This document shows, one piece after another, positions 1 through 64,000 of a DNA stretch of 64,000 bases (positions within the stretch are counted from its first letter, which is position 1; each line of letters begins with the position of its first letter). Both the position numbers and the translations under genes were made by a program. The notes beneath the pieces were generated by a model, which made no database searches, was not told the DNA's origin, and worked only from the letters and a program-made list of their open reading frames with translations. Origin of the DNA: Alphaproteobacteria bacterium. GTDB lineage: Bacteria; Pseudomonadota; Alphaproteobacteria; MPNO01; UBA2964. Location: contig WLWZ01000001.1 of assembly GCA_012103315.1 (NCBI GenBank), positions 124,001 through 188,000 of the forward strand. The letters run 5' to 3'.

Positions 1-1055
1 ATCGGCGTGAGAAATGCTGTCGGTGTGAAGCCGGTGCCATAGATAATGGCTTCAACCGCGAACTGTTCACCGTCCTTTGTACGGATGCCAGTTTCAGTAA
101 CCGCATCGATGGGTGTGTCGATTAAATCGACATTCGGTTTGAGAAGCGTTGGGTACCAGTCGTCGGACCGCAACCCGCGTTTGCAGCCGGGTGGGTAGTC
201 GGGAAGCACTTTTGTGAGCATGTCGGGGTTATCCACCAATCCTTGAATATATTTCTCAAAGGCCTTTGCACTTTTCTGGGTGAGTTCCTCGGAGCTTCTT
301 CGGCGGCTGTTTTTCTCAAACCGGGAGAATAGTTGAAACCTTTCTCGGCGATGCAATAGCTTTTGCCACGGCGTTGTATGGTGATCCTGCTGCGCGTTGG
401 CGCGATCACCCTTGGCAAAAATATGCTGCGGCGTGCGTTGAAAGACAAAGAGCTTCTCCGCACGTTTGGCGATTTCGGGGACGTATTGAATAGCACTCGC
501 ACCGCTGCCGATTGAGGCGACCGTCTTGTTGGTTAGATTGACGCTGTGGTCCCAGCGAGCGGAGTGAAATTGCGATCCTTGAAATAGCTCTTGTCCTGGG
601 ATGTCAGGGATGGATGGGTTGTTGAACAGCCCCACTGCCGAAATAAAGATATCTGTCTCAATATCTTCACCATCTGTTGTCGATACCGACCAAGTTGTCG
701 TGGTGTCGTCATAGGTGGCTTTGGTTACTTCTACACCCAGCTGGATATGAGGCGTTAGGCTGTACTTATCGATGCAGTGTTTTAAATACTCAAATATCTC
801 CTTTTGTGGAGCGTAGCGTAATGACCAGGGATAATCCTGTTCAAAGGAGAAGGAATAAAGGCGTGATGGGACATCGCAGGCAGCACCCGGATAGGTGTTT
901 TCGCGCCAGACACCGCCTATCTCGGTGGACCGTTCGAGGATCGTGAAATTGTTTAATCCGGCTTTTTTAAGGGATATGCCCAGCGCAACGGCGGCAAAAC
1001 CACAGCCGACGATGACGATCTCACGTTCTTTCTTGTTGTGGGTCGCCAATTTCAC
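1..1055 (-). CDS. Flavin-binding monooxygenase, Baeyer-Villiger type (3' end outside window)
   Basis: The reverse strand is open without interruption from a GTG at 1055 to the window edge, about 351 residues. An N-terminal FAD Rossmann motif (VGCGFAA, near residues 16-22) is followed by the BVMO fingerprint FxGxxxHxxxW, read as FQGSQFHSARW. A second nucleotide-binding loop (IGSGASAIQ) should hold NADPH. At the truncated end comes the GTGF motif of this family. Such enzymes insert one oxygen atom into ketones or oxidise N/S atoms using FAD and NADPH in the cytosol; the substrate cannot be read from sequence. GTG 1055 is the first plausible start; no ATG lies close upstream in frame and a TTG two codons later is the alternative. 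The gene is divergent from copA with only 36 bases between start codons. Confidence 0.85.
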   Translation of the reverse strand, partial: MKLATHNKKEREIVIVGCGFAAVALGISLKKAGLNNFTILERSTEIGGVWRENTYPGAACDVPSRLYSFSFEQDYPWSLRYAPQKEIFEYLKHCIDKYSLTPHIQLGVEVTKATYDDTTTTWSVSTTDGEDIETDIFISAVGLFNNPSIPDIPGQELFQGSQFHSARWDHSVNLTNKTVASIGSGASAIQYVPEIAKRAEKLFVFQRTPQHIFAKGDRANAQQDHHTTPWQKLLHRRERFQLFSRFEKNSRRRSSEELTQKSAKAFEKYIQGLVDNPDMLTKVLPDYPPGCKRGLRSDDWYPTLLKPNVDLIDTPIDAVTETGIRTKDGEQFAVEAIIYGTGFTPTAFLTP

Positions 1056-1091
1056 TGCCGTTTTGGTCGGAACAATCGTTATGATAGCGCC

Positions 1092-3338
1092 ATGACAGTA
1101 CAAACTGTGTTCCGTGTCGAGGGGATGAGCTGCGCCGGTTGCGTATCGCGGGTTGAATCCGTTATCGCAGATGTCCCCGGCGTTGAAGAAGCGACGGTTA
1201 ATCTTGCCACGGGCCGCGCCGCGATAACGTTTCTCGAAGACCGATCTTCCGAGGCTGATTTCCGTCAGGCGATTACTGGTGCGGGCTACGGCGTCAGCGA
1301 CATCGAAGATGCTGCTGCGAGTCAAGCGCAGGAAGTCGCCGGATTACGCCGCGATGTCCTAATTGCGGCTTTGTTGACGCTGCCGCTGTTGGCTATCGCC
1401 AAGCTGCCTTTGTTGCCACCCGCCGCAGACGCCATGCAGGGCTTGTTTTCCAAACAGGTCTGGGGTGTTTTTGAATTAATTCTGGTAACGCCGGTCGTAT
1501 TCTATGCCGGTTGGCGCTTTATTCGTTCCGGCTGGGTTGAGTTGCGTCATCTAAACCCCGGGATGAACAGCCTCGTCATGCTTGGCGCAGGTGCCGCTTA
1601 TTTTTATTCGGCGATTGTTCTGTTTCGGCCAAGTGCGTTTCCGCAAGGGACGGCACAGTCTTATTTCGTTGCCGCCGGAGTCATCGTCACACTGATTTTA
1701 GTGGGTCGGTATCTTGAAGCTCTCGCGCGGGGTCGAACGTCGCAGGCGATAAGCGCTCTGATGAAGTTGGAGCCGCCCATGGCGCGAGTTGTGCATGACG
1801 ACGGCGAAATTGAAATAGCGATTGAAGAGCTTTGCGTCGATGACGTCCTCGCCGTGCGACCCGGTGAACGACTTGCAGCGGACGGAATCGTTCTCGACGG
1901 CATAAGTCAGATCGATGAAGCAATGATCACGGGTGAAGCGATGCCCGTTGAGAAGTCGGCCGGTGCCGAGGTTGTCGCCGGAACAATTAACAAGGCGGGG
2001 GCGTTTACCTACCGAGCAACCGGTGTTGGTGACAATACGACTTTGCGTCAAATCGTTCAGTTAGTGGAGCAGGCCCAAAATGACAAACCGGCCATACAGC
2101 GACTAGCCGATAAAATAGCGTCGATCTTTGTGCCCGTCGTCATGGCGGTGGCCGTTATTACTTTTATCGTCTGGATGGTTTTCGGTGCTCAACCAGCGCT
2201 CAGCTTTGCTTTCGTTACGGCGGTTTCGGTGCTGTTGATCGCTTGTCCTTGTGCCATGGGACTAGCAACGCCGACGGCCATCATGGTTGGTACGGGAAAG
2301 GGCGCCGAAAACGGTATCCTTATCCGCACAGGTAGCGCGCTGGAAAGCCTCGCACATATCGACACGATATTGTTCGATAAGACCGGCACGCTGACGCAGG
2401 GCACGCCTGAACTCACCGATCTTCTTGATCCCGTGACCGGAGATAACCTCGTCAACGGGGGCGAAATTCTGGCTCTCATCGCAGCGGCAGAAGCCCAAAG
2501 CGAGCATCCACTCTCAAGAGCAATTGTAGACGCTGCTAGTCAATCCAATCTCACCCTCGCCACGGCTACAGAATTCACCGCCCATCCAGGATTTGGCATT
2601 GAGGCTATCATTGATGGAAAGCGTATTCTTGTCGGTGCATCTCGTCTGATGGTGCAGGAGGAAATTGATATCGGTTCAGGACAGACGGTGGCAGATGGGC
2701 TGGCCGCGAAAGGCAAAATCGCGATCATGGCTGCTATCGATAGGCAGCTCGTCGCCGTGCTGGGTATTGCCGATACGGTAAAAGCCGAGTCTCCTCAGAT
2801 GGTTGAGCAGCTAAAAAGTCTGGGGCTGCAGGTTGGTATGGTCACTGGTGATGGCGAGCTGACGGCAAATGTTATCGCTGCGGAACTCGGCATTGATCAA
2901 GTCGCCGCAGAAATGTTGCCGGGCGATAAGGCTGATGAGATTTCCCGGCTCCAGAATGAAGGCAGGAAGGTCGCCTTTGTTGGTGATGGCATTAATGATG
3001 CGCCTGCACTGGCGACAGCGGATGTTGGCATTGCCATTGGTACCGGGACTGACATCGCGGTGGAGGCAGGCGACGTGGTGTTGATGTCGGGAGATGTTCG
3101 CGGTGTTGTAAACGCCATTGCCTTGGCGAGAGGCACCCTTCGTACCATTCGCTACAACTTCCTGTGGGCCTATGGCTATAATATCGCCTTAATCCCCGTT
3201 GCCGCCGGTGTGTTCTTTCCGCTTTTCGGCTGGTTGCTCAATCCGATGCTTGCCGCAGCGGCAATGAGTATTTCGAGTGTCCTTGTGGTGACCAATTCAC
3301 TGCGACTTCGGAAGTTGGCTCTCCCCTTCACGCATTAA
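1092..3338 (+). CDS. copA: Cu+-exporting P1B-type ATPase
   Basis: The 748-residue protein pumps monovalent copper out of the cytosol across the inner membrane. Visible in order: an N-terminal heavy-metal domain with CAGC (C14, C17), transmembrane segments, the actuator TGE loop, the CPC metal site in the sixth helix (about 385-387), the phosphorylated Asp in DKTGTLT (about D429), the SEHP nucleotide-binding motif, GDGINDAP (about 631-638), and the last two helices with YN and MSISS. The CPC, NY and MxxSS set is the Cu+ (P1B-1) signature. ATG 1092 is chosen because the metal-binding domain begins right after it; an in-frame ATG 54 bases upstream adds only unrelated residues and overlaps the divergent gene. 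No CueR/CsoR regulator gene or clear copper operator is visible. Confidence 0.95.
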   Translation: MTVQTVFRVEGMSCAGCVSRVESVIADVPGVEEATVNLATGRAAITFLEDRSSEADFRQAITGAGYGVSDIEDAAASQAQEVAGLRRDVLIAALLTLPLLAIAKLPLLPPAADAMQGLFSKQVWGVFELILVTPVVFYAGWRFIRSGWVELRHLNPGMNSLVMLGAGAAYFYSAIVLFRPSAFPQGTAQSYFVAAGVIVTLILVGRYLEALARGRTSQAISALMKLEPPMARVVHDDGEIEIAIEELCVDDVLAVRPGERLAADGIVLDGISQIDEAMITGEAMPVEKSAGAEVVAGTINKAGAFTYRATGVGDNTTLRQIVQLVEQAQNDKPAIQRLADKIASIFVPVVMAVAVITFIVWMVFGAQPALSFAFVTAVSVLLIACPCAMGLATPTAIMVGTGKGAENGILIRTGSALESLAHIDTILFDKTGTLTQGTPELTDLLDPVTGDNLVNGGEILALIAAAEAQSEHPLSRAIVDAASQSNLTLATATEFTAHPGFGIEAIIDGKRILVGASRLMVQEEIDIGSGQTVADGLAAKGKIAIMAAIDRQLVAVLGIADTVKAESPQMVEQLKSLGLQVGMVTGDGELTANVIAAELGIDQVAAEMLPGDKADEISRLQNEGRKVAFVGDGINDAPALATADVGIAIGTGTDIAVEAGDVVLMSGDVRGVVNAIALARGTLRTIRYNFLWAYGYNIALIPVAAGVFFPLFGWLLNPMLAAAAMSISSVLVVTNSLRLRKLALPFTH

Positions 3339-3439
3339 TCTAACGATCTGATCTGACCACAGGAGGATGTGACACGTCTCGTCGGGCGCATTATGATCGC
3401 GACCTCTTAATTGAAGCGTCATAAAAACAGGTTCGTCAA

Positions 3440-5053
3440 ATGCCCTACACGGATGTCCGTGACTACATCGAAGAACTCAAACGCCGTAATCTCCTGCATG
3501 TTGTTGAGGACGAGATCAGCAAAGATACCGAGCTGGTACCATTGGTTCGTCTGCAATTCCGGGGGTTACCGGAACCTGAACGGAAGGCCTTTTGGTTTAA
3601 GAATGTGACGGATGCGCGTGGCGTTGACTATGACGCCTCAGTTCTTCTCGGATCTCTCGGCAGTTCGCGGGTTATCTATGGCGCGGCACTTGGTGTGGGA
3701 CCTGACGAAATAGCCCAGAAATGGGCCAGTACGCACGGTAATCATTTACCACCCAACACTGTCAGTGCAGAGAATGCGCCGGTCAAACAGGTCAAGCTGA
3801 AAGCACCCAATATGGGCAAGGGCGTTGATACCTTCCCGCATTTGGTGTCGACACCAGGGTTTGATCCGGCACCGTTTGTTACGGCCGGTGTTTGGGTGAC
3901 GCGTGATCCCGAAACCGGTGCCTACAACATGGGTATCTATCGCGGCATGATCAAAGCGCCGGACCGGATTGGTTGCGCGACTGATGTGTCGACTCAGCAT
4001 CTCGCCATTCAGTGGGAAAAAGCCCGTCGGATGGGCAAGCATTTGGAAGTGGCTCTGTTTATCGGAGGTCCACCCTCATTGTTAATGGCGGCAGCGGCCA
4101 AGGTGCCTTATGGCGTTGATGAGTTTGGTGTCGCCGGAGCGTTAAACGGCGCGCCAATTGATGTGGTGCAGGCCGAGACGTTTGATTGTGTCGTACCCGC
4201 CAATGCTGAGATCGTCATGGAAGGGATTATTCGCACGGATATTCTCGAGCCTGAAGCACCGTTTGGCGAGGCGAGTGGCTATCTCGGTCCTCGCAAAATG
4301 GAAAAGGTCTTTGAGGTTACGGCAATTACCCACCGCGAGCAGCCGATCTACCAAGGCATCGTCAGCGAGTATCCGCCAAGCGAAAGCACGGTGATGCGCA
4401 AGGCAGCTTTCGATGGCATCTACACCAATCATTTGAAGAATGCCTGCAACATACCGTCAGTGACCAAGGTAGCCTGCCATGAGATGGCGAGCTGTAACAT
4501 GTTGTTTGTCATCCAGCTTGATCGGCCAGAACTAGGTCAGCCGTGGCAGGCGCTACGTGCGGCTGCTGCTTTCGATGCATCTCTGGGTAAGATGTTTGTT
4601 GCGGTTGATGCCGATGTGGACCCCGACTCGATGGACGCCGTATTATGGGCGCTGTCCTACAGCATGCAGCCGCACCGCGATGTGGAGATTGTTCGCGGTA
4701 AAGTGCCACGGCTCGATCCCTCAGTGTCGCCATCAGATGACCCAAGGCAATTCGCTTATCCGGACGGCCAAGGTACATCGACGATGTTGATCAATGCCTG
4801 CCGTGAACATCCTTACCTGCCGGTATCGTTGCCACGCGAGGACTTTATGGATGCGGCGAAAGAACGCTGGGCCTCGTTAGGACTACCGGCGCTCGATTTA
4901 CAAGAGCCGTGGTTTGGCTATCCGTTGACTCAATGGACTGACGAAAATCAGGAAGAAGCTGAATTTGCGGTTACCGGTCAGTATTTCAAGACAGGGGAAA
5001 AGCTGGTTGGTCGCCGAACAACCCCAGACGGAAAACCAATCACCGAAGAGTAA
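3440..5053 (+). CDS. UbiD-family prenyl-FMN decarboxylase
   Basis: The 537-residue protein belongs to the UbiD/Fdc family, which reversibly (de)carboxylates aromatic or unsaturated acids with prenylated FMN. The catalytic EAPFGE motif is intact (E272 and E277), followed by the family's SGYLG and PPSE segments. UbiQ/UbiX prenyl-transferase, needed to make the cofactor, is not encoded in this window. The 3' neighbour is a crotonase-fold protein 17 bases downstream, probably the same operon, and flavin reductase, MFS and amidohydrolase genes follow, so a role in aromatic or unsaturated acid catabolism is more likely than ubiquinone synthesis. The Shine-Dalgarno before ATG 3440 is weak. The substrate is unknown. 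Confidence 0.88.
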   Translation: MPYTDVRDYIEELKRRNLLHVVEDEISKDTELVPLVRLQFRGLPEPERKAFWFKNVTDARGVDYDASVLLGSLGSSRVIYGAALGVGPDEIAQKWASTHGNHLPPNTVSAENAPVKQVKLKAPNMGKGVDTFPHLVSTPGFDPAPFVTAGVWVTRDPETGAYNMGIYRGMIKAPDRIGCATDVSTQHLAIQWEKARRMGKHLEVALFIGGPPSLLMAAAAKVPYGVDEFGVAGALNGAPIDVVQAETFDCVVPANAEIVMEGIIRTDILEPEAPFGEASGYLGPRKMEKVFEVTAITHREQPIYQGIVSEYPPSESTVMRKAAFDGIYTNHLKNACNIPSVTKVACHEMASCNMLFVIQLDRPELGQPWQALRAAAAFDASLGKMFVAVDADVDPDSMDAVLWALSYSMQPHRDVEIVRGKVPRLDPSVSPSDDPRQFAYPDGQGTSTMLINACREHPYLPVSLPREDFMDAAKERWASLGLPALDLQEPWFGYPLTQWTDENQEEAEFAVTGQYFKTGEKLVGRRTTPDGKPITEE

Positions 5054-5070
5054 AACGCAGGGAGGCCCGG

Positions 5071-5907
5071 ATGGCAGATAACTGGATTGTTGAGAAGGAA
5101 TGGCCAGAGCTCATTCTGGAACGGCTTGAAAATGCCGGTGTCGCTCGAATTACGTTAAACCGGCCTGAAAAACGCAATGCTCTGAATGAACCTCTGGTCG
5201 AGGCGTTCTTCGAATCTCTGGAAATCATTCGCGCAGACCGTGACATCAAGGCGGTGATTACGCGGGGCGCTGGCAAGGTATATAGCGCCGGGCTTGATTT
5301 GCATTTTCTGCGCGGGATCAGTAACGCTGGATTGCTGGATTGGGACCGTCCAACCCCAACTGTTCAACTCGCCGAAGCTCTACGGGGTTTTCCTCGTATT
5401 ATGATCGCGCAGGTACATGGCTATTGCCTCGGCGGTGCACTGGGGATCATGAATTGCCATGATCTGGTGTTCGCGGCGGATGATGCCCAGTTTGGTATGC
5501 CTGAAATCCTGCGGGGCAGCTTCGGACAGCTTGTGACCAGCACGTTGATGCACGGCTCAATCCCGATGAAGAAAGTCACCTTGATGCAGCTCGTGGGGAA
5601 GAATATTTCCGGTGAGGAAGCAGATCGCTGGGGTGTTATCTCACAATCGATGCCGCTGGCGGAACTGGAAGATACCGTCACCGAAATTGCACGCGACATT
5701 GGTGATCGCCACCTGGCACCGTTGGAGCATTCCAAGATTACCGTTCAGATGGGACGTGATCTCTCGATGTCACAATCGATCCAGCTCGATCAGCTCGTCG
5801 GGCAGAGGTTACGCCGCGCGATGGACCCACTCGGTAATGTCGAATCTTACCTCGAATCCCAAAAGGGCGGACCAAACCTCAAATATAAACGTCCCGACGT
5901 CGAATAA
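5071..5907 (+). CDS. Enoyl-CoA hydratase/isomerase (crotonase) family protein
   Basis: The 278-residue protein has the crotonase fold: ITLNRPEKRNAL near residue 27, the SAGLDL oxyanion-hole loop near 72, the second oxyanion segment GYCLGGALG (117-125) and FGMPE (141-145). Classical hydratases use two Glu; here the first position is G125, while the second (E145) is kept. The pattern recalls crotonases with lyase, hydrolase or decarboxylase activity such as feruloyl-CoA hydratase-lyase, so plain enoyl-CoA hydration is uncertain. A good GGGAGG lies just upstream of the ATG. It probably forms an operon with the preceding UbiD gene and acts on a CoA thioester in the same pathway (inference). Confidence 0.85.
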   Translation: MADNWIVEKEWPELILERLENAGVARITLNRPEKRNALNEPLVEAFFESLEIIRADRDIKAVITRGAGKVYSAGLDLHFLRGISNAGLLDWDRPTPTVQLAEALRGFPRIMIAQVHGYCLGGALGIMNCHDLVFAADDAQFGMPEILRGSFGQLVTSTLMHGSIPMKKVTLMQLVGKNISGEEADRWGVISQSMPLAELEDTVTEIARDIGDRHLAPLEHSKITVQMGRDLSMSQSIQLDQLVGQRLRRAMDPLGNVESYLESQKGGPNLKYKRPDVE

Positions 5908-5910
5908 CGT

Positions 5911-6597
5911 TTAGTCCTCGTCTTTTTTACTGCCTGCTTCGCCCACTAACCCTACACGGCGGCGCTTCGCCATCTCACCCTCATCAAGTGGTGGCATGGT
6001 GAAGATCGACTCGACCGACGTGTAATCGTAATAGCCCATCCGCGCGAGGGGTCGAATCTTCAAGACGTCGACCTTGCCTTCTTCGGTGAGGAAGTCGTCA
6101 TTGATATGAATGCCCACCACCTTACCAATCACCAAACTGCTATTATGACCGGGATTGTCAGCGGGGAGGGTAAGCGTTGTGAACCAGCGGCACTCCATAT
6201 GAACAGGGGATTCCGCAACCCGTGGGGGTTTCACCATTTCTGATGGCGCTGGCGTTAATCCCGCCATCCCCATTTCGTCTACTTCCGGTCCGACGAAGTT
6301 TGACGAGATATTGACCTCTTCGCGCAAGTCATAGGTCGCCATGTTAAAGACGAATTCACCTGTCTGTTCGATGTTCCGAACGGTGTCTTTAAGGCGGTTC
6401 TTGTCGGGATGGGCACCCGCTGAAATCATCACATGGGGTGGATCAAAGTTGAGCATGGTCCATTGACTAAATGGCGCGAGATTTACGACACCTTCAGTAC
6501 TGAGAGTCGACAGCCAACCGATGGCTCGTGGTACGACGAGCGATTTAAAAGGATTGTACTCAAGCCCGTGATCATTTTTCTCGGTTTCGTAAAACAT
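5911..6597 (-). CDS. Flavin reductase-like FMN-binding split-barrel protein
   Basis: The 228-residue protein has the flavin reductase (DIM6/NTAB) split-barrel pattern. An N-terminal RAIGWLST stretch is followed by NLAPFS, then a PPHVMISAG strand near residue 54, EFVFNM and a short EVNISS segment typical of the FMN pocket. Members supply reduced flavin to a monooxygenase or act as FMN-dependent oxidoreductases. It converges with the crotonase gene (3-base gap) and is divergent from the MFS gene at 6690 with 92 bases between. A partner oxygenase is not obvious next door; the BVMO at the window start binds its own FAD and would not need it. Confidence 0.85.
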   Translation of the reverse strand: MFYETEKNDHGLEYNPFKSLVVPRAIGWLSTLSTEGVVNLAPFSQWTMLNFDPPHVMISAGAHPDKNRLKDTVRNIEQTGEFVFNMATYDLREEVNISSNFVGPEVDEMGMAGLTPAPSEMVKPPRVAESPVHMECRWFTTLTLPADNPGHNSSLVIGKVVGIHINDDFLTEEGKVDVLKIRPLARMGYYDYTSVESIFTMPPLDEGEMAKRRRVGLVGEAGSKKDED

Positions 6598-6689
6598 GGC
6601 GCTCTCCCGTCATCTCTTTTGTGTGCACTATCCCGAACCGATAATCGCAGGCATCATGGACAAAATGATGACGTAGAGTTCAGTTAACG

Positions 6690-8129
6690 ATGAGTGATAA
6701 AGAGACGATAGACCCTGAAGCCGAGATTCCAAAGGCGGCATGGGGTGATTTATTTCGCGAAGGGCGCGGAATCTATTCGTCCCTCATCATCATGGGCGTG
6801 TGTTTGCATGCCCTCCAAATTCTGGTGATTTCCATTGTGATGCCCACGGTCGTCGCTGATATCGGCGGTGCGGATTATTACACCTGGGCGGCCCTGCTTT
6901 ACACAATAGGATCAATCATTGGCGCTGCCTGTGTCGCTCCTGTTTGGGCATACCTAGGCGTTCGGCGGGGCTACGGCGCGAGTGGTTTTGCCTTCATGGT
7001 AGGGACAATCGGCTGCGCCATAGCGCCTGACATGTTGACCCTCAATATATCACGTGGGATCCAGGGCATCGCCAGCGGTTTGGTTGTCGGTGGCGGCATG
7101 GCGCTGATTAGCGGTTTGTTTGAAGAAGGTCTTCGCAAACGTTTGTTGGCAGCCTATCAAGGCGTCTGGATGGTCGCACAGCTGATGGGGCCTTTTATCG
7201 GAGGCATGTTCGCACAGTACGGTTGGTGGCGGGGTTCGTTCTGGAGCATGGTGCCAATTATCCTTGTCTTTTCGATCATCGCCATTCGTTATTTACCTGA
7301 TCAACTGCCCAACGATGATGCGGAGAAAAAGAAACACTTTCCGCTTTTGCGTCTTTTGATCCTCAGCGGAGGTATTTTCTGTGTTGCTTTGGCCGGTATC
7401 GTCGATACCAATCTGTGGCGCGGGCTACTTATCGGCAGCGCAATTTTGATCATCTGGATTGCGTTCCGGCTTGATGCGAAAGCGGAAAACCGAATTTATC
7501 CATCACAAGCGTTGTCGATCTTTTCGCCAGTCGGGACAGCTCTATGGATCATGCTGTTGGTTGGCTCCGTCCATACTACAGTGCCGTTGTTGTTGCCTCT
7601 TCTGTTGCAGGTCGTTCATGGCGTGGCCCCGATCTATGTTGGTTTAATCAGTCTGGTCATCTCGGGGGGCTGGACGCTCGGCACGTTTGCGGTTTCTGGC
7701 TGGTCTGGCCGCAAAGAAATCTTCGCGCTGTGGTCTGGCCCTATAATCATGCTTGCCAGTCTCGCGACCATTGCCACAACGGCGCAATTGCCGATGCTGG
7801 TGGTGCTAACGGTCGCAGCCTTCTTCATGGGATTTGGCGTTGGTATTCATAATGTGCATTTGCTGGCACGCACAATGGCGTCTGCGGCAAAGGGCGAGGA
7901 ACGGATTACGGCCTCGGCGATGCCATCAATCCGGTCGTTGGGCACGGCATTCGGCGCTGCGACAGCAGGATTGCTGACCAACTTTGCGGGCCTTGGGACG
8001 GCGACCAAGCCAGAAGAGGTCGGACCAGCCGTGACCTTCTCCTATACCTTTAGTCTGATCCCGCTAACAGCGGTAGTGTTGATGATGTTCTGGTTTTTGC
8101 GGATTAGCGCCCGAAAAACCGAGCGCTAA
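6690..8129 (+). CDS. MFS transporter, DHA2-like
   Basis: The 479-residue membrane protein has about 12-14 predicted hydrophobic helices. After a short acidic N-terminus the first helix begins near residue 30. A loop between helices 2 and 3 carries GVRRGYG in the position of the MFS motif A, and the next helices include RGIQGIASGLVVGGG, typical of drug:H+ antiporter family 2. Set among UbiD, crotonase and amidohydrolase genes it may move an aromatic acid or its product across the inner membrane rather than drugs (inference). It converges with the amidohydrolase gene, 9 bases apart. Confidence 0.87.
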   Translation: MSDKETIDPEAEIPKAAWGDLFREGRGIYSSLIIMGVCLHALQILVISIVMPTVVADIGGADYYTWAALLYTIGSIIGAACVAPVWAYLGVRRGYGASGFAFMVGTIGCAIAPDMLTLNISRGIQGIASGLVVGGGMALISGLFEEGLRKRLLAAYQGVWMVAQLMGPFIGGMFAQYGWWRGSFWSMVPIILVFSIIAIRYLPDQLPNDDAEKKKHFPLLRLLILSGGIFCVALAGIVDTNLWRGLLIGSAILIIWIAFRLDAKAENRIYPSQALSIFSPVGTALWIMLLVGSVHTTVPLLLPLLLQVVHGVAPIYVGLISLVISGGWTLGTFAVSGWSGRKEIFALWSGPIIMLASLATIATTAQLPMLVVLTVAAFFMGFGVGIHNVHLLARTMASAAKGEERITASAMPSIRSLGTAFGAATAGLLTNFAGLGTATKPEEVGPAVTFSYTFSLIPLTAVVLMMFWFLRISARKTER

Positions 8130-8138
8130 TCATTGTCA

Positions 8139-9116
8139 CTAACAGTCCATTTTAAGGAGCTTTTTGGCGTTACCGTTGAGGATCTTTTGTTTGTCTTCGG
8201 GGCTTACCGCCAGCGTTTCAAGCCAGTCTGTTCCTGGCTGGTTTTCGACGTACGGCCAATCGACCGAATAGATAATGCGATCTGCCCCCATCTCCATCAT
8301 CGAGCACAGCAAGGCGGAATCAGAGAAGTTGCCACTGGTGGTAATGTGGAAATGCTTGGTGAAAATATCTTTGAAACCTGTCATCTCACCTTGATTCTCG
8401 ATTACGGGCCCAAAGGAATGGTTGATCCGCCACATCAGGAAGGGCAAGCCTTCACCCATATGGCCGAGGATGATTTTCAAATTGGGATGTTTATCAAACA
8501 CGCCACTGAGAACCATCCGCAGGCCAGCTGTCGCGGTCTCAACAGTGAAACCCCACCCCGCTGATAGGATCGAGCGGTACTTTTCCATATAATCTTTGTA
8601 ATAGGCATCGATCACCGCTGGGTGTGGGCGCCCTGGATGGATATAGATCGGGATGTCCAATGCCTCGGCGCGTTCAAAAATCGGCCAGAAACGCGGCATA
8701 TCGATAAATTCGCCTTCGGTCAGTCCATGAACAATGGCACCATGAAACCCGAGTTCTTTGTGACAGCGTTCCAGCTCATCAGCGGCCAGTTCCGGCGCAC
8801 GCGTTGGCAGGGTCGCGAAGCCGCCAAAACGATCCGGTTTGGTTTGAATAAAGTCGTATAGTCGGTTGTTGACGCCCGCTGCGCGTACTTCTGCCTCATC
8901 TGGATCGAAGGCCTGAGCGCCCGGTGGACAATGCGACAGCACTTGAATATCGATACCCGCTTCATCCATTTCCTTGAGGCGAAGTTCGCCGAGATCGAGA
9001 AGTTTCTTTTTCGTCGCCTCACCACCGCCGGCCATTTTATTGACTTTGGCATCGACATCGGCATCGAGATAATGTTCTTCAATTGCGATGACTTGTGATC
9101 CGTCTTTGGTCGTCAT
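8139..9116 (-). CDS. Amidohydrolase family protein, gamma-resorcylate decarboxylase-like
   Basis: The 325-residue protein is a TIM-barrel metal-dependent enzyme of the amidohydrolase_2 (ACMSD/gamma-resorcylate decarboxylase) group. Metal ligands can be read as the N-terminal EEH (E13, H15), IYIHPG, LGHMGEGLP and the late Asp in SVDWPY. The EEH opening and GHMGEGLPF resemble 2,6-dihydroxybenzoate decarboxylases closely, so non-oxidative decarboxylation of a hydroxybenzoate is likelier than hydrolysis. A GGGAGA Shine-Dalgarno precedes the ATG. It probably shares a degradation pathway with the UbiD gene 4 kb upstream; the exact substrate cannot be read. Confidence 0.87.
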   Translation of the reverse strand: MTTKDGSQVIAIEEHYLDADVDAKVNKMAGGGEATKKKLLDLGELRLKEMDEAGIDIQVLSHCPPGAQAFDPDEAEVRAAGVNNRLYDFIQTKPDRFGGFATLPTRAPELAADELERCHKELGFHGAIVHGLTEGEFIDMPRFWPIFERAEALDIPIYIHPGRPHPAVIDAYYKDYMEKYRSILSAGWGFTVETATAGLRMVLSGVFDKHPNLKIILGHMGEGLPFLMWRINHSFGPVIENQGEMTGFKDIFTKHFHITTSGNFSDSALLCSMMEMGADRIIYSVDWPYVENQPGTDWLETLAVSPEDKQKILNGNAKKLLKMDC

Positions 9117-9245
9117 GGTGTGATCTCCCTGATTTCTATTTTCATTGAGACAGGTGTTTGTTCACCCGTGTTGCGGTATTATGGATGATGCGATCATACG
9201 CTTAGTTGAGCGTTTGGGAATGGTCGCTACAAAGGGAGCATTGTT

Positions 9246-10394
9246 GTGGACGGCAGCCCCACTGAAAAAGTGGCAACGATAGACTATCAAGCTGGTGCAT
9301 CGTCACGAGGTCGTGCCGGGCGTATCTTGAGGACTGTTTTTCTTGGACTTGCTGTGATTGGCGGGCTGCTGTTGCTCGCGGACTGGGCGTATAAACGCTA
9401 CACCAATGTCTATATCGACGATGCGCGGATTACGGCTGATGTTATTTCAGTGAGCAGCCGGGTCTCTGGCTGGGTGACCAAGTTGCACGTTTCTGAAGGG
9501 GACAGGATCAAGGCTGGTGCGACGCTGGTGTCGATTGATACCCGAGACGCAAAGCTGCAGCTTAGTGAGCTGGACTCCCGTTTGCGGGCGATCGGTGCGG
9601 AGCGATCCCGGGCCCTAACCGAAAAGACGATGATTGATCGCCAGACAAAGAGTGCTCAGTCCGTACGGCGGTCTCAGGTTCGGGCCGCTAAAGCAGCTCT
9701 TGCGGGTCGAAGGTCTGATCTGGACCTTGCGCGAACAGATTTCGCCCGGACCAAGAAGCTGCTGGCGCGCAAAGTGGTTTCTCGTCAACGTTGGGAAGAA
9801 CGACGCAATGATTTTCGCAAAGCCGAACAGGCCTTTCAGCAGGCGCAGGCTGAAGTCGCAGCGGCAACGGCGGCGTTGATCCAGGCGGCAGCAGATCGGG
9901 AACAATTGCTGGTTCTCGATCGCCAATTAACGATGCTGTCGCATCGCGAGGCAGAGGTCTCGGCGCAGCGGGAACGGCAACGTCTCAATCTGAGAGATCG
10001 TTTGATCACCAGTCCGGTGAATGGCGTCGTTGATAAGACCTTTGTTAATCCCAGCGAGTATGTTGCTGCCGGTCAGCGTCTGCTTATGGTGCATGACCCC
10101 AAGAAGGTTTGGGTCTCGGCTAATATTAAGGAAACCGACCTTCGCCATATCAAAATTGGCAGCGCCGTGACGGTCGGTGTGGATGCTTATCCCGACAAGG
10201 TGTTCGAGGGCAAGATTTCCAAAATTGGTAATGCAGCAACCAGCGAGTTCGCCTTGCTGCCAACACCAAACCCCAGTGGCAATTTCACCAAGATCGTCCA
10301 GCGCATTCGTATTCGGGTTAATCTCGACAACAAAGACGAACTATTGCGGCCCGGCATGATGGTGGAGGTAAACGTTGGCATCGACGACCGCTGA
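9246..10394 (+). CDS. emrA: HlyD/EmrA-family membrane fusion protein
   Basis: The 382-residue periplasmic adaptor starts at GTG 9246. One membrane anchor (about residues 28-46) is followed by a biotinyl-lipoyl-like half motif (SSRVSGWVTKLHVSEGD), a long Arg/Ala/Gln-rich coiled-coil hairpin (about 95-235), the second lipoyl half (ITSPVNGVVDK) and beta-barrel segments ending in PGMMVEV. The order is that of EmrA/HlyD adaptors, which link an inner-membrane transporter to an outer-membrane channel. Its last 20 bases overlap the downstream EmrB-like gene, so the pair is almost certainly co-translated. No TolC-like gene lies nearby. Confidence 0.93.
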   Translation: MDGSPTEKVATIDYQAGASSRGRAGRILRTVFLGLAVIGGLLLLADWAYKRYTNVYIDDARITADVISVSSRVSGWVTKLHVSEGDRIKAGATLVSIDTRDAKLQLSELDSRLRAIGAERSRALTEKTMIDRQTKSAQSVRRSQVRAAKAALAGRRSDLDLARTDFARTKKLLARKVVSRQRWEERRNDFRKAEQAFQQAQAEVAAATAALIQAAADREQLLVLDRQLTMLSHREAEVSAQRERQRLNLRDRLITSPVNGVVDKTFVNPSEYVAAGQRLLMVHDPKKVWVSANIKETDLRHIKIGSAVTVGVDAYPDKVFEGKISKIGNAATSEFALLPTPNPSGNFTKIVQRIRIRVNLDNKDELLRPGMMVEVNVGIDDR

Positions 10395-11925
10395 CGTCCT
10401 CGCTGCGCGCTACGGATCAAGCTATCGCTGGCTTCTCACCCTGACGGCAATGATCGGCAATATCTCGCTGATCCTGTCTTCTACGATCGTCAATGTTGCT
10501 GTCCCCAATATCATGGGAGCGTTTGGCGTCGGGCAGGATAAAGCCCAATGGCTGTCTGCCGGATTTCTGGCTACCATGACCGTGGCTATGTTGCTCAATG
10601 CCTGGATGATCGCGGCGATCGGTAAGAAAAACACCTACTTCGTATCGATGGCGGTTTTTGTGGCCGGGTCTCTCATGGCGATCTTTAGCACCAGCTTTGA
10701 GATGCTGGTCTTCGCGCGTCTGCTCCAAGGGGCTGGGGCAGGTTTTATTCATCCCCTGGCTCTCCAGGTGATTTATCAGGTCTTTCCACCCAATCAGCGT
10801 GGTCGCGCGATGGGGTTTTTCGGATTTGGCATTGTTCTGGCACCAGCCTTAGGACCGGCCTTTGGTGGCATTCTGGTGGATGCCTTTGATTGGCGGGCCG
10901 TGTTCTGGTTGGTTCTACCATTTTGTGGGATTGGTAGTGTTATGGCGGCAATATTTATGCCGCCGCGTGAAGAGAACGTAACCCCGCCGGCGATGGATTG
11001 GTCAGGACTAATCCTGATGTCGGTCTTTATGTTTTCGCTCTTGTCCGGCTTGTCGAATGGTTCCCGGGAAGGCTGGGGGTCGGACACGATTGTCCTCTAT
11101 TTTGTCACCGCGGTGGCGGCCCTGATTGGCTTTATCATCTGGGAGTCGATCACTGCTCAGCCGATGCTCAATCTCAAACTGTTTGGTAATCTGCGGTTTG
11201 CCTCAGGTTGTGCGCTCTCTTTCGTATGGGGGGCCGGTAACTTTGGGCTATGGTATTTGATCCCGCTTTTTGTTCAAATCGTCATGGGCTACACCCCGAC
11301 TAAGGCAGGTTTTCTGCTTATGCCCGCGGGGCTCCTGCTGGCCTTTATCTTTCCTCTGACCGGGCGAATCAGTGATTGGATCAGCCCTCGTATTCCTATC
11401 GTGATTGGGCTGATCATGACCTCCTACTCCTGCTTTCTGATGGCAGGGGCGGATACCAATACCGCGTTCTGGGTCTTTGGCTGGTGGCTGATTGTCGGAC
11501 GGGTCGGGCTGGGCTTTGTTTTCCCCCCTTTAACAACTGGCTCAATGCGCGCGCTGCCATCCCATCAGGTGAGCCAGGGCGCTGGGATGATGAGCTTTTC
11601 GCGTCAACTCGGTGGCGCGTTCGGGGTCAGTATGTTGGCGACTTTTGTTGATTTGCGATCTGCGCACTATGCTCAATCCTACATAGCAACCCAAACTTCG
11701 GGGAATTCCGCAACTATGGAATTTCTGCGAACCTTGAAATCCTATTTTAGCCAGGCGGGGACGCCTGAAGGATTGCAAATGCCCGCTGCTCTACAGCAGC
11801 TTGGTGATGCGATTTTTGGTCAGGCGATGATGCTTGGATTTCGGGAGGGTTTCCTCATTGCGGCGTTGGTATTTTTTGTAGCGATAATTCCCGGTAGTTT
11901 TCTGGGCAAAGGTAAGAACGAATAG
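10375..11925 (+). CDS. emrB: EmrB/QacA-family MFS efflux transporter (DHA2)
   Basis: The 516-residue, roughly 14-helix transporter is the inner-membrane pump of the EmrAB-type system. Its TTG start at 10375 lies inside the adaptor gene and is preceded by GGAGG at good spacing. Diagnostic segments are the first helix ending TIVNVAVPNIMG, RLLQGAGAGFIHPLALQ in helix 4, and the antiporter motif C-like GFGIVLAPALGPAFGG in helix 5. A long periplasmic stretch near residues 430-480 is typical of EmrB. It exports hydrophobic or acidic compounds using the proton gradient; specificity is not readable. No regulator gene flanks it. Confidence 0.93.
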   Translation: MASTTADVLAARYGSSYRWLLTLTAMIGNISLILSSTIVNVAVPNIMGAFGVGQDKAQWLSAGFLATMTVAMLLNAWMIAAIGKKNTYFVSMAVFVAGSLMAIFSTSFEMLVFARLLQGAGAGFIHPLALQVIYQVFPPNQRGRAMGFFGFGIVLAPALGPAFGGILVDAFDWRAVFWLVLPFCGIGSVMAAIFMPPREENVTPPAMDWSGLILMSVFMFSLLSGLSNGSREGWGSDTIVLYFVTAVAALIGFIIWESITAQPMLNLKLFGNLRFASGCALSFVWGAGNFGLWYLIPLFVQIVMGYTPTKAGFLLMPAGLLLAFIFPLTGRISDWISPRIPIVIGLIMTSYSCFLMAGADTNTAFWVFGWWLIVGRVGLGFVFPPLTTGSMRALPSHQVSQGAGMMSFSRQLGGAFGVSMLATFVDLRSAHYAQSYIATQTSGNSATMEFLRTLKSYFSQAGTPEGLQMPAALQQLGDAIFGQAMMLGFREGFLIAALVFFVAIIPGSFLGKGKNE

Positions 11926-11943
11926 GGAGTCGATAAGAGCGCG

Positions 11944-12417
11944 ATGGCAAACATTTCTCTCAAGGTGAATGGCAAGATGCATGAGGTCGATTGCGACCCC
12001 GCAACGCCATTGATTTATATACTGCGCAACCAGCTTGATCTGGTCGGCGCTAAACTGGGCTGTGGGCTCGAGCAGTGCGGTGCTTGCGCCGTCATCGTTG
12101 ATGGCGAACAGGTTCTGTCCTGCGTTCGCGCAGCATCAGAATTTGAAGGCAGCGAGATCACGACCGTGGAAGGGCTAGCGACCGGCGGCAAACCCAGTGC
12201 CCTGCAACAGGCTTTTATCGAAGAGGGGGCGGCGCAGTGCGGGTATTGCACGGCAGGTCTCGTTGTCGCGGCGACCGCATTGCTTGAGAAGAACCCCAAA
12301 CCGGATGATGCGGAAGTGCGCGAGGCGCTGCACGAGCATCTATGCCGTTGCGGGTCGCATTTAAGGGTCCTTAAAGCCATCGACCGCGTTGTTCAGGGAG
12401 GGTCGAACAATGCCTAA
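11944..12417 (+). CDS. Mo-hydroxylase [2Fe-2S] subunit (IorA/CoxS-like)
   Basis: The 157-residue protein is the small iron-sulfur subunit of a xanthine oxidase-family molybdenum hydroxylase. The N-terminal plant-type ferredoxin domain has GCGLEQCGAC plus a later LSC. The C-terminal all-alpha domain has CGYC and CRCG. These eight Cys bind two [2Fe-2S] clusters that carry electrons from the molybdenum centre. The downstream large subunit overlaps it by 8 bases, and the pairing of a small subunit directly with an IorB-like large subunit, without an FAD subunit, resembles isoquinoline 1-oxidoreductase-type enzymes that pass electrons to a cytochrome or the respiratory chain. Confidence 0.93.
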   Translation: MANISLKVNGKMHEVDCDPATPLIYILRNQLDLVGAKLGCGLEQCGACAVIVDGEQVLSCVRAASEFEGSEITTVEGLATGGKPSALQQAFIEEGAAQCGYCTAGLVVAATALLEKNPKPDDAEVREALHEHLCRCGSHLRVLKAIDRVVQGGSNNA

Positions 12418-14560
12418 TAGTGCCAGCTTGAACAAAAGCCCTGGCCTCGATAAATGGGTTTCAATTGCCAAAGATGGGCGGGTTCTAATTCATACTGGCA
12501 AGGTCGATATCGGCCAGCGCATCTCCACCGCTCTTTCTCTAATTGCGGCGGAAGAGCTCGATGTTGACCTCAGTCGCATCGATATCGCGCGCACCGAAAC
12601 GGGCGTTGATCCAGATGAGGGTATTACATCCGGTAGTAACTCCATGGAAGAAGCCGGAAATGCTGTTCGCGCAGCATCGGCGACAGCGCGGCGGCATTTG
12701 CTGTCTCTCGCAGCTGACTCGTTGGGTGTTGATGTGTCGACGCTGGAAATCTCAGATGGGTTGATCCAGTCACGCGGTACCAATCTCTCCGTGACCTATG
12801 AAGAGCTTGCTGGTGACCAAATGTTCGGCATTGATGTCGACCCAGATGCGCCGGTCAAAGATCCGACCTCCTACGACGTCATTGGTAAACCCACCGTCAC
12901 GCGAGGGCTAACAGAGATCGTCACCGGCCAGCCACATTTTGTGCAGGACATGAAAATGCCTGGCATGTTGCATGCCCGTATTGTGCGGCCACCACATTAC
13001 AAAGCGCGGTTGAAGTCGCTCGATGATGCAGCGGCGAAACGCATTACCGATAGCGGCTGCGAGGTGGTGCGCGATGGTTCATTCGTCGCTGTTGCCTGTG
13101 ATGAAGAGTTTACTGCTGTCGAAGCAGCTGAACGATTGTTTGAAACGTCTGACTGGGATCTCAGTGACGGTCTCGAATCCCAGGACATCTATGAACGGCT
13201 TGTCATCAATGAACGGGTTAGCCTTCCTGTCGTTGAAGGGGTTCCCCAAAAAGAAGCAGTTCAACCAATTGCTTCGGCGCCGGGCGACGCAGCTGCAACA
13301 CTCAAGGCGCGTTATGAAAAGCCCTATTTGATGCATGGCTCTATTGGCCCATCTGCCGCAGCGGCACTGGCTGAAGGGGACAAGCTAACAGTCTGGAGCC
13401 ACAGCCAGGGCGTTTATGTTTTGCGCGCTAGCCTTTCTGAAGCGCTGGGCATGGAGACAGAAAAACTCACCATCATTCACGTGCCGGGTTCGGGCTGTTA
13501 TGGCCATAACGGCGCAGATGATGCGGCAGTGGATGCCGCGCTTATTGCTCTCGCGATTCCCGGAAAACCAATTCTCTTAAAATGGACCCGGGAGGACGAA
13601 CATGCTTGGGAGCCTTATGCCTCCTGTATGGCGATGGATTTAACAGCGAGTGTTGATGGCGACGGTAAGGTTATCGCCTGGTCGCAGGACACCTATAGCG
13701 ATACCTACGGTATGCGGCCGAGGCCAGAGCCGGGCGGTGCCGGACCGGCAAGATTGCTGCCGATGCAGTATCGGGAAGACGCTGTGACGCCATTGGTACC
13801 TCAGCCAAATATGGCACGGCATTCCGGCCTGCACCGCAACCTCGATCCGCTATATATTTTTGAAAACAAGCGGTTGGTTAAAAATCTGGTGCGCGATTTG
13901 CCGCTACGAACGTCAGCACTTCGCACGTTAGGCGCGTTTGCGAATGTCTTTGCGATCGAGTCTTTTGTTGATGAGCTGGCAGACGAAGTTGAGATTGATC
14001 CGGTAACCTTCCGGCTGAATCATCTGGAGGACCAGCGCGCGAAAGACGTGCTGCAAGCTGCCGCTGATAAAATAGGCTGGAATGACCCCGTGCCTGAGGG
14101 ACGAGGACGCGGCATCGCGTTTGCTCAGTATAAAAACATTCAGGCCTATGCGGCGGTGGCGGTTGAGCTCGAAGTTAACGACAAGGCGGAAGTCGTTATG
14201 CATCGCGTGGCGCTTGCTGGAGATGCTGGCCAAATCGTTGATCTGGCCGGGGTAACCGCGCAATATGAGGGTGGTTTTCTACAAGCTGCGAGCTGGACTC
14301 TTTATGAAGAAGTCACGTTTGATCAGACCGGCATTACCAGTCGCGACTGGGAGACCTATCCGATCCTACGATTTGATAATATCCCTGAGATTGAAACGGT
14401 CATGATTGACCGGCCCGATGAGCGATTTCTCGGTGCTGGTGAGGCAGTTTCAGGGCCAACAGCGGGAGCGATTGCCAATGCGATCCATATGGCAACTGGT
14501 CTTCGATTGCGGCGTATGCCGTTTACGCCGGACGCGATCCGAGCGGCAGCGATGCAATAG
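12410..14560 (+). CDS. Mo-hydroxylase molybdopterin-binding large subunit (IorB-like)
   Basis: The 716-residue protein binds the Mo-cytosine dinucleotide cofactor. The N-terminal TGKVDIGQ and GSNSMEEAG motifs, the substrate-domain stretch beginning YDVIGKP, and the late GAGEAVSGPTAGAIANAI with the catalytic Glu mark the IorB-type branch of the xanthine oxidase family. ATG 12410 is chosen because AGGGAGG lies just upstream and it overlaps the end of the small-subunit gene. I see no Tat signal at the N-terminus, unlike many IorB proteins that are periplasmic, so a cytosolic enzyme is likelier. It hydroxylates an N-heteroaromatic or aldehyde substrate that cannot be named from sequence. Confidence 0.9.
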   Translation: MPNSASLNKSPGLDKWVSIAKDGRVLIHTGKVDIGQRISTALSLIAAEELDVDLSRIDIARTETGVDPDEGITSGSNSMEEAGNAVRAASATARRHLLSLAADSLGVDVSTLEISDGLIQSRGTNLSVTYEELAGDQMFGIDVDPDAPVKDPTSYDVIGKPTVTRGLTEIVTGQPHFVQDMKMPGMLHARIVRPPHYKARLKSLDDAAAKRITDSGCEVVRDGSFVAVACDEEFTAVEAAERLFETSDWDLSDGLESQDIYERLVINERVSLPVVEGVPQKEAVQPIASAPGDAAATLKARYEKPYLMHGSIGPSAAAALAEGDKLTVWSHSQGVYVLRASLSEALGMETEKLTIIHVPGSGCYGHNGADDAAVDAALIALAIPGKPILLKWTREDEHAWEPYASCMAMDLTASVDGDGKVIAWSQDTYSDTYGMRPRPEPGGAGPARLLPMQYREDAVTPLVPQPNMARHSGLHRNLDPLYIFENKRLVKNLVRDLPLRTSALRTLGAFANVFAIESFVDELADEVEIDPVTFRLNHLEDQRAKDVLQAAADKIGWNDPVPEGRGRGIAFAQYKNIQAYAAVAVELEVNDKAEVVMHRVALAGDAGQIVDLAGVTAQYEGGFLQAASWTLYEEVTFDQTGITSRDWETYPILRFDNIPEIETVMIDRPDERFLGAGEAVSGPTAGAIANAIHMATGLRLRRMPFTPDAIRAAAMQ

Positions 14561-14572
14561 AAAAGCCGAGGG

Positions 14573-16381
14573 TTAGCTGCCCTCGATTTCTTCACGGAGC
14601 ATTTCAAGCTCAAGCCAACGCTCTTCAGCAGAGGCAAGATCGGCCTGTGCTTTATCGAGGGCCTGTGCGGCTTTTTCAAACTTTTCCGGATCAGCGGTGA
14701 AGAGATCGGGTTCCGTGAGCGTTGTCTGATACCTGTCGATATCGATTTGTAGCTGCTCCATCTGTTTGGGCAGCGTTTCAAGCGCATGCTTGTCTTTGTA
14801 GGTCAGCTTACCCTTTGACGATGTTGGCTGTGCGTTTGTTTTAATCTTGTCGGACGTTGAAGGGTCTTTTTTTGATGCCGTGCGTCCGCCCAGGTCGGCT
14901 CCCCGTTGGCTTATCATGTCGCTAAAGCCGCCGGCATATTCAATCCATTCGCCCTGGCCTTCGGCGCAGATGATCGACGTTACCGTGCGATCTAGAAAAT
15001 CCCGATCATGGCTTACCAGCAGAACAGTACCCGGATAATCGGCGATCATTTCCTGGAGTAAATCGAGCGTTTCCAGGTCGAGATCATTTGTTGGCTCATC
15101 GAGGATCAGAAGGTTGGAGGGACGAGCGAGAGCGCGAGCGAGCATTAGCCGTCCTCGTTCACCGCCGGATAGAACGCCGACCGGCGTTCGTGCTTGTTCG
15201 GCACCAAACAGGAAGTCCTTCATATAGCCAATGACGTGCTTGTTCTGTCCGCCCACCGAAATAATCTCACCGCCACCAGTCAGGGCATCCGCCAGTGTTG
15301 AATCCGGATCCAGCATTTCGCGCTTCTGGTCCAGTGTGACCATATCAAGGTTTGTGCCCAAGCGAGTGGTGCCGGTATCCGGTGCAAGAACACCCGTTAG
15401 CATGTTGAGGATTGTTGTCTTTCCAGCGCCGTTGGGGCCAACGATACCAATGCGGTCGCCGCGCTGGATCTTGATAGAGAAATCCCGCACGACAGGGCCA
15501 TTGCCGTAATCTTTGGAAATTGATTTGGCTTCCATCACTAGCTTACCAGACTTGGTGCCGTCAGTTTTTGTGAAGGTAACCTGCCCGGTTGGCCCGCGCT
15601 GTTCACGTCGTTCCTTGCGGAGTGCAAAGAGTGCCCGCAAACGCCCCTGATTGCGTTTCCGTCGAGCCGTCACGCCCTTGCGTAGCCATGCGGTTTCGGC
15701 AACAAGCTTACGATCCAGCTTGTGGCGTTCGGTTTCTTCCTGCTCAACGATGCCGTCGCGCCAACTCTCGAATTTTCTGAAGTTTTGATCGAGGCGCCGT
15801 GTCATGCCTTGGGCGAGCCAGATCGTTGTTCGAGATAGTTTTTCGAGAAACCGTCGATCATGGCTAATAATGACAATGGCGGATCGCAACGACCCCAGTT
15901 CCTTCTCCAGCCATTCGATAACCGGCAAGTCGAGATGGTTTGTTGGCTCATCCAGCAGCAAAATATCTGGTTCCGGAGCGAGGACTCGTGCCAATGCACA
16001 GCGCCGTATTTCACCACCGGACAGAGTTGCGGGGTCTTCTGTCCCGGTCAGGGTAAGTTGCTCCAGCAGATAATGTGCGCGATAGGGATCATCACCGGGT
16101 GCAAGCCCGTCTTCGACATAGGCCAATGATGTTTTAAAACCTGACATATCTGGCTCTTGCGGCAGGTACCGTACGGTCGTGCCCGGCTGCAAAAATATCT
16201 CGCCATCATCAGGTTCAACCATGCCAGCCGCAATTTTCAATAAAGTTGATTTTCCTGACCCGTTTCGGCCAACAAGACACAGCCGTTCGCCTTCCGATAC
16301 AGAAAACTCTGCTCCTTCGAAGAGCGGTGTTCCGCCAAAGGTCAGATCAATATCGCGGAGAATTAAAAGAGGTGGCGCCAT
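14573..16381 (-). CDS. uup: ABC-F family ATPase, Uup-like
   Basis: The 602-residue soluble protein has two ABC nucleotide-binding domains and no membrane segments. Each has Walker A (GRNGSGKST near residue 37 and GPNGAGKTT in the second half), an ABC signature (LSGGEIRRCALARVL; LSGGERGRLMLARAL) and Walker B (LLLDEPTNHLDL; LILDEPTNDLDL). A charged inter-domain linker and a C-terminal coiled coil of about 75 residues (ALETLPKQMEQLQID onward) identify the Uup branch, which acts on ribosomes or branched DNA. ATG 16381 has CAGGAG upstream and starts at the family's usual LLILRDIDLTFGG; the reading frame extends 35 codons further upstream but without family similarity. It converges with the Mo-hydroxylase gene and is divergent from the dioxygenase gene. 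Confidence 0.92.
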   Translation of the reverse strand: MAPPLLILRDIDLTFGGTPLFEGAEFSVSEGERLCLVGRNGSGKSTLLKIAAGMVEPDDGEIFLQPGTTVRYLPQEPDMSGFKTSLAYVEDGLAPGDDPYRAHYLLEQLTLTGTEDPATLSGGEIRRCALARVLAPEPDILLLDEPTNHLDLPVIEWLEKELGSLRSAIVIISHDRRFLEKLSRTTIWLAQGMTRRLDQNFRKFESWRDGIVEQEETERHKLDRKLVAETAWLRKGVTARRKRNQGRLRALFALRKERREQRGPTGQVTFTKTDGTKSGKLVMEAKSISKDYGNGPVVRDFSIKIQRGDRIGIVGPNGAGKTTILNMLTGVLAPDTGTTRLGTNLDMVTLDQKREMLDPDSTLADALTGGGEIISVGGQNKHVIGYMKDFLFGAEQARTPVGVLSGGERGRLMLARALARPSNLLILDEPTNDLDLETLDLLQEMIADYPGTVLLVSHDRDFLDRTVTSIICAEGQGEWIEYAGGFSDMISQRGADLGGRTASKKDPSTSDKIKTNAQPTSSKGKLTYKDKHALETLPKQMEQLQIDIDRYQTTLTEPDLFTADPEKFEKAAQALDKAQADLASAEERWLELEMLREEIEGS

Positions 16382-16484
16382 GGGCGCTCCTGTAGCGCGC
16401 CGTGACCCCGACGGCAAGCCTTCTAGCGTAAGGTGATTGCTGTATAATGGCGATGTATAGGATTGGTAGAAAAGGATGGCGCTC

Positions 16485-17360
16485 ATGGAAATCGTACCCT
16501 TATCAGATGCCGTTGGCGCCGAAATTCGCAGTGTCGATCTTCGCGAGACGCTAAGCGTGGAAACCCTCGATCAGATTGAACAGGCATTTCACGACTACGC
16601 CATCGTCCTGTTGCGGGATCAGGATATTACGCTCGAGCAACAAAAGACCTTCGCTCTACATTTTGGTGAGCTTGGTAGCCGAAATCGGCCCGGCCCGAAG
16701 CCGAATGAAATCGATGAGTATGGCGAACATGTCATGCTGGTCACCAATGTTCGTGAGAACGGCAAGGCAATTGGCTCTCTCCCCGATGGCGAAATGACGT
16801 TTCATGCCGATACGGCCTATTTCGAATTCCCCTCCAAAGCGACGATGCTTTATGCGATGGAGCTGCCGAGCTGGGGCGGCAATACTCTGTTCTCGAATTG
16901 CTACGCGGCGGCAGAACAATTGCCGGAAGAAATGAAGCGGCGGCTCGATGGTCAAAAAGCTATGCAGGTCTATGAATATGGGACGACGTTGAAGACGAAA
17001 GAAAAGTACGACCGCGAAAACTTCCCGCATTATGCCCACCCGGTGTTCCGTAAACATCCCGCGACGGGCCGGTCGGCATTGTTTGTCAGTGAACTAATGA
17101 CCGAAGAAATTGTCGGGATGCCCAAGGCCGAAAGTGATGAAATTCTTGGCAAGCTTTTCGAGCATCAAAAGAAAGCTGAAATGGTGTACGAACATGAATG
17201 GAAAGTTGGTGATCTCGTGATGTGGGATAATCGCTGCACTATTCATGCCCGGACAGATTTTCCACGAGATGAACGCCGGATGCTTCGGAGACTTACGATC
17301 CAGGATACGACTCCAGTTGTTGAGGGCGCGGTGCCGTATAGACAGGCCGCTGCAGAATAA
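16485..17360 (+). CDS. TauD/TfdA-family 2-oxoglutarate-dependent dioxygenase
   Basis: The 291-residue cytosolic enzyme couples oxidation of an organic substrate to decarboxylation of 2-oxoglutarate at non-haem Fe(II). The facial triad is visible: HAD (H and D) in MTFHADTAYFE and the distal His in CTIHARTDF, followed by the 2-oxoglutarate-binding Arg in RRMLRRLTI. The TLFSN strand after GGN is also typical. ATG 16485 is preferred over ATG 16476 because AAGGA sits 8 bases before it but directly abuts the earlier one. The GMC oxidoreductase gene follows 76 bases downstream on the same strand. Substrates in the family include taurine, alkyl sulfates and phenoxyacetates; none can be assigned. Confidence 0.9.
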   Translation: MEIVPLSDAVGAEIRSVDLRETLSVETLDQIEQAFHDYAIVLLRDQDITLEQQKTFALHFGELGSRNRPGPKPNEIDEYGEHVMLVTNVRENGKAIGSLPDGEMTFHADTAYFEFPSKATMLYAMELPSWGGNTLFSNCYAAAEQLPEEMKRRLDGQKAMQVYEYGTTLKTKEKYDRENFPHYAHPVFRKHPATGRSALFVSELMTEEIVGMPKAESDEILGKLFEHQKKAEMVYEHEWKVGDLVMWDNRCTIHARTDFPRDERRMLRRLTIQDTTPVVEGAVPYRQAAAE

Positions 17361-17397
17361 AGCGTTTTTCCCTCCCGTTGCGCAGGCAGAAAACGGG

Positions 17398-17415
17398 TGT
17401 ATCCTTTCTGATACA
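17398..17415. promoter_or_regulatory. Inverted repeat upstream of the GMC gene, possible operator
   Basis: A perfect inverted repeat, TGTATC-N6-GATACA, lies 22 bases before the GTG start of the GMC oxidoreductase gene at 17437. Six-base arms with a six-base spacer fit a dimeric regulator site. It is not followed by a T tract, so it is unlikely to be a terminator. No adjacent regulator gene points to a binding protein. Confidence 0.3.
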
Positions 17416-17436
17416 TAAAATCAGGGAGAACGGCTC

Positions 17437-19149
17437 GTGGCTGACTTTGGCGGCAAGCAACTAGATTACCTTATCATTGGTGGCGGCTCGGCAGGGAGTG
17501 TTCTCGCCAGCCGGTTGACTGAGCGGTCTACTAACAACGTCCTGTTGCTGGAAGCCGGTCGGGACTTTCCACCAGGCAATGAGCCTGATGACCTCAACAA
17601 TAACTTTGTTGCAACGGCCAAAGGCGCGCCGCTTTATACATGGCCGGGCCTCAGTGCGCGCTTTCTGCCGCGTTCCAGTAATGCGCCAGATGAACGTCCG
17701 CAGCGGCGTTACAATCAGGGGAAGGTCATTGGCGGTGGTTCATCGGTGAATGGCATGTGCGCCAATCGGGGTCTGCCGAGTGATTTTGATGGCTGGGAAG
17801 AACTGGGTGCCAAAGGCTGGGGCTGGGACGGTGTCCTGCCGTATTTTAAAAAGCTCGAAAATGATCGTGACTTTGACGGTCCGATGCACGGTGATGAAGG
17901 GCCCATCGGTTTACGCCGCCTGTTTGAAGATCAATGGCCGGGCTTTACTGCCGCGTCGATTAAGGCAGCTGAAAATGACGGGTGGAAGAACCTGAAGGAC
18001 CAGAACGGTGTTTTTGAGGATGGGCATTTCCCAATCCCGATGAACAATATCGATGGCAAACGGGTTTCTGCCTCGACGGCTTATCTGACAAACGACGTTC
18101 GCGCCCGTCCTAACTTCGACATGCTGGACCGTGCTCACGTAGAACGTTTGTTGTTTGACGGAAAGAAAGTCATTGGCGCAAGGGTCACTCGGCACAATGA
18201 GACCTTCGATGTCAAAGCCAAAGAGGTGATCGTCTGCACGGGAGCTCTACACACGCCGCCACTTTTGATGCGCTCGGGAATTGGGCCTGAAGGCGAACTG
18301 TCTGAGATGGGTATTGATGTCGTGGCGGACCGGCCGGGCGTTGGTCAAAATCTTATGGAGCATCCGGGTGTTAATTTTGGTGCTTATTTGAAAAAAGATG
18401 CTCGGCTGACACCTGGCTTGCCAACCCACATGATTGCAGCGGTACGCTGGTCATCCGGCCACGAAGGCGTGCCTGCGGGGGATATGTATATTGTGCCGAC
18501 CAATCGCGCTGCTTGGCATCCAATTGGGGATCGCATGGGTATCATGCAGCTTTGGGTGAATAAATCCTATTCGACCGGCGAAGTGACGCTGAACCGCGAC
18601 GATATCTATGGCGAACCCAATGTTGATTTCAACATGTGTTCTGATCGCCGGGATATGGATCGCATGATCGCTGGCGTTCGTGTGATGGCTGATCTCTGTG
18701 CAAAGCCTGAAATTCAAGATGCTGTGCTGGATGTGTTCCCCGTTAGCTACGGTACGCGGGCGCGTAAGGTCGGTGTCTATAGCACGTTCAATCGGGCGCA
18801 GACCTGGATTGGCGCCCAGTTAATGGACGCCTCTTCCTTCGCGCGTCGATACATCATCGAGAATATGATTGCTGATGGCCCGTCGATTGCTGATCTGATG
18901 GCAGATGAGTCAACGGTAGAGCAATGGATTCGCAAAACGGTCCTTGGGCATTGGCATGCATCCTGCACTTGCCGCATGGGCGCTGAAGATGATCCAGGTG
19001 CTGTGACCGATCCTTCCGGAAGGGTTTATGGCGTTCAGGGCCTCCGCATATGCGATGCGTCGATCATGCCGATGGTGCCGTGCGCCAATACCAACATTTC
19101 CACCATCATGATCGGTGAAAAAATATCGGCGACAATCCTCGCAGAATAA
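17437..19149 (+). CDS. GMC-family FAD oxidoreductase (choline dehydrogenase-like)
   Basis: The 570-residue enzyme starts at GTG 17437 behind a good CAGGGAG. It has the N-terminal FAD motif YLIIGGGSAGSVLASRL, the glucose-methanol-choline signature region GKVIGGGSSVNGM, the second signature (GALHTPPLLMRSGIGP), the conserved catalytic HWHASCTCRMG near the C-terminus, and the closing DASIMPMVPCANTN segment. Family members oxidise alcohols to aldehydes with FAD. No signal peptide is seen. It converges with the Mo-hydroxylase large subunit at 19153, an aldehyde-oxidase type, so the two could carry out consecutive alcohol and aldehyde oxidations (inference). A decayed relative of its C-terminus lies at 23.76 kb. 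Confidence 0.92.
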   Translation: MADFGGKQLDYLIIGGGSAGSVLASRLTERSTNNVLLLEAGRDFPPGNEPDDLNNNFVATAKGAPLYTWPGLSARFLPRSSNAPDERPQRRYNQGKVIGGGSSVNGMCANRGLPSDFDGWEELGAKGWGWDGVLPYFKKLENDRDFDGPMHGDEGPIGLRRLFEDQWPGFTAASIKAAENDGWKNLKDQNGVFEDGHFPIPMNNIDGKRVSASTAYLTNDVRARPNFDMLDRAHVERLLFDGKKVIGARVTRHNETFDVKAKEVIVCTGALHTPPLLMRSGIGPEGELSEMGIDVVADRPGVGQNLMEHPGVNFGAYLKKDARLTPGLPTHMIAAVRWSSGHEGVPAGDMYIVPTNRAAWHPIGDRMGIMQLWVNKSYSTGEVTLNRDDIYGEPNVDFNMCSDRRDMDRMIAGVRVMADLCAKPEIQDAVLDVFPVSYGTRARKVGVYSTFNRAQTWIGAQLMDASSFARRYIIENMIADGPSIADLMADESTVEQWIRKTVLGHWHASCTCRMGAEDDPGAVTDPSGRVYGVQGLRICDASIMPMVPCANTNISTIMIGEKISATILAE

Positions 19150-19152
19150 CCG

Positions 19153-21474
19153 TTAGGCGTTAGCGCTCTGAATAGCCTGCCAGACTTTCTCTGGCGTGGC
19201 TGGCATATCGATATTCTCGATCCCCAACGGGGCGAGCGCATCAACAACAGCATTCATAATTGCTGCCAATGCGCCGACATTGCCGGCTTCACCAGCACCC
19301 TTAGCGCCGACTGGATTGAGTTTGGTCGGAACGGGGTTATTGGCGAGATCAAAACTACACATGTCATCAGCCCGCGGCATTCCGTAATCGAGGAATGAAC
19401 CGGTCAACAGCTGGCCATCTGCATCATATTGAATGCCTTCGGTAAAGGCCTGCCCGACGCCCTGGCCGATGCCGCCATGGATTTGACCTTCCAATGTCAG
19501 TGCATTGATCACAGTGCCGACATCATCCGTGACCGAGTACTTTAGAATCTCAGTGACGCCGGTTTCTGGTTCAATCTCAACCTCAACGACATGACAACCA
19601 TTCGGGAAAGTTGGCATGCCTGGTGCGAAGGTATCCGTATCGAACAGGCCGCGCTCCATGCCTTCTGGCAGTATATCGCTTCTGTATGAGGCTTTGGCCA
19701 CTTCCTGTATCGTAACTTCCTTGTCGGTGCCGACGACGCGGAAGGAACCATTCTCAAACTCGATATCAGCGTCGGCAGATTCCAGAATGTGGGCGGCAAT
19801 CTTGGTGCCCTTTTCCAGAATTTTATCGATGGCTCGAACCGCTGCTGAACTGCCGAGGATGGCTGTTCGAGAGGCATAGGTGCCGCCACCGTAAGGAAGG
19901 GAGTCCGTGTCGCCGTAGGAAACGCGAATATCCTCTTCGTCGATTCCCAATGCATCCGACACCACGATCTTATACATCGTGTCATGACCTTGGCCGTGAT
20001 CGACAGAGCCCGGGATGACGGTGACTGTGCCAGATTGGTCAAATTGTATGCTGACAGTTTCGCCGTCCAACTGCGCGGTCTGCTCGATGAAGTTCGCAAT
20101 ACCAAGACCACGGAGCTTGCCCTCTTTACGGGCTGCTTCTCGGCGGGCCTCAAAACCTTCATAGTCACCCATCTTTAGGGTGCTCTCCATATTCTCGCCA
20201 AACTCACCGCAATCAAGCGTATAGATCAAACCGGTTTTGAACGGCATGTCCTCTGGGGGGACAATATTGCGGCGCCGGATTTCTGCCCGATCCATATTCA
20301 TTTCGCGGGCGGCATTATCAATCAGCCGTTCCATCACATAGGACGCTTCGGGTCGTCCTGATCCCCGGAACGGACCATTGGCACTGGTATTGGTGAAGAC
20401 CGCTGAGGATTCGGCATAGATAAGTGGCGTTTTGTAGGTCGCTGCAAGCCCGCCGAGATGGCCAGCTGGGGAAATCGTTCCGCCGGGGTCAAGCCATGCG
20501 CCGATATTGCAGATATTGCTGACTTTCATGGCGAGGAATTCACCAGTCTCGCTGAGCGCAAGCTGGGCGTCGGTCAGCTGATCCCGGTCGTGATAATCTG
20601 TGACATGGCCGTCGCTGCGTTCACAGACCCAGCGAACAGGACGACCAATTTTCTTGGCTGCCCACATGCAGGCATGGTTTTCTGGTGCGTGGCCGCCCTT
20701 CATGCCGAAACTACCGCCGACATCCGGTGTCACCATTTTGACGGCGGTTTCCGGCACCCCGAAAACATCAATTGCCAAAGTTTTTCGCAACAGATGTGGA
20801 CGTTGCGTGCCGCCCATCAGGATATAGCGGTCAAACCGATGATCATAATCGCCAATACAGGATCGCGGTTCCATCGTATTGGCAGTGATCCGGTTAATTT
20901 TGGTATTCAGCTGCGTGACGTGATGCGCTGAGGCAATGGTCGCTTCAACCGCTTCCTTGTCACCCGCTGTGTAGAAATACCCCTCATTGTCGTCGCAGCC
21001 CTCGTGCAGCACTGGTGCGCCTTGTGCTCTGGCCTGGGTGCCTTCGGTAATAACGGGCAGGGGTTCATACTCGATGATGATCTGCTCGGCAGCGTCTTTG
21101 CCGAGATTGACGGATTCTGCGACTACCATGGCGACAATGTCCCCGGTAACCTTTACCGCCTCATGGGCGATGGCATGACGGGTTGGAACATATAAAGCGG
21201 AGCCATCACGACGGACGCGATTATGGCCCGCCGGGTGCTGACCGTGCCCATCCGCCACCCAGTCCGCACCGGTATAAACAGCTATAACGCCGGGCATTGA
21301 TCGTGCAGCTTCACAATTGATGCTGACGATACGCGCATGAGCGTGCGGCGTCCGCAGCATGTAGGCGTGGCATTCATTGAGTAACTTGATGTCGTCGACA
21401 TAGCGGCCGCTGCCGCGTAGCAAACGAGGGTCTTCGGTACGCGGTACCGACTGGCCCATTGCAAATTGTCCCAC
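19153..21474 (-). CDS. Aldehyde oxidase/CoxL-type Mo-hydroxylase large subunit
   Basis: The 773-residue molybdopterin-binding subunit belongs to the CoxL-like (form II) or aldehyde oxidase group. It opens with PRTEDPRLLRGSGRYVDD, has GGSFGMKGG, a GPFRGSGRPEA active-site stretch, VDHGQGHDT, YGDTDSLPYGGGTYASR and the catalytic Glu in AKGAGEAG. True CO dehydrogenases have AYRCSFR in the active-site loop; here it is PFRGSGR, so CO oxidation is unlikely. It starts at GTG 21474 with GGGAGG four bases upstream; an in-frame ATG five codons later is possible. No small [2Fe-2S] or FAD subunit adjoins it, so it must borrow partners, perhaps the small subunit at 11.9 kb (speculative). Confidence 0.9.
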   Translation of the reverse strand: MGQFAMGQSVPRTEDPRLLRGSGRYVDDIKLLNECHAYMLRTPHAHARIVSINCEAARSMPGVIAVYTGADWVADGHGQHPAGHNRVRRDGSALYVPTRHAIAHEAVKVTGDIVAMVVAESVNLGKDAAEQIIIEYEPLPVITEGTQARAQGAPVLHEGCDDNEGYFYTAGDKEAVEATIASAHHVTQLNTKINRITANTMEPRSCIGDYDHRFDRYILMGGTQRPHLLRKTLAIDVFGVPETAVKMVTPDVGGSFGMKGGHAPENHACMWAAKKIGRPVRWVCERSDGHVTDYHDRDQLTDAQLALSETGEFLAMKVSNICNIGAWLDPGGTISPAGHLGGLAATYKTPLIYAESSAVFTNTSANGPFRGSGRPEASYVMERLIDNAAREMNMDRAEIRRRNIVPPEDMPFKTGLIYTLDCGEFGENMESTLKMGDYEGFEARREAARKEGKLRGLGIANFIEQTAQLDGETVSIQFDQSGTVTVIPGSVDHGQGHDTMYKIVVSDALGIDEEDIRVSYGDTDSLPYGGGTYASRTAILGSSAAVRAIDKILEKGTKIAAHILESADADIEFENGSFRVVGTDKEVTIQEVAKASYRSDILPEGMERGLFDTDTFAPGMPTFPNGCHVVEVEIEPETGVTEILKYSVTDDVGTVINALTLEGQIHGGIGQGVGQAFTEGIQYDADGQLLTGSFLDYGMPRADDMCSFDLANNPVPTKLNPVGAKGAGEAGNVGALAAIMNAVVDALAPLGIENIDMPATPEKVWQAIQSANA

Positions 21475-21559
21475 GATTCCTCCCTGAACGGCGTTCTCTA
21501 TTTATGACGCTATCCTGACCGTCTGACGGGTCCTGATCAAGGCCGTGTCGGCAAATACC

Positions 21560-22960
21560 TTAGCTCAAATCGGGGAACCGTTTTAGAAAGCCAGCTTCTT
21601 TCTCGAAGGCGTGGGCCACCTGTAGAACGGTTGCTTCGTCCCAGTTGCGGCCAACGATTTGTGCCCCGATGGGCATGCCATCGTCAAAGAACCCGGCACG
21701 CACGGTTTGGACGGGGTGCAGCGTGAGATTAAACGGCACCGCGATCATCGGCACGTCAAGGAAGGGGAAAGGTGCTTTATCATCCAACGGTGGTTGAGGC
21801 GTTAACATCGCTGTTGTGATGATGACGTCATATTCGGCGAGAGCGCTTTCGATTTCTTCCAGCAGCTCGGTGCGGCGGCGTTGCGCCTGGATATAGTCCA
21901 CGGCCCGCACAAGGCTGCCCAGCATCATTCGGTTGCGCGCGAGGGGGCCGAACTCCTCCCAGCGGTTTTGCAGATTTTCCTCGTGGATGGCGTAGGCTTC
22001 GGCAGGAAGAATAACCCGTCCAACGGCGTGCCAGTCGATCAGCGGGGAAACGTTAATTTCGCCGACTATCGCGCCAAGACCTTTCAGCGTTTCGCCCACG
22101 CCGTCGATCGCGTCGACGATCTCCGTGGGGGCGTCGTAATCCGTTGTATAGAAGTGCCGTAACATGCCGACTTTAAGGCCGCGGACACTGTCATTTAGGG
22201 GTGTGACATAGTCCGGCACCGATGTTTCGACGCTGCCAGGATCGCGTTCGTCATATCCTGCCAACGCTTGCAACATCAGTGCACTGTCTTCGCTGGTCCA
22301 GGTCATCGGCCCGACGCAATCGAAGGAAAATGACAGCGGCAAATCACCAAAGGCACTAACCCGGCCAAAAGTCGCTTTCATACCGGCCACACCGCAGAAG
22401 GCAGATGGCGTTCGAATTGATCCCCCGGCATCACTGCCAAGCGCCGCGAGACAAAACCCAGCGGCAACGGCAGCGCCTGAACCACTGCTCGACCCGCCAG
22501 TGGATCGAGCGATGTCCCAGGGGTTGCGGGCCGGTGGGTAAAGCGCGTTAAAAGTTGGTCTGCCGCCAAAAGTAAACTCGTAAGTATTCAACTGGCCCAT
22601 GAAAATTGCACCAGCATCTCGTAGCCTGGTAACGACCGCGGCATCTTCGTCTGCCTCAAAATCTTCCATCACGCGAGAATTCGAGGTGGTTTTGTAGCCT
22701 TTCAGATAGAAGACATCTTTGAGTCCGACCGGAATACCGTGCAGGGGCCCACGATAATTGCCGGATTCTATTTCCTTTTCGGCTTGCTTGGCGGCCTTCC
22801 GGGCTTCATCGATAAAAACGGTGTGGAAGGCATTAATGGTCGAATCGTACTTTTCGATCCGCTCGAGACATGTTTCGACCAGCGCCACTGGTGACAGCAT
22901 GCCGGCTTTTATTTGGCGGGCTGCTTCAACAATGGTCGGGACACCACGATCTACGTCCAT
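21560..22960 (-). CDS. Amidase signature-family hydrolase
   Basis: The 466-residue enzyme has the amidase signature Ser-cisSer-Lys triad: catalytic Lys81 in GIPVGLKD, the cis-Ser in the GGSSSGSG loop (155-162) and the nucleophile in GSDAGGSIRTP (about S181). Length and order match GatA/AtzE-like amidases that hydrolyse C-N amide bonds in small molecules. ATG 22960 begins the conserved domain and sits two bases after the stop of a small upstream gene resembling AtzG/GatC, so the two are translationally coupled and probably form a complex. A role as the tRNA amidotransferase A subunit is unlikely because no gatB is present. The natural amide is unknown. Confidence 0.9.
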   Translation of the reverse strand: MDVDRGVPTIVEAARQIKAGMLSPVALVETCLERIEKYDSTINAFHTVFIDEARKAAKQAEKEIESGNYRGPLHGIPVGLKDVFYLKGYKTTSNSRVMEDFEADEDAAVVTRLRDAGAIFMGQLNTYEFTFGGRPTFNALYPPARNPWDIARSTGGSSSGSGAAVAAGFCLAALGSDAGGSIRTPSAFCGVAGMKATFGRVSAFGDLPLSFSFDCVGPMTWTSEDSALMLQALAGYDERDPGSVETSVPDYVTPLNDSVRGLKVGMLRHFYTTDYDAPTEIVDAIDGVGETLKGLGAIVGEINVSPLIDWHAVGRVILPAEAYAIHEENLQNRWEEFGPLARNRMMLGSLVRAVDYIQAQRRRTELLEEIESALAEYDVIITTAMLTPQPPLDDKAPFPFLDVPMIAVPFNLTLHPVQTVRAGFFDDGMPIGAQIVGRNWDEATVLQVAHAFEKEAGFLKRFPDLS

Positions 22961-22962
22961 CG

Positions 22963-23178
22963 TTATGACCCCTTTGGCGGTTTGGGTGAATAGACGGGCA
23001 ACATACGGACATCCCAACTGCGCCCTGGTCGGCGGGTTTTTGCGGCAAGCCCCATCAAAGATGAATAGGCTTTCCGAAGGTCTTGTTTTTCCTGATCCGA
23101 CACTGGAACGCCCGATGCCCGAATCAATCCCTCAAACATCACGTCGTCGTCGGCAACCGGTTTTTCATCTGATGCCAT
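22963..23178 (-). CDS. Small AtzG/GatC-like accessory protein of the amidase
   Basis: The 71-residue acidic-to-basic helical protein ends two bases before the amidase start. Its size, position and one amphipathic helical segment (about residues 25-50) followed by an extended Pro-rich tail (MLPVYSPKPP) fit the AtzG/GatC-like partners that wrap around amidase-signature subunits. Sequence identity to a named family is weak by eye, so the assignment rests on context. It would stabilise or activate the amidase in the cytosol. Confidence 0.65.
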   Translation of the reverse strand: MASDEKPVADDDVMFEGLIRASGVPVSDQEKQDLRKAYSSLMGLAAKTRRPGRSWDVRMLPVYSPKPPKGS

Positions 23179-23319
23179 GGTGCGTCCTTATCCATTAGGT
23201 TCACGGTAATTTCACAGGCGCAAATGAGTCGCGCAAGAGGGGTTGGAGCTGACATGTTGATATAAATGCCGAAGCATGATGCGATAGGAGCAACAGAAAT
23301 GCATCAAGGGAGTAAGACA

Positions 23320-23733
23320 ATGGCCGGATTTTCAGGCAGTTGCCTCTGCGGCGCTGTGAAATATGAAGTCAGTGGCGAACCGGTACGGGTTGCACAATGT
23401 CATTGCGATGATTGTCGTCGTGCAACGGGGTCGGCTTTTGCGACCAACGTCTTCGTTAAGGAAGAAGACATCACAGTTTTACAAGGGGAAACCAATAGTT
23501 TTCAGCATGCCGCAGATAGCGGAAGTACTATGACCAAAGAGTTTTGCGGCAATTGCGGTTCGCAACTGTTTGGATCGGGGTCCAGCGCTCCTGGTATTAA
23601 GAATATAAAGATCGGCTCTATCGATGATGTCGGCGATATCAAGCCGCAAATAGAGGTCTTTACTTCTAAGTCGTTGCCTTATACGCCACCGCTTGAATTT
23701 ACTGAGAAGTTTGAAAAAGGTCGTCCTCGTTAA
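23320..23733 (+). CDS. GFA (glutathione-dependent formaldehyde-activating) family protein
   Basis: The 137-residue zinc protein of the GFA/CENP-V fold has CLCG near the N-terminus, CHCDDCRR, and the later FCGNCGSQLF. These Cys bind structural and catalytic zinc. Family members were first described as S-hydroxymethylglutathione synthases, but most have unknown substrates. ATG 23320 has AAGGGAG at ideal spacing and begins at the family's usual start; the frame extends 18 codons upstream. The gene stands alone, divergent from the amidase pair. Confidence 0.9.
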   Translation: MAGFSGSCLCGAVKYEVSGEPVRVAQCHCDDCRRATGSAFATNVFVKEEDITVLQGETNSFQHAADSGSTMTKEFCGNCGSQLFGSGSSAPGIKNIKIGSIDDVGDIKPQIEVFTSKSLPYTPPLEFTEKFEKGRPR

Positions 23734-23756
23734 TCCAACACCCTAAACATGACTTA

Positions 23757-23896
23757 CGGCGCAGTGACAGATCCCTCGGAACAAGTGTCGGGAGGGCGCA
23801 GGATTACGCGTTTGTGATGCAGCGATCATGCCTATTGTAAGCTTCATTAATACCAACCTGCCGGTGATAAAGTTTGGCAAGAAAATTGCCACATAA
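23757..23896 (+). pseudogene. Decayed C-terminal fragment of a GMC oxidoreductase
   Basis: Translated in two frames, this stretch matches the end of GMC enzymes. One frame gives AVTDPSEQV. A second, from about 23798, gives GAGLRVCDAAIMP, then NTNLP and a stop at 23894-23896. The intact GMC gene at 17437 ends with the equivalent VTDPSGRVYG and LRICDASIMPMVPCANTN. A frameshift near 23793-23800 separates the two parts and nothing upstream continues the family, so only the last 45 or so codons remain. It lies between the GFA gene and the promoter of the XRE gene. Confidence 0.7.
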
Positions 23897-23939
23897 TTTC
23901 TCTTTGAATGAGAACCCCTCACTTTAACGTGCATCGTCA

Positions 23940-23968
23940 TTGACATGTGATATAAATCATAGTCTAAA
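23940..23968 (+). promoter_or_regulatory. Sigma-70-type promoter overlapping a Crp/Fnr-type site
   Basis: A perfect -35 TTGACA (23940-23945) and a -10-like TCTAAA (23963-23968) are separated by 17 bases, ending 34 bases before the XRE gene start at 24003. Inside the spacer, TGTGA-N6-TCATA (23946-23961) matches the Crp half-site consensus TGTGA-N6-TCACA at 9 of 10 positions. The same bases also read as the Fnr-like TGAT-N4-ATCA. A factor bound there would block RNA polymerase. A Crp/Fnr-family gene is encoded 0.6 kb downstream, so autoregulation is plausible. Confidence 0.55.
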
Positions 23969-24002
23969 TTATCTATGTATTTCAGGGTTTTCGTCATAAG
24001 TA

Positions 24003-24497
24003 ATGAAAACCGGTAAATTTGATAAATATAGAGGGCGTTGGGTGGTTTTTGAAAATATGCCATCATCAGTAGAGTCCAAGCGCATACACGAAGTTGATTT
24101 GCATGTCGGCAGTCGAATACGCCTGCGCCGACGCATATTGGGTATCAGCCAGACCAAACTTGGTGATGCGCTGGGCTTAACTTTTCAACAGATTCAAAAA
24201 TACGAGAACGGCAGCAACCGAGTTTCGGCAAGCCGACTGTTTGAAATAAGTCAGATTCTGAGCGTTGAACCAGCCTTTTTCTTCCTTGGGTTGCCGACGC
24301 ATGGGCCTGGTTCAGAAGACCCTGATCAGGTAACTGATCCTGACGAGCAGGGCATTACACAAAGTGATCCCGAAATTTACCGAAGTGGGGAGACTCTTGC
24401 TTTCGTTCGTGCCTATTATCTCATCCGCGATAAATTGGTTCGGGCGCGTGTCTTCAATCTCGTGAAATCACTAGGCAATGAAGACGAAGGCGACTGA
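24003..24497 (+). CDS. XRE-family helix-turn-helix transcriptional regulator
   Basis: The 164-residue cytosolic DNA-binding protein has a Cro/CI-type HTH at about residues 33-90: VGSRIRLRRRILGISQTKLGDALGLTFQQIQKYENG is the typical alphaproteobacterial form (given here only as family landmarks: SQTKLG, TFQQIQKYE, NRVSASRL). The C-terminal part after residue 95 is acidic and then helical without a known sensor domain. An alternative start at ATG 24057 would drop 18 poorly conserved residues. It lies behind a strong promoter and is followed 43 bases downstream by a Crp-type regulator, so both may be one regulatory transcript. Its targets are unknown. Confidence 0.88.
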   Translation: MKTGKFDKYRGRWVVFENMPSSVESKRIHEVDLHVGSRIRLRRRILGISQTKLGDALGLTFQQIQKYENGSNRVSASRLFEISQILSVEPAFFFLGLPTHGPGSEDPDQVTDPDEQGITQSDPEIYRSGETLAFVRAYYLIRDKLVRARVFNLVKSLGNEDEGD

Positions 24498-24540
24498 TCG
24501 GTTTTTCTGATAGCAGACTGGCAAGGTGAGGGGAGTCCCA

Positions 24541-25266
24541 ATGCCGGACGGCTTAAAAGAGACAGGGTCACCATCGGCACAAGACAAGAAGTCTTTGCTT
24601 CTGGCGCATACGTTTATCGAGTCGTTGGATGACGAAGACGTTGATCGGCTGGCGCAACATGCACGGCTGATGACCTATGGCGCGGGCGAAACCATTTTCC
24701 GCAAAGGCGATCCTGGGCTCAGCATGATGGTGGTGATCAAAGGCTGTGTTCGAATCAGCACAATCACGTCAGAAGCTAAAGAAATCGTACTCAACCTGAT
24801 CCAGGCGGGTGAGGTGGTTGGCGAGATCGCGTTGCTTGACGGCAAAGAGCGCAGCGCTGATGCCACGGCAATTCAATTTACCGAGGCTTTGGTTTTGGAA
24901 CGGCGTGACTTCCTGCCGGTGTTGGAACGCAATCCACGGGCGGCGATCCGTATGCTGGAGGTTCTATGCGACCGGCTGCGCCGTACCAGCGAACAGGTCG
25001 AGGATCTCATTATGACCAACGCGGTGCGGTTTGCCCGTGTGTTGGTTAGGTTGGCGGAACAGTTTGGTCATGAAGTCGATGTCGGCATGCAGATTGATCT
25101 GCGCCTGTCACAAAGCGAGCTTGGCAAGATCACCGGGACGACGCGCGAAACATTGAACCGTCAACTTGCTGAATGGCGCGAGCAAGACATCATTGCGTTG
25201 GAATCAGGCAAGATCGTGATCCGCAATATGCGGGCGCTTAAACGGATCGGCGACGGCGAACGCTAA
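24541..25266 (+). CDS. Crp/Fnr-family transcriptional regulator
   Basis: The 241-residue protein has an N-terminal cyclic-nucleotide-binding beta-roll (about residues 20-135), a long dimerisation helix, and a C-terminal winged HTH (about 170-235) with LSQSELGKITGTTRETLNRQL as the recognition unit. The phosphate-binding cassette reads GEIALLDGKERSADATA, close to the cAMP-binding consensus GEx(A)LL...RSA. No N-terminal Cys cluster is present, so it is not an oxygen-sensing Fnr. ATG 24541 follows GAGGGGA; an in-frame GTG at 24526 is less likely. It converges with a class III adenylate cyclase gene 5 bases downstream, which suggests that cAMP is its ligand (inference). Confidence 0.9.
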   Translation: MPDGLKETGSPSAQDKKSLLLAHTFIESLDDEDVDRLAQHARLMTYGAGETIFRKGDPGLSMMVVIKGCVRISTITSEAKEIVLNLIQAGEVVGEIALLDGKERSADATAIQFTEALVLERRDFLPVLERNPRAAIRMLEVLCDRLRRTSEQVEDLIMTNAVRFARVLVRLAEQFGHEVDVGMQIDLRLSQSELGKITGTTRETLNRQLAEWREQDIIALESGKIVIRNMRALKRIGDGER

Positions 25267-25271
25267 CGCCT

Positions 25272-27200
25272 CTATTCGGGCACGCCCGCCTTGCGGAGGC
25301 CGTCGAGCAATCTCTCAAGATCTTCTTTGCGTTTGTAGTGAGAGCGATCACGAGCACGATTAATGGTGTAGGGTGTGAGTGCAATTGAACGCCGGTAGTT
25401 GTTGATTTTTTTTAGTAAGTTTCTGGCTTCTTGGGGCTGCCCCGCGTAAGCGTATGCGGCTATCAGATGCGCGGTACGTGTCCCGAATGCGATGTCGTTT
25501 CCGACCGATTTTTCCAACGTTTCTATCGCCTTTGTCCAGTTTGATGACGCAAACTGTGAGACGCCCAATGGAAAAAAGTAAGCAGATCGGTGTCGCGGAT
25601 TGAGGCGCATTGCGGTTTTAATTGATTCTACTGCTCCTTGCGGGTCACCTCCCCAATTTTGGGCCGTTGCAAGCCGGTAGTAATTATCAGCATTATTGGG
25701 GTCAAGGGAGATCGCGCGTTGCATCTTTCCCAACGCTTCGTCATAAAATCCATCGATATAGTTAAGTCTTGCTGCAACCCGATATGCGAGAGAGTTGGGC
25801 CGCCGCATCGCTTTTGAAAGGCTTATACGGGCTTGTTCTATCGATGACCAATTTTCAGAGAACCCCAAATACGTATGCCAGTTTCGAATAGTTGCTGTGA
25901 TGTAAATTGACGCTAAACTAGCGTGGGCTTCTGCGTAGTTGGGATCGAGCTTGAGTGCATGTTTAAGGAGTTTCACCGCCTCGAAAATGTTGTCTGGCGA
26001 TCGCTGGCGGGAGAGGTGAACAGCTCGCAAATATGCGTCATAGGCTTCGACGCTTTTGGTTCTGCTCGAGGCTGCCAGACGTTCAGTTGGTTGTAACTCG
26101 CTGGTGAGCAAGGCGACAATCTGGCGGGTAATTGCATCCTGGGTTTCAAACAGGGCCTCGACATCGCGGTCAAACCGTTCGGCCCAGCGCTGCGTACCTG
26201 TTTTAGTATCGATCAGATAAACGTTGAGCCGCATACGCTTGCCCTGACGCCGGACGGTACCATCGAGCACATATTTGACACCAAGTTCACTTCCGATGGA
26301 TCGGATATCCGGCTTGTCGCTGCGATAGGCGAAGCTCGAATGGCGTGAAATAACAAACAGGCCTGACATCTTGGATAGATCAGTAATCAGATCCTCGGAA
26401 ATACCATCACTGAAATAGCCATGCGCAGGATCAGGGTTTTGATTCTTGAAGGGAAGTACCGCAATTGACGGTTTGTCGGGCAGGGCAATGGCCGGTTTTT
26501 GGGCCTTCTGCGGTAATGTCCCGGACCACTGCAGCCCGCCAAAAAAACTGCCAGCAAACACCGTGGCGATGACAATCGATAACAAAAGCGGATGCCGCAA
26601 CAAATGCGGTCGCGGCAGATAGGTCCGCCACGGGCGTTTAATGCCTGTTTCGACCCGATAAACATGCAGTGGGTTGGCGAGGTTTTTGACTTGCTGTCGC
26701 CCTAAGTCCGTAAAATTAATCGGCAGCTTGCTGTGAACTTCTTGATAGACGATGTTGGAAACATAGATGCCGCCGGGCGGTGCAATCTGTTCCAGCCGTG
26801 CCGCGGCATTGACGCCTTCCCCGAAAATATCGTGTTCCTCAAAAATGACGTCGCCAAAATTAATCCCAATTCGGTAATCGATCGGTTGCTTGGTGTTCGT
26901 TTGGCTGTTGTGCTCGGCAAGCTGCTTTTGGAAGGTAAAGGCAAAAGTGACGGCATCAGTAACACTGTTAAAGGCGCAGACTGCGCCATCGCCGGTACTT
27001 TTTACGATCTCGCCATTATGGGATTGGATCCCCAGGACGAAGATATCGTTATAGACCGCCATGACCGCCGCATGGGTCGCGGCCTCATTGCGTTCCATCA
27101 TCGTGGTATAGCCCACAATATCAGCAACCACGACAGCGGCGAGCCTGCGTTCGCCGCCTCGATCGTGGTCCTGTCTCATATCGACGATATTGTCGGCCAT
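25272..27200 (-). CDS. Class III adenylate/guanylate cyclase with TolB-like and TPR domains
   Basis: The 642-residue protein begins with a class III cyclase catalytic domain (about residues 18-185). It keeps the first metal Asp in VVVADIVGYT, the substrate Lys and second Asp in EIVKSTGDG, and the transition-state Asn/Arg in GEGVNAAARLE. One transmembrane helix follows (about 208-228), then a TolB-like segment (SIAVLPF, YFSDGISEDLITDLSKM), and C-terminal TPR repeats (about 385-620). This architecture is common in Alphaproteobacteria. The cyclase would be cytosolic, with the C-terminal part on the other side of the membrane. It makes cAMP (or cGMP), and the neighbouring Crp-type regulator is a natural receptor. 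Confidence 0.92.
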   Translation of the reverse strand: MADNIVDMRQDHDRGGERRLAAVVVADIVGYTTMMERNEAATHAAVMAVYNDIFVLGIQSHNGEIVKSTGDGAVCAFNSVTDAVTFAFTFQKQLAEHNSQTNTKQPIDYRIGINFGDVIFEEHDIFGEGVNAAARLEQIAPPGGIYVSNIVYQEVHSKLPINFTDLGRQQVKNLANPLHVYRVETGIKRPWRTYLPRPHLLRHPLLLSIVIATVFAGSFFGGLQWSGTLPQKAQKPAIALPDKPSIAVLPFKNQNPDPAHGYFSDGISEDLITDLSKMSGLFVISRHSSFAYRSDKPDIRSIGSELGVKYVLDGTVRRQGKRMRLNVYLIDTKTGTQRWAERFDRDVEALFETQDAITRQIVALLTSELQPTERLAASSRTKSVEAYDAYLRAVHLSRQRSPDNIFEAVKLLKHALKLDPNYAEAHASLASIYITATIRNWHTYLGFSENWSSIEQARISLSKAMRRPNSLAYRVAARLNYIDGFYDEALGKMQRAISLDPNNADNYYRLATAQNWGGDPQGAVESIKTAMRLNPRHRSAYFFPLGVSQFASSNWTKAIETLEKSVGNDIAFGTRTAHLIAAYAYAGQPQEARNLLKKINNYRRSIALTPYTINRARDRSHYKRKEDLERLLDGLRKAGVPE

Positions 27201-27214
27201 CGGGCGGAATTCTG

Positions 27215-28015
27215 TTATCTGATCCTGGTACTATTGATCAGTGTAATCCATTCCTGCTCCAGCATCCCGAATTTTTTACCGTATGTGGTCTCGAATGGTT
27301 TGCCGTAAAACACGTCGAAAAACTTATTCTTGCCATGTTTTTCAATGAGGAATTTCACGAACGAAGCTTCCTGCAAATAGGCGAGCTGACGAACGCCAAC
27401 AAGACGTTGACGCCTGGTTCTAACCTCTTCAACTTCCATTAAAGGGAAGAGCTGATTGTATCGGCGATAAGTTGCTGCGGTTGTCTTGTGAATTTCTTTG
27501 CCCATTGTTGGATAGGCTCGATCATATTCCTTACCGAATTTTTCCTGTAAGAAAATTTCTAACCCTGTATCCAGAAACTTGGCCCATTTCTTGTTCGTAG
27601 AGATAGCGAGGACGTTGGTGACCAGCGCGGCCTCACCAGGACCGCGACCCCTCAAGCTGGGAGGGCCTGACGCATCACCACGCAGCCGGTTGGCGGGAAC
27701 GGCTATTGTTTTAGTTTTTATTTTGTAGTGTGGGAAAAAGTGGTCGTCTTTAATTGAAACGATAATTTTTCCAGAAACTTTATTGCCGAGATATGCGCTG
27801 ATATTGCGATAAGTCTGTTCGATATCGTCGCCAAACCGGTTTGCAAGATCGTCGCTAATATTAGCGTAGCTGATGTCAAAATTTGGCGTTGCAATCTTGT
27901 TCGCTGCTGTGACGTTGGGCGCAGATGAAATACCGACTAACAAGGCGGGAATCGCCAATAACCGAATCGGTGTCTTGCAATCCTTTGCATAACTTCGTTT
28001 GAAAAATCTCGACAT
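27215..28015 (-). CDS. Secreted gluzincin-fold-like protein lacking the HExxH zinc motif
   Basis: I do not recognise a named family. The 266-residue protein has a likely signal peptide (basic n-region, hydrophobic core LLAIPALLVGISSA, then A-rich cleavage region near residue 38) and a periplasmic domain. The spacing of EAALVTNVLAI and, about 15 residues later, FLDTGLEIFLQEKFG resembles the HExxH ... WLxEGLAxY layout of peptidase_MA-type gluzincins, but both the HExxH His residues and the downstream Glu are replaced, so it should be inactive as a protease. ATG 28015 is chosen for its signal peptide; ATG 28081 would add 22 residues. It is divergent from the RiPP-like operon and 14 bases upstream of the cyclase gene on the same strand. 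Confidence 0.6.
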   Translation of the reverse strand: MSRFFKRSYAKDCKTPIRLLAIPALLVGISSAPNVTAANKIATPNFDISYANISDDLANRFGDDIEQTYRNISAYLGNKVSGKIIVSIKDDHFFPHYKIKTKTIAVPANRLRGDASGPPSLRGRGPGEAALVTNVLAISTNKKWAKFLDTGLEIFLQEKFGKEYDRAYPTMGKEIHKTTAATYRRYNQLFPLMEVEEVRTRRQRLVGVRQLAYLQEASFVKFLIEKHGKNKFFDVFYGKPFETTYGKKFGMLEQEWITLINSTRIR

Positions 28016-28144
28016 TGTTCCAGTGTAACTTCTAACTCTTTGGATTCCGACCCTTATCTCGTAAAAATTTCTTTTCCACATGAATGAAAACTAAAACGCT
28101 CCGGCATCTTGACCCTAATAGGTTGTAGATGGAACTCTAAAATC

Positions 28145-28177
28145 GCCTAAAAATTAGGCAACCACAATATGTTGTGG
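28145..28177. promoter_or_regulatory. Two adjacent inverted repeats upstream of the precursor peptide gene
   Basis: GCCTAA-AAA-TTAGGC (28145-28159) and CCACAA-TATG-TTGTGG (28162-28177) are both perfect six-base inverted repeats, separated by two bases. They lie in the region between the divergent secreted-protein gene and the peptide gene, ending 14 bases before its AAGGAG. They could be regulator sites or leader-RNA hairpins. No T tract follows, so termination is unlikely. Confidence 0.4.
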
Positions 28178-28205
28178 GGAGATGTAACAAAAGGAGCATA
28201 TGTTG

Positions 28206-28346
28206 ATGCAAGATATAAAAGATAAAGTTGAATTGATTGCCGATTCCGATGCCGGAATCGTCGAATGGCAAATTCAAACAGTAGCCAGCGCCGCCGATGA
28301 AACCAATGGCGACTCCTGTGGTTGTAGCTGCGGTTGCGGCGAATAA
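28206..28346 (+). CDS. Putative RiPP precursor peptide, C-terminal Cys-Gly core
   Basis: A 46-residue peptide with an acidic, helical leader (residues 1-37) and a C-terminus CGCSCGCGE holding four Cys at 38, 40, 42 and 44; no other Cys is present. It has no signal peptide. AAGGAG at 28191-28196 is 9 bases from ATG 28206 but only 3 from the in-frame ATG 28200, so 28206 is preferred (46 rather than 48 residues). It is followed after 68 bases by a DUF692/MNIO oxidase, whose characterised relatives modify Cys in small peptides such as methanobactin, TglA and the bufferin/HvfA precursors. I infer it is the substrate, with the Cys-rich tail as core. An unmodified metallothionein-like metal binder is the alternative. 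Confidence 0.75.
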   Translation: MQDIKDKVELIADSDAGIVEWQIQTVASAADETNGDSCGCSCGCGE

Positions 28347-28367
28347 AGCGGTTTGTGATTTGAAGTA

Positions 28368-28387
28368 GTTGGAAGATTTGATCCAAC
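28368..28387 (+). promoter_or_regulatory. Hairpin between precursor and MNIO genes
   Basis: GTTGGA-N8-TCCAAC is a perfect six-base inverted repeat in the 68-base gap between the precursor stop and the MNIO start. No T tract follows. It might stabilise the precursor mRNA or lower read-through into the enzyme genes, as seen in many RiPP operons. Confidence 0.3.
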
Positions 28388-28414
28388 GTCGCGGTTAACG
28401 AGGGCCATTCAGCG

Positions 28415-29281
28415 ATGAGGAATTTTGAACAGTCAGCTCAGGTAGGCATTGGATATCGCAATGAGATCCATGACTGGACCCTCGCAAATCTTGCGTCATT
28501 CGATCTTCTGGAAATCACAATCGACCACTATCTGGTCGGGGGGACGGCACGACGGGAAGCCATTGCGTCGCTCGTTGGGCAAATACCGCTCATCGCGCAT
28601 GGCATTGGCCTCTCCGTCGGCACCGCCGTTCTCCCCGATCAGACTTATTTGGATAACATTGCTCGGGCGCTCGATGAGTTGGAGATCGAGTGGTATAGCG
28701 AACATCTCGCGCTAACCAAAGTGCCGGGGATTGATCTTGCTAATTTATTGCCGCTGCCACGCACTGAAGAGGTCGTTGAGCAGGTTATCAAGAACGTCAA
28801 TTTTGTGCGCTCGCGCATTCCGGCGGCACGGTTTGGGTTGGAGAATATTTCCTACATGTTCGACTATCCGGAATCGACCATGGGCGAGGCCGAGTTTTTA
28901 AATCTAATCTGCCGCGAGACGGGCTCCTACATCATGCTCGATGTTGAAAACGTGGTCGTGAATGCACGGAACTATCATTACGACCCCCGCTCCTTTGTGG
29001 ACTCCTTGCCCGCCGATCAGGTGCTGGAAATCCATATGGCGGGCGGTTTCTTTTTTGAACAAACCCGGATCGACAGCCACAGCCAGCCAGTGCCGCAAGA
29101 GACGCTCGACTTGCTCGATTATGTGCTGCAGGTCTGTGAGCCACGTTCGATTGTTCTCGAACGTGATGACCGGCTGGGCGCGGTGGATGAAATCGCTGCT
29201 GACGTGAGCGCGATCCGTGATGTCGTGGGTAAAGAAGCTGTGGGCAAAGGATATGAGAATGCAAAACCAGCCGTTGCTTGA
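28415..29281 (+). CDS. DUF692-family multinuclear non-haem iron oxidase (MNIO), RiPP-modifying
   Basis: The 288-residue TIM-barrel protein has the DUF692/MbnB-type layout. Likely metal ligands are H62 (AHGIGLSVG), H97 (SEHLA), E143 (LENIS), D176 and N179/N183 (LDVENVVVN), H207 (EIHMAGG), D220 and H222 (RIDSHSQPV) and E249 (VLERDD). Characterised MNIOs use a di- or tri-iron centre and oxygen to convert Cys of precursor peptides to oxazolone/thioamide or other rearranged products, or to excise carbon. It lies directly downstream of the Cys-rich peptide and overlaps the DUF2063/HvfC-like partner gene, the usual MNIO pair. The specific chemistry cannot be predicted. Confidence 0.9.
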   Translation: MRNFEQSAQVGIGYRNEIHDWTLANLASFDLLEITIDHYLVGGTARREAIASLVGQIPLIAHGIGLSVGTAVLPDQTYLDNIARALDELEIEWYSEHLALTKVPGIDLANLLPLPRTEEVVEQVIKNVNFVRSRIPAARFGLENISYMFDYPESTMGEAEFLNLICRETGSYIMLDVENVVVNARNYHYDPRSFVDSLPADQVLEIHMAGGFFFEQTRIDSHSQPVPQETLDLLDYVLQVCEPRSIVLERDDRLGAVDEIAADVSAIRDVVGKEAVGKGYENAKPAVA

Positions 29282-29975
29282 TCGCCAAATCGCACTGCTG
29301 TCCTATCTGACCGATCCTAGGCAATATGATCAAAAGCCCGAAGCCGAAGGAATCTTTGGCATCGACCCCTATCGACTGAGGCTTGAGGGGCGGTTCTCGC
29401 TGGAGAAACGTACCGGGAAACTTATGGGGGTGTTTCGTCGCAGCTTTGAGGCGATGCGTAATACGCCGGGCGCTGATCTGAAAAGTTTCGCGGCGGCTCA
29501 CCCGCCACACAGCATTACGCGCTATGACAATGCCGCGCAGTTTTTCGAATTTGTCAGTGATCTCTGGCAAAAGACGCCACCAGAAATTCCGCATTTGCCT
29601 GACCTTGCGGCGTTGGAACTGGCACTTTCCAAAGTGATGTTATCCGACCTGACCGCGGAGGATGCGCCGCAATTGGATACCGCGCCGGGCACGCATTTCC
29701 GTCTGTTGCCAGGAACTGAATTCCTCATCTGCGAGCATGATATCCGGCCATTGCTCGCCGGGCCGCAGGTTGAGATGGCGCCGGAGAAGCGCCCGGTCTA
29801 CTTGCTCCTTGCGCCGTCGCTGGAAGGCGCCATGCCGCGCGTTTTGGAGCTTAAACAGGCGGCGTTCGAGTATCTGAAAAGTTTACAGGGTTGGACATCC
29901 GTGGCGGATGCCGAGCCAGTAGCGGCACTGGTGAGCGCCCTGATCAAGAATTACGTTATGGAGACGAACCAATGA
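29259..29975 (+). CDS. MNIO partner protein, DUF2063/HvfC/BufC-like
   Basis: The 238-residue protein follows the MNIO gene with a 23-base overlap. ATG 29259 has AGGA at 7-base spacing; three ATGs further upstream lie deeper in the MNIO gene and lack one. The region FRRSFEAMRNTPG ... HPPHSITRYDNAAQFFEFV (cited by its ends, about residues 60-100) resembles the N-terminal helical part of DUF2063-like partner proteins, in which a leader-binding element recruits the precursor to the oxidase. The C-terminal half holds beta-strands and a final helix. By family precedent it forms a heterodimer with the MNIO; sequence similarity is moderate by eye, so the assignment rests partly on context. Confidence 0.7.
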   Translation: MQNQPLLDRQIALLSYLTDPRQYDQKPEAEGIFGIDPYRLRLEGRFSLEKRTGKLMGVFRRSFEAMRNTPGADLKSFAAAHPPHSITRYDNAAQFFEFVSDLWQKTPPEIPHLPDLAALELALSKVMLSDLTAEDAPQLDTAPGTHFRLLPGTEFLICEHDIRPLLAGPQVEMAPEKRPVYLLLAPSLEGAMPRVLELKQAAFEYLKSLQGWTSVADAEPVAALVSALIKNYVMETNQ

Positions 29976-31831
29976 AAATCTGCCTTGTCGGGAAATACCC
30001 ACCGATCCAGGGGGGTGTGTCAGCCCGCACCTATTCATATGCTCATGCACTGGCTCGTAAAGGCCATCAGGTTCATGTCGTTACAAATGCCAAGGAAGTG
30101 CAGCCGCCTTATCGCATGCTCATGCGTGACGAAGATTGGGCGCGCTGCGATGCCGATTACGGCGAAGGCTATGTCCGGGTCCACTGGACCGAGGCCAAGA
30201 AAGCGCATTGGCATATTCCGATGGGTGATGCATTTGTGACCAAGTTGGCATCAGTCGGCGCCGAGGTCTGTGAAGAGTTCGATATTGAGGTGGTGTTTTC
30301 CTATTACTGGCAGCCTTACGCGGTTGCCGGCCATATGATTGCCGAGATGGCCAGCTTACCCCATGTTATTCGCAATGCCGGCAGTGATGCGGGTCGATTG
30401 TGGCTGCAGGAACAGTTCTCAACGCTCTTTACGCATATCCTCAAGAAGGCGGATTATTTGCTCGCCGGTGGCAAGGTCGCACGTAAGCTTGAGAAGCTTG
30501 GCATTGATCCGATTAGGCTACGACCTGATCCGGAATTTACAATTTCAGAGGATTTGTTTTCGCCGAACGGTCCAGCGCTGGATGTAGAAGCCGTCTGCGA
30601 GGCAGCTGAAGCCGATCCGGAATATCGCTCGCTACAATGGGGGACCTACCGTCCTGATTTCCGCTATATCGGCATCTATGGGAAGCTTGGTGAGAAGAAG
30701 GGTACGCCAGCTCTCCTCGAAGCGCTGGCACGATTGGTGAAGATCAACCCCAAGCTGGGACTACTGGTGCTCGGGCAGGGGCACCCCAAGGCCGATGTAA
30801 GCTTTGCCGAGGCTGCAACAGCGCTGGGTCTGGAAGATCACATCGTCCAACTACCGTTCCTGCCGAACTGGCGGGTGCCCGAATTTATCCGGCGCTGTGA
30901 GGCGGTCTGTGCGTTGGAGCAGGATTTCCCGATTGTCTTCCATGCGCCCGTTGTTGCACGAGAGGTCTTGTGTTGTGGCGGTATGTTGGTTGGCTCAACC
31001 GAAATGCTTGGTAAATTGCCGAACCCGGAACGCCTAGCACACGGCTATAACTGTTTTGGGGTGAATGACGTCAATGATATTGATGAATTGTCGCGGGCCA
31101 TCGAAACAGCGTTGTCCGCCGCGCAGACCCGTCCTGAAATCGGGCTCCGCGGACGCGAAGCGGTCATCGAGTCACAAAAGACCATGCGCTATCCAGAACG
31201 CACTGAGCAGACCCTGGCGCTCGCCATCTCGAAAGATCGTTCCGGAGGAAGACGGCATCAAAATGCAACGCCGTCTTTGAAAGATTTGGCTGCCAATGCA
31301 GGCAATATTGGGTCGGCGCTCCGGCAAGATGTTGTTCGTCTGGATCTATGTCTTGAGAAGGCACGTGCCGAAGCTGCCGGAACGACGGATACCGGAGAGG
31401 CAACCGAAGCACTTTTTCGGATGGCGGATGATGCGTGGATGGATTTTCCAAACAACATGGATGATCTAGTTCCTGTGCCACTTTCCCGCTATGCCGTTGA
31501 ACGGTTTGAGCATGATATTAATCAGCTATTGCCGTGTGTCTCGGGGGCACCAATTCCGGCCAATGTAACCCGAAAACAAACGTGGGCGATCTTTGTTCCC
31601 GATCTGGCAGGCACCGGTGTTCGCACCATTGTGATCGACGCGGCGACAGCAGCGCTGTTGGACGTAATTGATGGGCAAATCTCTGTGCGGTCAGTCACAC
31701 AAATAATACGTGCAGGTCACAGTAATAAAATGGTGTCAGAGACCCGTATTAAACAATCAATTGAGCAGTTCTTCAGAGCCGGAGTTATTGGTCTTGAATC
31801 ACCTAAAAACGTATATGCATCAGCGATTTAG
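29972..31831 (+). CDS. GT4-type glycosyltransferase with C-terminal PqqD-like domain
   Basis: The 619-residue protein begins as a GT-B glycosyltransferase: MKICLVGKYPPIQGGVSAR is the nucleotide-sugar enzyme opening, followed by EISEDLFSP-like and GIYGKLGEKKGTPALLEAL segments of the C-terminal Rossmann domain (to about residue 420). A linker (about 425-545) leads to a C-terminal stretch (about 547-611, VIDAATAALLDVIDGQISV ... FFRAGVIGLE) that looks like a PqqD-type winged helix, the fold used as a RiPP recognition element. ATG 29972 overlaps the partner stop in ATGA and replaces an in-frame ATG 27 codons upstream. I infer that it glycosylates the peptide or a precursor of it; it could instead act on a cell-surface glycan. 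Confidence 0.75.
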   Translation: MKICLVGKYPPIQGGVSARTYSYAHALARKGHQVHVVTNAKEVQPPYRMLMRDEDWARCDADYGEGYVRVHWTEAKKAHWHIPMGDAFVTKLASVGAEVCEEFDIEVVFSYYWQPYAVAGHMIAEMASLPHVIRNAGSDAGRLWLQEQFSTLFTHILKKADYLLAGGKVARKLEKLGIDPIRLRPDPEFTISEDLFSPNGPALDVEAVCEAAEADPEYRSLQWGTYRPDFRYIGIYGKLGEKKGTPALLEALARLVKINPKLGLLVLGQGHPKADVSFAEAATALGLEDHIVQLPFLPNWRVPEFIRRCEAVCALEQDFPIVFHAPVVAREVLCCGGMLVGSTEMLGKLPNPERLAHGYNCFGVNDVNDIDELSRAIETALSAAQTRPEIGLRGREAVIESQKTMRYPERTEQTLALAISKDRSGGRRHQNATPSLKDLAANAGNIGSALRQDVVRLDLCLEKARAEAAGTTDTGEATEALFRMADDAWMDFPNNMDDLVPVPLSRYAVERFEHDINQLLPCVSGAPIPANVTRKQTWAIFVPDLAGTGVRTIVIDAATAALLDVIDGQISVRSVTQIIRAGHSNKMVSETRIKQSIEQFFRAGVIGLESPKNVYASAI

Positions 31832-31855
31832 ATATTATTTCTCTTAAGGGTCTAA

Positions 31856-31880
31856 GGTGTAGCGGATCGCGTTCTACACC
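31856..31880. repeat. Perfect 7-base inverted repeat downstream of the glycosyltransferase
   Basis: GGTGTAG-N11-CTACACC lies 24 bases after the glycosyltransferase stop. It can form a hairpin in RNA but has no T tract directly behind it. It may stabilise the 3' end of the operon transcript together with the next stem. Confidence 0.35.
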
Positions 31881-31888
31881 CCGTCTTT

Positions 31889-31916
31889 AGGTTGAAGAGC
31901 TTCACACCTAATTTTA
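31889..31916 (+). terminator. Possible terminator of the RiPP-like operon
   Basis: AGGTTGAAG (31889-31897) can pair with CTTCACACCT (31900-31909) with one bulged C and a two-base loop. It is followed by AATTTTA and, after six more bases, by a second T run. The stem is imperfect and the T tract short, so this is a weak call. Confidence 0.4.
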
Positions 31917-32069
31917 CGATTTTTTATCTTGTGTGACTTATCTCACAGAGCCCTTCCCATTTGCTGCGTAGTATTGGCACTAGGTCAACAGATCGATTTG
32001 TATTTTCGAATTGTTGGGAGGTTCCTTTTCTTATTGGAACATTATCTGGGTTGGAGGAGACGGAACTAA

Positions 32070-32303
32070 ATGCAAAATCAGAGCGAAGACCACACGCTGC
32101 GTGTTCGTCTGAACCCAGAGGCATATGGCTTTAGCCGCGAAGAAGTACAGGCATTAACTAACGATGAGTTGAAACGTGGCGTAACTCGAGAATATATGCG
32201 TGCCTATGGCGAATGGCTTTCGGCCCGAGCGAGACGTGCTCGTTTGAAATCGTTATCAGATCCTAGCTCGTTGCCAAACCTAGCTGATCGGGATGCCGGT
32301 TAG
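32070..32303 (+). CDS. Small protein of unknown function, 77 residues
   Basis: I do not recognise this protein. The predicted 77-residue chain is highly charged, has no Cys and no hydrophobic segment, and reads as one or two amphipathic helices (EEVQALTNDELKRGVTREY; a run of Arg-rich residues follows near 52-60). A strong GGAGGAG lies about 10 bases before the ATG, which argues for translation. It stands alone, 238 bases after the glycosyltransferase operon and 150 before a broken transporter gene. It does not resemble the Cys-rich precursor. Confidence 0.55.
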   Translation: MQNQSEDHTLRVRLNPEAYGFSREEVQALTNDELKRGVTREYMRAYGEWLSARARRARLKSLSDPSSLPNLADRDAG

Positions 32304-32466
32304 CTCGAATTCTATCGAGTTTTGTTATGATCTGAGTAGTTGGCAGTGAGCTAGCATCTCTCATTTACTTCTGTGTCGTTCTAATAACGACGTAGGTGCG
32401 GAAATCTTCTAAGTAAAATTTTCATGGGACCCTCGCCTTACTACCGGTTCTTTGGTAGTAAAATTT

Positions 32467-33677
32467 ATGCCCAGCTCTGCAACCGGCGCCGCCGTTCTAA
32501 TTGTCCTCGGAATTTTGACGGCCTTCGGGCCCATGTCGATGGACATGTATTTGCCGGCGTTACCCGAGTTGGTTGAATTTTTTTGGACGACGCCTGGTAA
32601 GGCTCAACTTACACTCAGCGCATTTACCATCGCATTTGGGGCAGGTCAGCTGGTATATGGCCCGGTCTCGGATCGAATGGGCCGCCGCAATGTATTACTC
32701 GTCGGTGTCGCGATCTATTCGCTAGCGAGCATTTTGTGCGTCTTTGCGAGCACAATAAATGAAATGATCCTTGCCCGTTCTTTCAAGCGATTGGCGGTGC
32801 CGCCGGGATTGTTTTGTCGCGGGCGATTATCCGGGATTTGTACGACAAGCTCGAAGGGGCACGGGCCTTATCGTTAATGCTCCTCATCCCGTCGCTAGCG
32901 GCGTTGATCGCGCCCTTCGTGGGTGGATATCTGTTGAAGTTCTTTGCCGATTGGCGACTGATCTTCTGGGTCCTGTCGGCGTTTGGCATTATTGCCTTTG
33001 TACTTGGCATCTTGAAGTTGCCAGAAACTCATCCGCCCGAGAAACGGGTTAAGTCAAAGGTAAGCAAAATCCTCCGGGACTATGGTGCTGTCCTCTGCCA
33101 TCGGCGGGCAGCGGGCTATATGATTTGTGGTGGGCTTTCCTTTGCGACAATGTTTGCACAGCTCTCGGGGACGCCCTTTATCTATATAGACATGTTTGGA
33201 GTGGCCCCAGAAGATTTCGGGATCCTGTTTGCGATGAATATTTTGGCGATCATGGTGGGCTCCTACCTTAACAGTCGCTTGGTCATCCGATTCGGCGTAC
33301 GGCGTATGCTTGCTGTTGGCACGACAATTGCGATGCTTGGCGGCATTGGACTTGCGGCTAGTGCCGCTTATGGCGGATTTGGGCTATTTGGCATTGTCAT
33401 CCCAATCGTTATTTTCATGATGCCGCACAATATGGTGAATGCGAATGCCACGGCGGGGGCGATGGAATATTTCCCGAATCTTGCGGGGACAGCATCCGCG
33501 ATGCTGGGATTTGTCAGGTTTGGGACCGGTGCACTCGTAGGTGCTTTTGTCGGTTATTTTCACGATGGGACGGCTCTGCCAATGTCCTACATCATTGCTG
33601 GCTGCGTGATCGGTAGCGCGGCGGCCTTCTGGTTCCTGACAGGTGATCCGTCTGAAGAAAGTTCTAAACCGGTTTGA
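32467..33677 (+). pseudogene. Bcr/CflA-type MFS transporter broken by a -1 frameshift
   Basis: Two overlapping frames together give a full-length drug:H+ antiporter family 1 protein of about 400 residues. The first frame (start ATG 32467) has FGPMSMDMYLPALP and the motif A region GPVSDRMGRRN. Coding similarity moves to the next frame at about 32781-32786, where one C appears to be missing (TCT TTC AAG instead of TCT TTC CAA G). The second frame continues RAIIRDLYD through the last helix to the stop at 33677. As assembled the gene is nonfunctional unless programmed frameshifting occurs; a sequencing error is also possible. Bcr/CflA pumps export drugs or peptides, so it might have been the export gene for the nearby RiPP-like cluster (speculative). 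Confidence 0.8.
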
Positions 33678-34077
33678 ACTTGGGCAATGTTAGCTCGTCT
33701 GTTGCATCTTCAAAAACGACCTCGACAGACATGTCGCATATGACGTCCCCAACAGGAATGTCGATGACATTGCTGAGCATTCGGGCGCCTTCTTCCAGTT
33801 CGATGATACCGACGACGTAGGGAACCTCGCCTTCCCAGCCCTTGTGATAGAGCCGGTGGAATACGACAAAGCTGAACACTTTGCCTTTGCCGGAAGACGC
33901 AACCCATTCGATATCGCGGCTACCGCACCCTGTGCAAACGGTTGAGGGTGGAAACCAGTGATGGCCACAGGTGTTACAATTCTGGATCATAAGTCGGTGA
34001 TTCTTTGCGCCTTCCCAAAATGGAACTGACTCTGGCCCGGGCACCGGGATTGCTTTTGCGTAATCGTCAGACATCAT
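33664..34077 (-). CDS. Zn-ribbon and OB-fold (DUF35) protein, acyl-CoA aldolase partner
   Basis: The 137-residue protein has a rubredoxin-like zinc ribbon with CNTCGHHWFPPSTVCTGCG (landmarks C-x2-C and C-x2-C around residues 34-52), then an OB-fold beta-barrel. This is the DUF35 family that partners thiolase-fold proteins in sterol or fatty acid side-chain degradation and in archaeal mevalonate synthesis. The downstream thiolase-fold gene overlaps it by 4 bases in operon order 36403 to 33664. Its 3' end overlaps the transporter pseudogene by 14 bases on the opposite strand. It should channel the acyl-CoA to the partner. Confidence 0.9.
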   Translation of the reverse strand: MMSDDYAKAIPVPGPESVPFWEGAKNHRLMIQNCNTCGHHWFPPSTVCTGCGSRDIEWVASSGKGKVFSFVVFHRLYHKGWEGEVPYVVGIIELEEGARMLSNVIDIPVGDVICDMSVEVVFEDATDELTLPKFKPV

Positions 34078-35255
34078 GCTGTTCCCAGAATCAGAGTGGA
34101 TTCACACACGGTGTTACCACCATGGCCCGATACCAGGCCTATCTCGGCATTCGGAACTTGTCGTTCGGGACCATAAATGCCCTGCAATTGCCGGACACCT
34201 TCAACCACCTGCAGCATCCCCTCGACATGCGCTTCTGAGAGTTGTCCGCCAGAGGTGTTGGTTGGCATTACACCATTGAGATCCAGCGCCCCTGACGCAA
34301 CGAACGCGCCGCCTTCTCCCTTTTGACAGAAGCCGTAATCCTCGAGCTGAACAAGTACCATGTAGGTAAAGCAGTCATATATTTGCGCGTAATCGATATC
34401 GGAAGGAGAAACACCGGCCATTGCATAAGCGGTCTTTCCAGCTTGGATAGCGCCGGTATGGGTCATGTTGTCATCATTGAACCAGCCGCTGATATTATTG
34501 CCGGTGCCAAACCCCTTAACGAGTACTGGCTTTTGACGTAGGTCTTTCGCTCTTTCGGTAGAGGTCACGACGACGGCCCCTGCACCGTCGGTTTGCAATG
34601 AACAATCAAACAAACCAAACGGCTCCACGATCATTCGCCCAGCGAGATAGTCTTCCATCGTCAGTGGTTTCTTCATCACCGCATCTGGATTGTTGAGGGC
34701 GTATTTACGAAAGGCGAGCGAGATTTCGCCAAACTGTTCGCGGGTCGTGCCGTAGTCATGCATATGCCGCTGGGCGCCAAACCCGTGGGCGGCAATGGCG
34801 CCGTAATAACCAAACTCCGGTCCAAACTCCATGCCATACATTTGCTGCGGACGACCAGAGCCCCGCATATGGTTTTCCTTATTGGCGTGGACACGTGACC
34901 AGTTATCGCGTCCATAGCCAACCAGAACGCAGCTCGCCATTCCTGCATCGATGGCCATCGCGGCGAGGGCAACGCCCATTACTTGGCTGGCACCGCCATT
35001 GGTTAGGGTCGTGGAGAAACTCGCATCAATCCCGAGCCGTTCGCCCATCACCTGGTGAAAGGTGTAGATCTCATCCGGTCCGCGGCAGATTAGCCCGTCG
35101 ACCTCCTGGGTGGTCAATCCAGCATCAACGAGCGCGTTGAGCATCGCTTCCTCAAGCAAGCCCTGCGCCGAGACACCGGGAACTTTCCCAAGGCGGCTAT
35201 GGCCAGCGCCGACGAGGGCATATTTGTCCCGCAGATGGGTGGATGGTTCGATCAT
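34074..35255 (-). CDS. Thiolase-fold (SCP-x/Ltp2-like) acyl-CoA aldolase
   Basis: The 393-residue protein has a thiolase fold with DAGLTTQEVDGL near residue 45, a central TNGGASQVMG segment (about 86-95) where true thiolases have the nucleophilic Cys, and a C-terminal GHGG. The missing Cys together with the directly following DUF35 gene suggests an Ltp2-type retro-aldolase that cleaves a 3-hydroxyacyl-CoA to a ketone and a shortened acyl-CoA, not a thiolytic thiolase. It forms a tight operon with the family III CoA-transferase upstream (4-base overlap) and the DUF35 gene downstream (4-base overlap). The substrate side chain is unknown. Confidence 0.85.
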   Translation of the reverse strand: MIEPSTHLRDKYALVGAGHSRLGKVPGVSAQGLLEEAMLNALVDAGLTTQEVDGLICRGPDEIYTFHQVMGERLGIDASFSTTLTNGGASQVMGVALAAMAIDAGMASCVLVGYGRDNWSRVHANKENHMRGSGRPQQMYGMEFGPEFGYYGAIAAHGFGAQRHMHDYGTTREQFGEISLAFRKYALNNPDAVMKKPLTMEDYLAGRMIVEPFGLFDCSLQTDGAGAVVVTSTERAKDLRQKPVLVKGFGTGNNISGWFNDDNMTHTGAIQAGKTAYAMAGVSPSDIDYAQIYDCFTYMVLVQLEDYGFCQKGEGGAFVASGALDLNGVMPTNTSGGQLSEAHVEGMLQVVEGVRQLQGIYGPERQVPNAEIGLVSGHGGNTVCESTLILGTA

Positions 35256-36403
35256 TCCGCCGCCCGTCCTTTGTTTGCAATACGAGCCAGAATTTCCTCG
35301 GTATGTTCGCCGTGCAGGGGGGCGGCCGTTCGAATTTCTGGCGGTGTATCAGACATTCGAACGCCGCTTTCAACCAACTTGACCGATCCGACCTTCGGGT
35401 GAGGGACGTCCCGAACCATATCGAGATGTTGAATCTGCGGATCAGCGAGCGTTTCATCTAGTGTATAGATGGGTGCAGAGGGCACGTCTTCCTCCAACAA
35501 TCGATCTAGCCAGTGCTCACGTGGATGGGTTTTAAAGACGTCGGCTAGGAGGGTTTCCAGCTCATCATAGCTGCCGCGCCGTTCCGCCTTGCCAACAAAC
35601 CGTTCATCGTCGAACCATTCCTCATGACCGACGACTTTGCAAAGCCCCTTCCAGAATTTCGGCGGGGATGACAGGTGAATAACGAATGGCTTTCCGTCGC
35701 CTGCGACGAAGGAATAGACCTGTGCCGTTTGGGTGCGGGTCTTGCGGTCGGGAACATTGCCTTCCTCAAAATAACGCGCGGCATTTTCCCCTAGGAAGGA
35801 TAGAGTTGCGGTGAGCAGTGATGTTTCCACGCGCTGGCCTTTACCTGTCCGCTCACGCGCCGCAAGGGCACCGAGGCAGCCATAGGCTGCCATCATGCCG
35901 GTGAGATGATCAGACAGCGAAACGCCCATTCCTGTGGGTGCTTCCAGGTCTGTGAGGACTGATAATAGCCCACCCATCGCTTGCCCAACGGTGTCATAAC
36001 CCGGGCGTTTTGCGTAGGGGCCGGTAGCGCCGAACCCTGTGACGGAACAATAGACTAGCCGCGAGTTGAGAGCCGATAATTTGTCGTAGCCGAGTCCGAG
36101 CCGGTCCATCGTCCCCGGCCGAAAGTTTTCTATTAGGACGTCGGCGTGGGTTGCTAGTGCGATGGCAGCGGCAACGCCTTCTTCGGATTTGAGATCGAGA
36201 ATGATGCTCTTCTTGTTGCGGTTCACCGAACCAAAGGTCGCGGAGTAATCCGCGGCACCCCAACCGCGAAACGGATCGCCTGATTTCGGGTCCTCAACTT
36301 TGATGATCTCGGCACCAAGATCGCCAAGCATCATTCCCGCGTAAGGCCCAGATACATATGAGGCGAACTCCAGAACGGTTATTCCTTCAAGCGCAGCTGT
36401 CAT
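35252..36403 (-). CDS. CaiB/BaiF-family (family III) CoA-transferase
   Basis: The 383-residue enzyme transfers CoA between carboxylic acids. It opens ALEGITVLEFASYVSGPYA (typical of the family), has GDLGAEIIKVEDP, RNKKSIILDLK, and the catalytic Asp in GVSLSDHLTGM (about D168). The operon with a thiolase-fold/DUF35 pair places it at the activation step of an organic acid that is then shortened. ATG 36403 is preceded by a GGGAGG-like sequence. No acyl-CoA dehydrogenase gene is adjacent. Confidence 0.9.
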   Translation of the reverse strand: MTAALEGITVLEFASYVSGPYAGMMLGDLGAEIIKVEDPKSGDPFRGWGAADYSATFGSVNRNKKSIILDLKSEEGVAAAIALATHADVLIENFRPGTMDRLGLGYDKLSALNSRLVYCSVTGFGATGPYAKRPGYDTVGQAMGGLLSVLTDLEAPTGMGVSLSDHLTGMMAAYGCLGALAARERTGKGQRVETSLLTATLSFLGENAARYFEEGNVPDRKTRTQTAQVYSFVAGDGKPFVIHLSSPPKFWKGLCKVVGHEEWFDDERFVGKAERRGSYDELETLLADVFKTHPREHWLDRLLEEDVPSAPIYTLDETLADPQIQHLDMVRDVPHPKVGSVKLVESGVRMSDTPPEIRTAAPLHGEHTEEILARIANKGRAAE

Positions 36404-36510
36404 GCTTTACCTCCCAAAGGTCCTGTATTTTAGCGGTTCTATAGACTATTTGACGAAATCCTATCCCTCACTGTGAAGGGGCACAAGCGGTGCTCTGTGA
36501 TCGTTCGTGC

Positions 36511-36531
36511 GGGCGAAATATTTTATCGCCC
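36511..36531. promoter_or_regulatory. Perfect inverted repeat in the 36.4-36.6 kb divergent promoter region
   Basis: GGGCGA-N9-TCGCCC lies 65 bases before the GTG start at 36597, in the 193-base gap between a CoA-transferase operon and an amidohydrolase gene. It could be a regulator site for either direction. No regulator gene adjoins it. Confidence 0.3.
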
Positions 36532-36596
36532 ACGCCGTTCCAACCTTTCTCAATAGGGTCTAAAATAATTTCAAACACAAATCTGGGAGGCGGCAA

Positions 36597-37643
36597 GTGG
36601 GATCGATTGATTCAGACGCACATGTCATTGAGTGCGAAGCGACCTTTAATTATATGGACCCCGAATACGAGCATTTGAAGCCAATGGTGGTCGTACAGAA
36701 ATCCGGAGCCTCCGAAACGGACCTGGAAGGACGGGCGCAAAAAGAATACTGGATCATCGATGGCAAGCTGCAGCCCAAGGAAGGCAATATCGGCTCCAAC
36801 ACATCAAAAGAATCCCGCGAAATGCTCGATGTGCAAGCGCGGCTTGATCACATGGATGAGCTGGAAATCGACGTTCAGGTCCTATACCCCACAGTTTTTC
36901 TGCGTGCCTGGACCCAGAATCCCGAAATCGAATTAGCATTGTGCCGGTCCTACAACCGCTGGCTCGCCGATATTTGGTCGAAGGCACCGGATCGTCTGCG
37001 CTGGGTGGTTATGCCCCCTTTACAACAGATGGATCGGGTTCGTGAAGAACTGGAATTCGCCAAAGAGAACGGTGCTTGCGGCATCTTTATGCGCGGCCTC
37101 GAATGTGAGCGTCGTGTGCCGACACCGTATTTTTATCCATTGTTCGATATGGCTGCGGAACTGGACATGCCGATCTGTTTCCATTCGGGGAATAACAGCT
37201 TCAATGTGCGTGATATTTACGCCAAGGAATGCGGATTTGGACGATCAAAACTGCCGGTTGTCTCTGCATTCCATAATCTGTTGATGGACGACATTCCAAA
37301 GAAATGGCCGACCATTCGCTGGGGCTTTGTTGAAGTGAGCGCGCAGTGGATTCCCTATGCACTCAATGACATGAAAATTCGCTTTGGTCGTCGTGGCCGC
37401 GATTTCTCTGAATCCATCATGGCTGACAATAATATCTATGTCGCTTGCCAGGTGACGGATGATCTTGACTATGTCCTGAAGTATTCCGGTGAGGACACGC
37501 TTTTGGTTGGCACAGATTACGGCCATGCCGATACCTCGGCCGAAATTGAAGCGCTCAGAAAGCTTCGCGATGACGGCAAGGTTTCGCCTGCGGCAGCTGA
37601 CAAAATTCTCAACGATAACGCACGAGCGTTCTACGGGCTGTAA
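36597..37643 (+). CDS. Amidohydrolase_2-family metal-dependent enzyme
   Basis: The 348-residue TIM-barrel enzyme starts at GTG 36597 behind a strong GGGAGG. Metal-binding residues are visible as the N-terminal DAH (D6, H8), FHSG in the middle and the late Asp in VGTDYGHAD. These fit the ACMSD/decarboxylase branch of the amidohydrolase family. The gene is monocistronic in appearance, divergent from the CoA-transferase and convergent with an alpha/beta hydrolase gene. It is one of three amidohydrolase_2-type genes in the window (with 8139-9116 and 40809-41681); they are paralogues by fold, not close copies. Substrate unknown. Confidence 0.88.
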   Translation: MGSIDSDAHVIECEATFNYMDPEYEHLKPMVVVQKSGASETDLEGRAQKEYWIIDGKLQPKEGNIGSNTSKESREMLDVQARLDHMDELEIDVQVLYPTVFLRAWTQNPEIELALCRSYNRWLADIWSKAPDRLRWVVMPPLQQMDRVREELEFAKENGACGIFMRGLECERRVPTPYFYPLFDMAAELDMPICFHSGNNSFNVRDIYAKECGFGRSKLPVVSAFHNLLMDDIPKKWPTIRWGFVEVSAQWIPYALNDMKIRFGRRGRDFSESIMADNNIYVACQVTDDLDYVLKYSGEDTLLVGTDYGHADTSAEIEALRKLRDDGKVSPAAADKILNDNARAFYGL

Positions 37644-37657
37644 TTGCTGTTTACAGC

Positions 37658-38503
37658 CTATTCCGCAGAAACTGTCTTCTGAATAAACCCGTCGAACGTT
37701 TCGGCGATCTCATCGTAATAGGGTTCCCATTCGTCGAACCCGACTACATCGACGTCCTGGAATTCCAGCGGCAAATTGTGTAATTCGCTGCCGGGGATCA
37801 GCTGGTGTGCGTTGCCTGCGGATTCTGAAGCATGGGTATTGTCATTTCCTGGAATGACAATTGTGGGAGCGGTAAGGGAGTCGAGCTCTTCATCCGTCAT
37901 GCCCATAACATTTAAATTAGCGCCGGCTACAAACAATTCCCTTAATTTTCCGAGAGTCTCAATAAACTCTGCCGGGTCCATTGCGATCAATGTGTCGCGG
38001 TGTTCAGGTTTGGCGGCGATACGATCACTATAGGCTTCCATTTCACACACCGCCGCCATACCGCCTGCTTTGGCAGCGCGGATAAATTGGTCATAATAAT
38101 TCTCTGGCAGGCGGCCTGCGGCGAATGCGCCACCGGTAACCCGCATAAGCAATAGCCCGCGCGTTGACTCAGGATGGCGCAAACCAAACAACATCGACAT
38201 GCGCGCCCCTGATGAAGAACCGCCGACAAAGGCGGGTAGGGCATCGTGCTGCGCAAGCAGATCGTGCAGATCATCTGCCCAGACGGCTTCCTCGGTTTCC
38301 TCGCCACTCATAGAAATATCAGACGCACCAACATTGCGGCGGTCATGCAGCATGACACGATAGCCTTTTGCAGCGACGCGTCCGGCTAAATCTTCGACCT
38401 CTTTATATTCCCGTCGCCCACCCGGGTTCAGCGCTACCCATGGGCCACTATCGCCGACGACTTTATAATTGATCTGGATGCCGCGAACGGTGGCATAAGG
38501 CAT
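37658..38503 (-). CDS. Alpha/beta-hydrolase
   Basis: The 281-residue protein has an alpha/beta-hydrolase fold: an N-terminal strand GIQINYKVVGD, the oxyanion strand VALNPGGRR, the nucleophile elbow GGSSSG (about residues 93-98, Ser in the centre), an acid in PTIVIPGND, and a lid between. A Ser-His-Asp triad is expected but the His near the C-terminus is not certain. ATG 38503 has AAAGGA upstream. It follows the enolase-superfamily gene by 13 bases and probably shares its transcript. Ester or C-C bond hydrolysis is possible; no substrate can be named. Confidence 0.85.
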   Translation of the reverse strand: MPYATVRGIQINYKVVGDSGPWVALNPGGRREYKEVEDLAGRVAAKGYRVMLHDRRNVGASDISMSGEETEEAVWADDLHDLLAQHDALPAFVGGSSSGARMSMLFGLRHPESTRGLLLMRVTGGAFAAGRLPENYYDQFIRAAKAGGMAAVCEMEAYSDRIAAKPEHRDTLIAMDPAEFIETLGKLRELFVAGANLNVMGMTDEELDSLTAPTIVIPGNDNTHASESAGNAHQLIPGSELHNLPLEFQDVDVVGFDEWEPYYDEIAETFDGFIQKTVSAE

Positions 38504-38516
38504 GTGAAGTCCTTTT

Positions 38517-39587
38517 CTATAAATTTACGGGTTCGATTCCGGCACCGATGGCGTTGGGCAGACGAATGACACCGTCTTCAACACCGATACCTTCAAATGG
38601 ATCGTCCAGCAAGCGTTCGAACTCGCCAAATTCGCTGGCGTACCAGATATCAGGCAGTGTCGCGGCTAGATGCATGGCTGGAGCGTTAAGCAGGCGTGAA
38701 CCGACATGGGCGCCGAAACGGTATTTTACATTGCCGATCTTGCAGATTTGGGCAGCGGCCAGCGTGTTCCAGAGTCCGCCAAGTTTAGGCACTTTAAGAC
38801 TGATTGCGTCGACGCTACGGTTTGAGACGAGCTCATAAACATCTTCGATAGACCGAGCGCTCTCGTCTGCCTCAATGGTTACCCGGACGGAGTCGGTGAC
38901 GCGTTTCAGGCCATCAAAGTCATCGATAGCAACGGGCTGCTCTACAAGGTCAATCCGAGACTTTGCCATTCCTGTGATTGCGGTAATGGCATCTTCGGGC
39001 GTGTAGGCCTGATTGGCGTCTACTGTCAGATTGGCTTCGTCACCTACTTGCTCTCTAATGGCAGCGACGCGGGCAATGTCGAGATCGATCTCGCCATGCA
39101 CTTTTATTTTGAAATATCGATAGCCTTCATCAAATAACTTCTGGGCCTGTTCCGCCATTTCTTTCGGCTGTTTGATAGCAAGGATACGCAGCACTGGAAA
39201 TTCTGTCCGTATAGCACCACCGAATAGACTGTGTAGGGGTACTTTCATCGATTTAGCGACGAGATCAAACAGTGCATTATCGATGGCTGCTTTTGCTTGA
39301 TTGTTCCCGGACACGGCTTCGTTTACAGCGACACGGATGGCCGACATGGCAAGTGGGTCAAATTTTTTGAGGACCGGGATTAGATCCTCCAGCGTTTTGG
39401 TCAGGCCATCTCGGGTGGCGCCCATATGGGCGGTCGCAGATGCATAGCCATAGCCCGTCAACCCGTCCTGAGTCTCTATTGAAATGATGACCCCTTCAGT
39501 CGTTGGGTTTGCCCCAAGGGCAAATCGCCAATTCGGATCCTCTTTTCGGAGGACGCATTGTTTGAGGCGAATGTCGGTTATCTTCAT
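38517..39587 (-). CDS. Mandelate racemase/muconate-lactonizing enzyme-family protein
   Basis: The 356-residue enolase-superfamily enzyme has the N-terminal capping domain and C-terminal barrel. Catalytic features read KIKVHG (the KxK acid/base pair near residue 170), metal ligands DANQAY, VEQPV and EADES, and the second base in SLKVPK. This is the muconate-lactonizing or dipeptide epimerase-like pattern rather than mandelate racemase itself. It lies upstream of the alpha/beta hydrolase in one likely transcript and downstream of a TctC-like binding-protein gene, from which a terminator separates it. The reaction would be epimerisation or cycloisomerisation of a carboxylate through an enolate. 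Confidence 0.88.
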   Translation of the reverse strand: MKITDIRLKQCVLRKEDPNWRFALGANPTTEGVIISIETQDGLTGYGYASATAHMGATRDGLTKTLEDLIPVLKKFDPLAMSAIRVAVNEAVSGNNQAKAAIDNALFDLVAKSMKVPLHSLFGGAIRTEFPVLRILAIKQPKEMAEQAQKLFDEGYRYFKIKVHGEIDLDIARVAAIREQVGDEANLTVDANQAYTPEDAITAITGMAKSRIDLVEQPVAIDDFDGLKRVTDSVRVTIEADESARSIEDVYELVSNRSVDAISLKVPKLGGLWNTLAAAQICKIGNVKYRFGAHVGSRLLNAPAMHLAATLPDIWYASEFGEFERLLDDPFEGIGVEDGVIRLPNAIGAGIEPVNL

Positions 39588-39610
39588 GATGTGTACTTGG
39601 GTCGGTTTTT

Positions 39611-39646
39611 GATTAGAAAACCCCGCCCGCCAGAGGCGAGCAGGGC
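39611..39646 (-). terminator. Rho-independent terminator of the TctC-like gene
   Basis: Read on the minus strand, CCCTGCTCGCC and GGCGGGCGGGG form an 11-base stem with two G-T pairs and a TCT loop, directly followed by TTTTCT. It begins 25 bases after the stop of the binding-protein gene at 39670. Stem, loop and T tract make this a clear intrinsic terminator, so the enolase-superfamily gene beyond is expressed separately or by read-through. Confidence 0.85.
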
Positions 39647-39669
39647 GTATTTTATTCTATAGATGATGA

Positions 39670-40704
39670 CTATTTAAAGCCGAGCGCCTTCTTGGCTCGT
39701 TTGATGGTGGCTTCTGATGCAGATGCGGTTTGCGTCACACGTTTGGCGATTTCTGCACCACCCATCGGATGGATCTCAACCTTGCGGCTTTTGGCTTCTG
39801 CGAGGAAGGCAGGATCCTTGACCATCTTGTCATAGGCGGCCCGCAACGCGGCGAGACGCGCCTTGGGAAGGCCCGGAGGGCCAAAGATTGCGCGACCAGT
39901 GATGGTGGGGCCCATCATAAATTCGGCAAAGGCGCGATCAGCAGGGGTTTTTGCGAGGTCAACAATGAGGGGAACGTTTTGGGGTAGGTCAGGTGCCTTA
40001 TTGAGGCCAAGTTCGACCACTGGAATGATAAACTTGTTCTCAATCCATTGAGGAACCTGAGATTTCCAGGAAATCCACCCTGACGTGAGTGCTTTGGCTT
40101 CGCCTCGTTCGAGTGCTAACCGTGTGCCGGCTGAGCCTTTATATCCCTTGATGATTTTGAACTTGGTCCCGAGGAGACTGTTGAGGAACGCCGGGAACAT
40201 GTAGGTCGGGCTGGCGAGTCCGCTGGCTGCGGCGACCACTTCTGTTTTCTTTAGGTCTTCGAGTGTTTTGATGCCGGTATCGGCGCGCACCATCATGACA
40301 TGTTTCTGCGTCGCGAGTCGCCCGAGCCAGCTGAGCTTTCTGACGTCGAGTTTAAACCCCTTACTACGAATGAGTTGGAAAATTGGCAGCATGGGAGAAG
40401 CGAGCCCAATGAACGTCCCGTTCTTTGGGGCAACATTGTATGTGTAGTTTGCCATTTTGAGGCTGCCACCACCCGGCATAAATTGTGGGACGAACGTAGG
40501 CTTGCCCGGGATGTGTTTTCCCAAATGATTTACGACAAGACGGGAATAGCGATCATAACCGCCTCCGGGACCGAACCCGACGGCCATGATACCAACTTGG
40601 CCCTTGTAAAATTCAGCAACTGCATCAGCTTGTGCGGGTGCCGAGTGAGCACCGACCGCAAATGCGAGGGCGGCTGCTGACCCTAAGAACGATTTTGAAG
40701 CCAT
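39670..40704 (-). CDS. TctC/Bug-family periplasmic substrate-binding protein, orphan
   Basis: The 344-residue secreted protein has a signal peptide (AALAFAVGAHSAPAQA, cleavage near residue 27) and the tripartite tricarboxylate receptor pattern: GFGPGGGYDRYSRLV near the start and VPQFMPGGGS. Such Bug proteins bind carboxylates (citrate, aromatic acids and others) in the periplasm for TctAB transport. No tctA/tctB genes are near, which is common for Bug orphans. GGGGAGA precedes the ATG. A terminator ends its transcript. The neighbouring lactonase-like and MFS genes suggest a role in aromatic carboxylate uptake or sensing (inference). Confidence 0.85.
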   Translation of the reverse strand: MASKSFLGSAAALAFAVGAHSAPAQADAVAEFYKGQVGIMAVGFGPGGGYDRYSRLVVNHLGKHIPGKPTFVPQFMPGGGSLKMANYTYNVAPKNGTFIGLASPMLPIFQLIRSKGFKLDVRKLSWLGRLATQKHVMMVRADTGIKTLEDLKKTEVVAAASGLASPTYMFPAFLNSLLGTKFKIIKGYKGSAGTRLALERGEAKALTSGWISWKSQVPQWIENKFIIPVVELGLNKAPDLPQNVPLIVDLAKTPADRAFAEFMMGPTITGRAIFGPPGLPKARLAALRAAYDKMVKDPAFLAEAKSRKVEIHPMGGAEIAKRVTQTASASEATIKRAKKALGFK

Positions 40705-40808
40705 TATAGAATTCTCCCCATTTTACCTTTTCAGACTTTTTCTTTTAAAAACGGTAACATTGCGGTTGGGCTGTCGACAAGCGATACAAACGGACTTCTA
40801 ATGGGATT

Positions 40809-41681
40809 ATGACTAACCCTTGCCAACCACCTGATCCGAATTGGCGCTCTCCAAAGACACAAGTTCCTGCCGGTACCTGCGATTGTCATGTCCATATCAT
40901 GGGGCCATTCGACAAGTTCACCCTTTCTGAGCGGCGCGGCTATACGCCGGAAGAATGCTCTATCGAGACATTCCAGAACATGATGGGTGTGCTCGGCATT
41001 GATCGAGCTGTCATCGTTCAGGGCAGCGCGCACGGCAATGATAATCGGGTGACGGTTGATGCGGTGAGCAAGCTCGGCAACCAGGGGCGTGGTATCGTGC
41101 TTGTCCCACCAGATGTTGCCGACGCCGAGTTGGAGACATTTAAAAATTCTGGTATTTGCGGTTTGCGACTCTCGACGATTTCTAAGGCTGGGTATGGCAC
41201 TGAGCATTTGACGGCGATGGCGGAACGGGCGAAAGAGCTCGATTGGATGGTTCTGCTGCATTTTGGCAATGTCGAAGAGGTTGTCGAGCTTGTGCCGTTG
41301 CTTGAGAACATGCCTACCGATTTTGTTGTTGACCATCAGGGGCGGCCACTCGGCCCTCAAGGTATCGTCTGCGAGGGTTTTCAGGCACTGCTCAACCTCG
41401 TTCGGGATACCGAAAATTGCTGGGTTAAACTCAGCAGTTGGTATCGCCAGTCTGAGGTCGGCGCTCCCTATGACGATATGCGGCCTTTTATCGAAGCATT
41501 TGTAGAAGCCCGACCTGACCGCTTGATATGGGGTAGCAACTGGCCGCATCCGAATTATAAAGGTGGTATGCCCAACGATGCTGACTTGCTGCAGCAGATG
41601 ATGGATTGGTCTGGATCACCGGAGATGGCGAAGAAGATCTTGGTCGACAACCCAGCACGCCTGTTTGGGTTCCCAAACTAG
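40809..41681 (+). CDS. Amidohydrolase family protein, 2-pyrone-4,6-dicarboxylate lactonase-like
   Basis: The 290-residue TIM-barrel hydrolase has the N-terminal HxH in CDCHVHIMGP, a middle HFGN, VVDHQGRP and the late GSNWPHPNY of the LigI branch. LigI opens the lactone ring of 2-pyrone-4,6-dicarboxylate in protocatechuate 4,5-cleavage. In LigI the late position is the catalytic Asp of the DWPHP motif; here the residue is N244, which also occurs in many relatives, so exact LigI activity is doubtful. The MFS gene follows after 18 bases in the same direction, probably one operon. The Shine-Dalgarno before the ATG is weak. Confidence 0.87.
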   Translation: MTNPCQPPDPNWRSPKTQVPAGTCDCHVHIMGPFDKFTLSERRGYTPEECSIETFQNMMGVLGIDRAVIVQGSAHGNDNRVTVDAVSKLGNQGRGIVLVPPDVADAELETFKNSGICGLRLSTISKAGYGTEHLTAMAERAKELDWMVLLHFGNVEEVVELVPLLENMPTDFVVDHQGRPLGPQGIVCEGFQALLNLVRDTENCWVKLSSWYRQSEVGAPYDDMRPFIEAFVEARPDRLIWGSNWPHPNYKGGMPNDADLLQQMMDWSGSPEMAKKILVDNPARLFGFPN

Positions 41682-41699
41682 AGTGATGGTAAAGGGATC

Positions 41700-42887
41700 A
41701 TGACCAGAGAAAAAAGAAACGTCCTTGTCTTAGCAACTTGCCAGGTTCTTTTTGGAACTGGTCGTTCGCTCTTGATTGTCACCGCTCCGCTTATTGCTTA
41801 CAGCATCGCGTCGCATAAGGGACTCGCGACCTTGCCAACGTCCCTCGTGATTGTTGGCACAGCAGTGATGACGATCCCGGCCTCCTTGTTCATGCGCCGC
41901 GTTGGCCGCAAGATCGGTTTTATCCTGGGGTCTTTCATCGGCGTTATCAGCGGTTTGATCAGTGCCTATGCGGTTCTGCACTCCGATTTCTGGTTGTTTG
42001 CGTTTGGCGCATTTTTGTTCGGATTGTTCGCTGGCTTTGCACAGCTCTATCGCTTTGCGGCGGCGGACGTTGCAAGTGAAGACTTCAAGAGCAAGGCGAT
42101 CTCTCTGGTGTTGGCTGGTGGGGTGGTCTCCGGTTTTCTTGGGCCGGAGTCTGCAAAGATTGGACAGCATATGGTCACCTCGACACCGTTTGTTGGCGCC
42201 TATTTAATCCTCACCGGCGTCACTGTCCTCGCTATATTCGTTCTATTGTTTCTGGATATCCCGAAATTGACACCGCAAGAGCGCGCCGGGCCACGGAGAC
42301 CGATGACGGAGATTATGAGACATCCGGTGTTTCTAGTCGCGGCAACCGCCGCGATGATTTCGCAAGGGGTGATGAACTTTCTGATGACGGCGACGCCGAT
42401 CGCCATGGCGCATGCGCACCATCAATTCGCTGACACAGCTCTGGTGATTGAGTGGCATATTTTCGGCATGTTTGCGCCGGGATTTGTAACCGGGCATCTG
42501 ATCAATAAATTCGGCGAAACAAATATGATCATCGCTGGGCTCGCTTTACAGTTTCTTTGTGTCGGTGTGGCCCTCATCGGTGTTGAGGTCGCTCACTTCT
42601 GGTTGTCTATGTTGCTTTTAGGGATTGGCTGGAATTTTGCTTTTACAGCCGGGACTTCTTTGATGACAACTGCCTACACAGTTTCCGAGCGCGCGAAGAC
42701 CCAGGGAGCGATGAATTTTCTTATCTACGGGTTCGTCTCGGTGCTGTCCTTGTCGTCGGGTGCACTTGTCCACTTCTTTGGGTGGGATGTTGTCAATATT
42801 GGCGCTATTCCTTTCCTCGTTTTGGCAGTGGGGACCACTCTCTGGTATGCCGTTAGTCAAAATCGTCCCCCCGCCATCTCGACGTAG
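41700..42887 (+). CDS. MFS transporter, 12-helix type
   Basis: The 395-residue protein has 12 predicted hydrophobic segments and MFS motif A-like RRVGRKIGF between helices 2 and 3. AAAGGGA precedes the ATG. It directly follows the lactonase-like gene and likely exports or imports an intermediate of that pathway. A short charged loop near residue 195-205 separates the two halves. Substrate is unknown; it is not closely similar to the other MFS proteins in this window. Confidence 0.85.
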   Translation: MTREKRNVLVLATCQVLFGTGRSLLIVTAPLIAYSIASHKGLATLPTSLVIVGTAVMTIPASLFMRRVGRKIGFILGSFIGVISGLISAYAVLHSDFWLFAFGAFLFGLFAGFAQLYRFAAADVASEDFKSKAISLVLAGGVVSGFLGPESAKIGQHMVTSTPFVGAYLILTGVTVLAIFVLLFLDIPKLTPQERAGPRRPMTEIMRHPVFLVAATAAMISQGVMNFLMTATPIAMAHAHHQFADTALVIEWHIFGMFAPGFVTGHLINKFGETNMIIAGLALQFLCVGVALIGVEVAHFWLSMLLLGIGWNFAFTAGTSLMTTAYTVSERAKTQGAMNFLIYGFVSVLSLSSGALVHFFGWDVVNIGAIPFLVLAVGTTLWYAVSQNRPPAIST

Positions 42888-42940
42888 CGCAGCTTCCGCG
42901 ATAGAAATAGCGCGACTGACTATTTTTATCTGGAGGCGTT

Positions 42941-43919
42941 ATGATCGACTTTCTCTTTCCCACTGAAGGTATGGGGTCGCAGACCCTGAGAACCGTTGCT
43001 GAAGCAGCCTATGGCGGCGGTGATGTGTTTGAAATTTCTCGGGTGCTTAAAGATATTGAACCGGGCGATAAGGATGCGTTTGAAAAGGCCTGGATTGATA
43101 AAGCCGAGGATACCGAAGCGCGTGCCAAGAAAGCTGAAGCCGCTGGTCACACTCGCTCCGCGATGAAGTATTATTACGCCGCCAACCAATATTGGCGCAT
43201 GTCGGACGTGTTGCTAACCATCGAACGAAATGATGACAAGCGTGAACGCTTCATCAAATCTCAGGAGTGTTTTCAGGCTGGCGCGAAATATAACGATCCC
43301 AAAATTGAAGTCATCGAAGTCCAATGCGGCGACGAAACCTACGAGGGCTATTTCTGTCACCCCCGGCCGCGGCTCATCCATGTATGTAAAAAACATTCCG
43401 ACCCGGGCTGACTACGAAGTGCCCGGCAAAGCCTGTTTTGATTATCTGTTCTCTCGCCCTGAGATCGACCCTGATCGCGTTGCGCTGATGGGGATTTCGA
43501 TGGCGGGTTACTATGCACCGCGTGTAGCCGCGTACGAGGATCGTATCAAAGCTCTCATATCATGGTGCGGCTGTTATTCGATCCTGGATGATCTGTACCT
43601 GCATTACGAACATCTGCGACCGACCGTTCAACGATTGCTGGGTGGTGTGTCAGACGAAGAAGCTCAGGCGCAGCTCAAGGCATTTACGATGGAAGGGGTT
43701 GCCCAGAACATCAAGGTTCCGACCATCATGACCCATGGGTCGATGGATAAGCTGATGGATGTTGAAGGTGCCAAGAAACTCTTTAGCGAGATCGGTGCTG
43801 AAGACAAAACCCTGCACATCTACGATAACCCTAAAGAAGGTGGCACGGTACATTGTTCCCATGACTGCTGGGTACATCAAATGCCGATGCTGATGGACTG
43901 GCTGGAAGACCACGTCTAG
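42941..43919 (+). pseudogene. FrsA/DLH-like alpha/beta-hydrolase with an internal deletion and frameshift
   Basis: Two frames carry halves of one protein. From ATG 42941 (GGAGG upstream) the first frame encodes the N-terminal helical cap domain to about 43360 (ending GYFCHP). The second frame resumes at PGRGSSMYV and contains the nucleophile GISMAGYYA, MTHGSMD with the acid, and the late HCSHD, ending at 43919. Expected family sequence between strands 1 and 3 (around the GG-rich oxyanion loop) is missing at the junction 43358-43366, so a stretch of some tens of codons, not a multiple of three bases, is gone. The gene cannot make an active hydrolase. A recombination or assembly artefact at the GC-rich junction is possible. 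Confidence 0.75.
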
Positions 43920-43928
43920 CGAACAGGT

Positions 43929-45086
43929 TTAGTCGCTGGCTGCTGCCATTGCTTTTTTAAGCTGAACGGCGGCCAGCGCATAACCACCCGAACCACCATC
44001 GATGAAGTGCATATGGTCGTTGGTGAAAGGTGAGGGGACAATACAAGTCATCACGGCGCTGTCCTGTCGATACATTCCGAAAAACGCGGTGCCCGCGTCC
44101 TGAGCTTTCGACAGGATATCTTCTATCTCGGTAATCGTTTCTGTCTTGCAATCTACCGTCAGTTTCAGGCCGTCGTCATATTTTCGAAAATCGGTGTTTT
44201 GCGTGGTTTCCAGCTTGTAGCGCGCAGGGTCGAAGCGCTTCATGCGCCCGCCAAACAGTTCCAGAATGCACGGAATAGCCTGTTCGCCGATGATGGCGAG
44301 CGCGCGACAGAGTTTCGATTTGGTTCCGCGTGATGCGCTGACCTCGATTCCAAGTCCCTGCGGTGGCCATGAGTAAGTCGGTCCATCGGGCGCAACAGGG
44401 TGTCCGTCACGCTCGGCCTCACGGTTCAGAATATCCAGTACTTTTTCTACCAATTCTGCAAAGGCGGTTTCGCTGTCGTTATCCTGGGGGAGAACCAGAA
44501 GCGATAATATTTCGCCATTTTGGGCTTCCATCGGCCGCCATCGGCAGGACAGTCCGTCGAGGTTGGGTCGGGCACCCGGAGGAGCGGGCGTTACAGTGTA
44601 GTCGCCGGACTTCATGGCGGCGTCGGCCCAGGCTATGCCGCCGCCTGAAAACATTGCATAGGCCATGCCGGGTGAAACCTGAAATCGGGCAACGCTCACT
44701 TGTTTGCCGGCGGCAAGGACATCGCGAACTGGCACCAGAGCGGCTCGCAGCTCTAGATCGATTTCTTCTTCGGCCCAACGCTGGCATCCCGCAAGGGCGT
44801 CAGCGACAGCATCGCGGCGGCTCTCCGGCACAGCAAAAGCGGCACCATCGCCGCCAAAGACAAATGGGAAAGAGGCATCTCTGTCGAGGTTCATGATGGC
44901 AGATATGACGCTGGCGCCGACCGTGTTAACGGCCTTGTACCGCCCGGCCTGTAACGCGCCGGTGGAATTGACGACATCTGCAACGCCGATCAGCCAATCT
45001 TCGGGTAAAGGCCGGTATCGATCTTTCTGTACGACGTCCTTGAACTCTGTGAAGGCCGGGATCGTGTCGAAGAACTGGTCACCCAT
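43929..45086 (-). CDS. DUF3095-family protein (cyclase-like fold)
   Basis: The 385-residue soluble protein matches DUF3095 by eye: the N-terminal FFDTIPAFTEF and DWLIGVADVVNSTGAL, then FPFVFGGDGAAFAVP, and a C-terminal repeat of the fold with DCKTE. GVADVVNST and FGGDGA resemble the metal and substrate segments of class III cyclases, so a nucleotide cyclase-like or degenerate cyclase activity has been suggested for such proteins; function is not established. It lies 35 bases downstream of a UbiD decarboxylase gene on the same strand and may be cotranscribed with it. Confidence 0.8.
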   Translation of the reverse strand: MGDQFFDTIPAFTEFKDVVQKDRYRPLPEDWLIGVADVVNSTGALQAGRYKAVNTVGASVISAIMNLDRDASFPFVFGGDGAAFAVPESRRDAVADALAGCQRWAEEEIDLELRAALVPVRDVLAAGKQVSVARFQVSPGMAYAMFSGGGIAWADAAMKSGDYTVTPAPPGARPNLDGLSCRWRPMEAQNGEILSLLVLPQDNDSETAFAELVEKVLDILNREAERDGHPVAPDGPTYSWPPQGLGIEVSASRGTKSKLCRALAIIGEQAIPCILELFGGRMKRFDPARYKLETTQNTDFRKYDDGLKLTVDCKTETITEIEDILSKAQDAGTAFFGMYRQDSAVMTCIVPSPFTNDHMHFIDGGSGGYALAAVQLKKAMAAASD

Positions 45087-45121
45087 TTGTTTGGTGCCGC
45101 CCCTGTTTTATGGATTTTGTA

Positions 45122-46672
45122 TCAGTCTTTATCACTTAGGCAGTATTCGCCTTCTTTCAACCGGCTGAGAATTCCTTCAGATCGAATCTCATCAAGGGCG
45201 AGAACGATCTCCCGCCCATCTCGGGTACCAATGGCGGCCATGAGTTGCTCATAGCTCTTGGGACCATCTTCAAGCGCCGCGCGGACACTATCAAATTTCT
45301 CGCCAGCTACAGTTGGTGGCGCGGGTACCGTAAATTCGATGGAGCTTCTTTTGTCATTGGCGATGGTTAGGTCAAACCCCGCCTTGGAGCCGACCCGGGC
45401 ACCATAGAGCGAGGGGTCAAGGGGCAGGGTACGCATGCCACCCTGAACGACGAGATCGCGATCGGGCTGGAAGCGAGTGGCGAGCGCCCATTCCATCTGG
45501 TCATTATCAAATATATCGATGTCATCATTCACAACGAACACGTTCTTTACGTTTGCAAGACAACCAAACGCCGCGGCAATTGCGTTCTGGGCCTCACCCG
45601 GAACACGCGGACGCATCGAAATGCGCAGATTAAACATGCCCGCTCCAGCGCCCGTTGCATTGACGGCGACGGGTTCACGGATCGCTGTTTGTAGGGCACG
45701 CCAGACAACGGCTTCTGATTTGAGTGTATTGAGAACGGCAGTATCGGTACGCCCGATATAGGGGCCGCTAATGGTGGCCGTCTGGAACAGTGCATCGGAA
45801 CGCATTGTAATGGCGGTTAAATGAAAGACCGGGTTCTTTTTCATCACGCCGTAATAACCGGCGAATTCGCCAAACGGTCCTTCGTCTTCGACATAGCCGT
45901 GCTCGTCGAGATAGCCTTCGATGACCATCTCAGCGTCGGCTGGGATAAGAATGTCGTTGGTGATGCTTTTGACCAGTTTAAGCGGTGCACCTCGTAATGA
46001 GGCGAGTAGCTCGGTCTCATCAACTGGAATACGCATTGTTGCCGCGACATAGTCTAGCGGGTGCGCACCCAGAATAAAGCTGACGGGGAGTCGTTCGCCG
46101 CGACCAGACGCGGCTTCATAAATGGCGCGAAGGTCGCTTGGGGCATTGAGATCGACTCCGGCAGTTTGTCGTCCGCGCAGCATCATGCGGCGGCAGCCCA
46201 AATTGGTCAGCCCGGTTTCGGGGTTAACAGTGAAATCCAGTGTCGCGGACAAATAGGGTCCACCGTCGCGGCCATGCTGGAAGGGCACTGGTAGTCTGGT
46301 GAAGTCTGCATCATCACCGGTCCAGACGACCTCCTGTACCGGTGCGTTGTCTTTGTCGATGGTTTCAATGGGTTGCTTCGTGGCCAGCCGCTTTAACAGT
46401 TCGGGTAGCATGTCTGGTTCAGCGACGCCAAACGCAAGTGCAAGGCGCGATCGGCTGGCGCCAACATTGCCGATAATCTCGGCCTCTTCCGGCCCGGCCT
46501 TTTTAAATAGAACCGCTTTTTCATTGCCGTCCATATGGGACGTAAGATCAGCGAGCTCCGTAGGCGCTTCGATGATTTCAAGCTCATCTGCTGCGATGAG
46601 CTCTTCCACAAAGTTACGGAGGCGAAATGTGTCTGCCTCCGAATTTGACAAATTAGTCGTGCCTTCGGGCAT
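45122..46672 (-). CDS. UbiD-family prenyl-FMN decarboxylase with C-terminal winged-helix-like extension
   Basis: The 516-residue enzyme has the UbiD core with catalytic Glu in EDEGPFGE (E264 and E269) and family landmarks NLGCRRM, RLPVSFILG and the AFG/NVKNVFVVNDDIDIFD segment. Unlike the paralogue at 3.4 kb it carries a C-terminal tail (about residues 459-516) that reads as three helices and a beta wing (SVRAALEDGPKSYEQL ... EIRSEGILSRL), resembling a winged helix. It faces the divergent VOC/aldolase/FAD hydroxylase genes across 150 bases, which suggests a shared aromatic-acid pathway. No UbiX gene is in the window. Confidence 0.87.
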   Translation of the reverse strand: MPEGTTNLSNSEADTFRLRNFVEELIAADELEIIEAPTELADLTSHMDGNEKAVLFKKAGPEEAEIIGNVGASRSRLALAFGVAEPDMLPELLKRLATKQPIETIDKDNAPVQEVVWTGDDADFTRLPVPFQHGRDGGPYLSATLDFTVNPETGLTNLGCRRMMLRGRQTAGVDLNAPSDLRAIYEAASGRGERLPVSFILGAHPLDYVAATMRIPVDETELLASLRGAPLKLVKSITNDILIPADAEMVIEGYLDEHGYVEDEGPFGEFAGYYGVMKKNPVFHLTAITMRSDALFQTATISGPYIGRTDTAVLNTLKSEAVVWRALQTAIREPVAVNATGAGAGMFNLRISMRPRVPGEAQNAIAAAFGCLANVKNVFVVNDDIDIFDNDQMEWALATRFQPDRDLVVQGGMRTLPLDPSLYGARVGSKAGFDLTIANDKRSSIEFTVPAPPTVAGEKFDSVRAALEDGPKSYEQLMAAIGTRDGREIVLALDEIRSEGILSRLKEGEYCLSDKD

Positions 46673-46823
46673 TGGTCCAATTTCTTCTTTTGTGTTTGTT
46701 GGATCGCTTTAGACGATATCACGTCGTTCAATCACTTCAAATGTTGATTGCCGTTCAGTTGGGCGCTTTGAAATGCTGTGATAGGGTTTGCTCAATAATT
46801 ATGAATGCCATCGGGAGGTGCTT

Positions 46824-47621
46824 ATGTTTGCACGTATAAATCACATTGCAATCTGTACAGATCATTACGCGATCAATGCTAAATTCTATGAAGCTTTGTT
46901 TGGTTTGAAGACCGCGAAGAATCCACGGCCTGCACGCGCAGTTGTCGTGAGTGATGGCTATGTTGGAATGAACATCATTCCACGTCGGGAGGGACGCGCC
47001 AGCGGCCTCGATCATTTTGGCATTGAGGTTGAAGATCTCGATGAAGTGCGGTCCCGGGTCGATAAGTTTGATCCGTCGATCAAGCTGTTAAAACGGCCGC
47101 CCGTTCGTCCCTTTGCGGCCTATAGCGCGCATGATCCTGATACCAACATCTTCGACTTGTCTGAAAAGAAGATGCAGAAGGATATTTATTCCGAGGACCG
47201 CGAGGAGACAGTACGCAAGTTTAGTCACTTTGCGTTACGGACCCGCCATGCTGAACGCTGTGCTGAATTTTACTCAGAAGTTTTCGAACTTAATCTGTTG
47301 AACAAGAAAGAAGGCGATCCGAATTTTTATCTATCCGATGGGCGTATGACCCTCGCTGTTCTGCAGTGGAATATGGACGATTATTACGGGATGGATCCGC
47401 AACGCCTCGGTCCTGACCATATTGGTTTTAAGGTCGAGAGCATCGACGCTCTGAAGGCCGATCTCGAGGATTTGACGGGTCAGAATCCGTTGATGCGCTC
47501 GCGGCCTCTAGGCTACGGTGATGAGGGCAAGGCGCGTATTGGGTTGTTCCAAAAGGTTCCGTTAAACGATTATCACCTAACAGATATTGAAGGCGTCTAT
47601 ATCGGCGCATCAGAAGAGTAG
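46824..47621 (+). CDS. Two-domain VOC protein, extradiol dioxygenase-like (first copy)
   Basis: The 265-residue protein has two vicinal oxygen chelate modules (about residues 1-118 and 130-262). The C-terminal module keeps a full H-H-E metal set: SHFAL, GPDHIGFKV and DIEGVYIG. In type I extradiol dioxygenases this module holds the catalytic Fe(II), so ring cleavage of a catechol-like compound is possible; isomerase or lyase activity in the same fold cannot be excluded. ATG 46824 has GGAGG at good spacing and begins FARINHIAI; an earlier in-frame ATG at 46788 lacks one. A similar gene follows 24 bases downstream. Confidence 0.87.
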   Translation: MFARINHIAICTDHYAINAKFYEALFGLKTAKNPRPARAVVVSDGYVGMNIIPRREGRASGLDHFGIEVEDLDEVRSRVDKFDPSIKLLKRPPVRPFAAYSAHDPDTNIFDLSEKKMQKDIYSEDREETVRKFSHFALRTRHAERCAEFYSEVFELNLLNKKEGDPNFYLSDGRMTLAVLQWNMDDYYGMDPQRLGPDHIGFKVESIDALKADLEDLTGQNPLMRSRPLGYGDEGKARIGLFQKVPLNDYHLTDIEGVYIGASEE

Positions 47622-47645
47622 AATTTCCTAATAGGGAGATCGACT

Positions 47646-48452
47646 ATGTTTGCCCATATCAATCACATGGCGATTATCAGTAACCAGTATCCGTTCCTGC
47701 AAAAATATTATCAGTCGGTCTTTGGGCTAGAGACCTCGGGGCGCAATGACTTTGAAAGCGCTTCGGTCGTCAGTGACGGCAATCTCGGTCTGAATATTAT
47801 TCCGCGCCGGGACGGTTATGTCGGTGGGTTGGACCATTTTGGTATGGTCGTCGATAGCATTGAAGCGGTCGAAGAACGCATGGCTGGTGCGTATGAAGGG
47901 GCAGGCTGTGTTAAACGCCCTGCTATTCGCCCATTTGCGGCTTATTCCGGCCACGACCCAGACGGCAATGTTTTTGATCTGGCCGAGAAGGGCAGCAAGA
48001 ATCTTCGCGATGTGTATTCTGAAGGCGTGGAAAATACGACGAACTGTACGTTTAACCGTTTTGCGATCCGCACACCGAACGCCGAGAAATGCGCCGAGTT
48101 CTATTCCGAAGTCTTTGAACTGCAGCTCAGTAATCGCAAGGAAGGCGATCCTAACTATCATCTCACCGATGGCACGATGACTCTCTCGGTCATGCCGTGG
48201 AGTGTGTCGATCTTTGCGGGTATGTCGATTAAGCGTCCGGGGCCAGACCATATTGGCTTTAAGGTCAAAGATATGGATGCCTTCAAGGCAGAAGAGAAAC
48301 GAATTGGTGAAAAGAACACCTTCCTCGCTTCTCGGCGTCTTGGAGGTAGTGAGGAATCAGAAGTGCGGCGTGAGCTATTTGCCAGCGATGCGCTGGGTTC
48401 CTACCAAACGGCTGATCCGGATGGCACCTGGATCGACGTCGTCCAGGAATAG
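47646..48452 (+). CDS. Two-domain VOC protein (second copy, altered C-terminal metal site)
   Basis: The 268-residue protein is a clear tandem paralogue of the preceding VOC protein: both begin MFA-INH-AI, share SDG-(V/L)G-NIIPRR, LDHFG and KEGDPN-YL-DG motifs. In its C-terminal module the first His position reads FNRFAI (Arg replaces His) and the third ligand is Asp in DPDGTWID. The N-terminal module has INHMAI, LDHFG and DPDGNVFDL and may be the metal site. It is probably cotranslated with the first copy and with the downstream aldolase gene. The pair may form a heteromer or act on successive compounds (inference). Confidence 0.85.
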   Translation: MFAHINHMAIISNQYPFLQKYYQSVFGLETSGRNDFESASVVSDGNLGLNIIPRRDGYVGGLDHFGMVVDSIEAVEERMAGAYEGAGCVKRPAIRPFAAYSGHDPDGNVFDLAEKGSKNLRDVYSEGVENTTNCTFNRFAIRTPNAEKCAEFYSEVFELQLSNRKEGDPNYHLTDGTMTLSVMPWSVSIFAGMSIKRPGPDHIGFKVKDMDAFKAEEKRIGEKNTFLASRRLGGSEESEVRRELFASDALGSYQTADPDGTWIDVVQE

Positions 48453-48475
48453 TCACCAAGAAAGAGATATCTGGT

Positions 48476-49198
48476 ATGTCTGAATTGGACGATCTACGCC
48501 GCGATCTCGTTATCGCAAACCGCATTCTGGCGCATCAGGGCGTGGTCGATGGCTTTGGCCATGTCAGTGCCCGCCATCCTGACAATCCGGAACGGTTTTT
48601 GCTGTCGCGATCTCGTAGCCCCGAACTGGTTACGTTGGATGACATTCGGGAGTTTGATCTCTCCGGTGAGATGATTGATCCGGATGGGTCAACAGCTTAT
48701 CTCGAGCGGTTTATTCATGCTGCGGTGTATGAGCTCCATCCAGAAGTTAATGGGTGTGTTCATAGCCATTCCGAAGCACTTCTACCGTTTGGTATAACGT
48801 CTGTACCTCTGAGGCCGGTATTTCACAATGCATCGCGGATTGGCAAAGAAGTCCCGGTCTGGGATATCGCGGATAAGTTTGGCGATGCGACGGACATGTT
48901 GGTCGTCAATATGGATCATGGTCGCGACCTCGCAGAAACGCTTGGCGATAATCGTTTGGTGCTGATGCGGGGGCATGGGCTGACAGTTGCCACGGAAGCA
49001 TTACATACCGTGGTGACGACCGCGATCTATGCGATGGTGAATGCTCGCGTTCAGACAACAGCCATGCAGATGGGAGAGGTGAAGTTCCTATCTGAAGGTG
49101 AGCTGGATGCTGCGATCAGCAAGGCTAAAACAGCTACCGTCGGCCATAAGCGGATTTGGGAATATCTCAGCCGCCGCGCCGGTTGCGAGGATCTCTAG
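48476..49198 (+). CDS. Class II aldolase/adducin-family protein
   Basis: The 240-residue cytosolic enzyme has the class II aldolase fold with metal ligands in CVHSHSEA (HxH near residue 94) and GHGLTVAT later, plus the N-terminal GHVSARHP. Such proteins are zinc aldolases, epimerases or, in aromatic pathways, decarboxylases or hydratases of ring-cleavage products. The setting, directly after two VOC proteins and before an FAD hydroxylase, fits a late step of an aromatic degradation route. It follows the VOC genes by 23 bases. Confidence 0.88.
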   Translation: MSELDDLRRDLVIANRILAHQGVVDGFGHVSARHPDNPERFLLSRSRSPELVTLDDIREFDLSGEMIDPDGSTAYLERFIHAAVYELHPEVNGCVHSHSEALLPFGITSVPLRPVFHNASRIGKEVPVWDIADKFGDATDMLVVNMDHGRDLAETLGDNRLVLMRGHGLTVATEALHTVVTTAIYAMVNARVQTTAMQMGEVKFLSEGELDAAISKAKTATVGHKRIWEYLSRRAGCEDL

Positions 49199-50399
49199 AA
49201 TTTCTGAAACACCACATGTTCTGATTGCCGGAGCGGGCATAGGCGGTTTGACGGCCGCTTTGGCAATGCTCAAGGCTGGCATCGACGTCGATGTTTTTGA
49301 GCAGGCGCCGCAGCTCGGCGAGATTGGGGCCGGGTTTCAGATGAGCGCCAATGGCACATGCGTGTTGTCTTATCTCGGACTTGGCGAAGCGATGGACAAG
49401 ATCGCCTGGCAGCCGAGTGGCAAAGAAATTCGCATGTGGGATTCGGGGCAGACCTGGAAGTTGTTTGACCTTGGTGCAGAGTCTGTTGAGCGTTATGGCT
49501 TTCCCTATTTGATGTTCCATCGGGCTGATTTACATCAGCTTCTGGTTGATGCTGTTCGTGCAGAAAAATCTGATGCCATTCACCTCAACGCCTTTTGCAC
49601 TGGGTGCAGCCAGGACGGCAAAGAGGTCACCCTTCATTTGAAGGATCAGGATGATGTTGTTGGCGATGTTTTGATTGGGGCTGACGGGGCCCATTCCAAC
49701 ATTCGCGAAACTTTGTTCGGTGAAGAGGATAAGTCGTTTTCAGGGTTACTCGCTTGGCGCGGCATTATTGACGCTAATGATTTGCCGGAGGGGTTGGTAC
49801 GGCCGGTTGGTACGAACTGGGTTGGACCCGGAGGTCATATTGTCCATTACTATGTGCGTCATGGTGCACTCCTCAATTTCGTTGGGATTCTGGAGAAAGA
49901 TACGTGGACCGTGGAATCCTGGACAGCGCGCGGTACGACTGAGGAATGCCTTGCCGATTTTGAAGGGTGGCATGACACCGTTCACACGATGATCAAGAAT
50001 ATCGACATACCCTATAAATGGGCATTGATGCGCCGCGAGCCGATGGAGCGCTGGACAGAGGGACGGATAACGCTTCTTGGAGATGCGTGCCATGCAATGG
50101 TCCCCATGCTGGCGCAGGGCGCTGTGATGGCAATTGAAGATGGCATGGTACTGGCGCGTTGTGTTGGAAAGTATGGTGCTGATGTCGAGGTTGGGTTGCA
50201 GCGCTATGAAGCGTTGCGGCTTGAGCGTACGGCGCGGACCATCCGGGGCTCAAATGAAAACGCTGACCGGTTTCATAACTCTCAATTGGGTGATCCGGTC
50301 GTGGCGCAGAAATACGTCGATACTGAATGGCAGCCGGACAAAGTGCGAGAGCGGTATGACTGGTTGTTTACCTTTGATGCTACCTCAATAGAGGTTTAG
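49098..50399 (+). CDS. FAD-dependent aromatic hydroxylase (salicylate hydroxylase-like)
   Basis: The reading frame allows up to 433 residues, but the conserved part begins with VLIAGAGIGGLTAALAM, about residue 42, so the true start is unsettled. GTG 49098 and ATG 49107 lie about 100 bases inside the aldolase gene; a rare ATT or ATC start near 49190 is the alternative. The protein has the FAD GxGxxG motif, DG in VLIGADGAHSNIR and the ribityl-binding GDACHAMVPMLAQGA, the three class A flavoprotein hydroxylase signatures. These NAD(P)H-dependent enzymes hydroxylate aromatic rings, often with decarboxylation. It ends the VOC/aldolase operon. Confidence 0.87.
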   Translation: MSWMLRSARLKQLPSAISGFGNISAAAPVARISRISETPHVLIAGAGIGGLTAALAMLKAGIDVDVFEQAPQLGEIGAGFQMSANGTCVLSYLGLGEAMDKIAWQPSGKEIRMWDSGQTWKLFDLGAESVERYGFPYLMFHRADLHQLLVDAVRAEKSDAIHLNAFCTGCSQDGKEVTLHLKDQDDVVGDVLIGADGAHSNIRETLFGEEDKSFSGLLAWRGIIDANDLPEGLVRPVGTNWVGPGGHIVHYYVRHGALLNFVGILEKDTWTVESWTARGTTEECLADFEGWHDTVHTMIKNIDIPYKWALMRREPMERWTEGRITLLGDACHAMVPMLAQGAVMAIEDGMVLARCVGKYGADVEVGLQRYEALRLERTARTIRGSNENADRFHNSQLGDPVVAQKYVDTEWQPDKVRERYDWLFTFDATSIEV

Positions 50400-50637
50400 T
50401 CGGGTTCCTGTTAACCATAGATTTCGGGAATCCAGACGTATAAAACCGGAGAAGTGAAATTCACTGAAAATTCAATATTACACCTAATTTTTAGTAAATT
50501 ACTGAAATGAAAAAGAACATATAGTTAATATTCACAAGTTAATCTAAATATACATAAAATTTTAGATATCTTTTCTTGAAATTAACGCCAAAGACGCCCC
50601 ATCTTCTACTCAATAAGATTAAAAATAACCTTTTACT
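50400..50637. other. AT-rich intergenic region without a recognised gene
   Basis: The 238 bases between the FAD hydroxylase and the SleB-like gene are strikingly richer in A and T than their surroundings, especially 50461-50637. They hold no convincing open frame. They should contain the promoter of the SleB gene, and possibly the hydroxylase terminator, but no clear signal stands out. Confidence 0.5.
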
Positions 50638-51192
50638 ATGGTTAACAATTGGGTTGGTGTTATGGGTCGGATTTTATCCTTCTCTTTTGTGGTATGGGCT
50701 ATTTCTACAGTTTCTTTTTCAGCGCATGCCACAAAGGTAGAAACATATAAAAAATCGCCGGAGCTATTTTGCCTGGCGCAAAATATTTATTTCGAAGCGC
50801 GCGGCGAGCCACTCCTCGGCAAGATCGCGGTTGGCCATGTCGTGTTAAACCGCGTTGCGGATAAGCGCTTCCCTGGTCACGTTTGCAAAGTCATCCAGCA
50901 AGGTGGACACCGTCGGCTTCATCGCTGTCAATTTTCCTGGTGGTGTGATGGCAAAAGCGACGATCCCCAAGATGTGACAGCTTGGTATGAGGCCGTCTTT
51001 GTTGCGCATCTTATTCGCAAGGGTGTGACCATTGACCCAACAAAGGGTGCGTTGTGGTATCACGCGGTGACTGTCAGGCCTAACTGGGCAAACCGCATGC
51101 GACGGGAAGCCAAGATTGGTCAGCATATCTTTTATACGAAACCGAAGCGTCGGGTTTCACGTTCTTCGAGATCATCAAAGCCGCGCGGCTAA
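50638..51192 (+). CDS. Secreted SleB-type cell-wall hydrolase
   Basis: The 184-residue protein has a signal peptide or membrane anchor (about residues 8-30, ending in SFSAHA) and a SleB/hydrolase_2 domain: CLAQNIYFEARGEP with the catalytic Glu, GKIAVGHVVLNRV, FSWWCDG and GALWYHA. This domain cleaves peptidoglycan glycan strands as a lytic transglycosylase-like enzyme in the periplasm, here serving envelope remodelling rather than spore germination. The basic Ser/Arg-rich C-tail is common. It converges with the FemAB-like gene, 6 bases apart. Confidence 0.9.
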   Translation: MVNNWVGVMGRILSFSFVVWAISTVSFSAHATKVETYKKSPELFCLAQNIYFEARGEPLLGKIAVGHVVLNRVADKRFPGHVCKVIQQGGHRRLHRCQFSWWCDGKSDDPQDVTAWYEAVFVAHLIRKGVTIDPTKGALWYHAVTVRPNWANRMRREAKIGQHIFYTKPKRRVSRSSRSSKPRG

Positions 51193-51198
51193 TAATCT

Positions 51199-52176
51199 TT
51201 ATAGATAGGTCCCGGAGAGCGTCACGATCTCACCACCGAGGCCTATTTTGAACCGGGCGACACCGGCGGCGGAATCAGTATTGAGTCCACCGAGATCGAG
51301 CCATTTGATACTACGTTTTTGCAACTCCTGAATGACTCGCCAGAGCAAAACATTATGCGCTCGCTTGTTGCGGCCTTCGTCAGAGTTCCAGCTTGTGTAA
51401 TATGTTGCGCTGTTGCCGTGACAGACGAGCAGAACACCGGCGACAGGGTTCTGATCAGTTCCAGCGGTGAGAGTAATGATATCGCCTTTCTGACTATTAT
51501 CGGCCATCGCCTGAATTAATTCACTCGGGGGTCCAACAAAACGCTTCTGTTTGCGAAATGCGTCATAGGCGGAGAGATGGGTGCTGACGCCTTTGATGTC
51601 ATCTCGCATTCTGATTTTAAGGTTCTCACGTTCTCCGGCACGCAGCATGTTGCGCCAGTTGCCTGAAAAGCCTTGCAGGAGCGCCTCCTCAGTTTTTGAT
51701 AGATCCAGCCATGACGTGCTGAGGCCTGTCACCATCCGGCGTTTTCCAACTTTGCGCATCAATGTGGCGTGATCGAATGTATCGGAGAGTTCGGGTGTCC
51801 AGAATAACAATTCTCGCCGTAATAATGAGAATGATCCGGCAATTCCTTTCATCGCCTCGTCTTGCGGTTTCGACCAAATAGGACCCCGCACCAGCCGCGC
51901 AACTTTTACGATGCCGAAGAGCTGTTTCTCGAATATCTGGAAAACACCAACACTTTCACCATCGAATTGGATAACCGCTCGTTTGACCGACATGCCGTAG
52001 TGGTCGCGAACAGCTTCGCCATAAATCCAGGATTGCTCCAGAGATGACCGGTCTACCTGGGTCGACAGATCATCCCAAACAGCGCGATCGCAATCATCCC
52101 AAGAGATCTCCAAAATGCGTCCTTTCTTAACGATTTCGTTTGGCTTCATATCATTATACTGTACGCTAAATGACAT
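51199..52176 (-). CDS. FemAB/GNAT-like acyltransferase
   Basis: The 325-residue protein resembles FemAB-type peptidoglycan or lipid aminoacyltransferases, two GNAT folds in one chain. Landmarks are LEQSWIYGEAVRDHYG near residue 50, the middle SGNWRNMLRAGERENL, and a C-terminal second domain (PVAGVLLVCHGNSATYYTSWNSDEGR, then KWLDLGGLN). In many proteobacteria such proteins attach amino acids or modify exopolysaccharides. ATG 52176 has GGAAAG upstream; ATG 52149 would shorten it by 9 residues and avoid a 7-base overlap with the divergent small gene. Substrate unknown. Confidence 0.8.
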   Translation of the reverse strand: MSFSVQYNDMKPNEIVKKGRILEISWDDCDRAVWDDLSTQVDRSSLEQSWIYGEAVRDHYGMSVKRAVIQFDGESVGVFQIFEKQLFGIVKVARLVRGPIWSKPQDEAMKGIAGSFSLLRRELLFWTPELSDTFDHATLMRKVGKRRMVTGLSTSWLDLSKTEEALLQGFSGNWRNMLRAGERENLKIRMRDDIKGVSTHLSAYDAFRKQKRFVGPPSELIQAMADNSQKGDIITLTAGTDQNPVAGVLLVCHGNSATYYTSWNSDEGRNKRAHNVLLWRVIQELQKRSIKWLDLGGLNTDSAAGVARFKIGLGGEIVTLSGTYL

Positions 52177-52373
52177 TATCTTTCCGCAAGGCCCCAATCG
52201 TTGCCGGTGTCCGCATTCCGCGTCGGCATTTTACGATCTGGGCCGCCCTCTATTTCCTGGTGCTGTTTTGTTTACCGGTCTTAGGCGTGGCATTGGCCCT
52301 CGATGTCATTTTCTATGTGATCTTTCAGCAGTTCTTTGATGCCTGTTATGGGCTATTGTGTTTGATTAGTTGA
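52170..52373 (+). CDS. Small single-helix membrane protein
   Basis: The 67-residue protein has a basic N-terminus and one or two hydrophobic helices (about residues 22-64). I recognise no family. Its stop codon overlaps the start of the downstream DMT transporter in TGATG, strong evidence that it is translated. It is divergent from the FemAB-like gene, with start regions that overlap if the longer FemAB form is right. It may be an accessory subunit of the transporter or an unrelated leader cistron. Confidence 0.6.
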   Translation: MTLSFRKAPIVAGVRIPRRHFTIWAALYFLVLFCLPVLGVALALDVIFYVIFQQFFDACYGLLCLIS

Positions 52374-53263
52374 TGTCACCTGTAAAGTTCATTGGTGGAT
52401 TATCGCCAACAGTGCAGGGTGGCGTTTGGATGACGGCGGGGGCGTTGAGCTTTACGATTATGACGACGCTCATCCGTGAAGTGGCGCAAGATATTCACCC
52501 TTTTGAGGTTGGTTTCTTCCGCTGTCTTACCAACCTCCTGTGCATGCTACCGTTTGTTTTCAGAACGGGTTCGATCATTTGGCAAAGTGATAATCACAAG
52601 GTTTATGTCTTTAGGGGCGTTATTGGCGTTGGGTTTCTGCTGACCTTTTTTCCGGGTGCAGCGATGATTCCCGTTTCGGACTCTATGGCGCTCTTTTTCA
52701 CGGCACCGTTATTTGGAACTATTCTGGTGTTGTTGTTTTTGGGGGAAAGGATACATACCCGACGGATTGCGGCTTTGGTTGCGGGGTTTTGTGGTGCCCT
52801 CATTATACTACGCCCTGGCTTTGACGAAGTGAATATTGGCGCTCTCCTCGTTTTGTTGGGTGCCTTATTCACTGCGGCGAGCAGTTCGATTATCAAATAT
52901 GCCACCCGCACTGATCATCCGGATAAAGTTGTTTTCTATTTGATGCTCTATGCCACTCCGCTGATTCTAATTCCGGCTTTGATGGTTTGGACCACTCCGA
53001 CAGTGTGGCAGGTAACCTTGATGGTGGGGATCGGATTATTAGCCACGATGAATCAAAGATTCATGAGCCGAGCCTTTGCAGCTGCCGATGCGACAGCGGT
53101 GTTTCCGTTTGAGTTTATCCGTTTGCCCTTTGCGGCGATCATAGGCTGGCTTGCGTTCTCGGAAGTGCCCGATATTTGGGTATGGATCGGTGGCGCGATT
53201 ATATTCTCGGCTTCTGTTTACATTGCACACCGCGAGGCCAAGCTGAAAAAGGAACGAAAGTAA
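52373..53263 (+). CDS. EamA/DMT-family transporter
   Basis: The 296-residue protein has ten hydrophobic helices in two homologous five-helix halves (EamA repeats), with GALSFTIMTTLIRE opening and the conserved RCLTNLL/LFFTAPLFGTIL features. Such transporters export amino acids or other metabolites. ATG 52373 overlaps the stop of the small membrane-protein gene; a TTG one codon upstream is the nominal frame start. It is 4 bases from the downstream lipoprotein hydrolase gene, so all three probably form one operon. Confidence 0.88.
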   Translation: MSPVKFIGGLSPTVQGGVWMTAGALSFTIMTTLIREVAQDIHPFEVGFFRCLTNLLCMLPFVFRTGSIIWQSDNHKVYVFRGVIGVGFLLTFFPGAAMIPVSDSMALFFTAPLFGTILVLLFLGERIHTRRIAALVAGFCGALIILRPGFDEVNIGALLVLLGALFTAASSSIIKYATRTDHPDKVVFYLMLYATPLILIPALMVWTTPTVWQVTLMVGIGLLATMNQRFMSRAFAAADATAVFPFEFIRLPFAAIIGWLAFSEVPDIWVWIGGAIIFSASVYIAHREAKLKKERK

Positions 53264-53267
53264 TTCT

Positions 53268-54245
53268 ATGGTTTTGCTAAAATTTTTACGTAATTTTGCG
53301 GTGGTCTGGGGTCTTCTGCTCTCTGGTTGCACGACACCTTCCGGTGAACTCGGCATCTTCACAGTGGATGATGGCAGGGGCGCAATTGCGGCCTCAATGA
53401 ATGTTTATTTCTATAAACCTCCGGCCTTTAAACCGGATGGGCCAGTGCTAATCGTAGTTCATGGGCTGAGTCGCAATGTGGCAGGTTATAGAAATTACTT
53501 TACTGAAGTAGCGGAGCGGTACGGAGCGCTGATATTAGCACCAGAATTTAATCGTGAGAATTTTCAGGGTTCTCGACGTTTTAATCTCGGCAATTTAAAA
53601 AATAGTCTGGGGGATGATTTGCCCCAATCTCAATGGTCATTTCCGATAATAGACCGGGTCTTTGATCAAGTTAATCTCGGCAATTTAAAAAATAGTCTGG
53701 GGGATGATTTGCCCCAATCTCAATGGTCATTTCCGATAATAGACCGGGTCTTTGATCAAGCACGCACGCAGCTTGGTTTTTCTCAGAAACGCTACTCCCT
53801 CTTTGGTCACTCTGCCGGATCACAGTTTGTCCATCGTATGATTATGTTTTCGCCCTCTAACAAATTGATCGCGGCCGTCGCCGCCAATGCTGGTTGGTAT
53901 ACAGAGCCCAATCTTGCTATCGATTTTCCCTACGGATTGAAAAACGCCCCAGCAGAAAAGAAAAATCTGCGTCGGGCATTTGGACAGAAGCTGATCATAA
54001 TGCTCGGCCAACATGACATCAATGAGACTCATCGCAGCCTGCGCCGTACTGATGAAGCAAATGCGCAAGGTTCGCACAGATTCGCCCGTGGTAAATACTT
54101 TTTTCAGCGGTCAAAAGAAGTCGCTCAAAAGTTAGGGGTGCCGTTTGCCTGGCGTTTAAGAGAAGTACCCGGTGTAGCGCATAGTGGCCGCGGTATGGCA
54201 GGGCCGGCAGGCGATGTTCTTCTTGGCGCTAAATCGTCCAAATAA
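53268..54245 (+). CDS. Lipoprotein alpha/beta-hydrolase (depolymerase/esterase-like) with an internal 30-residue duplication
   Basis: The 325-residue protein has a lipoprotein signal with a lipobox LLSGC (Cys near residue 22) and an alpha/beta-hydrolase domain: VLIVVHGLSRN with the oxyanion region, GHSAGSQF (nucleophile Ser), and a late GVAHSGRG with His. It resembles poly(3-hydroxybutyrate) depolymerase-like esterases. Residues about 105-164 are two identical copies of a 30-residue block (NLGNLKNSLGDD ... DRVFDQ), encoded by an exact 90-bp tandem repeat. Without it the protein would be 295 residues, the usual size. The insertion is in frame and lies before the nucleophile. Confidence 0.82.
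   Translation: MVLLKFLRNFAVVWGLLLSGCTTPSGELGIFTVDDGRGAIAASMNVYFYKPPAFKPDGPVLIVVHGLSRNVAGYRNYFTEVAERYGALILAPEFNRENFQGSRRFNLGNLKNSLGDDLPQSQWSFPIIDRVFDQVNLGNLKNSLGDDLPQSQWSFPIIDRVFDQARTQLGFSQKRYSLFGHSAGSQFVHRMIMFSPSNKLIAAVAANAGWYTEPNLAIDFPYGLKNAPAEKKNLRRAFGQKLIIMLGQHDINETHRSLRRTDEANAQGSHRFARGKYFFQRSKEVAQKLGVPFAWRLREVPGVAHSGRGMAGPAGDVLLGAKSSK
53581..53760. repeat. Exact 90-bp tandem duplication inside the lipoprotein gene
   Basis: Bases 53581-53670 and 53671-53760 are identical at all 90 positions. The unit starts TTAATCTCGG and ends TTTGATCAAG. Being a multiple of three, it keeps the frame. Perfect identity implies a very recent duplication or an assembly error. Confidence 0.95.
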
Positions 54246-54335
54246 CTGTCCGCTGGTTGTTCAGTCAGGGTGGTGGGGATAGAGTGCCGCCAAATCAGAA
54301 TTCCATCAGAGCCTTTATTGGAAAGACCATAACCG

Positions 54336-55415
54336 ATGCCTACTCTCGTCATTCAAAACGACCATATCATTCGCGCCCTCAGCGTAATCCTCGACCCGGA
54401 CTGTGATCCGGAGCGTCTTGCGGGCTTTGCTGATTATTATTCGGTTGATATGCCGGAATTTCCGCAATGGTGTGAAGAGATGCGTAAAAAGTATACGGCC
54501 GTGGCGCCTTCTCGGGTTGTCCTCACCAACAGTCAGGAAGAGTTTCGCGCCGCCCTTCCAGAGGCGGATGCTGTGGTGATCGAAGATTTTGTCGTTGGCG
54601 AAGAGGAACTCGCTTTAGCGCCTAACCTCAAAATTGTGCAGAATTTCCGGACGGATATGCGCAATGTCGATGAAGCAGCCTGTGCCGCGCGAAATATCCC
54701 CGCGCTGCCTTTCCATCGCACTGTGAATGTCGCCGTAGGCGAACATGCATTCTCGCTGATGATGGCTCTCGCCAAGAAAACTGTAGAAACTAATAAGCTC
54801 CTGACAATCGAAGCATTACAGGCTGAAGGTTGGCCTGCACGCGAATATGATCGCCGCCACACGGCAAACTCCAACTGGGCACGTATTTCTGGCGTGAAAA
54901 ACATGTTTGGCTCGACACTCGGGATTGTCGGGTTGGGCTCAGTCGGACGCTATGTTGCCAACTGGGCCAACGCCTTTGATATGGAGGTGATTTATACGCA
55001 GCGTAATCAATTAAATGCCGCGCTCGAAAGCCAGTTCAACGCGCGTTATGTGTCGTTGAATGAACTGTTTGAACAGTCAGACTTCGTGAGTATTCATGTG
55101 CCGCTTAACGACTCGACCAAAGGCTTGATTGGTGCTGAACAACTCGACAATGCCAAGCCGGGGATCGTGATCGTGAACATCGCACGGGCAGATATCGTTC
55201 AAAAAGAAGCACTTCTAGCTGCGCTCGATTCAGGTCGAATAGGCGGTGTTGGTATGGATGTCCATTACAAGGAACCAGGTGACGATGACGATCCGTTCCT
55301 GCCTTATAAAAATGTCGTTATGAGCCCGCACATTGCAATCGGATCCCGCGTTAATGGTGCGGTTGATATGGAAGCGATGGTCGCCAATATTGCCGACGGT
55401 GTTAACGCGTCATGA
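54336..55415 (+). CDS. D-isomer-specific 2-hydroxyacid dehydrogenase family protein
   Basis: The 359-residue NAD(P)-dependent oxidoreductase has a catalytic domain at both ends and the nucleotide-binding domain at about residues 190-310. It holds GIVGLGSVGRY (GxGxxG), the catalytic His/Glu landmarks in the segment NIARADIVQKEAL and late SPHIA, and a helix with HVPL. Members interconvert 2-keto and 2-hydroxy acids. It overlaps the downstream M17 aminopeptidase gene by 4 bases, so the pair is coupled. The substrate is not apparent. Confidence 0.88.
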   Translation: MPTLVIQNDHIIRALSVILDPDCDPERLAGFADYYSVDMPEFPQWCEEMRKKYTAVAPSRVVLTNSQEEFRAALPEADAVVIEDFVVGEEELALAPNLKIVQNFRTDMRNVDEAACAARNIPALPFHRTVNVAVGEHAFSLMMALAKKTVETNKLLTIEALQAEGWPAREYDRRHTANSNWARISGVKNMFGSTLGIVGLGSVGRYVANWANAFDMEVIYTQRNQLNAALESQFNARYVSLNELFEQSDFVSIHVPLNDSTKGLIGAEQLDNAKPGIVIVNIARADIVQKEALLAALDSGRIGGVGMDVHYKEPGDDDDPFLPYKNVVMSPHIAIGSRVNGAVDMEAMVANIADGVNAS

Positions 55416-56809
55416 CCTACCGCTTTGCAGCTTCTGCCGACCGTCGCACAATTCCAATCATACCCATTGAGACGGCAGTGTTTGCGGCGTGGCTTAAAAC
55501 GCAGGATGCCGCGATGAAACGCTGGGTGAAGTCCGCGGGGTTTAAGGCTGCAGCTGGAACGATGAGCTTAGTCGCGGGAAAAGATGGTTCGCTGGCACAA
55601 GTTCTGGTTGGCGTAGAAGATCACCAAGGCCTTTGGTCTTATGCCGACTTGCCTTCCAAGCTGCCCAAAGGCCGCTATGAGATTGATGCACGGATGGATA
55701 AGGCGGGTGCAACGGCGGTGGCATTAGGTTGGGCACTCGGGTGTTACCGATTTACACGCTATAAAAGTAAGCCGGTAGCGGCGGCAATGCCGTCACTGGT
55801 TTGGCCCAAGAATTGTGATCGTGGCGCCGTAAAACGCACAACGGACGCGACTGCACTGGTTCGAGATTTGATTAATGTTCCTGCAGAGGATATGGCGCCG
55901 CCGGAACTTGCCTCCGCTGCCCGCAAACTTGCGAAGAAGCACAACGCCCGGATCAACATCGTGACGGGCAACGCGCTTCTTAAGAAGAATTACCCAACCA
56001 TTCATGCCGTCGGCCGTGCAGCCGCTAAAGCGCCACGCCTTATTGATATAACCTGGGGCCGGAAAGACGCGCCTAAGGTGACGCTTGTCGGCAAGGGCGT
56101 GTGCTTTGATACAGGTGGTCTCGATCTCAAGAGCGCCGCCGGTATGTTGCGTATGAAGAAAGATATGGGCGGCTCCGCTCATGTTCTCGGTCTGGCCCAT
56201 ATGATTATGGATGCCAAGCTGGACGTGCGTTTGCGGGTTTTGATTGGCGCGGTTGAGAACTCTGTGGCTGGAAATGCTTATCGTCCATCGGATGTTATCC
56301 GGACACGGAAAGGCATTACTGTCGAAGTTGGCAATACTGATGCTGAGGGCCGTCTGGTGATGTGTGATGCACTAGCCGAAGCAGACCGCGAGAATCCGGC
56401 ACTGATTGCTGACTTTGCGACCTTGACCGGGGCAGCTCGCGTTGCGGTCGGAACGCAAATTGCAGCAGTGTTCTGTAACGATGAGACTCTTGCCAAGGAC
56501 CTCTACGAGGCTGGCGAAGAGGGTAATGATCCAAATTGGCGGCTTCCGTTGTTTCCCGCCTATCGCAGACTCCTCAAGAGTGAAGTAGCGGATATTAATA
56601 ATGTTTCCGAAGGCGGGTTTGCGGGCGCGATTACAGCGGCGCTCTTTCTGCAGGAGTTTGTTTCCAAGAAAACGCCTTGGGTGCATTTTGATATCATGGC
56701 GTGGAATGCTGTGGCCCGACCGGGTCGACCGGTTGGTGGTGAGGCGATGGGTATGCGGGCCCTTTATAACGTGATCGAAAAACGCTTCGCGAAGAAGAAG
56801 CGGCGTTAG
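55412..56809 (+). CDS. M17 leucyl aminopeptidase-family protein
   Basis: The 465-residue protein has the M17 catalytic domain: GKGVCFDTGGLDLK, MKKDMGGSAH and the signature NTDAEGRLVMCDAL holding two-metal ligands (about residues 310-323). The N-terminal domain is shorter and divergent compared with E. coli PepA (503 residues). Such hexameric dizinc enzymes remove N-terminal amino acids from peptides in the cytosol. It is translationally coupled to the preceding hydroxyacid dehydrogenase. A broken MarR-type gene follows after 20 bases. Confidence 0.9.
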   Translation: MTYRFAASADRRTIPIIPIETAVFAAWLKTQDAAMKRWVKSAGFKAAAGTMSLVAGKDGSLAQVLVGVEDHQGLWSYADLPSKLPKGRYEIDARMDKAGATAVALGWALGCYRFTRYKSKPVAAAMPSLVWPKNCDRGAVKRTTDATALVRDLINVPAEDMAPPELASAARKLAKKHNARINIVTGNALLKKNYPTIHAVGRAAAKAPRLIDITWGRKDAPKVTLVGKGVCFDTGGLDLKSAAGMLRMKKDMGGSAHVLGLAHMIMDAKLDVRLRVLIGAVENSVAGNAYRPSDVIRTRKGITVEVGNTDAEGRLVMCDALAEADRENPALIADFATLTGAARVAVGTQIAAVFCNDETLAKDLYEAGEEGNDPNWRLPLFPAYRRLLKSEVADINNVSEGGFAGAITAALFLQEFVSKKTPWVHFDIMAWNAVARPGRPVGGEAMGMRALYNVIEKRFAKKKRR

Positions 56810-56829
56810 AGAAGCTGAGAGCGCTACCA

Positions 56830-57178
56830 GTGAGAAATTTCGAACAAAATCAATCTCTTAGGTTTTGGTTCGAAGCACTGGCTAAGAGCATTCGGGGTGA
56901 AGAGCCCGTTTTGTCGGCTCGGCAAATGGCCATCATGCTAACGGTTTATCTGACCGACGGTCCCCATACTGTTCGCGGCCTAACGTCTAATCTCGCGATC
57001 TCTAAACCCGCCGTTACCCGAGCACTCGATCAGTTGGCGGATCTTAATCTTATTGCGCGCGCGCGATCCGCGTGACCGACGCAGTGTTTTGATAAATCGT
57101 ACGGATATGGGAGACCTATTCCTGAACCGTTTTGCCGACATTATCGTATCTGCGAAACGCAAAATTGACTTAGGTTGA
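56830..57178 (+). pseudogene. MarR-family regulator interrupted by a frameshift in a CG run
   Basis: The first frame from GTG 56830 encodes the N-terminal helix and most of a winged HTH (LTSNLAISKPAVTRALDQL), then stops at 57073-57075 within a stretch of alternating C and G (57055-57065, GCGCGCGCGCG). The next frame continues exactly as MarR proteins do, DPRDRRSVLINRT ... to TGA 57176-57178. The frameshift falls in a slippage-prone repeat, so polymerase slippage, phase variation or a sequencing error are all possible. The full protein would be about 115 residues, slightly short for MarR. Confidence 0.75.
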
Positions 57179-58816
57179 AACGGCGTCCCCTTCAACAGCT
57201 TCAATGTCGAAGGCTGCTTTTATGAGTGCCTTTGTGTACTCATTTTCGGGCTCATCAAATATTCTAGCTGCCGACCCCTGTTCGACCACTTTGCCGTTCC
57301 GCATGACAAGGACTTCATCGGCGAGAGTGCGGACGACCTTTAAATCGTGGCTGATGAATAGGTAAGCCAGTTTGTGTTTTTCCTGCAGGTCGCGGAGCAG
57401 GTCAACAATTTGTGCCTGGACAGACATATCCAAGGCTGATGTCGGTTCGTCCAAGACCATCAACTTAGGTCTTAGAACCATAGCGCGGGCGATGGAGATA
57501 CGCTGCCGCTGACCACCAGAGAATTCGTGTGGATAGCGATCCTGCGTCTCGGGATCTAACCCAACTTCCTCCAGTGTTTCCGCGATCAAATGCCGTCTCT
57601 CGTCAAAAGACAGGTTCGGCATGTGAATTAACATACCTTCTTCGATGATCTGACCAACAGACATGCGAGGGCTTAGTGAACCATAGGGATCCTGGAATAC
57701 GATCTGCATATCACTGCGGAGCGGACGTAACTCTTTCCAACTTTGGCCCTGGATGTTTTGCCCCAAAAAGCTTATCGGCCCATCGCTGCGTTCCAATCGG
57801 AGCAGGCCCATCGCAAGCGTCGTCTTGCCTGAGCCACTCTCTCCGACAACGCCCACCGTATGGCCTTCGCGGACTTTAACTGAAACACCATCAACGGCTT
57901 TGATATGGCCCACGACTTTGCGCAGGACACCGCGTTTGACCGGGAACCACACCTTTACGTCTTTTGCCTCGACGATTATCGGGGCGCCTGTTGCTGCGGT
58001 TGCGGGTTTGCCCTTTGGTTCAGCAGCCAGCAAATGCTGCGTATAGCTATGCTGCGGGTCATCAAAAATCTTCGCTGTGTTGCCTTGCTCAACAATCTGG
58101 CCGTCGGTCATCACACAAACCCGGTCAGCGACTTTTCGAACGATGCCCAAATCATGGGTAATAAGCAGCATCGACATGCCGCGTTTTTGCTGAAGTTCTT
58201 TCAACAAGGCTAGAATTTGCGCTTGGATGGTGACATCCAAAGCCGTGGTTGGTTCGTCGGCGATCAAAAGATCGGGGTCGTTGGCGAGTGCCATCGCAAT
58301 CATGACACGTTGGCGCTGCCCCCCTGACAGCTGATGCGGGTACGCCTGAAGTCGGTTTTCGGCGTCGCGGAGCCCAACCTGTTTTAGTAGGTCGAGAATA
58401 CGTTCCCGCGCCGCGGTCCGATCGAGTTTTTTGTGGAGGAAGAGGACCTCACCGATCTGTTTTTCCAGCGTATGAAGCGGATTAAGCGATGTCATCGGTT
58501 CTTGAAAAATCATCCCAATACGATTGCCGCGAATCCGTTGTAGCGTCTCTTCATCCGCACCGACCAGTTCTTCGTCATTAAATCGGATGCTGCCCGAGGG
58601 GTGATGCGCCATGGGGTAGGGCAGGAGCTGAATGGTAGATAAGGCCGTTACAGACTTCCCAGAACCACTTTCGCCAACCAACGCGACGGTTTCGCCTTTA
58701 CCGATTGCAAAGCTCGCGCCGCGGACAGCTTTGACTTCGCGCGCGTCAGACCCAAAGGAGACCGAAAGATTCTCGATTTCCAGCAGTTGATTAGCAGTGT
58801 TGGGTGTTTCAACCAT
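57170..58816 (-). CDS. yejF: Dual-ATPase subunit of the Yej-type oligopeptide ABC transporter
   Basis: The 548-residue protein has two ABC-ATPase domains in one chain, as in YejF. Walker A is GESGSGKS near residue 50 and GESGSGKTT in the second half; signatures are [15 protein letters not shown] and [15 protein letters not shown]; Walker B is [12 protein letters not shown] and [12 protein letters not shown]. It powers uptake of oligopeptides and of peptide-nucleotide antibiotics such as microcin C across the inner membrane. It is the last gene of yejA-yejB-yejE-yejF, with its start abutting the yejE stop. Its 3' end overlaps the MarR pseudogene by 9 bases on the opposite strand. Confidence 0.93.
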
Positions 58817-59898
58817 TACTGCATGGTCTTTCTGGGATCGAAAGCGTCCCGGATCGCTTCACCAACAAACACTAGCAAGCTCAGCATGCCGGCGAGAACG
58901 AGGAAGGCAGTGATTCCAAGCCATGGCGCCTGCAAATTGGCTTTACCCTGCGCCAGCAATTCACCGAGTGATGGTGAGCCGGGGGGCAATCCAAAGCCTA
59001 GAAAATCAAGAGACGTGAGGGCGGTGATCGAACCAATCAGCACAAAGGGGAGAAAGGTTAGGGCTGCGGTCATGGCATTTGGCAGAACATGACGCCGGAT
59101 AATCGTCGCATTACCGACGCCGAGCGAGCGCGCGGCCCGAACATAGTCAAAGTTTCGCGCTCGCAGAAACTCAGCGCGCACGACGCCTTCAAGCGCCATC
59201 CATTCGAATAACAGGAGCAAGCCAAGCAACATCCAAAAGCTGGGCTGAAAGACGCTGGCGAGAATGATCAACAAGAACAGACGCGGTAGGCCGGACCAAA
59301 TTTCGATAAAGCGCTGGAAGAGAAGGTCGGTCCAACCCCCGAAATACCCTTGAATAGCACCGGCAGCGACACCGACGATGGATGAGATAATGGTGAGGAT
59401 TAAGCCGAATAGCACTGATATTCGAAAGCCATACAATACTCGGGCAAAGACGTCGCGCGCTTGGTCATCGGTTCCCAACAAATTTTCCAGAGTTGGGGGG
59501 GAGGGTGCGGGTTTGTTGAGGTTCAGATTAACCGTGCCATAGCTATAGCGAACAGGTGTCCAGTAAATCTTGCCGCCTTTTTGGGTAATGAGCTCCTGAA
59601 CCTCTTTTTCGCGATACTCCGCCTCCGTCTGAAAATCACCGCCAAAAACAGTTTCGGGATAAATTTTCAAGACGGGAAAATAATAACTTCCCTGATATTG
59701 CACCATCAGCGGCTTATCGTTGGCGATCAGTTCCGCGAATAGGCTGAAGACAAACAACACCAGGAAAATCCAAAACGACCAATAACCCCGTCTGTTGGCC
59801 TTGAAACTCGCGAGGCGCCGGACGGTGAGGGGCGTTATCGTCATGCCAAGGAATGTCGGGCGCGTATCGGTGCCTGCTTCAGACATCGCGGGCCTCAA
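58816..59898 (-). CDS. yejE: Oligopeptide ABC transporter permease
   Basis: The 360-residue permease has an N-terminal OppC-type extension with one helix (about residues 38-58), a periplasmic loop, and five further helices. The EAA loop (ARSLGVGNATIIRRHVLPN) contacts the ATPase. Length and order match YejE. It overlaps yejB by 20 bases and yejF by one, in the yejBEF operon. Confidence 0.92.
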   Translation of the reverse strand: MRPAMSEAGTDTRPTFLGMTITPLTVRRLASFKANRRGYWSFWIFLVLFVFSLFAELIANDKPLMVQYQGSYYFPVLKIYPETVFGGDFQTEAEYREKEVQELITQKGGKIYWTPVRYSYGTVNLNLNKPAPSPPTLENLLGTDDQARDVFARVLYGFRISVLFGLILTIISSIVGVAAGAIQGYFGGWTDLLFQRFIEIWSGLPRLFLLIILASVFQPSFWMLLGLLLLFEWMALEGVVRAEFLRARNFDYVRAARSLGVGNATIIRRHVLPNAMTAALTFLPFVLIGSITALTSLDFLGFGLPPGSPSLGELLAQGKANLQAPWLGITAFLVLAGMLSLLVFVGEAIRDAFDPRKTMQ

Positions 59899-61003
59899 AA
59901 TCGATACGCGGATCGATTAGCGTATAGGTCAAGTCTCCAATCAGCTTCATCACGAGCCCAAGGAGCGTGAAGAAGAACAAAGAGGCAAACATGATTGGAT
60001 AGTCGCGTTTAATGACCGCCTCAAAACCCAGCAGTCCCAGACCGTCGAGTGAGAAAATAATTTCGATCAGCAGTGCGCCGGTAAACAGGATGCCGACAAA
60101 GGCGCTGGGGAATCCTGCAATCACGATGAGCATCGCGTTGCGGAAGACATGGCCGTAGAGCACTCGATGTTCCGTAAGGCCCTTGGCTTTTGCTGTTAGC
60201 ACATATTGCTGGTTAATCTGATCGAGGAAGGAGTTCTTGGTCAGGAAGGTGAGGGCGGCAAACCCACCAATAACCAATGCTGTGATAGGCAAAACCATAT
60301 GCCAAAGGTAATCGAGAATTCGCATTGGCCAGCTCAGCTGATCCCAGTTTTCGGAAACCAATCCTCTTAGGGGAAACCAGTCGAAGTAACTGCCGCCGGC
60401 GAACAGCACGACGAGCATCACCGCAAACAGAAATCCAGGAATTGCGTTGCCAATGATGATAACCGCACTGGTCCATATGTCGAACGAACTGCCGTCATTG
60501 ACGGCCTTGCGAATACCGAGCGGGATAGAGATGAAATAGACGAGCAGCGTTGTCCAAATCCCGAGCGAGATCGAGACGGGGAGTTTTTGCAATACGAGGT
60601 CGACAACTTTTTCATCGCGAAAATAGCTGTTCCCAAAATCGAACTGAATATAGTTCCCCATCATCATCAGAAACCGTTCATGAAGCGGTTTGTCGAAGCC
60701 GAACTGTTTTTCGAGCTGTTTGATAAACTCTGGATCGAGCCCTTGCGCGCCGCGATAGGCGTTGTTGGCAGCGCCCGCTGAACCGGATGATGCTTGTTGT
60801 GATGCGGTAGCTGTTGAACCTGCTTCAGTTCCGCCAGTCCCGCCAATGCGGGCGGTTGCCCCGACGTCGGTGCCGGTTAGCTGTGCGACAATCTGCTCAA
60901 TGGGGCCGCCCGGGGCAAACTGAATGATCACAAAATTGATCACCATGATTCCGATCAAGGTCGGAATAATTAGCAACAAACGGCGGATGATATAGGCGAG
61001 CAT
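59879..61003 (-). CDS. yejB: Oligopeptide ABC transporter permease
   Basis: The 374-residue permease begins YIIRRLLLIIPTLIGIMVINFVIIQFAPGGP, as OppB/YejB proteins do, and has about six helices and a BPD transporter loop (AKAKGLTEHRVLYGHVFRNA). A low-complexity Gly/Ser/Ala/Thr stretch (about residues 45-85) sits in the first periplasmic loop, as is common in YejB. It lies 17 bases downstream of yejA and pairs with YejE. Confidence 0.93.
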   Translation of the reverse strand: MLAYIIRRLLLIIPTLIGIMVINFVIIQFAPGGPIEQIVAQLTGTDVGATARIGGTGGTEAGSTATASQQASSGSAGAANNAYRGAQGLDPEFIKQLEKQFGFDKPLHERFLMMMGNYIQFDFGNSYFRDEKVVDLVLQKLPVSISLGIWTTLLVYFISIPLGIRKAVNDGSSFDIWTSAVIIIGNAIPGFLFAVMLVVLFAGGSYFDWFPLRGLVSENWDQLSWPMRILDYLWHMVLPITALVIGGFAALTFLTKNSFLDQINQQYVLTAKAKGLTEHRVLYGHVFRNAMLIVIAGFPSAFVGILFTGALLIEIIFSLDGLGLLGFEAVIKRDYPIMFASLFFFTLLGLVMKLIGDLTYTLIDPRIDFEARDV

Positions 61004-61020
61004 CTATTCTTGTTCTGTCA

Positions 61021-62856
61021 CTAGGGTTTGGGCGGCGCTTTTCCGGCGTCAATCATGGCTGCCTTTTTGGCGCTATACCACCACGTATCCAGCATCCCAA
61101 GGTCAAATTTTGGTTTGATTTTGGGGCGCTCGAACTTATTCCAATAGGCGATATTGTGATCGCCTTTGTACCATTGGGGCACCATATAGCGGTTCCACAT
61201 CAAGACCCGATCCAAGGCGTGGACTGCGGTAACCAAGTCCGTGCGGGATTTCGCCGCGATAACCTTATCTATTAGATAATCTATCGCCGGATTCTTGATA
61301 CCGGCGAGATTCCTTGAGCCTGGCACATCTGCCATTTTGGAACTGAAATAGGTTTTTTGTTCGATGCCGGGCGTGTTGGTTTGGACGTAGCGTTGCACCA
61401 CGACATCAAAATCATATTGCTGCATACGGTGTTGGAAGTTTGCGACATCGACAATTCTTATTCTGGCATCGATACCGACCCGTTTCAGATTGCGGATATA
61501 AGGGCTGATGATGCGCTGGAAGGAGCTTTCAAAGAGTAGAAACTCAACTGTCAGGGGTTTGCCGGTCTGATCAACGAGCTTGTTATTGACGATCTTCCAA
61601 CCCGCCTGGCGCAACAAACGGGCCGCCTTGCGCAAGTTCGATCGATTTCGCCCAGACCCATCGGTTTTTGGCGATTGATATACTTTTGAGAATACCTCAT
61701 CAGGGACCTTGCTGCGGAGTGGCTCGAGTAGTTTGATTTCATCTGCGGTAGGCGGTTTCTCGGCCCCAAGGTTGCTGTTGGCGAACATACTGTTGGTCCG
61801 GTCGTAGAGACCGTAGAACAGCGTCCTGTTGGTCCACTCATAGTCAAATGCAAGGTCCAGCGCGGCGCGCACACGGCGATCTTTGAACTTGTTACGGCGC
61901 ATGTTGAAAAAGAATGCCTGAACGCCGGAGGGTGTCGCATCGGGGAGCGTTGCTCTCACAATTCGACCGTCTTTGATGGGGAGCTTGTTATCGTATTGGG
62001 TTGCCCAGCTGCGCGACGTAAACTCTTCGCGGAAGTCGTATGACTTCGAAAAGAACGCCTGAAAGGCAATATCACGGTCCCGGAAATAATCGAACCGCAC
62101 CATGTCGAAATTATAACGGCCGCGCATGACCGGTAGCTGATCGGCCCAATAGTTTTTGATGCGCTCATAAACAATCGATCGGCCAGGTTCGACCTTCGCG
62201 ACACGATAAGGACCGGCACCAGGTGGGGCCGTCATCGTCGTTTTGTCAAACTGCACCTTTTCGTAATAGCGCTTGGAAAGAACCGGCAGGCCGGCGATCT
62301 GAAGTGGTAAATCGCGATTATTGGCGGCCTTGAACGTAAATTTGACGCGATGCTTGGTGAGCGCTTTTACGTCATCAACGTCGGCAAAGATAAAGCGATA
62401 TTGGGGGTGTCCTTTTTTAACGAGAGTTTGGAAGGTAAAGACTACGTCGGCTGCGGTAATCGGAGTGCCGTCGCTGAACCTGGCGGTTGGGCGTAAATCA
62501 AAAGTAATTGCACTTTTATCGGCGGCGACGGAAACAGTTTCAGCGACAAGCCCGTAAAGCGCATCCGGTTCGTCATTGGCGCGTTCCATGAGCGTGGCAT
62601 GGATCAGCCCGACACCTCCCGCTGATACGCCCTTCAGGATATAGGGGTTAAGACTATCGAACGAATCAATACCCGCCAGACGTATCGTCCCACCCTTCGG
62701 GGCATTGGGATTGACGTAATCAAAATGTTTGAACTCGCTGCTATATTTCAGATCGCCGAAGGCGGAGAGTCCGTGACTCTTTGGAAGCTCTTGAGCCTGC
62801 GGGCTAGATGCAAGAATTGCGGCTAAGACAGAGCCGGAAAGAAGGCGACGGATCAT
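61021..62856 (-). CDS. yejA: Periplasmic oligopeptide-binding protein (first YejA-like copy)
   Basis: The 611-residue secreted protein has a signal peptide (LLSGSVLAAILASSPQAQA-like, cleavage near residue 22) and the extracellular solute-binding family 5 fold: FDYVNPNAPKGGTIRLA at the start is the YejA hallmark. Internal DGTPITAADVVFTFQ and a C-terminal KPPKP are typical. It delivers peptides to YejBEF. Its ATG overlaps the stop of a second YejA-like gene upstream in ATGA, so the two are coupled. Confidence 0.93.
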   Translation of the reverse strand: MIRRLLSGSVLAAILASSPQAQELPKSHGLSAFGDLKYSSEFKHFDYVNPNAPKGGTIRLAGIDSFDSLNPYILKGVSAGGVGLIHATLMERANDEPDALYGLVAETVSVAADKSAITFDLRPTARFSDGTPITAADVVFTFQTLVKKGHPQYRFIFADVDDVKALTKHRVKFTFKAANNRDLPLQIAGLPVLSKRYYEKVQFDKTTMTAPPGAGPYRVAKVEPGRSIVYERIKNYWADQLPVMRGRYNFDMVRFDYFRDRDIAFQAFFSKSYDFREEFTSRSWATQYDNKLPIKDGRIVRATLPDATPSGVQAFFFNMRRNKFKDRRVRAALDLAFDYEWTNRTLFYGLYDRTNSMFANSNLGAEKPPTADEIKLLEPLRSKVPDEVFSKVYQSPKTDGSGRNRSNLRKAARLLRQAGWKIVNNKLVDQTGKPLTVEFLLFESSFQRIISPYIRNLKRVGIDARIRIVDVANFQHRMQQYDFDVVVQRYVQTNTPGIEQKTYFSSKMADVPGSRNLAGIKNPAIDYLIDKVIAAKSRTDLVTAVHALDRVLMWNRYMVPQWYKGDHNIAYWNKFERPKIKPKFDLGMLDTWWYSAKKAAMIDAGKAPPKP

Positions 62857-64000
62857 TTAGATCCTGACTTCTGGCGTTTGGGTTGAACGGTAGCTGCTTT
62901 CTTGGCATCGACCCACCAGGAGAAAAACCCGATCCCAAAACTTGGACGTTTGGCCGGCTGGCCAAACTTGTCCCACCAGGCAATGCGGTCGGCCCGAATG
63001 TGCCATTGCGGGATGACAAAATGGTTCCATTGTAGGACGCGGTCCAGGGCCCGTGAGGCAACGACCAATGATTTGCGATCCTTTGCGGCAACGATTTTCT
63101 CAACCAAGGCATCTATGGCTGGGTCCTGAATGCCAATTAGGTTGCGGCTCCCAGCACGGGTGGCGGCTTTGCTATGCCAGTAATTTCGCTGTTCGTTCCC
63201 CGGCGACAATGATTGCGCAAAGGTCGTTACGATGACATCGTAATCAAAATCACGTACGCGGTTCTGATATTGCGCAGGGTCGACGGTCCGAATCTTTCCT
63301 TTGATTCCCAATCTTTTTAGGTTGCGAATAAATGGTGAAACGACGCGTTCGAACGCTGGGCTGACGAGAAGAAATTCTATCTCCATCGGCTTGCCGGTTG
63401 TTGGACTGACGAGCTGATTGTTGACGATTTTCCAACCTGCTTTTTTGAGCAGGCGGACAGCTTTCCGCAAATTTCGGCGATTGTTGCCTGACCCGTCTGT
63501 CTTTGCAGGTTTGTAAACCGCCTTGAAAACCTCGTCGGGCACTTTTCCTCTGAGTGGGTTCAGTAATTTGAGCTCTGCCGCGGTGGGTGGTTTAGAGGCC
63601 GCGAGATCGGAGTTTTCAAAAAAGCTCCAGGTGCGGCTGTACTGGCCATAAAACAGCTGGCGGTTCGACCATTCAAAATCGAATGCATAGGCTAACGCTT
63701 GTCGGACGAGTTTGCTTTCGAATTGTGGACGTCGGATGTTGAAGGCGAAAGCTTGCATCCCCGCTGGACGTGTATGTTTCCAAAGAGCAGTTTTTACATC
63801 ACCGCGTTTGCGGGCGGGGAAGTTATAACCCGTAGCCCAGTCTTTGGAGGAGCCTTCAAATCGGAAATCATACAAACCCGCTTTGAAGGCTTCGAGGGCG
63901 ACAGCCTGATCGCGGTAATAATCATAGCGCACAATATCGAAATTATGTTGCCCAACGCGAAGCGGAATGTTTTGCCCCCAGTAATTTTTTACACGTTCAT
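62853..64000 (-). CDS. Second YejA-like periplasmic binding protein (5' end outside window)
   Basis: The open frame enters from beyond the window edge and ends at 62853. The 382 residues visible match the C-terminal two-thirds of YejA: RYDYYRDQAVALEAFKAG, the RQALAYAFDFEW stretch and the ending with GIGFFSWW. It is a paralogue of the downstream yejA (both share NRRNLRKA, FERV and the WYSAKK/WWVDAKK-like ends). An ATGA overlap joins the two. Two binding proteins on one transporter would broaden the peptides taken up (inference). Confidence 0.9.
   Translation of the reverse strand, partial: ERVKNYWGQNIPLRVGQHNFDIVRYDYYRDQAVALEAFKAGLYDFRFEGSSKDWATGYNFPARKRGDVKTALWKHTRPAGMQAFAFNIRRPQFESKLVRQALAYAFDFEWSNRQLFYGQYSRTWSFFENSDLAASKPPTAAELKLLNPLRGKVPDEVFKAVYKPAKTDGSGNNRRNLRKAVRLLKKAGWKIVNNQLVSPTTGKPMEIEFLLVSPAFERVVSPFIRNLKRLGIKGKIRTVDPAQYQNRVRDFDYDVIVTTFAQSLSPGNEQRNYWHSKAATRAGSRNLIGIQDPAIDALVEKIVAAKDRKSLVVASRALDRVLQWNHFVIPQWHIRADRIAWWDKFGQPAKRPSFGIGFFSWWVDAKKAATVQPKRQKSGSK

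Follow-up and report, generated by a model that had tools for sequence, protein, structure and literature searches.

Unusual peptide chemistry, most of it on cysteine, is being traced to MNIO pathways at a rapidly growing rate. In the nearest characterized families by score, namely the bufferins (BufABC), oxazolin (HvfABC), and the captophorins/fontiphorin (FonABC), the genes for peptide, MNIO, and partner follow one another in the same order as in the operon described here, and the peptide core likewise contains Cys-Gly. However, our MNIO falls under the BufB and HvfB cut-offs, and the DUF2063 partners (PME1) and the EGKCG/Lys-Cys or related motifs of that group are absent from our cluster. 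The precursors of bufferins and oxazolin carry Sec signal peptides, whereas ours, by inspection, does not. Moreover, no glycosyltransferase has been reported from those core clusters, and our operon has one. The pearlins (TglHI), aminopyruvatide (ApyHI), and the biphenomycin-like products (PbsCD) resemble it in having a precursor without a signal peptide and a partner of the TglI/ApyI fold with an RRE, but their MNIO subfamilies and cores are different; that of aminopyruvatide has a C-terminal Asp, whereas our peptide ends in CGCGE. We know of no RRE-bearing glycosyltransferase from these latter clusters. Glycocins carry a sugar on Cys of a ribosomal peptide, a likeness that holds only if the S-linkage considered below is right, and they are made with SunS-type GT2 enzymes, a maturation protease/transporter, and disulfide-bonded cores, none of which is seen here.

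RRE-glycosyltransferase fusions as such are mentioned in RRE-Finder (PMC7470986) and named in PMC12710340, and like our enzyme they join a glycosyltransferase to a predicted leader-binding domain. The fusions of PMC12710340 are of the GT2-type PF00535, which is absent from our enzyme; its only Pfam glycosyltransferase matches are GT4-type, it carries a whole module resembling an MNIO partner, and it lies beside an MNIO and a Cys-tail peptide. A literature search combining MNIO, methanobactin, or bufferin with "glycosylated" found no such product, and the main text of a 2025 survey of MNIO gene clusters (PMC12452194) makes no mention of glycosylation. The initial annotation had called the addition to an MNIO operon of a glycosyltransferase with its own predicted leader-binding domain unusual and, to its author's knowledge, uncharacterized. 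The fusion type had in fact been noted before, but we found no report of one together with an MNIO, and the examples in Fig. S7 of RRE-Finder may include the present subfamily.

The operon lies in an alphaproteobacterial stretch of 64,000 nucleotides, here called the window, that was analyzed as a whole. Four genes run head to tail on the + strand from 28206 to 31831: the precursor peptide gene (28206-28346, 46 aa, ATG at 28206 and stop to 28346), the MNIO (DUF692/PF05114) oxidase (28415-29281), its partner (29259-29975), and a GT4-type glycosyltransferase (29972-31831). The last three overlap by 23 bases and by 4 bases (ATGA), respectively, as had been annotated. A ribosome-binding site, AAAGGAG (including AGGAG; 28190-28196, +), stands 9 nt 5' of ATG 28206 and is conserved in G010, a genome of the same genus. 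An in-frame ATG at 28200 was ruled out as a conserved start because in G010 a TAG falls at the corresponding position, between the two candidate ATG codons. The operon itself holds no gene for a protease, an exporter, or sugar biosynthesis, and a promoter/terminator scan gave a signal no higher than in shuffles.

The 46-aa precursor (MQDIKDKVELIADSDAGIVEWQIQTVASAADETNGDSCGCSCGCGE) shows no evident signal peptide and no hydrophobic stretch on inspection. Its N-terminal part contains a putative leader recognition strand, IVEWQIQ (28257-28277, +), and the motif h-V/I-E-[FW]-x-I is common to the peptides of G010, of G003 (another genus of the same family), and of the distant genomes G766 and G1005; we infer that this strand binds an RRE. 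The C-terminal part is the core CGCSCGCG (28317-28340, +), with four Cys alternating with Gly/Ser. The corresponding core is CSCGCGCG in G010 and CGCGCGCG in G003, and of all residues only Cys (and Gly) recurs in every tail seen. The peptide at the same place in G010 (MLNIKENAETVTETDTGIVEWQIQSIASAADETNADSCSCGCGCG) is 64% identical to that of the window (E 4e-17), and third positions dominate the differences between the two genes (13, 7, and 22 at codon positions 1, 2, and 3). The G003 peptide (...QMVEWDIRPSAASANPDAEMDNGCGCGCGCGD, with the pattern ...VEWDI...GCGCGCGCGD; E 0.0016) sits at a contig end (C280), with the enzymes on a separate contig, C81; the two contigs probably adjoin, since C280 carries the adenylate cyclase gene that neighbors the cluster in the window. 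In G387 the start of the MNIO and the peptide are both missing at an apparent contig junction. When a Cys tail was strictly defined as having at least 4 Cys and at least 3 CxC/CxxC steps within the final 24 residues, two qualified in the 64 kb, this one included, and a further 2 came from 134 kb of other loci, most of them surrounding unrelated MNIOs. This test and the conservation in two genera rule out a chance small ORF. The small Cys-tailed peptide proposed by the initial annotation is thus a real ORF, conserved in G010 and G003, and every relative that is complete enough has such a peptide; the refuting outcomes that the annotation had named, a missing or an unconserved peptide, did not occur.

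The identification of the second gene product as a DUF692/MNIO oxidase holds, PF05114 scoring 241.3 bits against a gathering cut-off of 25. The iron ligands of TglH and MbnB are His, His, Glu, Asp, Asn, His, Asp, His, and Glu (PMC10880893, PMC8888699), and when read from these by conserved columns and spacing, the predicted ligands H62, H97, E143, D176, N179, H207, D220, H222, and E249 are complete in the window MNIO and do not vary among the five full-length MNIOs linked to this glycosyltransferase. Among characterized families, the best scores are those of BufB (NF050167; 201 bits, cut-off 310) and HvfB (NF003818; 184 bits, cut-off 360), and the ApyH score is 115 bits (cut-off 400); the enzyme is therefore not an equivalog of BufB, HvfB, or ApyH. 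At several non-ligand positions where 31 other MNIOs show no variation, the glycosyltransferase-linked clade has a different residue, for example, H/Q for N38 and G for H211. In a maximum-likelihood tree, the six linked MNIOs form one clade (support 100/97) apart from 33 others and, judged from these sequences, share common descent. This glycosyltransferase was found within 1.5 kb of none of the other MNIOs (0 of 30 loci).

Neither Pfam nor NCBIfam gave a match for the partner. DUF2063 (PF09836) is absent even up to E 1, so that the protein was rejected as a Pfam DUF2063 member, and a sequence search with the partner family against the PDB found nothing. Its AlphaFold2 model (pLDDT 79) shows a helical N-domain and an RRE, and in Foldseek it matches TglI (8hi7, E 9e-7), NGO1945 (3dee, E 8e-6), and, weakly, MbnC (E 0.08). 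The first two of these are the reference structures for MNIO partners. The partner had been described as HvfC/BufC-like and DUF2063-like; the modeled fold agrees with this, whereas the Pfam signature does not, and the protein may be called DUF2063-like by predicted fold only. Going by the model, it fits PME-type 2 as described in PMC12452194, in which the precursor lacks a signal peptide and the partner lacks the DUF2063 signature.

The glycosyltransferase (P0004) consists of GT-B N- and C-domains followed by a C-terminal leader-binding module. Residues 1 to about 415 form a GT4-type GT-B enzyme, a call upheld by PF00534 (43.9 bits) and PF13579 (39.5 bits), both above cut-off. These Pfam matches are generic in kind. 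The enzyme belongs to a distinct subfamily that scores far above generic GT4 and bears the signature GKxPPIxGGVS ... AGSD ... YGKxGxxKG ... WRVPxFIRxCxAVxxLExxFPxxxHxPxxxREVxxCG. The remaining ~200 residues (~415-619; 31214-31828, +) are homologous to the whole partner family (hhalign 96.8%, E 2.2e-10 over 173 columns). The profile of this C-terminal family matches PqqD chains (E 0.0015), P0004 itself matches ApyI weakly (E 5e-5), and the glycosyltransferase of G1005, an actinobacterial-side relative, also matches NGO1945_C. The model of the module, of modest confidence (pLDDT 64), resembles TglI (Z 10.1 over 151 residues), NGO1945 (8.3), the lasso RRE TbiB1 (7.7), and PqqD (6.9). PqqD Pfam (PF05402) gave no match in P0004, the RRE falling under the Pfam cut-offs. 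By fold and profile, then, the enzyme has a PqqD-like winged-helix leader-binding fold. The PqqD-like domain of the initial annotation is right in this respect but too narrow in extent, the region being homologous to the whole partner rather than to a PqqD domain alone. The plain reading of the alignment and the predicted fold is that the glycosyltransferase appears to have acquired its own copy of the module found in the MNIO partner, RRE included.

The glycosyltransferase subfamily with this module, here GT-RRE, is rare. It was found in 4 of 27 genomes of the order to which the window belongs, in 2 of 385 of its class, and in 1 of 398 in a scan of the phylum, that one being the window itself; the class of G767 gave 2 of 247 and the order of G766, 1 of 109. 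Neither the 398-genome phylum scan nor the 109-genome order scan added a new locus, and about nine loci, most of them from MAGs, underlie the co-occurrence. The enzyme recurs in an unrelated gammaproteobacterial genome and in two actinobacterial-side genomes, each time with Cys-tail peptides nearby, and in two of these three the MNIO and partner adjoin. The gammaproteobacterial MAG G766 and G1005 have a larger cluster in common, with two Cys-tail peptides, partner, MNIO, and GT4-RRE, together with an asparagine synthetase, a second glycosyltransferase, and an asparagine synthetase with a methyltransferase, these last two being fused in G1005 but encoded separately in G766. Their peptide tails read AxCNGCNTCSA and SCGGCxGCxGCSM, and their leader motif, V/I-E-F-x-I-x-D-L, is comparable to V-E-W-Q-I in the window. 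The neighborhood search that had been proposed thus finds the set of peptide, MNIO, partner, and glycosyltransferase in two unrelated lineages. In G767, GT-RRE lies beside a Cys-tail peptide, and no MNIO match is found anywhere in the genome. A search of plasmids for relatives of the glycosyltransferase gave only two matches, both from distant Rhizobiaceae; these Agrobacterium/Rhizobium enzymes are ~30% identical, lack the C-terminal module, and follow genes for ~200-aa proteins whose C-termini read CKGCSACSSCGGGGSCTVH or similar, and no MNIO is found on the plasmids that bear them. With three relatives lacking an MNIO, the glycosyltransferase tracks the Cys/Gly tail more closely than the MNIO does.

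We consider it likely (probability roughly 0.7) that the operon encodes a leader-guided RiPP pathway in which a Cys-(Gly/Ser) core is oxidized by the MNIO and glycosylated by a glycosyltransferase bearing its own copy of the partner and RRE. As far as sequence and predicted fold can tell, the earlier reading of an MNIO RiPP operon with such a glycosyltransferase is borne out by the gene calls and gene set, the conservation of the peptide, the intact iron ligands, the partner fold, the homology of the module, and the recurrence across phyla. In this pathway, the 46-aa peptide would comprise a leader, with the I-V-E-W-Q-I strand, and the C-terminal core. The partner RRE would bind the leader and present the core to the MNIO, which would oxidize core cysteines at a site holding two or three irons. 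Through its own partner/RRE copy, the GT4 enzyme would bind the same leader and glycosylate the core, with a housekeeping nucleotide-sugar as donor. Inferred here are the action of both enzymes on this peptide, the placing of the acceptor within the Cys core, and the sequence of steps. By analogy, the likeliest role of the product would be metal buffering or that of a metallophore; a metal-related role is plausible because the thiooxazoles made by the closest MNIO families bind copper and have a reactive thiol (PMC12668002). If the glycosyltransferase does modify the peptide, two chemistries would be joined through a duplicated recognition module, and there would be a clear rule for finding further clusters of this kind.

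Which atom might receive the sugar is a separate question. It may be that the enzyme is an S-glycosyltransferase acting on the Cys sulfur of the Cys-Gly core or on the exocyclic thiol of a thiooxazole made by the MNIO, the Cys tail being the common substrate of the subfamily whether or not an MNIO is present. This is a sharper form of the pathway just set out and not its opposite, and we hold it tentatively, at somewhat below even odds. Among the linkages, S-glycosylation appeals most, since no nucleophile other than Cys recurs in every tail; Ser, Thr, and Lys are all missing from the G003 core, CGCGCGCGD. The glycosyltransferase adjoins Cys/Gly tails both on small peptides (window, G010, G766, G1005, and G767) and on the ~200-aa Agrobacterium/Rhizobium proteins, and 5-thiooxazoles from related MNIOs bear an alkylatable thiol (PMC12668002). 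However, the known RiPP S-glycosyltransferases, those of the glycocins, are of the GT2 kind and no GT4 example was found, the Rhizobiaceae enzymes are distant and lack the module, and the tails beside them might be coincidental metal-binding tails. If the acceptor were Cys sulfur, the enzyme would represent a second structural class of S-glycosyltransferase, of use in that S-glycosides resist hydrolysis. A bolder version, which we regard as rather doubtful, is that the whole GT4 subfamily consists of S-glycosyltransferases dedicated to Cys/Gly tails. Its RiPP form, with the captured partner copy, would build a glycosylated sulfur-rich core by MNIO oxidation and S-glycosylation, and its Rhizobiaceae form, without the module, would act on the Cys tails of folded proteins. 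Were this true, a glycosyltransferase would for the first time be part of an MNIO pathway, and S-glycopeptides would have a GT-B route.

It is possible, but in our view unlikely, that the product is instead a copper-binding peptide like a bufferin or captophorin, buffering copper through thiooxazoles, with the glycosyltransferase as a side decoration or inactive. The MNIO does score best with BufB and HvfB among the characterized families, and these families make copper-binding thiooxazoles (PMC12668002; PMC12452194). Nevertheless, those scores are far under the cut-offs, the peptide lacks both signal peptide and EGKCG or Lys-Cys motif, the partner lacks the DUF2063 signature, the clade has replaced residues such as N38 and H211, and the glycosyltransferase is kept beside the MNIO across phyla.

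Unlikely, too, is O- or N-glycosylation of Ser, Thr, or Asn in the pre-core linker (the ETNGDS region) or elsewhere in the peptide, which would leave the cysteines to the MNIO alone. Ser and Asn stand directly before the first Cys in the window and in G010, and most GT4 enzymes form O-glycosides; the position is not conserved, however, G003 having DAEMDNG before its core and the G766 and G1005 peptides varying. A chance neighborhood, in which a glycosyltransferase of envelope polysaccharide synthesis carries a decayed relic as its C-terminal module, would accord with how common GT4 enzymes and how generic the Pfam matches are, but it is very improbable given the overlapping genes, the distinct subfamily scoring far above generic GT4, the tie between MNIO clade and glycosyltransferase, and the fact that unrelated lineages again bring the enzyme together with MNIO, partner, and Cys peptides, this cross-phylum recurrence having already largely refuted it.

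Two conserved neighboring genes diverge from the operon, and both are candidate members of the pathway only. The nearer encodes an exported Peptidase_MA-like protein (27215-28081, -) without an HExxH motif and is a neighbor also in G010 (59%) and G387 (35%). The other encodes a class III adenylate cyclase with TPR repeats (25272-27200, -), which is found near the cluster in 4 of 4 genomes of the order, counting the G003 contig that bears the peptide.

Two inverted repeats lie immediately 5' of the peptide gene, at window positions 28145-28159 (GCCTAAaaaTTAGGC) and 28162-28177 (CCACAAtatgTTGTGG), and the symmetry of both is retained in the congener G010; they are possible operator sites. Divergent from the peptide gene, on the reverse strand, is a gene for an exported Peptidase_MA-like protein without HExxH (27215-28081), whose neighbouring position is conserved in G010 and in G387, a genome of the same order. 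The class III adenylate cyclase gene with TPR repeats (25272-27200, reverse strand) adjoins the cluster in all four cluster-bearing genomes of the order. In G003, from another genus of the family, a gene for a weakly NMT1-like periplasmic binding protein (L010:111-1226) stands immediately 5' of the MNIO gene, separated by 3 bases.

A further, partial PF05114-like protein (84 bits) is encoded in G000 (G000:C20:53229-53795, locus L002) and G010 (G010:C1:571123-571689, locus L025); it forms a very long branch in the tree and is probably not a typical MNIO. The larger cluster version of G766 and G1005 is flanked by carbamoyltransferase-like and second glycosyltransferase genes (L030:693-2408, L030:2383-4020 and L013:8505-10205), which points to a decorated glycan.

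The domain pattern WHxF..T..Y..FC....GxxxHHxP is present in proteins of 150-230 amino acids with C-terminal Cys/Gly tails (L016:7677-8931, L017:8108-8710, L067:391-1074, L068:5926-6381 and L014:9458-10156), and a Pfam scan of L016, L017 and L014 gave no match to this domain. The L014 protein carries an apparent RRE in place of the tail. These proteins may represent a separate Cys-tail modification system. One of them, with the tail CGCSGKGCGAGCSCNSR, is encoded on small mobilizable E. coli plasmids, followed downstream by ABC transporter and cupin genes.
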